32,712 nucleotides of DNA from assembly GCA_012517145.1 (NCBI GenBank), contig JAAYVM010000143.1, positions 1 to 32,712 on the forward strand, in the 5' to 3' direction. The notes below the pieces were generated by a model. It was not told the origin of the DNA and did no database searches. It saw nothing but the letters and a program-made list of their open reading frames with translations. Of this stretch, positions 1 to 32,712 are shown one piece after another. Within the stretch, counting starts at the first letter, position 1. Each line of letters opens with the position of its first letter. Source of the DNA: Acholeplasmataceae bacterium (GTDB lineage: Bacteria; Bacillota; Negativicutes; Acidaminococcales; Acidaminococcaceae). The position numbers were made by a program, and so were the translations under genes.

Positions 1-438
1 AGACAGTGGCAACAGGCTGAGGAGGGAAATGATGATAGCACCGCTGCCCGTACCTAAATCCAGAATTCTAATTTTATTACTGCTGTCATTCAGCTCAATC
101 AGGGTTTCTACTAAGAGCTCTGTTTCCGGTCGCGGTACCAGTACAGCAGGTGTTACCTTAAACGTATAATTCATGAAGGCTTTTTCGCCCAAAATATAGG
201 CCAAAGGTTCCTGCCGTCCGCGCCGCAAAACAAATTCTCTGTATTTGGCGAGCTCGTCAGCTTTAAGCGGCTGGTCAAAATGTACATAAAGATTAATACG
301 TGGGCAGGAAAGGACAGCACAAAGCAGTATCTCTGCATCCAAACGGGGATTTTCTATCCCCTTGTCTGCGAAATACTGCCTGGTCCAATCCAATATTTTG
401 ACGATAGTCCAAACATCTTTTGTCTGTGCCTCTTCCAT
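1..438 (-). CDS. prmC: Release factor glutamine methyltransferase PrmC (N-terminal part, cut by window edge)
   Basis: PrmC (HemK) methylates the glutamine of the GGQ motif in peptide release factors, using S-adenosylmethionine. I translated this stretch by hand: it begins [10 protein letters not shown] and stays open to base 1. It shows the family's N-terminal helical domain, with RLDAEILL near residue 33 and EPLAYILG near residue 80. The start of the SAM-binding Rossmann domain follows, with VPRPETE and then DLGTGSGA. The catalytic NPPY motif lies beyond the window. The ATG at 436-438 overlaps the prfA stop by one base (TAATG), so translation is coupled to its own substrate, RF1. prfA-prmC pairing is common in bacteria. 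Confidence 0.93.
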   Translation of the reverse strand, partial: MEEAQTKDVWTIVKILDWTRQYFADKGIENPRLDAEILLCAVLSCPRINLYVHFDQPLKADELAKYREFVLRRGRQEPLAYILGEKAFMNYTFKVTPAVLVPRPETELLVETLIELNDSSNKIRILDLGTGSGAIIISLLSLLPLS

Positions 439-1505
439 TATTTCACCTGCTGCAAACGTTCACTTTGTTTGGCAGTAACAAGCGCATCCAATAATTCATC
501 CAGATTACCATTAATAATGGTATCCAGTTTATGCAGAGTAAGACCGATGCGGTGATCGGTAACACGTCCCTGCGGGAAATTATAGGTTCTGATGCGTTCG
601 CTGCGGTCGCCGGTTCCTACCTGGCTCTTGCGATCTTCAGCGGTTGCCATGCGTTGTTCTTCTTCAGCTTTTTCCAGAATTCTTGCCCTTAATACACGCA
701 AGCATTTTTCTCTGTTTTTCAACTGTGACTTTTCATCCTGACATTGAGCCACAATACCTGTCGGCAGATGCGTTATCCTTACTGCGGATTCCGTCTTATT
801 GACATACTGGCCGCCTGCGCCGCCTGCACGATAGGTATCAACTCGTAAGTCTGCAGGGTTAATTTCCACATCAACATCTTCGGCTTCAGGCAATACAGCA
901 ACAGTAACTGTCGAAGTGTGCACGCGGCCTTGCGATTCCGTCTCCGGCACACGCTGGACGCGGTGAACTCCGCTTTCAAATTTCAAACGGCTGAAAACAC
1001 CGTTCCCTGATATCTGGAAAACAACTTCTTTAAAACCACCCAGACCAGTCGGGTTGGAGTCGAGAATCTCTGTGCGCCAACCCCGCTCTTCGGCATAACG
1101 GGTATACATACGGAATAATACCCCAGCGAAAAGAGCAGCCTCATCACCACCGGCACCGCCGCGTATTTCCATGATGACATCCTTATCATCATTAGGATCA
1201 GAAGGCAGCAGCAAAATAGTTAATTTTTCCTCGTAGCCTGCGACCTCCGGTTTTAGTTCCTTCAGTTCTTCTTCTGCCATCTCTACAAGCTCGGAATCTT
1301 CGTGAGCATCGATTATTTCCTGGTCTTCCTTTATCTTATGCATAAGTGCCTTGTATTCGCGAAAAACCGCCACAATGTCAGCTAATTTTGCATGAGCTTT
1401 GGTGCATTTTTGCCACTCTGCCTGATTACTGATGACATCCGGATCGCTGATACGCGCTTCCAGGTCCAGAAATCTATCTTCTAACGCTTGTAATTTATCT
1501 AACAT
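438..1505 (-). CDS. prfA: Peptide chain release factor 1 (RF1)
   Basis: RF1 recognises UAA and UAG in the ribosomal A site and triggers peptide release. The 355-residue protein has the family's usual length. The GGQ motif is at residues 231-233, followed by [17 protein letters not shown]. The stop-codon-reading tripeptide is P-E-T at 187-189, the P-x-T form of RF1 rather than the SPF of RF2. The N-terminal 100 residues are an acidic helical domain. The start lies one base after the stop of the DUF1385 gene, and the 3' end overlaps prmC by one base, so it sits in the middle of an rpmE-DUF1385-prfA-prmC operon. Confidence 0.97.
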
Positions 1506-1506
1506 C

Positions 1507-2415
1507 TCATTCTTCTCCTACACTAACCTCTGCCGCTTCCAAGGCAGGTTCTTCTTCCGGCAGCACAGCCTTCAGGGCAGCGATTGCAACTTCTATCTGT
1601 GAGTCATCCGGCTCACGGGTAGTAAGTTTCTGCAAATAAAGCCCCGGAAGAATAGCCGTACGTACCCAGTTATGTTCCATGTGCGTACCGGCATAACGAA
1701 TAATTTCATAACTGATACCGGCAATAACAGGCATCAGGATAATTCTTGATAAAATTCTTTCGAGCAGATTAGGCCACCCTAAGAAGGTAAAAACAAACAT
1801 ACTGATAATCATGACGATCATCAGGAAATTAGTGCCACAGCGCGGATGCAGCGTTGTAAAGCCACGCACGTTTGGCACTTCCAGCGGCAAGCCGGCTTCA
1901 TAAGCAAAAATTGTCTTATGCTCAGCACCATGATACTGAAATACCCTTTGAATATCTTTCATCTTAGATATTGCGCCAATATAAATGAGGAAAATCGCCA
2001 TGCGCAATAAACCTTCGAAAAGATTGAGCGCCATATGATTTTCTGTCCAGGTTTTCACAAAACGCATCGACCATGTCGGGAGTACAATAAAAAGTGCGAT
2101 TGCGAGTACCATAGAAAAGGCAATCGTCATCGCCATTTCTTTGCCTGTAATCTGCTCCTCTTCTTCCCCGGAAACCTGCGCCGAATACGAAAGCGCCTTC
2201 ATGCCGAGCACCAAGGACTCACAAAGAACGACAACACCACGCAGAAAAGGCTTCTTAAAAATCGGATATTTGTCGGCAATAGAACCGGAAGCCATTTTAT
2301 CTATAATAATTTCACCGTTCGGCTGCCTGACTGCTACAGCAATATTACCGGCAGCTCCACGCATCATGACGCCTTCAATGACGGCCTGACCGCCAACATT
2401 TGGTTTTCTTTCCAT
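1507..2415 (-). CDS. DUF1385 family multi-pass membrane protein (YqhQ-like)
   Basis: This is a 302-residue membrane protein of the DUF1385 family (Bacillus YqhQ), whose biochemical role is not established. Family hallmarks visible are [14 protein letters not shown] at residues 7-20, [13 protein letters not shown] at 161-173 and [10 protein letters not shown] at 189-198; the conserved His, Glu and Cys suggest a metal or catalytic site, which is inference. Likely membrane segments are near 97-113, 134-150, 198-214 and 222-238. The start ATG has an AGGAG seven bases upstream. The gene follows rpmE and precedes prfA by one base, an arrangement common in Firmicutes, so it is co-transcribed with translation-termination genes. 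Confidence 0.88.
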
Positions 2416-2461
2416 TGTTTTTCTCCTAATTGCAATTAACGAAAAGGTTTAGATATAAACA

Positions 2462-2483
2462 CAGCAGAGCCCCGGCTCTGCTG
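2462..2483 (-). terminator. Perfect 10-bp hairpin between rpmE and the DUF1385 gene
   Basis: The arms at 2462-2471 and 2474-2483 are perfectly complementary and GC-rich. It begins ten bases after the rpmE stop. Reading leftwards it is followed by a weak T-rich tail (TGTTTATAT). The following gene is only about 50 bases away with no clear promoter, so it probably acts as a partial attenuator or RNA-processing/stability hairpin that lets rpmE be expressed above the downstream genes. That role is inference. Confidence 0.6.
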
Positions 2484-2492
2484 CGACAATTG

Positions 2493-2696
2493 TTATTGTT
2501 CTGTTTTATAGCGTTTGTTGAATTTTTCAATACGGCCGCGTGCTGCCATATTACGTTGTTGACCAGTAAAGAACGGATGGCATTTGGAGCAGACATCAAC
2601 GTGCAATTCATTTTTTACTGAACCTGACATAAATGTATTTCCACAGGCACAAACCACTTTGGTTTCGCCGTATTTCGGATGGATTGTTTCTTTCAT
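2493..2696 (-). CDS. rpmE: 50S ribosomal protein L31, zinc-binding type, copy 1
   Basis: This is the 67-residue large-subunit protein L31, part of the bridge between ribosomal subunits. The zinc-ribbon cysteines are C16, C18, C36 and C39 (CACG and CSKC), so this is the zinc-binding (C+) form. An in-frame start 24 bases upstream exists, but the ATG at 2694-2696 is preceded by AGAGGTG at good spacing and gives the family start [11 protein letters not shown], so I chose it. It is the first gene of the operon read from the promoter at 2742-2770. A second, very similar copy lies at 3640-3846. Confidence 0.95.
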
Positions 2697-2741
2697 CTTT
2701 CTGCACCTCTCTTTAATCAAAACTACTACCTAAGCTTATAA

Positions 2742-2770
2742 ATTATAACACAGTGGAAAGTCGCATGCAA
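2742..2770 (-). promoter_or_regulatory. Sigma-A type promoter of rpmE copy 1
   Basis: On the minus strand, a TTGCAT -35 box (2765-2770), a 17-base spacer and a TATAAT -10 box (2742-2747) with a TGT extended -10. The predicted start is about 40 bases before the rpmE ATG. The -10 flank TGTGTTATAAT and the spacing are shared with the promoter of the second rpmE copy. Confidence 0.85.
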
Positions 2771-2824
2771 CACCTTTCATAGTCGGGCTAAGCTTAACAA
2801 GAGTGCCAATCGATATTGTCTAAA

Positions 2825-2930
2825 GGCAATGGCTAAAGAGTTCCTCTGGCTGCTTCCACACGCGACCATATGACTGCAAGCAGTCAGTCGCTGATGTGCA
2901 GCAAGCCCGTCACTTCTTTAGTCCTTGCTC
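2825..2930. repeat. Structured intergenic repeat, copy A
   Basis: This element of about 106 bases lies upstream of rpmE copy 1. Its ends are inverted repeats: GGCAATGGCTAAAGA at 2825-2839, and TCTTTAG followed by a degenerate partner at 2915-2930. Inside are an inverted pair GCGAC...GTCGC and a central hairpin GACTG-CAAG-CAGTC. The core CTTCCACACGCGAC and GTCGCTGATGTGCAGCA recurs in copies B and C. I see no ORF in it. It resembles a small non-autonomous palindromic repeat or a structured RNA; which of the two is unknown. Confidence 0.75.
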
Positions 2931-2963
2931 TCTTCGTACGTTCTGAGCGACACCATTTGCATA

Positions 2964-3047
2964 TCTTTCCACCCGCGACTATTATTCGCCTGCAAGCAGC
3001 CGGTCGCTGATGTGCAGCAGGCCCATCAATTTGTTATCCTTGCTAAC
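2964..3047. repeat. Structured intergenic repeat, copy B (left end degraded)
   Basis: It shares the core of copies A and C: CCACCCGCGAC, then CTGCAAGCAG, then GGTCGCTGATGTGCAGCAGGCCC. The right end aligns with copy A through TCCTTGCT. The left terminal repeat is not recognisable, and the central loop is three bases longer than in A and C. The right end supplies TTGCTA, which serves as a plausible -35 box for the thioesterase gene. Confidence 0.7.
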
Positions 3048-3068
3048 CTCATCACCGTATGCTATATT
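3040..3068 (+). promoter_or_regulatory. Promoter of the thioesterase gene
   Basis: TTGCTA (3040-3045), a 17-base spacer and TATATT (3063-3068) with a TGC extended -10. The predicted start is about 35 bases before the ATG. The -35 box lies in the right end of repeat copy B. Confidence 0.65.
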
Positions 3069-3111
3069 ATCAATAAATAGTCAATATCCAAGAGGAAGGA
3101 AAGGTGTCGCA

Positions 3112-3576
3112 ATGAGCAAATTAAGTTCTGACAGCCTTATTTATATCAGTGAAGTAATGATGCCTCATCAAGCTAACGTAGCAGGCAATATACATGGCGG
3201 TGAAATAATTAAAATAATGGATTCGGCAGCCTATGCTTCTGCGCGTCGCTATGCACGCTCCAACGTTGTAACGGCAAGAATCGACGAGGTAGAATTCCAT
3301 CTGCCAATCATGATTGGTGATCTTGTGACCTGCACGGCGCAAGTCGTTTATGTTGGCAAATCGTCAATGGAAGTCGCTGTAACAGTTGATGTCGAAGATC
3401 TTGAGACTGAAGGGAAAAAACGTGCCCTATCGGCTTTCTTTACGATGGTTGCGCTTGATAAAAAAGGTAAACCGAATCCGGTTGCCAGCCTGAAACTATT
3501 GACACCGGAAGAAGAAAAAGCTTTTGCCGAAGGTCAGAAACGTTATGAAGGCCATAAATTAAGAAAACAAAAATAA
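3112..3576 (+). CDS. Hotdog-fold acyl-CoA thioesterase (YkhA/BFIT-like)
   Basis: This enzyme probably hydrolyses acyl-CoA thioesters in the cytoplasm. The 154-residue protein is a single hotdog domain. The signature N26-x-H28-G29-G30 with D37 matches the acyl-CoA hydrolase subgroup (NIHGGEIIKIMD), and the C-terminal tail is charged. A longer reading frame starts at 3010, but the ATG at 3112 has AGGAAGGAAAGGTG just upstream and gives the family-like start, and the extra residues would cover the promoter and repeat. It is a single-gene unit between the two rpmE copies on the opposite strand and ends at a shared bidirectional terminator. The exact substrate cannot be told. Confidence 0.9.
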   Translation: MSKLSSDSLIYISEVMMPHQANVAGNIHGGEIIKIMDSAAYASARRYARSNVVTARIDEVEFHLPIMIGDLVTCTAQVVYVGKSSMEVAVTVDVEDLETEGKKRALSAFFTMVALDKKGKPNPVASLKLLTPEEEKAFAEGQKRYEGHKLRKQK

Positions 3577-3592
3577 TAAAACAAAAATAATA
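3565..3592 (+). repeat. Tandem duplication of a 14-bp AT-rich unit over the thioesterase stop codon
   Basis: The unit AAACAAAAATAATA occurs twice in direct tandem (3565-3578 and 3579-3592). The first copy contains the stop codon of the thioesterase gene. It looks like a replication-slippage duplication. Confidence 0.7.
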
Positions 3593-3600
3593 AAACACAT

Positions 3601-3636
3601 AAAAAAACAGGACGAAATTTTTCGTCCTGTTTTTTT
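3601..3636. terminator. Bidirectional terminator between thioesterase and rpmE copy 2
   Basis: An 11-bp perfect stem (3607-3617 with 3620-3630, ACAGGACGAAA) is flanked by a run of A on the left and a run of T on the right, so it works in both directions. It ends the plus-strand thioesterase and, three bases after its stop codon, the minus-strand rpmE copy 2. Confidence 0.92.
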
Positions 3637-3639
3637 CTA

Positions 3640-3846
3640 TTATTTCTCATCAGTTTTATAACGTTTGTTGAATTTCTCGATACGACCACGAGCTGACAAA
3701 TTACGTTGCTGGCCGGTGAAGAATGGATGACATTTGGAACAAACATCAACATGCAATTCGGTTCTTACAGAACCGGACATAAATGTATTTCCACAAGCGC
3801 AAACTACTTTGCTTTCACTAAATTTTGGGTGAATTCCGTCTTTCAC
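3640..3846 (-). CDS. rpmE: 50S ribosomal protein L31, zinc-binding type, copy 2
   Basis: A second L31 gene of 68 residues, very similar to copy 1 and keeping the same four zinc cysteines (CACG, CSKC). The start is probably the GTG at 3844-3846, giving (M)KDGIHPKF, because GAGGTG lies just upstream; the longer in-frame GTG at 3861 overlaps that ribosome-binding site. It is monocistronic, with its own promoter (3908-3936) and terminator. Bacteria with two L31 genes often have one zinc-binding and one zinc-free form under zinc control; here both are zinc-binding, so the usual zinc-sparing explanation does not fit. Confidence 0.93.
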   Translation of the reverse strand: MKDGIHPKFSESKVVCACGNTFMSGSVRTELHVDVCSKCHPFFTGQQRNLSARGRIEKFNKRYKTDEK

Positions 3847-3907
3847 TATCGTACACCTCACTTTACCTAAAACTATTTATAAATAATTTTCAATATTCAC
3901 GGTAGTC

Positions 3908-3936
3908 ATTATAACACACGGAAATATTTGTTGCAA
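3908..3936 (-). promoter_or_regulatory. Promoter of rpmE copy 2
   Basis: On the minus strand, TTGCAA (3931-3936), a 17-base spacer and TATAAT (3908-3913) with the same TGTGT extended -10 flank as copy 1. The leader is about 55 bases. The likeness of the two promoters indicates that they were duplicated together with the genes. Confidence 0.85.
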
Positions 3937-3977
3937 GCCTTACAAAAAAACAACTTCTCAAAAATATAGGTATATCT

Positions 3978-4082
3978 GGCAATAGTTAAATAGTTCCTCG
4001 CACTGCTTCCACACGCGACTACTCGTCTGTAAACAGCCGGTCGCTGACGTGCAGCAGGCCCGTCGTATCTTTAGCCATCGCC
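3978..4082. repeat. Structured intergenic repeat, copy C
   Basis: A full-length copy of about 105 bases, 41 bases upstream of the rpmE copy 2 promoter. The ends are GGCAATAGTTAAATAG and TCTTTAGCCATCGCC, imperfect inverted repeats of each other. The core carries CTTCCACACGCGAC, CTGTAAACAG and GGTCGCTGACGTGCAGCAGGCCCGTCG. Against copy A, the central pair changes from CTGC/GCAG to CTGT/ACAG, a coordinated change. It also lies directly after the stop of the EAL-protein gene, where I see no ordinary terminator. Confidence 0.75.
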
Positions 4083-4109
4083 TTGATTGTCGTTCTTAGC
4101 GTTCGAGTA

Positions 4110-7016
4110 TTATACAACTTCCCAACTCAGCATATTTTCGAATTCTGACGAAGGCATTGGCTTAGCAAAATGATAACCTTGCACCAGGTTGCAGCCGATA
4201 GCTTTTAAAAAAGCAACCTGTTCCTTAGTCTCAACCCCTTCGGCAACAACCCTCATGCCCAATTTCTGGGCCATCAAAACAACTGTTTCAATAATACGCC
4301 TTCCTCTTTCACTGCTGGTTTTATTATGAAAAAACAGCTGGTCAATCTTAAGAGTATCAAAAGGCATGGTATGCAGGATATTTAGTGAGGAATAGCCGCT
4401 GCCAAAATCATCGATGGCGAGACTTACACCCAATCTGGCGATATTATTAAATACTTCAACCAGAAAGTCTTCCGAAGCCATAGGCATATGCTCAGTAAGT
4501 TCCAGTTCCAGGAGTTCGGGCGGCACTCGATATTTACTGATAATTGCACCATACTCGCTAACAAAATCAGGATCAAGCAAGTGCAGCCGGGAAACATTGA
4601 CTGCTATTGGCAATACTTTGCGTCCCTCGTCCAGCCATTTGCGGATATCGGCACAAACGAGCTCAAAAACATAAACGTCAAGTTTGAGCACAAAGCCATT
4701 TCTTTCAAAAAGGTCTATGAATTCACCCGGCATGATCAAGCCTTTATCCGAAACCCAGCGGACAAGTGCCTCGGCCCCAGCTACTTTTTCTGTATTTAAA
4801 TCATATTTTGGCTGGTAATAAACAATGAATTCCCTGTTCTGCAGAGCCTGATCCATCTTGTTCTCAATTTCTGCCTCGCGGATGGTTCTCTCTCCTAAAT
4901 CGGCTTCATAGAAGACAATGCCCCCTCTACAGCCATTTTTGGCCTCCACGCGTGCCAGGTCAACTAACTCCATCATTTTTTCCAGATCCTGTTCACCTTT
5001 TGTTGGCCTATATACGCCATAGGCTAGAGAAATATTATATAAGGCAGCACTTTTTGCTATCTCAGACTTAATGCTTTCCTGCATATCGGTTAATCTTTTT
5101 CTTATGGCGGCATCACCTGTATCCTGCAAAAGAAGAATGAATAAATCATTGCTGCCATGAGCTAAAATTTCATTTCCCTGAATAGTGTCTGCCACCTTGC
5201 GGCAGAGCAAACGCAAAAGTCGCTTACCTTCCTTAGGTCCGAATCCTGTCGTTACTGAACGGAAATGGTTAATATCAAACATTACGATGACGTAACCGCC
5301 TCCTTTTACCAATTCAGCAGCGTCAATTTTAAATTTTTCAAAATTTCTCATGCCAGTCAGTTTATCATAAAAAGCAATCTTTTCCAGCGCTTTTTCCTTA
5401 CGCTTCTCCAGCAGATAAAAATAACCAAAGCCAGCCAGAAATAAAAATATAAGGGAAGCTATAATCTGGTAAAGATATTTTTTAACCAAAATGGAAAAGG
5501 TCAGATGATAGGGAATCTGGGCAATACTGGAAGTAATAATTCTATTGCGTTCTTCCGGCCTCATATTTGCTATTACTTTGTTGAGAATGCTCAAAAGTTT
5601 CTGGTCCCGGCTATAGGAAAGGCCGAAAGATAGAACCTGCCCACCATGCCCATAAGGCAACAGCTGCAAGTTTTCGTTGCCAGGTTCCTGCAGATATTTC
5701 TGCAGAATATAAGTGTTATCGACTACAAAATCAACTTCGCCGTCGCGCATTGCTTCCATGGCATCTTCCAAAGTTTCGTAGCTAATAACGGAAGCCATGG
5801 GAAAACCTTTTCTCAGAGTATTTTTTATTCCCACGCGCCCATCAGCTATACCGATGAAAAATGCCCCTGTCGGCATAGTCCCCTTCATGCTGATGAAAGA
5901 AAGCGGCAAATCCAGATATGGTTTACTCAAACCAAGATTATAAAGACGGCTGTCGCCATTTGCTTTATCATAACCGCAAATAATGTCGGCTTCCCCGTTT
6001 GCCGTGATATTATAAAAATCCTTGTAATTATCAGTCTTTACAAAATCAAATTTAAGTCCGGTTTTCTCAGAAACTATTTGCAGAAAATCAACAGCAATCC
6101 CTCGGACAATTCCCTCTTCCTTATCATAGTAAGCAACGGGCTGCCAGTTTTGGTCATAGGCAACCTTTAGCTCCGGTTGGCTTTTAATAAACTCAACTTC
6201 CTCGCGAGTGAATGAAAGCTTAAAAGCTGGGCTGCTGCCATAATATTTATCCTGCAAAGTCTCTCGGTACTGCAGATTATCAGCAAAAATTCTAGTACAG
6301 GCGTTATCAATGCTGTTAATCAGCGCCTGATTATCTTTGCGAGCAAGAAAGAATCCTGGCTGTGGCTGAAAACGCGCAACAACCTTTCCATCTTCTATTT
6401 GCGCAAAGCTGCTTGTAGCCACTGCATCAATACTGCCATTACGCAAAGCCGTAAACATATCATTCAACTTATCAAATTCGACTTTATTAATGCGAAAGTT
6501 ATGCTCCGCTGCATACTCATCAAGATTTTTACTGATATTGCTTCCCTTCAGGAAGCCAACCTTCATGCCGTCAAACTTGCCAAAATCTTCATAATAGATG
6601 TCCTCACGGTTTTGATTCACACATAGTACCGAATAAATCATACCGACATAGTTTTGCGAATATGCAAATTTGTTCATCCTTGCAGAAGTCTTCTGTAAAC
6701 TTGTCATCAGGTCAATTTCGCCGTTTTCCAGCCTCGTCATGCATTCTTCAAGAGTGCCATAAACAAATTCATATTCCCAGCCTGTATATTCAGCTATGTC
6801 CTTTAAAAACTCGTAGCTGTAGCCAGAATACCCATCGTTGCCGTCAACACTCAGATAATTATCATAACCATAATAGCCCACCCTGATAGTTTGCTTCTGC
6901 CCTCGCTCGGCTGCGCTGGCAAAAGAAAAGCCGCCCAAAATGAAAAACAGGCAAGAAAACAGCGTTAACATTAATAACTTTTGGTTTCTTAACCTGATCA
7001 TCATTTTGCGCAGCAT
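4110..7016 (-). CDS. Membrane sensor with tandem periplasmic binding domains, degenerate GGDEF and EAL domains
   Basis: Probably a ligand-sensing cyclic-di-GMP phosphodiesterase of 968 residues. In order: a signal peptide (about 1-36); two SBP_bac_3-type solute-binding domains (about 43-266 and 282-500); a membrane helix (about 515-536); a GGDEF domain (about 546-706); and an EAL domain (about 721-961). The GGDEF signature is degenerate (GSNDLF at 621-626), so cyclase activity is unlikely. The EAL domain keeps AEALVRW (EAL at 749-751), NVSRLHL, ELTE, DDFGSGYSSL, KIDQLF, AEGVET and QGYHFAKP, so hydrolysis of c-di-GMP is likely. I start at the ATG at 7014-7016, which has AAGGAG seven bases upstream; in-frame ATGs up to 7088 lack a ribosome-binding site. 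It is a single gene. The ligand is unknown; SBP_bac_3 domains usually bind amino acids or related compounds. Confidence 0.9.
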   Translation of the reverse strand: MLRKMMIRLRNQKLLMLTLFSCLFFILGGFSFASAAERGQKQTIRVGYYGYDNYLSVDGNDGYSGYSYEFLKDIAEYTGWEYEFVYGTLEECMTRLENGEIDLMTSLQKTSARMNKFAYSQNYVGMIYSVLCVNQNREDIYYEDFGKFDGMKVGFLKGSNISKNLDEYAAEHNFRINKVEFDKLNDMFTALRNGSIDAVATSSFAQIEDGKVVARFQPQPGFFLARKDNQALINSIDNACTRIFADNLQYRETLQDKYYGSSPAFKLSFTREEVEFIKSQPELKVAYDQNWQPVAYYDKEEGIVRGIAVDFLQIVSEKTGLKFDFVKTDNYKDFYNITANGEADIICGYDKANGDSRLYNLGLSKPYLDLPLSFISMKGTMPTGAFFIGIADGRVGIKNTLRKGFPMASVISYETLEDAMEAMRDGEVDFVVDNTYILQKYLQEPGNENLQLLPYGHGGQVLSFGLSYSRDQKLLSILNKVIANMRPEERNRIITSSIAQIPYHLTFSILVKKYLYQIIASLIFLFLAGFGYFYLLEKRKEKALEKIAFYDKLTGMRNFEKFKIDAAELVKGGGYVIVMFDINHFRSVTTGFGPKEGKRLLRLLCRKVADTIQGNEILAHGSNDLFILLLQDTGDAAIRKRLTDMQESIKSEIAKSAALYNISLAYGVYRPTKGEQDLEKMMELVDLARVEAKNGCRGGIVFYEADLGERTIREAEIENKMDQALQNREFIVYYQPKYDLNTEKVAGAEALVRWVSDKGLIMPGEFIDLFERNGFVLKLDVYVFELVCADIRKWLDEGRKVLPIAVNVSRLHLLDPDFVSEYGAIISKYRVPPELLELELTEHMPMASEDFLVEVFNNIARLGVSLAIDDFGSGYSSLNILHTMPFDTLKIDQLFFHNKTSSERGRRIIETVVLMAQKLGMRVVAEGVETKEQVAFLKAIGCNLVQGYHFAKPMPSSEFENMLSWEVV

Positions 7017-7051
7017 AGCGGCACTCCTTAATATATAATCAGCACTAGAAT

Positions 7052-7081
7052 ATTTTATCACATTAAAAGTATTTTTGTACA
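7052..7081 (-). promoter_or_regulatory. Possible promoter of the EAL sensor gene
   Basis: On the minus strand, TGTACA (7076-7081), an 18-base spacer and TAAAAT (7052-7057) preceded by TGA. The -35 match is poor, but a promoter here would place the start site just before the chosen ATG at 7016 and argues against the longer reading frame. Confidence 0.4.
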
Positions 7082-7116
7082 TAAACATTGCACAGAAGCT
7101 AAGGAGCTATCATTTT

Positions 7117-7683
7117 CTATTTTTTCTTATTGTATTCCTGCATCACCGTATCCATGTCTTGCCGCAGCCAGCATTCAACAGCATCAGCTGTTCGTTTCAC
7201 TGCTTCAGCCACAGCTTCTGCCTCATCAGCGTAAAACCTCTGCAAAACATGCTTGATTACGTCTTTTCTTTCCCCCGCCGGATGACCGATACCTACTTTA
7301 AACCGCGGAAATTCAGCTGTACCGAGATGTTCCTGAATAGATTTGATACCATTATGGCCGCCGGCAGACCCTTTCCGCCTTATGCGTATCTGGCCGCATG
7401 GTAAATCCAGGTCATCCTGAATTACTGCCACATCCTCAGGTGCAATATGGTAAAAATTGGCAAAATCGGCTACCGCAAAGCCACTAAGGTTCATATAGGT
7501 AGTTGGTTTAATTAGAAAAACTTTTTCAGGCATACGATATTCAACGTAGAAAGCATTGTCGGCTTCCTTCCACTTTGTTTCGCCCCAACGCTTTGCCAAT
7601 TCATCGGCAACCATAAAGCCTATATTATGACGGGTATTTTCGTATTCTTTTCCGACGTTGCCAAGTCCTACAATTAATTTCAT
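7117..7683 (-). CDS. pth: Peptidyl-tRNA hydrolase
   Basis: Pth releases tRNA from peptidyl-tRNAs that drop off the ribosome. The 188-residue protein has the full set of active-site residues: N9 in GLGN, H19 in TRHNIGF, N65 in TYMNLSG, D91 in IQDDLDLP and N111 in GGHNG. A GGAAGGA precedes the ATG. It follows the polysaccharide deacetylase gene by 18 bases and is the last gene of this group. The prs-pth association is ancient in Firmicutes; here the deacetylase lies between them. Confidence 0.97.
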   Translation of the reverse strand: MKLIVGLGNVGKEYENTRHNIGFMVADELAKRWGETKWKEADNAFYVEYRMPEKVFLIKPTTYMNLSGFAVADFANFYHIAPEDVAVIQDDLDLPCGQIRIRRKGSAGGHNGIKSIQEHLGTAEFPRFKVGIGHPAGERKDVIKHVLQRFYADEAEAVAEAVKRTADAVECWLRQDMDTVMQEYNKKK

Positions 7684-7701
7684 GAATTATTCCTTCCTGC
7701 T

Positions 7702-8490
7702 TTATTTCGTCTGTAATTCTTCAACTGTTACAAAGCTGTAGCCCTCGACACGCAAACGGTCAATAATTTCAGGCAAAGCTTGTACTGTCTGTTCGCGTGA
7801 ACCTTTATTGACTGGGCTGTCGCCGTCATGCAGCAATATGACAGAACCAGGTTTAACATTTTCAATAACCCTGCTGACAATTGTCTCTGTACCCGGATTA
7901 GTCCAGTCCCTTGGTATGATATCCCAGTTCACGACCGTAAGACCTAGACTTTCAGCCTGTTCTATAACTTCGTAATCTTTAAAACCATGAGGTGGTCTGA
8001 TAAATCTCGGCTTCTCACCTGTAATTTCGCGTATGCTCTCCACGCCCATGACCATTTCATCACGCACTTCCTGTTTATCCAATCTCAGAAGATCCTTATG
8101 ATGCTGCGTATGCGTACCAATCAAATGTCCATCAGCCTTTATCTGCCGAACGAGCTCAGGATGAGCAAGTGCATTTTCACCTACGACGAAAAAAGTAGCA
8201 TGCACATTCTTTTTCTTCAATATTGCAAGTATTTTTTCTGTATAGGGAGAATAAGGGCCATCGTCAAAAGTCAGAGCCACTACTTTTTGATTAGTGTGAC
8301 CTGCTGCCAGCACTGGTCCGTAGAAACTGTCACCTGGCAAAACAGCGAGCAAAAGCAGCCCGGATCCCAAAATAATCCCAAAACAAGATCCCAGCAGCGC
8401 CAAACGCTTTTTAATTTTACCATGATATCCCAACGCCAATAGCAGCAGGCAAAAGGCTGCGACCATTCCCAATAACCAGGCAACTTTCAC
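7702..8490 (-). CDS. Membrane-anchored polysaccharide deacetylase (NodB/CE4 family)
   Basis: Probably removes N-acetyl groups from an envelope polysaccharide or peptidoglycan outside the cytoplasmic membrane. The 262-residue protein has two N-terminal hydrophobic segments (about 4-21 and 33-50), then a NodB domain: TFDDG at 74-78 (catalytic Asp and metal Asp), the metal-binding H127/H131 in GTHTQHH, RPPHG at 165-169 and LLHD at 219-222. The start is a GTG with AAGGAG eight bases upstream. Only 30 bases separate the GTG from the prs terminator hairpin, which leaves little room for a private promoter. The gene is not part of the usual prs-pth pair in Bacillus and looks like an insertion into it. 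Confidence 0.9.
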   Translation of the reverse strand: MKVAWLLGMVAAFCLLLLALGYHGKIKKRLALLGSCFGIILGSGLLLLAVLPGDSFYGPVLAAGHTNQKVVALTFDDGPYSPYTEKILAILKKKNVHATFFVVGENALAHPELVRQIKADGHLIGTHTQHHKDLLRLDKQEVRDEMVMGVESIREITGEKPRFIRPPHGFKDYEVIEQAESLGLTVVNWDIIPRDWTNPGTETIVSRVIENVKPGSVILLHDGDSPVNKGSREQTVQALPEIIDRLRVEGYSFVTVEELQTK

Positions 8491-8520
8491 CCTTTTTCTC
8501 CTTCCTTAAGCCAAAATACC

Positions 8521-8552
8521 AAAATGCTTATCCAAAAATGGATAAGCATTTT
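8521..8552 (-). terminator. Terminator-like hairpin after prs
   Basis: A 14-bp perfect stem (8521-8534 with 8539-8552) and an AAAA loop seven bases after the prs stop. The leftward tail is only moderately T-rich (TTTTGGTATTTTGG). Because the deacetylase gene starts 30 bases further on, readthrough is likely. Confidence 0.7.
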
Positions 8553-8558
8553 CTGATT

Positions 8559-9515
8559 CTAATCTTCGAACAACTGACTTACAGACAGTTCATTATAGAT
8601 ACGTAAAATTGTTTCTGCCAAAATAGGTGCTACTGACAAAACCTTTATTTTCGGATGCCTTTTTTCAGGAGGCAATGGAATTGTATTAGTAACAATGAGT
8701 TCCGTTATGTTGGATTCTTCAATTCTTGGAATTGCCGGATCAGTGAGAACCGGATGTGTACAGCAGGCATATACTGCTTTAGCGCCAAACTTCATCAAGG
8801 CGCGTGCGCCTTCAGTCAAAGAACCTGCAGTATCAACCATATCGTCAACCATGATAGCGGTTTTGCCTTCGACGGAACCAATTAAGTTCATTACCTCAGC
8901 AACACCTGGTTCGGGACGGCGTTTATCAATAATTGCAATGCTGCAATTCAATTTTTCCGCGATTAATCTGGCGCGGCTTACACCGCCAAGGTCCGGAGAA
9001 ACAACGACTGGGTTTTCCAGATTTTTTTCTTTGATGTAGTCAGCCAGAATCGGTCCACCCGGCATATGATCAACCGGAATGTTAAAGAAACCTTGTATTT
9101 GTGCTGCGTGCAAATCAATAGTCACAACACGGGTAACACCGGCGGTAGTCAGAAGATCTGCCATCAGTTTGGCAGTAATAGGTTCGCGGCCACGTGCTTT
9201 GCGGTCCTGACGGGCATAACCATAATATGGCACAACAGCCGTAATATGCTTTGCGGATGCACGTTTGAAGGCATCAGCCATAATCAAGAGCTCCATGACA
9301 TTATCATTTACTATCGGTCCGCAGGTAGGCTGCACGATAAAAATATCTTTTCCACGTACGCTCTCATTTATCATAACCTGGACTTCACCGTTATTGAAAC
9401 GGTTGATAACAGCGTCGCCGACGCTTGTTCCCAAGTAAGCGGCAATTTCACGTGCCAGATCCGGATTGGCATTCCCCGAAAAAATCCTTAACGCTTTGGC
9501 GTTGTCTTCCAACAT
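8559..9515 (-). CDS. prs: Ribose-phosphate pyrophosphokinase
   Basis: Makes PRPP from ribose 5-phosphate and ATP for purine, pyrimidine, histidine and NAD synthesis. The 318-residue protein has the flexible-loop motif YARQDRKARGREPI (about 100-113), the ATP-site DLHAAQIQGFF (134-144) and the PRPP-binding loop VDDMVDTAGS (223-232). The start ATG has GGGGGT upstream. It has its own promoter in the 89-base gap after glmU. PRPP is the ligand that relieves PurR repression in Bacillus, and purR lies nearby. Confidence 0.97.
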   Translation of the reverse strand: MLEDNAKALRIFSGNANPDLAREIAAYLGTSVGDAVINRFNNGEVQVMINESVRGKDIFIVQPTCGPIVNDNVMELLIMADAFKRASAKHITAVVPYYGYARQDRKARGREPITAKLMADLLTTAGVTRVVTIDLHAAQIQGFFNIPVDHMPGGPILADYIKEKNLENPVVVSPDLGGVSRARLIAEKLNCSIAIIDKRRPEPGVAEVMNLIGSVEGKTAIMVDDMVDTAGSLTEGARALMKFGAKAVYACCTHPVLTDPAIPRIEESNITELIVTNTIPLPPEKRHPKIKVLSVAPILAETILRIYNELSVSQLFED

Positions 9516-9567
9516 TACAAAATACCCCCAATGTTTAATTCTTTACAGATTAAATTTTTTCCTCTTT

Positions 9568-9596
9568 AGTATACAACGACAGTCTTTTACCCGCAA
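9568..9596 (-). promoter_or_regulatory. Promoter of prs
   Basis: On the minus strand, TTGCGG (9591-9596), a 17-base spacer and TATACT (9568-9573), between the glmU stop and the prs start. This gives prs independent expression in addition to possible readthrough from glmU. Confidence 0.65.
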
Positions 9597-9604
9597 GTAA
9601 GAAA

Positions 9605-10975
9605 TCAACGATTGCGATATTTAGCTGCCCAACCTTTTATATTGGTTTGTCTGGCACGCGCCACGCCCAAATCATCAGGCGGTACATCCTTCGTCACTGT
9701 CGAACCGGCACCTATATAGGATCCGGCACCGACTGTTACCGGTGCTACGAGATTGCTGTTGCAGCCTACGAAAGCGTCATCCTCAACAACTGTTCGATGT
9801 TTTTTCTTGCCATCATAGTTCACGGTAATCGTACCACAGCCCATGTTGACGCGTTCTCCGATATCGCTGTCGCCGATGTAGGAAAGATGAGGCAATTTAG
9901 AACCTCTTCCAATATTGGAATTCTTGACTTCGACAAAGTTGCCGATTTTAACTTCATCACTGATAACTGTATCAGGCCGCAAATGAACATAAGGGCCAAC
10001 TGTTACACCGCTGCCCACAATACAATCATGTCCATATACAAACTGCAGGTTAGTTGAGTTGCCGACAACTACATTTGTCAGACGCACATTCGGCCCGATA
10101 ATATTGTCAGCCCCAATCTTAGTTGAACCCTCCAGCCAGGTAAAAGGATAAATGATGGTATCCTGACCAATTTCCACGGTGCCTTCAATAAAAGTGCTGG
10201 CAGGATCCATGATGGTAACCCCTTGGTCCATCAGTTTATCGATAATGCGCTGGCGCATAATTGCTTCAGCCTCAGCTAGTTGACGGCGGGAATTAATACC
10301 CATGATCATATCGCTGTCAGCGGTACTTACCCCGCCGACAAACTTACCCATCTCGTTTATTTTGCTCAGAACATCGGTCAAGTAATATTCACCTTGGGCA
10401 TTATCGCAAGTCAGTCCAGCCAAAGCCTCAAACAAAAGAGGTGCCTCAATGCAATAAATGCCTGTGTTGATTTCACAGATTGCTTTTTGTACGGGATTAG
10501 CATCTTTTTCTTCTACGATACCGATTACATGGTCTTCAGCATCACGCAGAATACGGCCGTACCCTGCAGGATTATCCATAATAGCTGTCAGAACCGTTGC
10601 CGCTGCACCGGAAGCCTGGTGTTCCAGATAGAATTTTTTCAGCTCACAGCCATCCAACAGTGGTGTATCGCCGCAAATAATCATGACTGTACCCGAAAAA
10701 TCCTTTAACAGATCTGCTGTCTGCATAACTGCATGACCAGTGCCCAGCTGCTCAGCCTGCACGGCTATTTGTGCACGAGTGCCGATAAATTCAGCTACCT
10801 GTTCAGATTCAAAACCAACAACGACAATTGATTTATCAGCTCCAGCTGTTTCAGCTGCTGTCATAACATGTTCCAGCATCGGTTTGCCACCAACCTTGTG
10901 CAGGACCTTCGGCAGCTTGGAACGCATCCTCGTGCCTTTACCAGCGGCTAAAATTACTGCTACCATCTTTGACAT
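9605..10975 (-). CDS. glmU: Bifunctional UDP-N-acetylglucosamine pyrophosphorylase / glucosamine-1-phosphate acetyltransferase
   Basis: Acetylates glucosamine 1-phosphate and couples it to UTP, giving UDP-GlcNAc for peptidoglycan and lipopolysaccharide. The 456-residue protein has the N-terminal nucleotidyltransferase motif LAAGKGTRMRSK at 9-20 and DTPLL near 103. The C-terminal half is a left-handed beta-helix of hexapeptide repeats, with the LPHLSYIGD acetyltransferase motif. The ATG is preceded by AGGGGAG. It lies 26 bases downstream of ilvA and upstream of prs, as in the Bacillus purR-glmU-prs region. Confidence 0.97.
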   Translation of the reverse strand: MSKMVAVILAAGKGTRMRSKLPKVLHKVGGKPMLEHVMTAAETAGADKSIVVVGFESEQVAEFIGTRAQIAVQAEQLGTGHAVMQTADLLKDFSGTVMIICGDTPLLDGCELKKFYLEHQASGAAATVLTAIMDNPAGYGRILRDAEDHVIGIVEEKDANPVQKAICEINTGIYCIEAPLLFEALAGLTCDNAQGEYYLTDVLSKINEMGKFVGGVSTADSDMIMGINSRRQLAEAEAIMRQRIIDKLMDQGVTIMDPASTFIEGTVEIGQDTIIYPFTWLEGSTKIGADNIIGPNVRLTNVVVGNSTNLQFVYGHDCIVGSGVTVGPYVHLRPDTVISDEVKIGNFVEVKNSNIGRGSKLPHLSYIGDSDIGERVNMGCGTITVNYDGKKKHRTVVEDDAFVGCNSNLVAPVTVGAGSYIGAGSTVTKDVPPDDLGVARARQTNIKGWAAKYRNR

Positions 10976-11001
10976 AAAAAAGTCTCCCCTATCTTTGATC
11001 G

Positions 11002-12216
11002 CTAAATCAGCTCCACGCGATACCCGGCTCTGCGCAAAGCAGCAATGATTATTTCACCATGTGCATGATCACGGGTTTCCAGATCCATCTCCACCTGTGT
11101 TTGTCCAATTGGCAGATTCCTGCCGGCATGCTCATGGTGGATAAAGATAATATTCGCACGGTGTTCTTTGATATATGAAATGAATTTCAAGAGTTCCCCC
11201 GGCCTGTCTGACAGATGAGTAACAAGCTTGATGCGGCGGCCTGATTTGACAAGGCCGTTTTCAATCACACGGGAAATCATGTTAACGTCAATATTACCGC
11301 CGGAAATGACGGCTGCTGTTTTACCTACATTCGGCAGGCTGCCATGCAGAATGCCTGCCAGCGAAATCGCTCCGGCACCTTCGGCTATCATCTTGGCGCG
11401 TTCCATCAATAACAAAATAGTTGCCGCAATATCATCATCTTTGACGACAACGATATCATCAACATATTTCTGTATCAGCTGAAAAGTGATTTTTCCAGGC
11501 TGCTTAACCGCAATACCATCAGCAATCGTATGCGCTTCCGGGGTTTCCACCCACTTGCCGGCATGCTTTGATAAATACATTGCCGGCGCTCCTGTTGCCT
11601 GCACGCCGTAAACCTTAACATGCGGGGCCGCCGCTTTAACAGCAGCAGCAACACCGGCAAGCAACCCGCCGCCGCCGACCGGAACAACGATAGCTTTGAT
11701 ATCTGGACATTGTTCCAATATCTCAAGCCCAATAGTTCCCTGTCCGGCAATAACTGCCGGATTATCATAGGCGTGAACAAAAGTAGCACCTGTTTCTTTT
11801 TGAATTCTCAAGGCCTCTGCGTAAGCTTCATCATAAACCGAACCAGCCAGCACTACTTCGGCACCATAGCCCTTTGTAGCTTCTATCTTAGCAAGAGGCG
11901 CTCCTTCAGGCATAACTATAGTAGATTTAATACCTGCCTTGGAAGCACCAAGGGCGACGCCCTGAGCATGGTTGCCGGCCGAAGCTGTAATAACACCGCA
12001 AGCCTTTTTCTCCGGAGATAGTGTCTGAATGCAGTTAGAGGCACCACGTACCTTGAAGGAACCTGTCCGCTGCATATTTTCCAGTTTCAGCAAAACCTCA
12101 TGACCGGCAATCGTACTAAAAGTATGACTGCTCTCCAAAGGAGTCTTATGTACAACTGAGGCCAGCCGTTTTGCGGCTTCTTGGACATCTTTTAGGGTTA
12201 CGGTATCTTTTTCCAT
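11002..12216 (-). CDS. ilvA: Threonine ammonia-lyase (threonine dehydratase) with C-terminal ACT domain
   Basis: Deaminates threonine to 2-oxobutyrate with pyridoxal phosphate, the entry to isoleucine synthesis or a step of threonine breakdown. The 404-residue protein has the PLP lysine K55 in GSFKVRGA and the phosphate-binding glycine loop VGGGGLLAG near 176-184. From about residue 325 it has an ACT-like regulatory domain (RPGELLKFISYIKE). The length fits the roughly 400-residue single-ACT class, not the 500-residue double-ACT enzyme. It lies between purR and glmU, where Bacillus carries yabJ-spoVG. yabJ (RidA family) removes the reactive enamine/imine made by this very enzyme, so the position is notable. 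Confidence 0.93.
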   Translation of the reverse strand: MEKDTVTLKDVQEAAKRLASVVHKTPLESSHTFSTIAGHEVLLKLENMQRTGSFKVRGASNCIQTLSPEKKACGVITASAGNHAQGVALGASKAGIKSTIVMPEGAPLAKIEATKGYGAEVVLAGSVYDEAYAEALRIQKETGATFVHAYDNPAVIAGQGTIGLEILEQCPDIKAIVVPVGGGGLLAGVAAAVKAAAPHVKVYGVQATGAPAMYLSKHAGKWVETPEAHTIADGIAVKQPGKITFQLIQKYVDDIVVVKDDDIAATILLLMERAKMIAEGAGAISLAGILHGSLPNVGKTAAVISGGNIDVNMISRVIENGLVKSGRRIKLVTHLSDRPGELLKFISYIKEHRANIIFIHHEHAGRNLPIGQTQVEMDLETRDHAHGEIIIAALRRAGYRVELI

Positions 12217-12236
12217 TGTTCTGTCTCACTCCCCGT

Positions 12237-13046
12237 TCAGCAGTTGGGTCTTATATCAGTTTTTCTGGTTTTATCATCAATCCCGTTTAAAACAAAGAGT
12301 GAAAAATACTCATCAACCATTTTACTTTCAGGTTCACTGGTCGCAATCAGAAAACCAGTTCCCACGACTTCGGCACCGACTTCCAGTGCCAGTTCCTGTA
12401 AGCCTTTGGCGGTCCCGCCTGCTTTCATGAAATCATCTATAATAAGTACCCTGGCATCAGCCGGCAAAGCTCTCTTAGGCAGCGACATCGTCTGAATGCG
12501 TTTAGTAGAACCGCTGACATAATTAATACTCACAGCAGAGCCCTCAGTAATCCTGCTCTCTCTTCTTGCCATTACGAGCGGAACATTGTAGGCTCTGGCG
12601 ACAAAAAGAGCAAGCGGTATGCCTTTGGTTTCCACAGTCATAATATATTCAGGGGCCAAGCCCTTATTACGGTTCATCATTATTTCGCCAAGCCGCATCA
12701 AAATTTTTGGTGAAAGCAGCAAATCGTTCATATAAATCATGCCGCCCGGAAGAATGCGTTCCGGTTCTGCCATCCTCTCAGCCAGTGCTTTCAGAAATTC
12801 AGAATCCGAAGCCCTGGAATGATAAGGAATAAAGCGCACGCCACCAGCTGCGCCTGCCAATGTTTCAATTGTGCCAAGGTCATAAGCGACCAAACCATTC
12901 TTAATCGCCTGCACATCTTCACTCAGAGTTGATTTAGCAACATCAAACCTCTCGCAGAAATCCGTAAAAGAATAAAGCTCATAAGGATGATCTACTAACT
13001 CCTTGGTCAGGGCCGCCACACGTTCTATTCTTTTCACTTTGCCCAT
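12237..13046 (-). CDS. purR: Purine operon regulator PurR (winged helix plus PRTase-like domain)
   Basis: In Bacillus, PurR represses purine synthesis genes and is released by PRPP. This 269-residue copy has an N-terminal winged-helix domain (about 1-70: KRIERVAALTKEL, FDVAKSTLSEDVQAIK). The C-terminal phosphoribosyltransferase-like domain carries the PRPP-binding loop IIDDFMKAGGT at 202-212. I chose the ATG at 13044-13046, which has AGAAGAGGTG upstream; an in-frame GTG at 13058 overlaps that site. It is followed by ilvA and preceded by a nucleotidyltransferase-like gene. Operators were not identified. Confidence 0.93.
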   Translation of the reverse strand: MGKVKRIERVAALTKELVDHPYELYSFTDFCERFDVAKSTLSEDVQAIKNGLVAYDLGTIETLAGAAGGVRFIPYHSRASDSEFLKALAERMAEPERILPGGMIYMNDLLLSPKILMRLGEIMMNRNKGLAPEYIMTVETKGIPLALFVARAYNVPLVMARRESRITEGSAVSINYVSGSTKRIQTMSLPKRALPADARVLIIDDFMKAGGTAKGLQELALEVGAEVVGTGFLIATSEPESKMVDEYFSLFVLNGIDDKTRKTDIRPNC

Positions 13047-13063
13047 ACTGCAACACACCTCTT

Positions 13064-13831
13064 CTATTTATGACCGCCTGCTTCCGAACACAGGCAATTC
13101 TCTATCAAATGCCAGTCGGCTTCCTTATCGACATCCATACCGATTTCGGCAAATTCCGTAATTATAGCCTTGCCGCGAAAACCGAGTAATTGTGAAGCAC
13201 GTACTTCCACGTCCTTCACTTCCAACTTGTGCAGCAGAAATTTTAAAACAAAAGACCACCCAAGCCAGCCGCATAGCTTCCAAGGATACTTCCTCTTGGC
13301 AAAAACCTCTTCCGCCACTTCCTTACAGCTTGCCACTACCTCAGGATTTACAAGCAAAATATTACCACCTGTAAAAATACCATCCTTAAAAGTAACATAG
13401 GTTCGCTTACCCGCTGGGAAATCGCGTAAACAGGCACTTTTCGGAATTATAGGATAAAAAACATCCGCATCCTGGCTTTTAACTTTTTGCAAAAAATCCG
13501 TAACAGCTTCCGCCGTCAATAGTGGTACATCGTCAGTAACAAATAAAACCGGCTTTTTGGCATCAGTAGCCCTGATAGCAGCCAGCGTATTATCAAGCAT
13601 AGTACCGCTTGCTTCAACAATCTCCACACCTGGCGGCAGATCAATCCCAGCAAGCTCCTTTTTTGTGCCTGAAATAGTTATCTTATTGATAGCATTACAG
13701 GCAAGAAGGGCGTCAATAATATATGAAACAAGCGGCCGCCCGTCTAGCATAGCCACTGCCCGGTACTCCGTACCGGACAGGTTCTTTAACCAGGGACAGG
13801 TGCCGCCTGCTAAAATTATGGCATCGTACAT
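13064..13831 (-). CDS. MobA-like nucleotidyltransferase-fold protein of unknown substrate
   Basis: The 255-residue protein has a Rossmann-like nucleotidyltransferase fold similar to MobA and sugar-nucleotide transferases. It begins MYDAIILAGGT, contains GRPLVSYIIDALL, and has the metal-site motif VTDDVPLLTAEAV. The signature loop is degenerate: the usual G-x-x-x-R-x-G-x-x-K is replaced by GGTCPWLKNLSGTEYRA, so activity and substrate are uncertain. The C-terminal third is less conserved. I start at the ATG at 13829-13831; a GGGAGG lies 13 bases upstream, slightly far, and the TTG at 13852 overlaps it. It sits between a GntR regulator and purR, where Bacillus has nothing comparable. Confidence 0.72.
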   Translation of the reverse strand: MYDAIILAGGTCPWLKNLSGTEYRAVAMLDGRPLVSYIIDALLACNAINKITISGTKKELAGIDLPPGVEIVEASGTMLDNTLAAIRATDAKKPVLFVTDDVPLLTAEAVTDFLQKVKSQDADVFYPIIPKSACLRDFPAGKRTYVTFKDGIFTGGNILLVNPEVVASCKEVAEEVFAKRKYPWKLCGWLGWSFVLKFLLHKLEVKDVEVRASQLLGFRGKAIITEFAEIGMDVDKEADWHLIENCLCSEAGGHK

Positions 13832-13855
13832 CTTATAAGATTGCCCTCCCAAATA

Positions 13856-14539
13856 TCAGATCTCTCTTGATTCCTCAATTGCTTTCAGCAAGGTATGCTC
13901 TGCATTCTCCAGATGCTCGCGTACCGCTTTCTGAGCTTTTTCCACATCACGCTGTGCCATGCTGTCAACGATTGCTTTATGCTCTTCCAAAGTATTGATG
14001 AGGCGTCCTGGATAATGCATGGAGCGGCCGCGCAGAGTTGTGATTTGCTCGCGGAGGTTGCTGATAATGTTGACAAGACGTTCGTTGCGGCTTGCCTGAT
14101 AAAGAATATCGTGAAAAGCAGAGTCGGTTTCAACTATTTTATCAAGATTACCTTCTTCAATATGCTGGCCTATTTCTACAAGCAGGCGCTGCATTGCCTC
14201 GAGTTCTTCATCACTGATGCGTTCTGCTGCCAATCCTGCTGCTAAAACATCAAGCGCTGTTCTTATTTCATAAACTTCAGTAATATCCTTGATGGAAATA
14301 TCCGCAACATAAGTGCCGCGGCGGGGAATCATGACAACGAAACCTTCTAGTTCCAGTTTGCGGATGGCCTCACGGACCGGAGTCCTGCTTACGCCCATCT
14401 CTTCGGCCAACTGAATTTCCATTAACCGCTCGCCTGATTTAAAGATGCCGGTTGTAATAGCCTGGCGAATTTTTTCACAGACAAGTTCACGCAATGGTTT
14501 GTAACTATCCAACTTAATGGGGCTCAAGTGACCGCTCAT
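13856..14539 (-). CDS. GntR-family transcriptional regulator with FCD domain
   Basis: A DNA-binding regulator of 227 residues. The N-terminal winged helix (about 12-75) contains LAEEMGVSRTPVREAIRKLELEGFV, the classic GntR recognition helix. The C-terminal helical FCD domain (about 85-215) is the type that binds organic acids with a metal ion. The ATG has AGGAGG seven bases upstream and overlaps the ispE stop (ATGA), so it is co-transcribed with ispE. Its ligand and targets are unknown; the adjacent nucleotidyltransferase-like gene or ilvA are candidate targets by position only. Confidence 0.9.
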   Translation of the reverse strand: MSGHLSPIKLDSYKPLRELVCEKIRQAITTGIFKSGERLMEIQLAEEMGVSRTPVREAIRKLELEGFVVMIPRRGTYVADISIKDITEVYEIRTALDVLAAGLAAERISDEELEAMQRLLVEIGQHIEEGNLDKIVETDSAFHDILYQASRNERLVNIISNLREQITTLRGRSMHYPGRLINTLEEHKAIVDSMAQRDVEKAQKAVREHLENAEHTLLKAIEESREI

Positions 14540-15393
14540 AAATTATTCCTCCTCAAGGTTTTTGTCAACTCTATATCAATAGTAAAGTTTTCCCTTAGAA
14601 CTGCCGCAATATGCCTACCACCAGCCTCTGAATCCACAAAGCAAAAAACTGTCGGACCACTGCCCGACATCAGGCTTATTTCAGCACCATTGGCCATCAT
14701 TGTTTCCTTGATGGCATCGATTTCCGGATAAGCCTTGCACGTAACACTTTCCAGAACATTGCCCATGCTGGCAAGAATCTCCTGCTTGTCAGAATTTTTA
14801 ACGGCCTTCTTCATAGCTATAATATCAGGCCTTACACTCACTTCTTCATTTCTGAAATTTTGATAGGCCCAGGCCGTGGAGACAGAAACTTTTGGTTTGG
14901 CAAGCACCACCCAGGTTTCTGGCATGTCAGCAAGAGGTTCAAGAATTTCACCGCGTCCTGTTGCCGCTGCCGTACCTCCTCTTATGCAGAAAGGTACATC
15001 AGAACCAAGTTCGGCTGCCAAAACTTCTAATTCATCCGCGTTCAGCCCAAGCTGCCAAAGGCGATTTAAACCTCTTAATACGGCCGCGGCATCAGCACTG
15101 CCGCCTGCCAGACCTGCCGCTGAAAAAATATGTTTGCGTATATGAATCTGAACGTTCGGTTTATGGCCATACGTTTCTGCCAGCAGCATAGCCGCCTTCC
15201 AGGCCAGATTATCTTTGCCATCCGGAATGTCCTCATTGTCAGTTGTAACACTGATTTTCTCTGCCGGTAAGAGTTCAACTTCGTCTGCAAGCGCGATACT
15301 CTGCATAACCATATTTACTTCATGATAACCATCGGGGCGCTTCCCCACTATATCCAGGCCCAAATTTATTTTGGCAAAAGCCCTTTCCAGCAT
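14536..15393 (-). CDS. ispE: 4-diphosphocytidyl-2-C-methyl-D-erythritol kinase
   Basis: A GHMP kinase of the non-mevalonate isoprenoid pathway that phosphorylates CDP-methylerythritol. The 285-residue protein shows AFAKINLGLDI with catalytic K8, the ATP loop AAGLAGGSADAA at 92-103 and the catalytic aspartate D132 in GSDVPFCIRGG; MSGSGPTVF near the C-terminus is the third GHMP motif. AGGAG precedes the ATG. It heads the leftward operon ispE-gntR-(nucleotidyltransferase)-purR and faces yitT across a divergent spacer. Confidence 0.96.
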   Translation of the reverse strand: MLERAFAKINLGLDIVGKRPDGYHEVNMVMQSIALADEVELLPAEKISVTTDNEDIPDGKDNLAWKAAMLLAETYGHKPNVQIHIRKHIFSAAGLAGGSADAAAVLRGLNRLWQLGLNADELEVLAAELGSDVPFCIRGGTAAATGRGEILEPLADMPETWVVLAKPKVSVSTAWAYQNFRNEEVSVRPDIIAMKKAVKNSDKQEILASMGNVLESVTCKAYPEIDAIKETMMANGAEISLMSGSGPTVFCFVDSEAGGRHIAAVLRENFTIDIELTKTLRRNNL

Positions 15394-15616
15394 ATCGCTA
15401 CTCCTGCAAAAAGATTTTTGAATAATGAATACTTATATTTAATTATACAATACATTTTATCCTTCTGTCGGCTCAGTGGCAAGAAAAAAATACGAAATTT
15501 TTTCAGATTATTAAAAAATTCATACGTATTTTTTACCAGAAAACAATTTGTGCCTTTTCTTTTGTGCACAGTATGTTAGAATAATCCTAGAAAATACCAA
15601 GGGAGGCTCTCCGCAA
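15394..15616. promoter_or_regulatory. Divergent intergenic region between ispE and yitT with a nested inverted repeat
   Basis: No gene is seen here. On the minus strand a TATAAT lies about 50 bases before ispE, without a convincing -35. On the plus strand TAGAAT with a TGT extended -10 lies about 40 bases before yitT. Between them is a nested inverted repeat: outer arms 15485-15494 and 15525-15534 (AAAAAATACG/CGTATTTTTT) and inner arms 15496-15503 and 15513-15520. It could be a bidirectional insulator or a protein-binding site for both promoters. Confidence 0.5.
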
Positions 15617-16489
15617 ATGCGAAAACATCTTATATATAACCTTATGACAGCGTTAGGTTGTATTTTAATGGGTATCGCCGTCAATGCCTTTTACATCCCT
15701 CATCAATTATTGAGCGGCGGCATCAGCGGCATTGCCGTCATGCTCTATTATCTGTTCGGCTTACCAATGGGTGTCATAACCATTTTAATTAATATTCCTT
15801 TGTTTTTTCTTGCTTATCGCTACATGGACCGCACATACCCTATAAGAGCACTTTTCGGAATGCTGGCGTTTTCATTTTCGCTCGACTTTTTCAGCTTCCT
15901 CATTCCGTTGGCACCAATACATGATACATTATTCTCCTGTATAGTCGGCGGTACTTTGACTGGTATCGGTGCGGCTTTTCTTTACCGTGTCGGCAGCAGC
16001 AGCGGCGGCACTGACATCATAGGCGCTATCTTCAACAAGTACTATAGCACGGCTATCAGCACACCAGGTTTCATCATTAATATACTTTTGATGAGCATCG
16101 CCGCCTTTCTTTTTGGTCTCGAACCAGCCCTCTATACTTTGCTTGCTTCCTTCGTCAGCTTCAAAGTCGCCAACACCTTCACGGATGGCTTCGACTACAA
16201 GAAGAACATTATCATCATCAGCAATGAAGCACCTGCGATCGCACAAGAAATTATTAAAATCGTCGGCCGTGGCGTAACCTTCCTGCACGGAGAAGGAGCT
16301 TTTACACATCAGCCCCGCGAAGTACTCCTTGTTGTTGCGAAACTTACCCAGCTTGCCCAAATCAAAGGAATTGTCAGCAACATAGATCCCCATGCCTTTA
16401 TGATTATTCATGACGTTACCGATGTCATGGGTAAAGGCTTTACAAATGTCCCTGCTATTAAAACGACGAAAGAAAAAAAATCAGAATAA
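15617..16489 (+). CDS. YitT family membrane protein (DUF161 plus DUF2179)
   Basis: A 290-residue integral membrane protein of unknown transport or regulatory function. The N-terminal part (about 1-190) has five or six hydrophobic segments and the family motifs LLSGGISGIAVMLYY (31-45) and GSSSGGTDII (126-135). The C-terminal soluble part (about 197-280) matches DUF2179 (GRGVTFLHGEGAF). The ATG at 15617 has GGGAGG ten bases upstream; the frame extends to 15548 without a better start. It is a single gene transcribed away from ispE. Confidence 0.9.
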   Translation: MRKHLIYNLMTALGCILMGIAVNAFYIPHQLLSGGISGIAVMLYYLFGLPMGVITILINIPLFFLAYRYMDRTYPIRALFGMLAFSFSLDFFSFLIPLAPIHDTLFSCIVGGTLTGIGAAFLYRVGSSSGGTDIIGAIFNKYYSTAISTPGFIINILLMSIAAFLFGLEPALYTLLASFVSFKVANTFTDGFDYKKNIIIISNEAPAIAQEIIKIVGRGVTFLHGEGAFTHQPREVLLVVAKLTQLAQIKGIVSNIDPHAFMIIHDVTDVMGKGFTNVPAIKTTKEKKSE

Positions 16490-16515
16490 TTTTCAAAAAT
16501 ATATAAAAAAATTTT

Positions 16516-16555
16516 CATGGCTGCTGCCGTTTTTCTAAAAAACGCAGCAGCCATG
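16516..16555. terminator. Long hairpin downstream of yitT
   Basis: The 11-bp arms CATGGCTGCTG (16516-16526) and CAGCAGCCATG (16545-16555) enclose a second stem CGTTTTT/AAAAACG (16528-16534 with 16538-16544), with one bulged C. It probably ends yitT transcription, but the T-run adjoins it only on the minus strand, so it is not a standard rightward terminator. Confidence 0.55.
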
Positions 16556-16602
16556 CCATTTTCCTGGCACATTATTATTTTAGGGACGTTTTGCGTCCAT
16601 GC

Positions 16603-16631
16603 TGGACAAATTATATCCACTATGTTATACT
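16603..16631 (+). promoter_or_regulatory. Strong promoter of a short isolated transcription unit
   Basis: TGGACA (16603-16608), a 17-base spacer and TATACT (16626-16631) with a TGT extended -10. The predicted start is near 16638, giving a transcript of about 160 bases up to the terminator at 16761-16800. Confidence 0.75.
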
Positions 16632-16663
16632 CAGCTCATAAGATAGTTAAGGGAGGAATTTAA

Positions 16664-16723
16664 ATGACATTCAAAAAATTCTTGGCAGCGTTAATCAATA
16701 CGCATTTCTACCTGGTGCACTGA
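16664..16723 (+). CDS. Putative 19-residue small protein or leader peptide
   Basis: This tiny ORF (MTFKKFLAALINTHFYLVH) has an excellent ribosome-binding site, GGGAGGAA ending seven bases before the ATG, a good promoter and its own terminator, and no gene follows on this strand. The peptide is basic at the N-terminus and hydrophobic in the middle. The same frame reopens after the TGA for 12 more codons to a TAA at about 16759. A run of six A at codons 4-5 would allow a -1 slip into a frame ending LPGALIHEETEDN. I do not recognise it. It may be a small membrane-active peptide, a regulatory RNA with a short ORF, or the remnant of a longer gene. Confidence 0.5.
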   Translation: MTFKKFLAALINTHFYLVH

Positions 16724-16760
16724 TTCATGAAGAAACAGAAGACAACTAAAGACATAAAAT

Positions 16761-16800
16761 AAAGGACGCAAATCCAAAAACGGAATTTGCGTCCTTTATT
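16761..16800. terminator. Bidirectional terminator between the short ORF and ksgA
   Basis: A 13-bp stem (16761-16773 with 16785-16797), extended by two CC/GG pairs and one bulge, is followed on the plus strand by ATTTTTATTTATTT. On the minus strand it starts directly after the ksgA stop and is followed by ATTTTATG. It ends both the small plus-strand unit and ksgA. Confidence 0.88.
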
Positions 16801-16801
16801 T

Positions 16802-17656
16802 TTATTTATTTGTTTTCTCAAACGTATTGGTCAAGGCAGCAAACTCATCCAGCGAAAGAGTCTCACCGCGCCTTTTACCGTCGATGCCTGCCAGTGCCAG
16901 CCAGGTCGTTGTCTGTTCGCTGTCAATGCCCATATTTTTCAAAGCATTGCTTAGCATCTTTCTTCTTACCGAGAAGGCTGCTTTTACTACCCGGAAAAAC
17001 AGCTTCTCGTTCACGATCTGCACCGGCGGTTTTTGTCTGCGTTTGCAAACTATGACTGCCGATTCAACAGAAGGCGGCGGTATAAAAGAAGCCGGCGGCA
17101 CCAGGAAAGAAATTTCCGGCTCCGTGTAGTATTGAATGGCCACTGATAATGCCCCATAATCCTTGCCACCCGGTTTTGCAACCATGCGTTCCGCAACCTC
17201 TTTCTGGACCATCGCTACCATGCGTTCCATCGGCAGCTTCTGTTCCAATAGGTTGAAAATTATCGGCGTAGTAATATAGTACGGAAGGTTAGCAACAACT
17301 TTGAAGTTTTCCTTCGGTACTGCCTTCCTGATATCAAGCTGCAAAATATCTTCATTAATAATTTCGATATTATCATAACCTGCCAGCGTTTTAGCTAAAA
17401 CTGGCAGCAGCCTGCGGTCAAGTTCAACTGCCACAACCTGAGCGCCGGTTTTTGCCAAAGCCTGGGTAAGAGTACCAATACCAGGCCCTACCTCAAGAAC
17501 TGTATCATCAGCATCTAACTCTGCAGCCGCAATTATTTGATTAACAATTTGTTCATCCACCAAAAAATTCTGTCCCAATCTTTTATCAGCACGCAGATTG
17601 AAAGTTTTCAGAATATGTGCTGTGACATCCTTTTTCGCAATAACCGGTTGTTCCAT
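16802..17656 (-). CDS. ksgA: 16S rRNA (adenine1518-N6/adenine1519-N6)-dimethyltransferase KsgA
   Basis: Dimethylates two adjacent adenines in helix 45 of 16S rRNA late in 30S assembly. The 284-residue protein has RLGQNFLVD near the N-terminus, SAM motif I LEVGPGIGTL (54-63), VELDRRL and the catalytic NLPYY at 123-127. I start at the ATG at 17654-17656, with AGAGG six bases upstream; a start 21 bases earlier would overlap rnmV. The ATG lies one base after the rnmV stop, the same coupled pair as in Bacillus. Confidence 0.96.
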   Translation of the reverse strand: MEQPVIAKKDVTAHILKTFNLRADKRLGQNFLVDEQIVNQIIAAAELDADDTVLEVGPGIGTLTQALAKTGAQVVAVELDRRLLPVLAKTLAGYDNIEIINEDILQLDIRKAVPKENFKVVANLPYYITTPIIFNLLEQKLPMERMVAMVQKEVAERMVAKPGGKDYGALSVAIQYYTEPEISFLVPPASFIPPPSVESAVIVCKRRQKPPVQIVNEKLFFRVVKAAFSVRRKMLSNALKNMGIDSEQTTTWLALAGIDGKRRGETLSLDEFAALTNTFEKTNK

Positions 17657-17657
17657 T

Positions 17658-18194
17658 TTATACCTCTGTTTGCGCAACTGCCGACAGAAACTCTTCCCGG
17701 GTCACGCCATAATTATTTAACCTTACTAAAAACTGCTTGGCATTAGCATAGCCGATGCCCAAAATAGCACCGATTTTATCACGGCGCTCCGCTGCGTCCG
17801 CAGAACCTGAAAGACTATAAACAAACAAGTCCCGGTTAGAAAACTCAAACCGGGGCTCGAATTCGTGGAAACGAACCTTGGCAAGGGCTTGCCTGATTGC
17901 CTCAGGGGAGGCCTGCTCTATGCCGACATCATTATTAGCCGTTGCATCAAGCTTAGGCACAAAGGCCTGACCTGCCTTGGGGAATCTTTTTGTCAGAAAT
18001 TTTCTGATGCGCTCGCCTGCACCATCTGGATCTGTAAGGATGATGATCCCACGTTTTTCATAAGCAGACTGAATTTTTTTCAGTGTATAAGGAGCCAGTG
18101 TAAAGCCGCCTGTCTCAATTGTTTCGGCATCAAGTGCTTTTTTTATGGCAACAGTATCCATTTTGCCTTCAACAACCAATACTTCTCTCAGCAA
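17658..18194 (-). CDS. rnmV: Ribonuclease M5 (5S rRNA maturation)
   Basis: RNase M5 cuts the 5S rRNA precursor, a Firmicutes-type maturation enzyme. The 178-residue protein has an N-terminal TOPRIM domain with VVEGK (E9) and DPDGAGERIR (D55, D57), and a C-terminal helical domain for the rRNA complex. The start is a TTG with AGGGGAT six bases upstream. It is coupled to ksgA and follows the 3D-domain gene by 20 bases, as in the Bacillus yabE-rnmV-ksgA order. Confidence 0.93.
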   Translation of the reverse strand: MLREVLVVEGKMDTVAIKKALDAETIETGGFTLAPYTLKKIQSAYEKRGIIILTDPDGAGERIRKFLTKRFPKAGQAFVPKLDATANNDVGIEQASPEAIRQALAKVRFHEFEPRFEFSNRDLFVYSLSGSADAAERRDKIGAILGIGYANAKQFLVRLNNYGVTREEFLSAVAQTEV

Positions 18195-18214
18195 TCTGTT
18201 ATCCCCTTTTACAA

Positions 18215-19192
18215 CTACTCAAGAATATACATTTCCACATTACGGCGTCCGAAGCTGATAGCGTCGTAATAACTATCCATGAATAAATCAATACGATTAC
18301 CGATTATAGCGCCGCCGCAGTCGCCTGCAACCGCAAAACCATACCCCGGAATATACACCCTCGTCCCATACGGAATAACCTGCGGGTCAACAGCAATTAT
18401 GCCATGCTTTGCTGTCAAACCGATAGAAGTAATCCCATTACCATCCCCGTCAGCAGCAGTATAAGCTGTTGCTTCCATGGTTTTCACCATACGATAGCTC
18501 ACTTTTCCCCTCGAAGTCTCTACAGTCTTATTTGTGCCTACTGCAACAATTTCCGACTGTGGTTCCACTGTTACTGTTTCCCCTAGTTCGCGTTTGACCA
18601 TTTTACCGCCGATATCAGTATAGCTAACGGTGATGATCTTCTCACCGTTCTGGCCAGCTGCTAATATCTTCTCTTCGCCAAGCGCAAGATGTGAATCTTG
18701 TCTCCGCTCAACGACAAATGGCACTGAACGCTTTTCCTCTTCGATTCTGGTATCAGAATCCAGTATGTTGATTTCCATGCCAGGTACCGGTTTAGCGTCC
18801 AAGGACGGATAAACGGTACAGTCCCTATAATCAATGTCTAATGCTTGCAATACCTCTTTTACTGTTCCGCGGCCGATTGAATACTCTTTTGATTCGCCGG
18901 CAACCCATACCTTGATAGGCATAGCGCGTACTACCTCAATTGTCGAACCTTCTTCCAATCTTTTTTTATTCACTACGAAATAGCCATCATTCTCCGCCAG
19001 CGTTATGCCGGCTTCCTTTAATGCACTTTTGGGGTCCATTGCTCTGGTTTCCAGTTTTACCACGCTGCCATCTGCCAAAATGGAAATCTGTTTTTTGGCA
19101 GTGACAAAACCAAGTAAACACAAGGTTAAGATCAGAAATAACCCTAAGGCAAGCATTTTATAGGGACGGTTAAAGATAGTTTTTTGTTCCAT
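18215..19192 (-). CDS. YabE-like cell-wall protein (DUF348, G5 and 3D domains)
   Basis: Probably a membrane-anchored peptidoglycan-cleaving or remodelling enzyme related to resuscitation-promoting factors. The 325-residue protein has one N-terminal membrane segment (about 13-32), two DUF348-like repeats (about 35-135), a G5 domain (about 155-230) and a C-terminal 3D domain with the three aspartates in VDPQVIPYGT, AGDCGG and NRIDLFMDS, the MltA-like lytic-transglycosylase fold. Two ATGs are adjacent; the second (19190-19192) has the better spacing from AGGAGG. It has its own consensus promoter and is followed by rnmV. In a diderm it would act in the periplasm. Confidence 0.88.
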   Translation of the reverse strand: MEQKTIFNRPYKMLALGLFLILTLCLLGFVTAKKQISILADGSVVKLETRAMDPKSALKEAGITLAENDGYFVVNKKRLEEGSTIEVVRAMPIKVWVAGESKEYSIGRGTVKEVLQALDIDYRDCTVYPSLDAKPVPGMEINILDSDTRIEEEKRSVPFVVERRQDSHLALGEEKILAAGQNGEKIITVSYTDIGGKMVKRELGETVTVEPQSEIVAVGTNKTVETSRGKVSYRMVKTMEATAYTAADGDGNGITSIGLTAKHGIIAVDPQVIPYGTRVYIPGYGFAVAGDCGGAIIGNRIDLFMDSYYDAISFGRRNVEMYILE

Positions 19193-19219
19193 CATAACCC
19201 TCCTTTAAAAATTCAATGA

Positions 19220-19249
19220 ATTATATCACGTGAATTTTTAAAATGTCAA
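19220..19249 (-). promoter_or_regulatory. Consensus promoter of the yabE-like/rnmV/ksgA operon
   Basis: On the minus strand, a perfect TTGACA (19244-19249), an 18-base spacer and a perfect TATAAT (19220-19225) preceded by TGA. This is the best promoter match in the window and drives the yabE-like, rnmV and ksgA genes. Confidence 0.9.
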
Positions 19250-19284
19250 ACTTTGCCAAAAGGCAAAAGCCCCAAACGTTACAA

Positions 19285-19314
19285 AAACCACAGAATTAAT
19301 CAATTCTGTGGTTT
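19285..19314 (-). terminator. Terminator after tatD
   Basis: A 13-bp perfect stem (19285-19297 with 19302-19314) with an AATC loop. Reading leftwards it is followed by TTTTTGT; it lies 12 bases after the tatD stop. It ends the long tmk-to-tatD unit before the next promoter. Confidence 0.88.
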
Positions 19315-19326
19315 GTTTTGTAAACG

Positions 19327-20103
19327 TCAACTAATCTTTGAGAAGAGTTTTTTGACGTTTTCCGTGCTTTTTTCAATCAGGTTTTCAACATCTGTATTCC
19401 GCACCAGTGCTGCATTCTTCGCCACCAGCAAAGTGTAGGCAGGGTTGTTTCTTTTCCCTCTGTAAGGAACCGGAGTCAGATATGGCGAATCGGTTTCAAA
19501 TAAAATCCGGTCCTCCGGCACGTACTTCAGGACACTCCTTACCTTCTCGGCATTCTTAAAAGTCGAGCTGCCGCCGAACCCCAGATAGAAGCCCATTTTC
19601 AGGAGTTCTTTGGCGGTTTCCACGGAACCGGAATAGCAATGGAACACTCCCCGCAAACCCTTGCCTTCATTATGAAAGATATCCAGCATATCGCCATGAG
19701 CATCCCTGTCATGGATTATGACAGGCAAGTCAACTCTGCGCGCCAAGTCGAGCTGTTCAATGAAACGTTTTTTTTGGAGATCCCGCGGTGCACAATCATC
19801 GTAATAATAGTCCAGTCCGATTTCACCGATCGCGACCACTTTCGGATGTTTGGACCATTCCTCCAGCTTCTTCAGATCATCATCCTGCATCCGCAGAACT
19901 TCCTCTGGATGCCAGCCAACAGCGGCATAGACAAAATCATAAGTTTCCGCATAAGTAATGGCTTTAAATGAGGTTTCGTTATCACAGCCTGGATTGATCA
20001 TGCCTGCAATCTCTTGCCGTAATTTTGCGAATACTTCTTCTCTGTCAGCATCAAAATAATCGCTGTCCATATGGGCATGGGAATCAAAAACTTTTGCAGA
20101 CAT
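19327..20103 (-). CDS. tatD: TatD family metal-dependent deoxyribonuclease
   Basis: A TIM-barrel hydrolase of the TatD family, with 3'-exonuclease activity on DNA in studied members. The 258-residue protein begins with the metal motif FDSHAHMD (H9, H11) and has GEIGLDYYY, VIIHDRDAH, VFHCYSG and ETDSPYLTPVP, all the expected metal ligands. The ATG follows the metG stop directly, with AAGGTG in the end of metG as ribosome-binding site, so the two are coupled. It matches Bacillus yabD, next to metS. Confidence 0.93.
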   Translation of the reverse strand: MSAKVFDSHAHMDSDYFDADREEVFAKLRQEIAGMINPGCDNETSFKAITYAETYDFVYAAVGWHPEEVLRMQDDDLKKLEEWSKHPKVVAIGEIGLDYYYDDCAPRDLQKKRFIEQLDLARRVDLPVIIHDRDAHGDMLDIFHNEGKGLRGVFHCYSGSVETAKELLKMGFYLGFGGSSTFKNAEKVRSVLKYVPEDRILFETDSPYLTPVPYRGKRNNPAYTLLVAKNAALVRNTDVENLIEKSTENVKKLFSKIS

Positions 20104-22053
20104 TTATTTCACCTTGCTGCCGGAAGCAATACCAGGCGCATCAGCGAGAACCAGGTTTCCTTGTCCGTCGGAAGCCGCTAGCAGCATGCCTCTGGACTCA
20201 ATGCCACGCAATTTTGCAGCTTTCAGGTTGGCTATCACAATCACATTTCTGCCAACCAGCTGTTCTTCAGTATAATGCTGGGCAATACCGGATACTATAG
20301 TACGTTCTTCTTCGCCAATCTTTACAGAAAGCTCCATTAGCTTATCTGTTTTTGGCACCCTCTCGGCAGTCAGAATCGTAGCCACACGCAAATCTATCTT
20401 AGCAAAATCATCAATAGAGATTTCTTCTTTTTCCTCCTGCTTTGGCTGCTCGGCAACCTTTGGCGCTGCTGGAGCAGGTGGAGCTGTTTTTTTCGTAGCA
20501 GCAGTTACAGTAACGCCCTCTTCATTAATCTCAATGCGCGGATAAATCGGCTCGCCCTTTTGGACAATCGTACCGTCAGGCAAACCACCCCAGGCAGCAT
20601 CAGTCAGCATAAAATGTGCCGGTACTGCGAGCCCCAGCTGCGTATAGATTTTTGGACTTGTGTGCGGAACAAACGGGGAAATAAGAATAGCAACTATTCG
20701 CAGTACTTCCGCCAGATTGTACATAACGGCTTCTAATCTCGCAGCCTTGGCTTCATCCTTAGCAAGCAGCCATGGAGCTGTTTCGTCGATGTATTTATTG
20801 GTACGGCTGATCAAAGTCCAGACGCCCTTGATTGCCGCGTTTATTTCCATTTTATCCATGGCTTTTTTGTAATTCTCAACCGTTTCACCAGCCAAAGTAA
20901 TCAGTTCATTATCAAGTGCTTCCGGCACAGCAGTTTTATGAATTTTGCCGCCGTGATACTTATCGATCATGCTAACTGTACGGTGCAGCAAATTGCCAAG
21001 ATCATTGGCCAAATCAGCATTGATGCGGGTAATTAACGCATCGCGGGAGAAATTACCGTCACTGCCGAGATTAATTTCGCGCAGCAAGAAATATCTGATA
21101 GCGTCAGCACCGAATTCTTCAATCAAACCCAGCGGATCGATGACGTTGCCCTTGGATTTGGACATCTTATCGCCTTCGACAACGAGCCAGCCGTGACCAT
21201 AAACTTGTTTAGGCAGCTCTGCCCCCATAGCCATCAGCATAATCGGCCAAATGATCGTATGGAAACGCACGATTTCTTTGCCTACAAGATGAAGATCAGC
21301 AGGCCAGAATTTCTTGAATTTTTCTTCATCATAACCATAACCGGCACCGGTAAAATAATTAAGCAGGGCATCAAACCAGACGTAGACAACATGTTTGTCA
21401 TCAAAAGGCACTTTTATGCCCCAATCAAAGGTTGTCCTGGTGATACAAAGATCTTCCAGACCTTGTTTTATGAAATTGATCATTTCATTGCGACGGGAAA
21501 CCGGCTGAATAAAATCAGGATTTTGTTCTATATATTCCAGTAAGCGATCCTGATATTTGGACAGTTTGAAGAAATAGCTTTCCTCCTGCATCTTCTCCAC
21601 CGGGCGGCCGCAGTCAGGGCATTTGCCATCAACCAGCTGACGTTCCAGCCAATAAGATTCGCAGGGTACGCAATACAAGCCTTCGTAATTTTTCTTGTAA
21701 ATGTCGCCTTGATCATAGATTTTCTGCATAATTTCCTGGACAACTTTTTCGTGGCGTTTTTCACTTGTTCTGATGAAATCATCATTGCTGATGCCCAGTT
21801 TCTCCCATAAGAGTTTGAAATTGGCAACGATAGCATCTACGTATTGAATAGGTGTTACACCTTTTTCTTCTGCTTTACGCTGAATTTTCTGGCCATGCTC
21901 ATCACTGCCGGTCAGGAAAAGAACATCATAGCCTGCTGCACGGCGATAACGGGCAATACTGTCAGCAATCGTTGTGCAATAGGCATGACCTATGTGTAAA
22001 TTGTCACTTGGATAGTAAATAGGAGTTGTGATGTAAAAACTTGGTTTTGTCAT
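20104..22053 (-). CDS. metG: Methionyl-tRNA synthetase with C-terminal tRNA-binding domain
   Basis: Charges tRNA-Met. The 649-residue protein is a class I synthetase with HIGH at 20-23 and KMSKS at 296-300, a single C4 zinc knuckle (C128, C131, C145, C148), an anticodon-binding helical domain (about 350-500) and an EMAP-type tRNA-binding domain (about 545-649), which dimerises the enzyme. A linker rich in Ala, Pro and Lys separates the last two. Its ATG overlaps the rsmI stop (ATGA). No T-box or SAM riboswitch precedes it because it lies inside an operon. Confidence 0.97.
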   Translation of the reverse strand: MTKPSFYITTPIYYPSDNLHIGHAYCTTIADSIARYRRAAGYDVLFLTGSDEHGQKIQRKAEEKGVTPIQYVDAIVANFKLLWEKLGISNDDFIRTSEKRHEKVVQEIMQKIYDQGDIYKKNYEGLYCVPCESYWLERQLVDGKCPDCGRPVEKMQEESYFFKLSKYQDRLLEYIEQNPDFIQPVSRRNEMINFIKQGLEDLCITRTTFDWGIKVPFDDKHVVYVWFDALLNYFTGAGYGYDEEKFKKFWPADLHLVGKEIVRFHTIIWPIMLMAMGAELPKQVYGHGWLVVEGDKMSKSKGNVIDPLGLIEEFGADAIRYFLLREINLGSDGNFSRDALITRINADLANDLGNLLHRTVSMIDKYHGGKIHKTAVPEALDNELITLAGETVENYKKAMDKMEINAAIKGVWTLISRTNKYIDETAPWLLAKDEAKAARLEAVMYNLAEVLRIVAILISPFVPHTSPKIYTQLGLAVPAHFMLTDAAWGGLPDGTIVQKGEPIYPRIEINEEGVTVTAATKKTAPPAPAAPKVAEQPKQEEKEEISIDDFAKIDLRVATILTAERVPKTDKLMELSVKIGEEERTIVSGIAQHYTEEQLVGRNVIVIANLKAAKLRGIESRGMLLAASDGQGNLVLADAPGIASGSKVK

Positions 22054-22910
22054 TCTTTTTCCCCTTCTTCAGCTAAAATTAATCTATTGTATAACTCCCT
22101 CTTGGGAACTTTGTTTTCTTTCGCAACTACTTGCAAGGCTTCTTTCTTTGGCATACCACCGGCAATCAAAGCCATGACTTTTAAGAGAGGATCCTCTTCT
22201 TCTTTGCTCTCTTCTGTAATATCTTCCTCAGCTTTTGCTATAACCAAGGAAAATTCACCGCGCGGCGTCTTTTGCGTCAGCCAGGCAAGACATTCGGAAA
22301 CCGTGCCGCGAAAAAATTCCTCATGCAGTTTGGTCAATTCCCGTCCTGCTGCCATCTGGCGGTCACCCCAGGCGGCAAGAATTTCTTCCAGGACTTCCTT
22401 AACGCGATGGGGAGCTTCATAGAGAACTATCGTAGCAGGGATCTTTTGCCAAAGCTTCAACTGCTCACGACGATTTTTCTTGCTTTTTGGTAAAAATCCT
22501 CCAAAAAAGAAAGGTGAAGACGGCAGGCCTGAAGCAATCAAAGCACAAAGCGCAGCATTAGCACCCGGTATCGGTACTACGCGAATACCGGCTTCTATGG
22601 CGAGTTTAGCGAGATGCTCGCCAGGATCAGCAATGCCCGGAAAGCCAGCGTCACTAACCAGTGTCACCTGTTGACCGGCCAAAAGTTTCTCTATTAAAAC
22701 AGGGCCCTGTTTTTCCTTATTATGTTCATGATAGCTCAAAAGATGGCCATGGATACCAAAATGCGTCAAAAGCTGTCTGGTATGCCTGGTGTCCTCGGCA
22801 GCGATTATATCCGCTTCCCGCAGAGTCTCAAGGGCACGCTCTGTCATGTCTTTGAGATTGCCTATCGGCGTCGCGCACAAATACAAAGTACCCGGCTCGT
22901 CCTGCATCAT
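22050..22910 (-). CDS. rsmI: 16S rRNA (cytidine1402-2'-O)-methyltransferase
   Basis: Methylates the ribose of C1402 in the 30S P site. The 286-residue protein is a tetrapyrrole-methylase-fold enzyme with LCATPIGNLKDM (11-22), AAEDTRHTRQLL (37-48), VSDAGFPGIADPG and PGANAALCAL, all typical. Its ATG overlaps the stop of the preceding methyltransferase gene and its end overlaps metG. It corresponds to Bacillus yabC. Confidence 0.95.
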   Translation of the reverse strand: MMQDEPGTLYLCATPIGNLKDMTERALETLREADIIAAEDTRHTRQLLTHFGIHGHLLSYHEHNKEKQGPVLIEKLLAGQQVTLVSDAGFPGIADPGEHLAKLAIEAGIRVVPIPGANAALCALIASGLPSSPFFFGGFLPKSKKNRREQLKLWQKIPATIVLYEAPHRVKEVLEEILAAWGDRQMAAGRELTKLHEEFFRGTVSECLAWLTQKTPRGEFSLVIAKAEEDITEESKEEEDPLLKVMALIAGGMPKKEALQVVAKENKVPKRELYNRLILAEEGEKE

Positions 22911-23647
22911 TGTTCTTCTTCCTCCTCCGTCAGACCGTAACAGGCCAAAGTCTGTTTACTGTAACTGCCGTCAGCATTATACATTATGAGAGGTTCCAGC
23001 ACCTCCAGGCCAGGTGCGCCGCCTTTGACAAATTCTGCCAGAAAGACCCATGCAGGCTTATCAGCAAAGGAATGCACCCACTGCAGCTTCTTTAATTCCA
23101 TGCCATATTTGGCGGCCAAAGACAAACATTCGGTGAAACGTTCCGGCAGCTGGACAATAGCAAAACGGCCTCTGTATTTAACCAGAAAAGCCGCTGCTTT
23201 AAAAAAATCTTCCAGATTAGCCGTCACTTCATGACAGGCAGACTTCCCTACCTGCCTCATCTTACCTCTGTTACGATATGGAGGGTTGGCAACAATCAAG
23301 TCAAAACTTTCGGAAACAAACGTTCCCTTTAAATCACGAATGTCACCAAAAACGGCCTGCACATGCCCTTCGATCTTATTTTCAGCAATACTGCGCTGCA
23401 TAAGTTCAACGACATGCTCATTGCAGTCTATACCGGTAACCTTTGCCGCACCACGCGCTGCCAGAAGCAGGCTGATTGCTCCGGTACCGGCTCCCAATTC
23501 CATCACTCTGGCTCTTTTCACAAGGAAAGGAAAAGCAGCCAGAAATACTGCGTCTGTCGTAAAACAAAACTCCTTGCTGCACTGCCATATCTTATAGCCG
23601 CAACCTGGCAAAGAATCAAGACGTTCCGTAGTCTTTACCATTGTCAT
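22907..23647 (-). CDS. TrmN6-like tRNA (adenine-N6)-methyltransferase (YabB family)
   Basis: Probably an N6-adenine methyltransferase acting on tRNA. The 246-residue protein has the SAM-binding motif ELGAGTGAISL (50-60) and the N6-adenine signature NPPYRN (121-126), and begins with DAVFLAAF, typical of the YabB/YfiC group. The E. coli relative modifies A37 of tRNA-Val1; the target here is unknown. The ATG lies three bases after the ricT stop, with no clear ribosome-binding site, suggesting coupling. In Bacillus, yabA and yazA flank this gene; both are absent here. Confidence 0.88.
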   Translation of the reverse strand: MTMVKTTERLDSLPGCGYKIWQCSKEFCFTTDAVFLAAFPFLVKRARVMELGAGTGAISLLLAARGAAKVTGIDCNEHVVELMQRSIAENKIEGHVQAVFGDIRDLKGTFVSESFDLIVANPPYRNRGKMRQVGKSACHEVTANLEDFFKAAAFLVKYRGRFAIVQLPERFTECLSLAAKYGMELKKLQWVHSFADKPAWVFLAEFVKGGAPGLEVLEPLIMYNADGSYSKQTLACYGLTEEEEEQ

Positions 23648-23650
23648 AGC

Positions 23651-24487
23651 TTAGATATCTGCCTGAGCGGCTTCCACGATTTCATCCCAGGAAACCTGAA
23701 TGACATTGTCAGGTGTCAGCTGCACAGAAGCGGTCTTGTCATTGCGGTTCACACGGACTACTTTGCCTTCGCCCAAAGGTGTAATTACCATCGACCCTTG
23801 TTTTGGTACTGCTTCTCTTTCACTGCGCTGGCAATTACACTCTTTACCGCAGTATAAATAATTTTCATATTTGAGACAACACATCAAACGACCGCAGATA
23901 CCGGAAATTTTGGCTGGATTAAGGGACAATTTCTGATCTTTGGCCATGCGGATGGAAACCGGTTCGAAATCGCCGAGAAAAGTAGCGCAGCACAAAGGCC
24001 GGCCGCAGCAGCCAATACCGCCCAGCATCTTGGCTTCATCACGCACGCCAATCTGGCGCAGTTCAATGCGCGTACGGAAAACAGCCGCCAAATCTTTAAC
24101 CAGTTCGCGGAAATCTATACGGCCCTCTGCCGTAAAATAAAAAATTATCTTGTTAACATCAAAAGTAAATTCGACATCAATCAGATGCATCGGCAATTCA
24201 TGCGTTTTAATTTTGCGTTCGCAAATATTGAAGGCTTCTTTTTCGCGCACCTCATTTTCAGCAACCTTCTCCTGGTCGGCTTTAGTCGCTTTACGCAAAA
24301 CAGGCTTCAGCGGAGCGATAATTTCTTTTTCGTCCACTTCCCTTACGCCGGCCACAACCTCGCCGTACTCCATGCCACGTGCTGTTTCCACAATGGCAAA
24401 ATCGCCTTTTTGTACCCCGGTTTTTTCAGGATCAAAATAATATATTTTCCCTGCTTTTTTAAATCGAATACCTACTACTGTCGGCAT
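23651..24487 (-). CDS. ricT: PSP1 domain protein RicT (YaaT)
   Basis: In Bacillus, RicT forms the RicAFT (Y-) complex that carries iron-sulphur clusters and helps RNase Y cut selected mRNAs. The 278-residue protein has the PSP1 core with the cysteine cluster GGIGCCGRPLCC, then CGRLMCCLKYE and CGKECNC. I start at the ATG at 24485-24487, with AAGGAGG upstream, giving MPTVVGIRF; a 51-base longer frame overlaps holB. It follows holB by two bases. Whether partners RicA and RicF exist elsewhere in this genome cannot be seen. Confidence 0.92.
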   Translation of the reverse strand: MPTVVGIRFKKAGKIYYFDPEKTGVQKGDFAIVETARGMEYGEVVAGVREVDEKEIIAPLKPVLRKATKADQEKVAENEVREKEAFNICERKIKTHELPMHLIDVEFTFDVNKIIFYFTAEGRIDFRELVKDLAAVFRTRIELRQIGVRDEAKMLGGIGCCGRPLCCATFLGDFEPVSIRMAKDQKLSLNPAKISGICGRLMCCLKYENYLYCGKECNCQRSEREAVPKQGSMVITPLGEGKVVRVNRNDKTASVQLTPDNVIQVSWDEIVEAAQADI

Positions 24488-24489
24488 TA

Positions 24490-25476
24490 TTAATCCTCCT
24501 TCAGGATCATGTTCATTCTTACCAGCATAGCTTCCCATACTACCTTGCCGGAAGCATTAGCGGCTATTGCCATGTAACTTTCCTGAACAATCTTTATTAT
24601 ATTCTTTATTTTTGCTGAATGCCAATCAGCGAAACATTTTTCAATGTGTGGCAAAACATCTATATTATAAGCGTTACCAGCCATGCCTTCTTTACAGAGC
24701 AGGGCATCACGCAATATAAACAACATCATTTCCAATAAAGTCATACCATCTTCGCCTGCGGTTTTTTCCGGCCACCCATATTGGGTCGTTAGCTGCAAAG
24801 GTCTTTGGGTCGGCAGCTGTTCAAAAATGGTCAAAGCTTTATTGCGGCAATCCACGGTATTACTTTTCAGCATATTAAGCGCTGTTCCTATCGAGCCATC
24901 GGCAAGATGGGCCAAAGCAACAGCCTCCTCAGGCCGGGCACCTTCCTTTGCCAAAACAGCTTCAATTGTTTCTGCGGGCAGTGCATCAAAACGCAGCTGG
25001 ATTACCCGCGAGCGAATTGTCGGCAAAAGCCTTGCAGCCGTATTGGCGATCAGAATGAAAAGCCAGAAGCGGGGCGGCTCCTCCAATAATTTCAACAAAC
25101 TGTTCGCGGCAGTCAGATTCATGTAATCTGCCGCATCTATGATACATACCTTATGTGCGGACAAATTAGGTGCAAACGCGGCTTGACGAGCAATTTCCTT
25201 AATCTGGTCAATGACGATTTCCTTACCGGGCGCACTTTGCTCCACTAGCAGAAAATCCGGATGACCGTTGGCATTAAAAGCCTGACAGGAGGGGCAGCCA
25301 CTACAAGGCAGCTTTTCCGACCTGCAAAGAAAATCCTTGGCAAAAGCTGTAGCCAAAGCCTTTTTACCTATGCCGCCAGGCCCCAGGAATAGCAAAGATG
25401 GTGTTCGTTTACCTGACACCAGCAGTTGCTGTAAAAAATGCTTATTCTGTTCATGTCCACGTATGTTTTCCCACAT
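24490..25476 (-). CDS. holB: DNA polymerase III delta' subunit
   Basis: Clamp-loader subunit of the replicative polymerase. With the start MWENIRGHEQNK the protein has 328 residues: an AAA+ domain with Walker A-like GPGGIGKK (32-39), a zinc-binding cysteine set (C58-x2-C61-x2-C64, plus C51) and LLEEPP with the sensor-region arginine in IRSRVIQLRF. The ATG at 25506 is also in frame, but a TATAAT overlaps it and the downstream ATG aligns with the family start. Neither has a strong ribosome-binding site, so the start is uncertain. It lies 59 bases after tmk. Confidence 0.88.
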   Translation of the reverse strand: MWENIRGHEQNKHFLQQLLVSGKRTPSLLFLGPGGIGKKALATAFAKDFLCRSEKLPCSGCPSCQAFNANGHPDFLLVEQSAPGKEIVIDQIKEIARQAAFAPNLSAHKVCIIDAADYMNLTAANSLLKLLEEPPRFWLFILIANTAARLLPTIRSRVIQLRFDALPAETIEAVLAKEGARPEEAVALAHLADGSIGTALNMLKSNTVDCRNKALTIFEQLPTQRPLQLTTQYGWPEKTAGEDGMTLLEMMLFILRDALLCKEGMAGNAYNIDVLPHIEKCFADWHSAKIKNIIKIVQESYMAIAANASGKVVWEAMLVRMNMILKED

Positions 25477-25535
25477 TATCAGCTGTTCCCGTCCATTTCC
25501 TTTCATTATAGTAGAAAGTAAATTATCCTGCAGTA

Positions 25536-26159
25536 TTATTTTGCTAAAAGCCTCTGTAAATCGGTCAAAATTTCGTCCAAAATATTTTCTTCCGATTGCA
25601 AAGCGTCAATTACATGAATGCGTGTTGGTTCACTGGCTGCTAAAGCCAGGAATGCTTCGCGAATTTTCTTCTGAAAGGCCAGGCCTTCGAGTTCAAAACG
25701 GTCAACAACACCGCGGGCATTTCTGCGGATTGCCAGTTCTTCCGGCTCACCGTCCAATAAAATAGTCAAGTCAGGATGTAAACTGCTTGTTGCAAAGTCA
25801 TCTAACATTTTTAGGGTCTGCAGTTCGACTCCACGGCCGCTGCCCTGATAAACAAAAGTTGAATCGCTGAAGCGATCGCAAAGGACGATCTTACCAGCCT
25901 GCAAAGCAGGCCTGATCAATTGTGTTATATGGTCAGCCCTGGCTGCCAGATAAAGAAGAGTTTCTGTTTTGTGGCTGATGGCCAATTCAGCATCCAGAAC
26001 CAACTCACGAATCCTTTCGGCAGCCTTAGTACCACCAGGTTCGCGGGTACAGACTACCTCATAACCCTGCTCTCGCAGCCAAGAGGCAACTTTAGCTATC
26101 TGCGTTGTTTTTCCGGTGCCGTCCGCACCCTCGAAAGTTATGAATAAACCTTGCTTCAT
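25536..26159 (-). CDS. tmk: Thymidylate kinase
   Basis: Phosphorylates dTMP to dTDP. The 207-residue protein has the P-loop GADGTGKT at 11-18, TREPGG at 38-43 with the substrate-binding arginine, DRFSDSTFVYQG and the LID region near 145-155. The ATG overlaps the stop of the upstream decarboxylase gene (ATGA). The pair corresponds to Bacillus yaaO-tmk; yaaQ and yaaR, which follow tmk there, are missing. Confidence 0.96.
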   Translation of the reverse strand: MKQGLFITFEGADGTGKTTQIAKVASWLREQGYEVVCTREPGGTKAAERIRELVLDAELAISHKTETLLYLAARADHITQLIRPALQAGKIVLCDRFSDSTFVYQGSGRGVELQTLKMLDDFATSSLHPDLTILLDGEPEELAIRRNARGVVDRFELEGLAFQKKIREAFLALAASEPTRIHVIDALQSEENILDEILTDLQRLLAK

Positions 26160-27610
26160 TGCTTCACCACCTGAATTTTCGTCAAACTACCATCCTGCGA
26201 ACCACTGACCGGCAAACCAAGCGCTAACATGCTTTGGCAGTAGCTTATGATTTCTTCGGTCAAAAGTTCCCCCGGAATAATTACCGGAATTCCCGGCGGA
26301 TAAAAACTGATTTGTTCGGAGCAGATCCTGCCAGCTGCTTCACGAAAAGCTATGGCTTCAGTATCAGCATAGAATGCTTGGCGTGCCGATAAAATTTGTT
26401 GTGCAACCGGCATTTGGCAATTGTTAGAAAGCGCCAGAACCGGTTTGTTTTGTTTTTTTATAATATGAAAAATCTCTTTAATCTTATTAATTATACTTTC
26501 GATTTCTTCATTGTCATCAGCGTAAGTCAACAAGAAAAGAACATTATTGCGGTCTACCAATTCAACGGCCAAACCATTTTCCCGCAAAATTTCCCCGGCT
26601 TCGATACCCGTTATACCTATGTTTGCTACATTTACCGTTACTTTAGTGCCATCAAAACCAGCAACCTCGCTGCGCTCTAAAATGCCGGAATCAAGAACTT
26701 TGAGGCCCTCAATATCGCGCAAAGACTGACGCAGTTTTTCTGCAACAGCCAAAGCAGCTTCTGCCATCGCGGCTCCTCTTGCTGCCAGCTGAGACCTGGC
26801 GGCATCCAAAGATGCCATCAAAAGATAATTAGGACTGGTAGTAGTTAATAAGCTCATTGCGGCCGCTATTTGTTTCTGGTCAATTCGCTGTCCTTTTACA
26901 TGCAGCATAGAACATTGGGTTAAAGCCCCAAGTGTTTTGTGTGTACTTTGCGCGCAGGCATCTGCTCCGCATTGCAAGGCGGAAGGAGGCAAGGCTGCCG
27001 AAAAACCCAAATGCGCTCCATGCGCTTCATCAACCAGCAAAAGAGCGCCTCGACTATGAGCAATTTCTCCTATCGCTTTCAGATCGGCCGCCAGTCCATA
27101 GTAGTTTGGGCTGGTTACCAACACAGCTTTGATGTAAGGATCCGCTGCCAGCGCCTTTTCAACAGCTTCTGGCGTAATTTGAGTATTAATACCAAAAGCT
27201 TCATCATATTCAGGTGGTAAAAAGACAGCCGCAAGACCGCCAAGTACCAGTGCGCCGGCTACCGCTCGATGAGCATTGCGGGGGATAAGCACTTTTTCAC
27301 CAGGTTTCAATGCTCCAATCAGCATCGCGTGAATAGCACCGGTCGTGCCATTAACCGCAAAAAAACAACTGTCGCTGCCATAAACTTGCGCAGCCAGTTC
27401 CTGCGCTTCCTTCAGACACCCTTCCGGGCAATGTATGTCATCAAGTTCTGACATCAAGGAAACATCTATAGCTGCCGCACGCTTGCCAAGGGCAGCCAGC
27501 AATGAGTGATCCATGCCTCTGCCACCCTTATGTCCAGGTGTATGCAAGGGATAGACTTTGGCTTTTTCATAATTAAAAACTGCCTCGCAAAGAGGTTTAT
27601 GTATTTTCAA
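26156..27610 (-). CDS. Orn/Lys/Arg decarboxylase, aspartate-aminotransferase fold (YaaO-like)
   Basis: A PLP-dependent amino-acid decarboxylase of the fold I group. The 484-residue protein has LHTPGHKGG (22-30), the serine/threonine-rich NGTTGAIHA (87-95), the cofactor aspartate in DEAHGAH (194-200), the Schiff-base lysine K225 in STHKTLGALTQ, and a C-terminal domain (FYPPGIPVIIPGE). The length is the short form without the N-terminal wing domain. The substrate is not certain; arginine or lysine are usual. The start is a TTG, with AAAAGGAG seven bases upstream. It is followed by tmk with a four-base overlap and has its own promoter. Confidence 0.88.
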   Translation of the reverse strand: MKIHKPLCEAVFNYEKAKVYPLHTPGHKGGRGMDHSLLAALGKRAAAIDVSLMSELDDIHCPEGCLKEAQELAAQVYGSDSCFFAVNGTTGAIHAMLIGALKPGEKVLIPRNAHRAVAGALVLGGLAAVFLPPEYDEAFGINTQITPEAVEKALAADPYIKAVLVTSPNYYGLAADLKAIGEIAHSRGALLLVDEAHGAHLGFSAALPPSALQCGADACAQSTHKTLGALTQCSMLHVKGQRIDQKQIAAAMSLLTTTSPNYLLMASLDAARSQLAARGAAMAEAALAVAEKLRQSLRDIEGLKVLDSGILERSEVAGFDGTKVTVNVANIGITGIEAGEILRENGLAVELVDRNNVLFLLTYADDNEEIESIINKIKEIFHIIKKQNKPVLALSNNCQMPVAQQILSARQAFYADTEAIAFREAAGRICSEQISFYPPGIPVIIPGELLTEEIISYCQSMLALGLPVSGSQDGSLTKIQVVKQ

Positions 27611-27646
27611 GGAACTTCTCCTTTTTCATCTTCATACTATCTGTTC

Positions 27647-27676
27647 ATTTTATCACAAGAAACCTCTCCGTAACAA
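27647..27676 (-). promoter_or_regulatory. Promoter of the decarboxylase-tmk unit
   Basis: On the minus strand, TTGTTA (27671-27676), an 18-base spacer and TAAAAT (27647-27652) with a TGA extended -10, about 35 bases before the TTG start. Confidence 0.6.
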
Positions 27677-27701
27677 CTGTATCCAAGCAGGCAATAAAAA
27701 T

Positions 27702-27754
27702 CCGGAACCCACGCAGCCAATTGCCAATTACAGCAATTACAGCGCAAGTTCCGG
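27702..27754 (-). terminator. Terminator after the gene at 27768-28778
   Basis: The outer arms CCGGAAC (27702-27708) and GTTCCGG (27748-27754) enclose a larger structured loop that contains TTGGC/GCCAA and AATTGC-like repeats. Reading leftwards it is followed by ATTTTTATTG. It lies 13 bases after the stop codon. Confidence 0.7.
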
Positions 27755-27767
27755 TTTATCTTGATGC

Positions 27768-28778
27768 TTAGGCTTTGTTTCCAGGCGTCAGGTCTTCTTC
27801 TGGGAAGAGTACCTTGGCCTGATCTATTACTTCTCGGATATCCATTGTATTGAAAACATACAAGTTGCCACGTTTAAGCAAGATATCAATTCTGGTCATG
27901 GCCTTCAACGTTTTAACGAGAAAAGCCGCATAGACAAGGGCCGTCTTCTCCTCAGGTTTGAATTTCTCGTAATCTTTTTTCTCTAATAGCGTCTGTTCAA
28001 CTTTTTCCATTTGCACCAGATACTCATCATTGAGTTTTTGAACATAATTCAGCAATCGTTCGATGGTAATATGTATACGCTGCATCTTACCAACAACATC
28101 AGCCAATTGCATAGAATGTTTATCTATCTTATCCTTTAGTTTCATAGCAGCATTTTTGTCGTTTTTGGATAATTTATCTACACCAAAATCCTGTATTACT
28201 GCCGGAACATCAAGAATAGCATTAAGAACAGAGGCCTCAGCTACATTGCCTGCTGCCGGCACTTTGATTTGGTGTGTTGAAAGTGCTTCCAATATCGTGG
28301 TGCCTTTGTCGCACTGCGGAAAACCAGGCAAATTATTTACATCGTTCTCATCAAATTTATGTGTCATCGTTGCGCCATACAACGCAAGAGCAGTCAATAC
28401 GCCACTGCCTACATCAGCCATGCCGCCCTTCAAAATAGTGTTTACGACTTTTGCCGTTTCACGCAGCGCTTCTCTTTCGGGTTTGCCCATACGAAATGTT
28501 TCAAAATTCATGTATTTGAGTTGACGCGGCAAATTATCAATTTGTTCCAGTGCATCTGCCATGCGTTCAAAACTTTGCCATATCTCAAGCTTGAGATTGC
28601 CCGCCAATAAAAGCAAAGGGAGCAAGGCCTTCTGTGTTTGGTAATAATTGTATTTTTCATCTTCATAACGCGCTTGGGAATTTTCCACGATCTGTTTTAC
28701 ATCACGCATATCCATGTAAAGTTTAATGCCAGCCGCACCCAAACCGGCGGCAATCCAGACAGCTATTGGAACACTCAT
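27768..28778 (-). CDS. Uncharacterised membrane-associated protein, possible glycine-zipper family relative
   Basis: I cannot assign a function to this 336-residue protein. It begins with a hydrophobic segment (about 4-20), followed by a helical stretch with LAGNLKLEIWQSFERMADALEQI (split: residues 58-80). A small-residue-rich hydrophobic segment (about 117-138, GGMADVGSGVLTALALYGAT) is followed by ALSTHQIKVPAAGNVAEASV. From about 205 to 270 it is charged and probably coiled coil. The LKLEIWxSFER block followed by a Gly/Ala segment and an ALS...A..A motif recalls a widespread uncharacterised glycine-zipper family, from memory only. GGGAGG lies six bases before the ATG. It is a single gene between two amino-acid decarboxylases, with terminators on both sides. 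Confidence 0.6.
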   Translation of the reverse strand: MSVPIAVWIAAGLGAAGIKLYMDMRDVKQIVENSQARYEDEKYNYYQTQKALLPLLLLAGNLKLEIWQSFERMADALEQIDNLPRQLKYMNFETFRMGKPEREALRETAKVVNTILKGGMADVGSGVLTALALYGATMTHKFDENDVNNLPGFPQCDKGTTILEALSTHQIKVPAAGNVAEASVLNAILDVPAVIQDFGVDKLSKNDKNAAMKLKDKIDKHSMQLADVVGKMQRIHITIERLLNYVQKLNDEYLVQMEKVEQTLLEKKDYEKFKPEEKTALVYAAFLVKTLKAMTRIDILLKRGNLYVFNTMDIREVIDQAKVLFPEEDLTPGNKA

Positions 28779-28870
28779 GATATACCTCCCGCTACTAAAA
28801 AAAATTGTACACTTCCTCTAGTTTTTATTTCGTCAAGGATAATAAAAACCCTTCTTTACAAATATATAAA

Positions 28871-28896
28871 AAACCGCAGGCAAAAGCCTACGGTTT
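28871..28896 (-). terminator. Terminator of the lysine/ornithine decarboxylase gene
   Basis: An 11-bp stem with one G-T pair (28871-28881 with 28886-28896) and a four-base loop. Reading leftwards it is followed by TTTATATATTT, ten bases after the stop codon. Confidence 0.88.
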
Positions 28897-28906
28897 GAAA
28901 ATTTTA

Positions 28907-30082
28907 TTAAACTGCGGTGGCCAATGCATCTTTCAGACCAAATTCTGCTTTGACATCTTCCCAGACAACAATCTGGGTTTTACGAAAACCATTGAAAACG
29001 GTGGCCGAAGCTGAGCTATAAGCTCCACAAGCCGGCACAAGCAACAAATCGCCAACTTCAAGCGGCACAGTCATCCTGCCGCGGAACATAATGTCCAAAG
29101 AGTCACAGCTAGGCCCTGCGAAAGTAGCTTCAATCTCTTCGTCGCCTTCTTTAAAGCTGATCAACTTGTAATCCCATTGGTCAAAAATGACCCCTGAGAA
29201 AGTTCCATAAAGACCATCATCCAGAAAATACCAGGTTTGTCCATTGCGCTCATTGACACCGATGACACTGGTAATCAGGTTCATGGCAGTGCCACAGATA
29301 AAGCGTCCCGGTTCTGCCCAGATTTCTACATTGGCGAAATCTTCCTCAAGACGTGCATTTACCTGGCCAAGAATTTCCTGCAGGTTGAAATTAACTTTCA
29401 GCTCCGGTATGGGAAAACCGCCGCCAATATCGAGTATGCGCAGGTTAAGACCAGCTGCCTTCGCTTCCTCAAATATTTCACGTGAAATATCAAGTGCTTG
29501 CAAATAAGGATCAGCAAACATCACCTGGCTGCCGACATGGAAACAAATTCCAGCAGCATCAAGACCAGCATCCTTAGCAGCCTTCAGCAACCCTACAGCA
29601 TCCTGACGAGCTGCACCGAATTTTTTATTCAGGTCAACATGCGCAGAAGAATTATCAATGCGGAAACGCAAAAGAACAGTGGCGCCAGGACATGCCTTTG
29701 CCATCTTCTCCACTTCAGCTATGTTGTCAAAAGTCATTTTATTTACGCCGGCATAGGCACAAGCTTTCAGTCCAGCCGTCGTTTTTATTGGATTAGCATA
29801 TATCATACGCTCGCCATCAATGCCTAAACCAGCAAGCGTTTTTATTTCACCGTCAGATGCGACATCAAAACTCGCACCCATCTCAGCCATCTTTTCCAAA
29901 ATGCGCATATCCGGGTTTGCCTTCATTGCATAATAAAACTTAACCCTTGGCAAATTCGTCTTTAAGAAACGATAATTTCTTTCTATCTGATCTAAAGACA
30001 GAACCAACAAAGGTGTATCAAAATTTGCCGCTAATTGTTCCACAGCACTCTGTGTCAGTTGAAAAAAAGGCTGCCTTTTCAT
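28907..30082 (-). CDS. ldc: Lysine/ornithine decarboxylase, alanine-racemase fold (Selenomonas LDC type)
   Basis: A PLP fold III decarboxylase making cadaverine or putrescine. The 391-residue protein matches the dual-specificity enzyme of Selenomonas ruminantium in length and motifs: YYAMKANP with PLP lysine K54, GICFHVGSQ, DIGGGFPIPE, EPGRFICGTA and the active-site cysteine in GPSCDSLD. In Selenomonas, cadaverine is attached to peptidoglycan and anchors the outer membrane through SLH-domain proteins, so the same role is likely here. I start at the ATG at 30080-30082, with AGGGAG upstream, rather than the GTG six bases earlier. It is a single gene with its own promoter and terminator. Confidence 0.92.
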   Translation of the reverse strand: MKRQPFFQLTQSAVEQLAANFDTPLLVLSLDQIERNYRFLKTNLPRVKFYYAMKANPDMRILEKMAEMGASFDVASDGEIKTLAGLGIDGERMIYANPIKTTAGLKACAYAGVNKMTFDNIAEVEKMAKACPGATVLLRFRIDNSSAHVDLNKKFGAARQDAVGLLKAAKDAGLDAAGICFHVGSQVMFADPYLQALDISREIFEEAKAAGLNLRILDIGGGFPIPELKVNFNLQEILGQVNARLEEDFANVEIWAEPGRFICGTAMNLITSVIGVNERNGQTWYFLDDGLYGTFSGVIFDQWDYKLISFKEGDEEIEATFAGPSCDSLDIMFRGRMTVPLEVGDLLLVPACGAYSSASATVFNGFRKTQIVVWEDVKAEFGLKDALATAV

Positions 30083-30122
30083 ATCCACTCTCCCTTTACA
30101 ATAGTGTCAATTCACCTATATG

Positions 30123-30150
30123 ATTTTACCACAAATATGAAAAAGTACAA
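30123..30150 (-). promoter_or_regulatory. Promoter of the lysine/ornithine decarboxylase gene
   Basis: On the minus strand, TTGTAC (30145-30150), a 16-base spacer and TAAAAT (30123-30128). This gives a leader of about 35 bases before the ATG. Confidence 0.55.
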
Positions 30151-30363
30151 TAGGAAAATTGAGGAAAATGAATAATTTTTGAGGAGTTTGAAGGAAAAGT
30201 TCAAAAAACAACAAAATACGCCAAAATTTGCCATAATATCGCGAAATACGCCAAAATCTGCCCATTATTCATTTTTCATCGAGAAGCCAGACCACAATAT
30301 ATAGTGGTTTACAAAAAAAATGCGGCAAATATGCCATCGAAAGTCCGGAATAATAATAAAAAA
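30151..30363. promoter_or_regulatory. Gene-free region upstream of the lysine decarboxylase with direct repeats and a palindrome
   Basis: No ORF is supported here. It contains two 19-base direct repeats, AAATACGCCAAAAT(T/C)TGCC, at 30214-30232 and 30244-30262, exactly 30 bases apart, about three turns of DNA. It also has a near-perfect 18-base palindrome ACCACAATATATAGTGGT at 30291-30308 and a GGCAAATATGCC inverted repeat further right. They lie 64-160 bases upstream of the decarboxylase -35 box, a place typical of activator sites. Confidence 0.55.
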
Positions 30364-30390
30364 TCCGCTGCAACTATGTTGTGCAGCGGA
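30364..30390 (-). terminator. Terminator of serS
   Basis: A 9-bp perfect stem (30364-30372 with 30382-30390, TCCGCTGCA) followed leftwards by TTTTTTATTATTATT. It lies 20 bases after the serS stop. Confidence 0.92.
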
Positions 30391-30410
30391 CTAATTGCAA
30401 TTAAATTTTA

Positions 30411-31691
30411 CTATTTTTTAGGGGCTGGAATAACATCACAACCCATATAAGAACGCAATGCTTTAGGAATTACAACAGAACCGTCAGCCTGCTGATAGTT
30501 TTCGAGAATAGCGCAAACCGTACGTCCTACAGCTAAGCCGGAACCATTGAGCGTATGAACAAATTCCGGTTTCGCCTTAGCATCACGACGGAATTTAATA
30601 TCTGCTCTTCTTGCCTGGAAATCAAGGAAGTTGGAACAGGAAGAAATTTCGCGGTAACAGTTGGCTGCAGGCAGCCATACTTCGAGATCGTAGGTTGTAG
30701 CAGAACTGAAACCGATATCGCCGGTGCAAAGACGCACAACGCGGTAAGGCAGTTCCAGACGTTTCAGAATATCTTCCGCATCGCTTGTCAATTTATCAAG
30801 TTCAGCCCATGATTCTTCCGGTTTCGTGAATTTGACCAGTTCAACCTTGTTAAACTGATGCTGGCGAATAAGGCCACGTGTATCGCGTCCTGCCGAACCT
30901 GCCTCCGCACGGAAACACGCACTATAAGCAGCATAACGAATAGGAAGCTGATCAGCGTTCAGGATTTCACCGCGGTGGTAATTGGTCACCGGCACTTCTG
31001 CAGTAGGAATCAGATAATAATCCAAGCCTTCCAGCTTGAACATATCATCGGCAAACTTTGGCAATTGGCCGGTTCCCAGCATACTATCCTTGTTAACAAT
31101 GTAAGGTGGGAATATTTCGGTATAATCGTGTTCCTGGGTATGAACATCAAGCATGAAGTTATAAACGGCACGTTCCAAACGGGAGCCCAGACCTTTGTAG
31201 AAAGTAAATCTGGCGCCGGTTACTTTGGCAGCACGTTCAAAATCAAGAATGCCAAGAGCTTCACCAATATCCCAGTGCGCTTTAGGCTCGAAACTTAATT
31301 TTGTCGGTTCTCCCCATTTGCGGACTACCGGATTGTCACTGTCATCCTTACCAACCGGCACATCATCTGCAGGCATATTCGGGATGTTCAGAATAATATC
31401 CTTTAGTTTTTGCTCAATTTCTTTAAGCTCTTTGTCATCCTCGGCAATTTTTTCACCAAGGGCACGCATAGCAAGAATTTTATCATCGGCATTTTCGCCG
31501 CTTTTTTTCATTTTACTTATTTCCTGGGATACGCTGTTACGCTCGCTCTTTAAAGTCTCAACCTGCTGCAGGATTTCTCTGCGTTGTTTTTCTAAAGTCA
31601 AAAACTCGTCCAGGTTCATATCCATATTGCGATTTTTCATGGCTTTTTCCACAAGCTCAGGATTTTCCCTGACAAATTTCATATCAAGCAT
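30411..31691 (-). CDS. serS: Seryl-tRNA synthetase
   Basis: Charges tRNA-Ser and tRNA-Sec. The 426-residue class II synthetase has an N-terminal antiparallel coiled coil (about 25-105) that binds the tRNA's long arm, motif 2 in [20 protein letters not shown] (divided: FRAEAG then [12 protein letters not shown]), and motif 3 with GSGLAVGRT. The ATG at 31689-31691 has GGAGG seven bases upstream and gives the family start [10 protein letters not shown]; the longer frame begins at a TTG that overlaps this site. Its 5' leader is short, so it lacks the T-box regulation seen for serS in many Firmicutes. Confidence 0.97.
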
Positions 31692-31731
31692 GTTCATTCC
31701 TCCAAACAAAATTAATGCATCAATACTATGT

Positions 31732-31760
31732 ATTGTATCACAAAAATGGTTATTTGTAAC
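31732..31760 (-). promoter_or_regulatory. Promoter of serS
   Basis: On the minus strand, GTTACA (31755-31760), a 17-base spacer and TACAAT (31732-31737) with a TGA extended -10. The leader is about 35 bases, too short for a T-box. Confidence 0.6.
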
Positions 31761-31769
31761 AACTCAGTA

Positions 31770-32483
31770 TTACAAATCCATATTTATTACATTCTCTTTC
31801 AGCCACTTTTTCTCCAGCTTGTAATTCGGCATAATTGTCTCCACAACCTGCCAAAAAGCCGGTGAATGGTTTTTGTGCACCATGTGGGACATTTCATGTA
31901 CTACGACGTAATCCAGGGCTTCTTTTCTTGCCATGATGCAACGCCAGTTAAAAAGCAGTTTATTATCATAAGTGCAGCTGCCCCAGCGCTTTTTCTGTTC
32001 TTTGATTTGCACTGCCGAAGGCTTACCGTCAAAAAACCTTCCATAATATAGCACCCTTTGCGTAATTAGCTCCTGGGCCCTTTCCCTATACCACTTATTT
32101 AATGCTTTTTCAATGCGCTCTGGCTTCGCATCACCAGTTAGTACTATAATTTTCTCATTTTCCAGCCTGACGCTGTCCTTCTTTAAACCCTGTATTACTT
32201 CGAGCTGCAAAGAATAATATTTGCCCAGGTAAAGCAAGCTTTTGCCCTGCGCAATTTCCCGCTCACGTTTTTCGTCCTGAGCTTTTTGCCAGAAGGCAAG
32301 CTTGTTATTGATCCAATCAGCCTTCTGCTCGACTATTTCTAAAATTTTCTGTGCAGGCAGCGTCATGGGCGCTCTGACCACTACACTGGTTGATGACTCG
32401 ACCGCAATGGCAAGCGTACGCCTTCTGCTGCGCACCACTTCAAATTCCAGCGTTTTATCTCCGTACTGCATTACTTTTTTCAC
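31770..32483 (-). CDS. YgjP-like zinc metallopeptidase (DUF45/M48 group)
   Basis: A putative cytoplasmic zinc protease; family members' substrates are largely unknown. The 237-residue protein has HEMSH at 196-200, with the third ligand probably H206 in KNHSPAFW, and the conserved KKRWGSC (164-170) that marks the YgjP/WLM-like group. The start is taken as the GTG at 32481-32483, with GGGTG five bases upstream; the ATG 12 bases later is an alternative. It ends 78 bases before serS, separated by the serS promoter. Confidence 0.88.
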   Translation of the reverse strand: MKKVMQYGDKTLEFEVVRSRRRTLAIAVESSTSVVVRAPMTLPAQKILEIVEQKADWINNKLAFWQKAQDEKREREIAQGKSLLYLGKYYSLQLEVIQGLKKDSVRLENEKIIVLTGDAKPERIEKALNKWYRERAQELITQRVLYYGRFFDGKPSAVQIKEQKKRWGSCTYDNKLLFNWRCIMARKEALDYVVVHEMSHMVHKNHSPAFWQVVETIMPNYKLEKKWLKENVINMDL

Positions 32484-32526
32484 TGCGACACCCGCACTTC
32501 TACTTTTCTTAATCTCTTAAAACCGA

Positions 32527-32712
32527 CTACCATCTATTCGCTGAACGAAATACTTTTTCCTTCTTACGGGCAAAAAATACCTTCTTGATATTCTTTTTGT
32601 TTATACTCTCAGGTGTCGGCAAGATAATTTGCTCTGGACAGGGTTGTACACGCTTCCATGCGTCGGTAAAACCGCCGGGAAGCTGAGTAAACATGCTCCC
32701 GCAAATCACTTC
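32527..32712 (-). CDS. C-terminal tail of an unidentified protein (cut by window edge)
   Basis: An open frame runs from the right edge of the window to a TAA at 32527-32529. The visible 62 residues end in a very basic stretch (INKKNIKKVFFARKKEKVFRSANRW). I do not recognise the family from this fragment. A GTG inside the frame could also start a short ORF, but no ribosome-binding site can be seen, so a cut gene is more likely. Confidence 0.35.
   Translation of the reverse strand, partial: EVICGSMFTQLPGGFTDAWKRVQPCPEQIILPTPESINKKNIKKVFFARKKEKVFRSANRW

What the first reader, a model, noticed from the sequence alone, without database searches (positions are those of the whole stretch)
16603..16800. 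Isolated mini-gene: promoter, strong ribosome-binding site, 19-codon ORF and terminator
A complete transcription unit of about 160 bases lies between yitT and ksgA and is too short for ordinary gene callers. The ORF MTFKKFLAALINTHFYLVH has near-ideal translation signals. The frame continues after the TGA for 12 codons, and an A6 run would allow a -1 slip to a 28-residue product ending HEETEDN. Candidates are a small membrane peptide, a type I toxin-like peptide or a dual-function RNA.
Basis: partly seen in the sequence, partly recalled or inferred. Interest (0 to 1): 0.7.

Follow-up and report, generated by a model that had tools for sequence, protein, structure and literature searches.

The report
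Sugar-switch-controlled 19-residue peptide gene
Between two ordinary genes of a gut-type bacterium lies a genuine, conserved but unannotated gene for a 19-residue peptide, which by its control sequence is probably switched by the cell's glycolysis regulator CggR; it is one of a previously unnamed family of very small peptides in the Acidaminococcaceae.

Summary
The unit at 16583-16806 holds an extended -10 promoter, a strong ribosome-binding site, the 19-codon ORF MTFKKFLAALINTHFYLVH and a terminator. Nineteen of 59 genomes of the family, in eleven genera, hold a homologous unit. Substitutions fall mostly at synonymous sites, length is fixed at 18 or 19 residues, and some genera carry two peptides in tandem. 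The proposed -1 slip product is not conserved. The 12 codons after the TGA contain a separate mini-ORF, MKKQKTTKDIK; a mini-ORF of 5-12 codons ending at the foot of the terminator recurs in 16 of 19 units (3.2 expected). The window's best match to the 45-bp B. subtilis CggR operator lies there (30/45), and the genome has one cggR, before gap-pgk. Species without cggR almost never have the peptide. Best explanation: a stand-alone micropeptide gene repressed by CggR and released when fructose-1,6-bisphosphate is high; the peptide probably tunes a metabolic or membrane protein (inferred). A type I toxin or leader peptide is unlikely. No Pfam match; only a sub-threshold NCBIfam one.

The parts
16583..16619 (+). 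CggR-like operator: GGGAC-N7-GTCC-N5-GGACA with a weak fourth half-site TATCC; overlaps the -35 box
   Evidence: Best match in the whole window to the 45-bp B. subtilis CggR operator, 30/45 at 16579, next best 26; conserved before 18 homologous units
16603..16631 (+). Promoter TGGACA-N17-TATACT with TG extension (TGTTATACT)
   Evidence: most promoter columns invariant in an alignment of eight units
16651..16657 (+). Shine-Dalgarno GGGAGGA, 6 nt before the ATG
   Evidence: Direct reading; strong SD in nearly all homologues
16664..16723 (+). 19-codon ORF MTFKKFLAALINTHFYLVH plus TGA (peptide type A)
   Evidence: Homologues; purifying selection
16727..16762 (+). Terminal mini-ORF MKKQKTTKDIK plus TAA, ATG 3 nt after the first stop, TAA at the foot of the terminator
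   Evidence: Mini-ORF at the same place in 16 of 19 units (3.2 expected), 12 with SD (0.5 expected); here without SD, so reinitiation would be needed (inferred)
16756..16806 (+). Intrinsic terminator, hairpin plus T-rich tail, shared with convergent ksgA
15617..16489 (+). Upstream neighbour yitT (not part of the unit)
   Evidence: PF02588 6.6e-56 and DUF2179 1e-20
16802..17656 (-). Convergent neighbour ksgA (not part of the unit)
   Evidence: PF00398 9.8e-69

Best explanation
A stand-alone gene for a 19-residue peptide, member of a family of 18-19-residue peptides of the Acidaminococcaceae. Shown by comparison: the ORF is a conserved coding sequence with its own promoter, ribosome-binding site and terminator, and its promoter carries a conserved operator. 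Inferred: the operator is bound by CggR, the fructose-1,6-bisphosphate-sensing repressor of glycolytic genes. Bound CggR would block the -35 region, and high fructose-1,6-bisphosphate would release it, so the peptide would be made during glycolytic flux. Inferred more weakly: the free peptide, hydrophobic with a conserved aromatic pair and a C-terminal Val/Ile-His, acts in trans by binding a central-metabolism enzyme, a transporter or the inner membrane, in the way SR1P, VcdP and SpfP do elsewhere. The terminal mini-ORF brings a ribosome to the foot of the terminator and may couple translation to termination or to RNA stability; this is a guess.
For: Conservation: profile hits down to E 1e-10 to 1e-14 in eleven genera of the family; mostly synonymous change; fixed length and conserved C terminus; tandem pairs in G016, G033, G027, G071, G072, G017. 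Operator: a pattern made from operator plus promoter, at 1 mismatch or fewer, finds 18 genomes of the family and each has a peptide unit behind it; the only other hits at that level are one before fucO (G017), two before a solute-binding-protein type of site (G010, G022) and a probable contaminant. CggR: best operator match of the window, 30/45 (operator sequence from PMC11229326), with the same 20-bp GGAC-to-GGAC spacing; G000 CggR has PF21715 CggR_N 84.9 bits and matches B. subtilis CggR at 8e-76, sits before gap and pgk, and has a related site in front of it. It is the only PF04198 protein of G000. Co-occurrence with cggR: 18 of 19 peptide genomes against 23 of 40 others, p 0.005; inside genus g14 3 of 3 against 1 of 11, p = 4/364 = 0.011 by hand (one search counted one genome too many and gave 0.009). 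Trans action: neighbours differ between genera while the unit stays whole.
Against: No transcript, ribosome profile or peptide data. The operator before cggR itself in this family has 21 rather than 20 bp between the GGAC boxes, so another regulator could own the 20-bp sites. The right half-site, the stronger one in B. subtilis (PMC11229326), is the weaker one here, outside G000 and G009 above all. G068 has the unit but no detected PF04198 protein (89% complete). 23 genomes have cggR and no unit found. The co-occurrence tests ignore shared ancestry. The same operator precedes transporter and catabolic genes not known as CggR targets. Type A peptides are only weakly amphipathic. The function of the peptide has no direct support.
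Confidence: 0.6

Rival explanations
1. Dual-function RNA: the transcript is mainly a base-pairing regulatory RNA under carbon control and the peptide is a second function, as in SR1/SR1P or VcdRP.
For: Short transcript with a strong terminator and a metabolic operator; SR1 and VcdRP show that the arrangement exists.
Against: The 5' leader varies from about 30 to 80 nt and is not conserved, and the third codon positions drift freely; operator, promoter and codons are what is conserved. No Rfam match.
Confidence: 0.2
2. The peptide gene is controlled by a different regulator that shares GGGAC half-sites, not by CggR; the rest as in the best explanation.
For: 20-bp versus 21-bp spacing at cggR itself; other genes behind the site are a solute-binding protein, dctP-, kduI- and fucO-like ones; G068 lacks a detected cggR.
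Against: 30/45 match to the CggR operator in register, best of the window; absence with cggR inside genus g14; G000 has no second PF04198 protein.
Confidence: 0.25
3. Type I toxin: a small membrane peptide silenced by an antisense RNA.
For: Short hydrophobic peptide with a positive N terminus; tandem copies in some genera.
Against: No antisense promoter-like site over the ORF, no Rfam antitoxin, a strong SD close to the promoter, a shared metabolic operator, no match in viral contigs.
Confidence: 0.05
4. Leader peptide of an attenuator: translation of the ORFs controls the terminator and so the next gene.
For: A mini-ORF stop lies at the foot of the terminator in 16 of 19 units.
Against: In the ksgA context the next gene is convergent, and the downstream gene differs between genera (glpK-like in G068, a DMT-transporter-like gene in G002, others).
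Confidence: 0.07
5. Chance ORF behind a promoter for ksgA antisense or spurious transcription.
For: Nineteen codons are short.
Against: Conserved in eleven genera and several contexts with synonymous drift.
Confidence: 0.02

Closest known systems
SR1/SR1P of Bacillus subtilis (39 aa, PMC8152036)
   Same: Small stand-alone transcript with a small peptide, in the Bacillota, controlled by central-carbon regulators (CcpN, CcpA); the peptide acts on GapA.
   Different: No sequence likeness seen; 39 against 19 residues; SR1 is expressed under gluconeogenic conditions, whereas a CggR-repressed gene would be on under glycolytic ones.
VcdRP/VcdP of Vibrio cholerae (29 aa, PMC8672173)
   Same: Carbon-regulated short RNA with a small protein that acts on a central enzyme (citrate synthase).
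   Different: Repressed by CRP, other phylum, a base-pairing part is proven; no such part is shown here.
SpfP of Spot 42 RNA in Escherichia coli (15 aa, cited in PMC11188072)
   Same: Peptide of similar size from a carbon-regulated short RNA.
   Different: Encoded inside a known regulatory RNA; binds CRP; no relation in sequence is claimed.
CggR regulon of Bacillus subtilis (PMC11229326)
   Same: Operator sequence and spacing; CggR orthologue in front of gap-pgk in this genome.
   Different: B. subtilis CggR is described as repressor of the gapA operon; a peptide gene as target was not found in the papers searched. There the operator lies at +32 to +77, here over the -35.
YdgU small membrane protein (NCBIfam NF052476)
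   Same: Weak local match of residues 7-17.
   Different: 15.8 bits against a cut-off of 24: not a member.

Membership tests
CggR-controlled gene | CGGGAC-type half-sites in the CggR arrangement | tested here: met
   30/45 identity in register, best of the window; fourth half-site weak
CggR-controlled gene | cggR orthologue in the same genome | tested here: met
   PF21715 and PF04198 over cut-off, cggR-gap-pgk order
CggR-controlled gene | Same operator in front of cggR itself | tested here: inconclusive
   Related site present but spacing 21 instead of 20 bp
CggR-controlled gene | Binding by CggR and release by fructose-1,6-bisphosphate | not testable with these tools
   Needs purified protein
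Type I toxin-antitoxin | Antisense RNA overlapping the toxin gene | tested here: not met
   No promoter-like site on the opposite strand over the ORF; no Rfam match
Type I toxin-antitoxin | Toxicity on overexpression | not testable with these tools
   Needs an expression test
Dual-function RNA | Conserved base-pairing segment outside the ORF | tested here: inconclusive
   Leader not conserved in length or sequence; pairing with targets was not searched
Conserved small protein family | Homologous ORF under purifying selection in several genera | tested here: met
YdgU (NF052476) | Score over the curated cut-off | tested here: not met
   15.8 bits against 24

The most novel reading that the evidence does not exclude
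A new family of glycolysis-switched micropeptide operons: one or two 18-19-residue peptides plus a 5-12-residue terminal mini-ORF whose stop codon sits at the foot of the terminator, all under CggR, through which a fructose-1,6-bisphosphate signal is passed to a protein target. The terminal mini-ORF would be a translation-termination device of its own.
Probability: 0.4. Interest if true: 0.8.

Novelty: new variant of a known kind. Interest (0 to 1): 0.62.

Why it matters
It adds an unannotated, diverging family of peptides of under 20 residues to common gut anaerobes and gives it a candidate regulator, so that function can be tested directly. It suggests that CggR, described as the repressor of the glycolytic gapA operon, also controls a peptide gene. 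It shows that an operator pattern finds peptide genes that a sequence profile misses: the g14 peptides (MLERIVAFLSEIEILPLE) were found only that way. The mini-ORF at the terminator is a recurrent feature for which I know no precedent.

Tried and rejected
-1 slip product: rejected, not conserved. Read-through of the TGA: replaced by a separate mini-ORF. Type I toxin: no antisense signal, no Rfam match. Phage origin: no phage-record match to the region and no viral-contig match to the peptide pattern. Wider distribution: the profile found nothing convincing outside the family in 380 genomes of the class and 398 of the phylum; the weak hits in other families that were inspected were inside other genes, out of frame or without a start. 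G256 carries a site identical to that of G036 and is probably contamination. Known families: none in Pfam; NCBIfam YdgU below cut-off. Paper searches for a peptide of this kind or a GGGAC regulon in Negativicutes found nothing relevant. Structure prediction was not possible: the peptide is below the 30-residue limit.

Full report
1. The thing itself. The stated unit is in the sequence: promoter TGGACA-N17-TATACT with a TG extension (16603-16631), SD GGGAGGA, ORF 16664-16723, hairpin terminator 16756-16802. It lies after yitT and converges on ksgA.

2. Conservation. A DNA search of relatives found the ORF in three other genomes, and a profile made from them found more. Named members are Candidatus Avacidaminococcus intestinavium and Phascolarctobacterium faecium DSM 14760, so the family is the Acidaminococcaceae (my inference from these names). 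Peptides include MTFKKFFQALINTHFYLVH, MTFKKFFQALINTHFYLVR, MTFKKFFNALIETHFYLMH, MTLQKIINALINTHFYMVH, MTFKKFVEALCNMKFYMVH and MTIQKFVKAMCSLKFYMVH. Between G000, G004 and G009 nearly every synonymous site has changed (0.75-0.99 of sites) while 4-9% of nonsynonymous sites have; random placement of the same number of changes gives as few amino-acid changes in 1 of 5000 trials or fewer. The stop codon stays in place.

3. The operator leads to the rest of the family. The pattern GGGAC-N7-GTCC-N5-GGACA was searched in 59 genomes of the family, then with the promoter added. Every match with at most one mismatch, apart from one before a fucO-like gene in G017, is followed by one or two ORFs of 18-19 codons with good SDs. 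Two types occur: type A, 19 aa (MTFKKF...FYLVH), and type B, 18 aa (MLESIVKALYKVQFYYVH, MLEKMLKAFYEFQVLYIH). In G016, G033 and G017 A and B stand in tandem; in G027, G071 and G072 two B copies do. In genus g14 the peptide has drifted to MLERIVAFLSEIEILPLE. In P. faecium (G002) the promoter at the ORF has no operator; a GGGAC-type site lies further upstream.

4. A terminal mini-ORF. Between the last peptide and the terminator, 16 of 19 units have an ATG mini-ORF of 5-12 codons ending within 12 nt of the stem foot, mostly with the stop directly against it; 3.2 are expected from resampled spacers. With an SD it is 12 against 0.5. The units are related, so these counts are not independent, but at least six separate groups show it with different sequences (MKTKYKI, MDSNWIK, MLNEDKH, MKQDFKN, MHSEL, MKNKFSKAKALR).

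5. The regulator. The B. subtilis CggR operator is TGACGGGACGTTTTTTGTCATAGCGGGACATATAATGTCCAGCAA (PMC11229326). Slid without gaps over both strands of the window, its best match is 30/45 at 16579; the next is 26. The genome has one PF04198 protein, a CggR with the CggR_N domain, closest in the PDB to a chain named Central glycolytic genes regulator (8r3g, 8e-76) and encoded before gap and pgk. A related site, CGGGACTCAAAAAGTTCCGCGAGGGACAAAA, stands before cggR, with one extra base of spacing. Peptide units and cggR co-occur, clearest inside genus g14, where the ten species without cggR have no unit. The tests do not correct for ancestry, and the g14 table held one genome too many; the corrected p is 4/364 = 0.011. 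From the biology of CggR (DNA released on binding fructose-1,6-bisphosphate, PMC11229326) I infer expression during glycolysis.

6. Function. Not shown. The peptides are hydrophobic, weakly (A) to moderately (B) amphipathic as helices, short and rather polar for a transmembrane helix, with a conserved aromatic pair and mostly a C-terminal His. Genomic neighbours change, so a trans role is likely. Known carbon-regulated peptides of 15-39 residues act on GapA (SR1P), citrate synthase (VcdP) or CRP (SpfP), and a similar role is the most economical guess.

7. Verdict. Observation confirmed; interpretation partly right. The slip product and toxin readings are not supported. It is a new peptide family with a probable regulator; the kind, carbon-regulated small peptides, is known. 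My confidence that it is a real coding gene is about 0.97, that CggR controls it about 0.65, and that it acts by binding a metabolic or membrane protein about 0.5.

Noticed in passing
L095 (G000:C97:1743-1779), also L082, L083, L085, L088, L090: The same GGGAC-type operator, in G000 with four half-sites, precedes an ABC-transporter solute-binding protein gene (SBP_bac_6, 6e-28) in several genera: a possible extended CggR regulon.
   Followed up: partly
L080, L092, L077: GGGAC-type operators also stand before a dctP-like, a kduI-like and a fucO-like gene; these names are from my reading of the translations.
   Followed up: no
window 2493-2720 and 3640-3861: Two rpmE-like (ribosomal protein bL31) ORFs about 1 kb apart, flanking a thioesterase-like ORF; both keep the cysteine pairs.
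   Followed up: no
L057 (JAAYIB010000047.1): A contig labelled Acholeplasmataceae belongs by its genes and by the genome search (same contig as G009:C202) to the same family as the window; probably mislabelled.
   Followed up: no
L180 (G256:C118:5295-5343): A genome of another family carries an operator and promoter identical to those of G036: probably bin contamination.
   Followed up: no
L140, L141, L158: Downstream of the peptide units in three genomes of genus g17 lies TTGAGAATGAGTATAAT or similar, which looks like a Fur box of the next gene.
   Followed up: no
L136 (G068:C34): The gene after the peptide unit reads as a glycerol-kinase-like protein (MSKYIMSLDLGTTSCRSILFDKKG).
   Followed up: no
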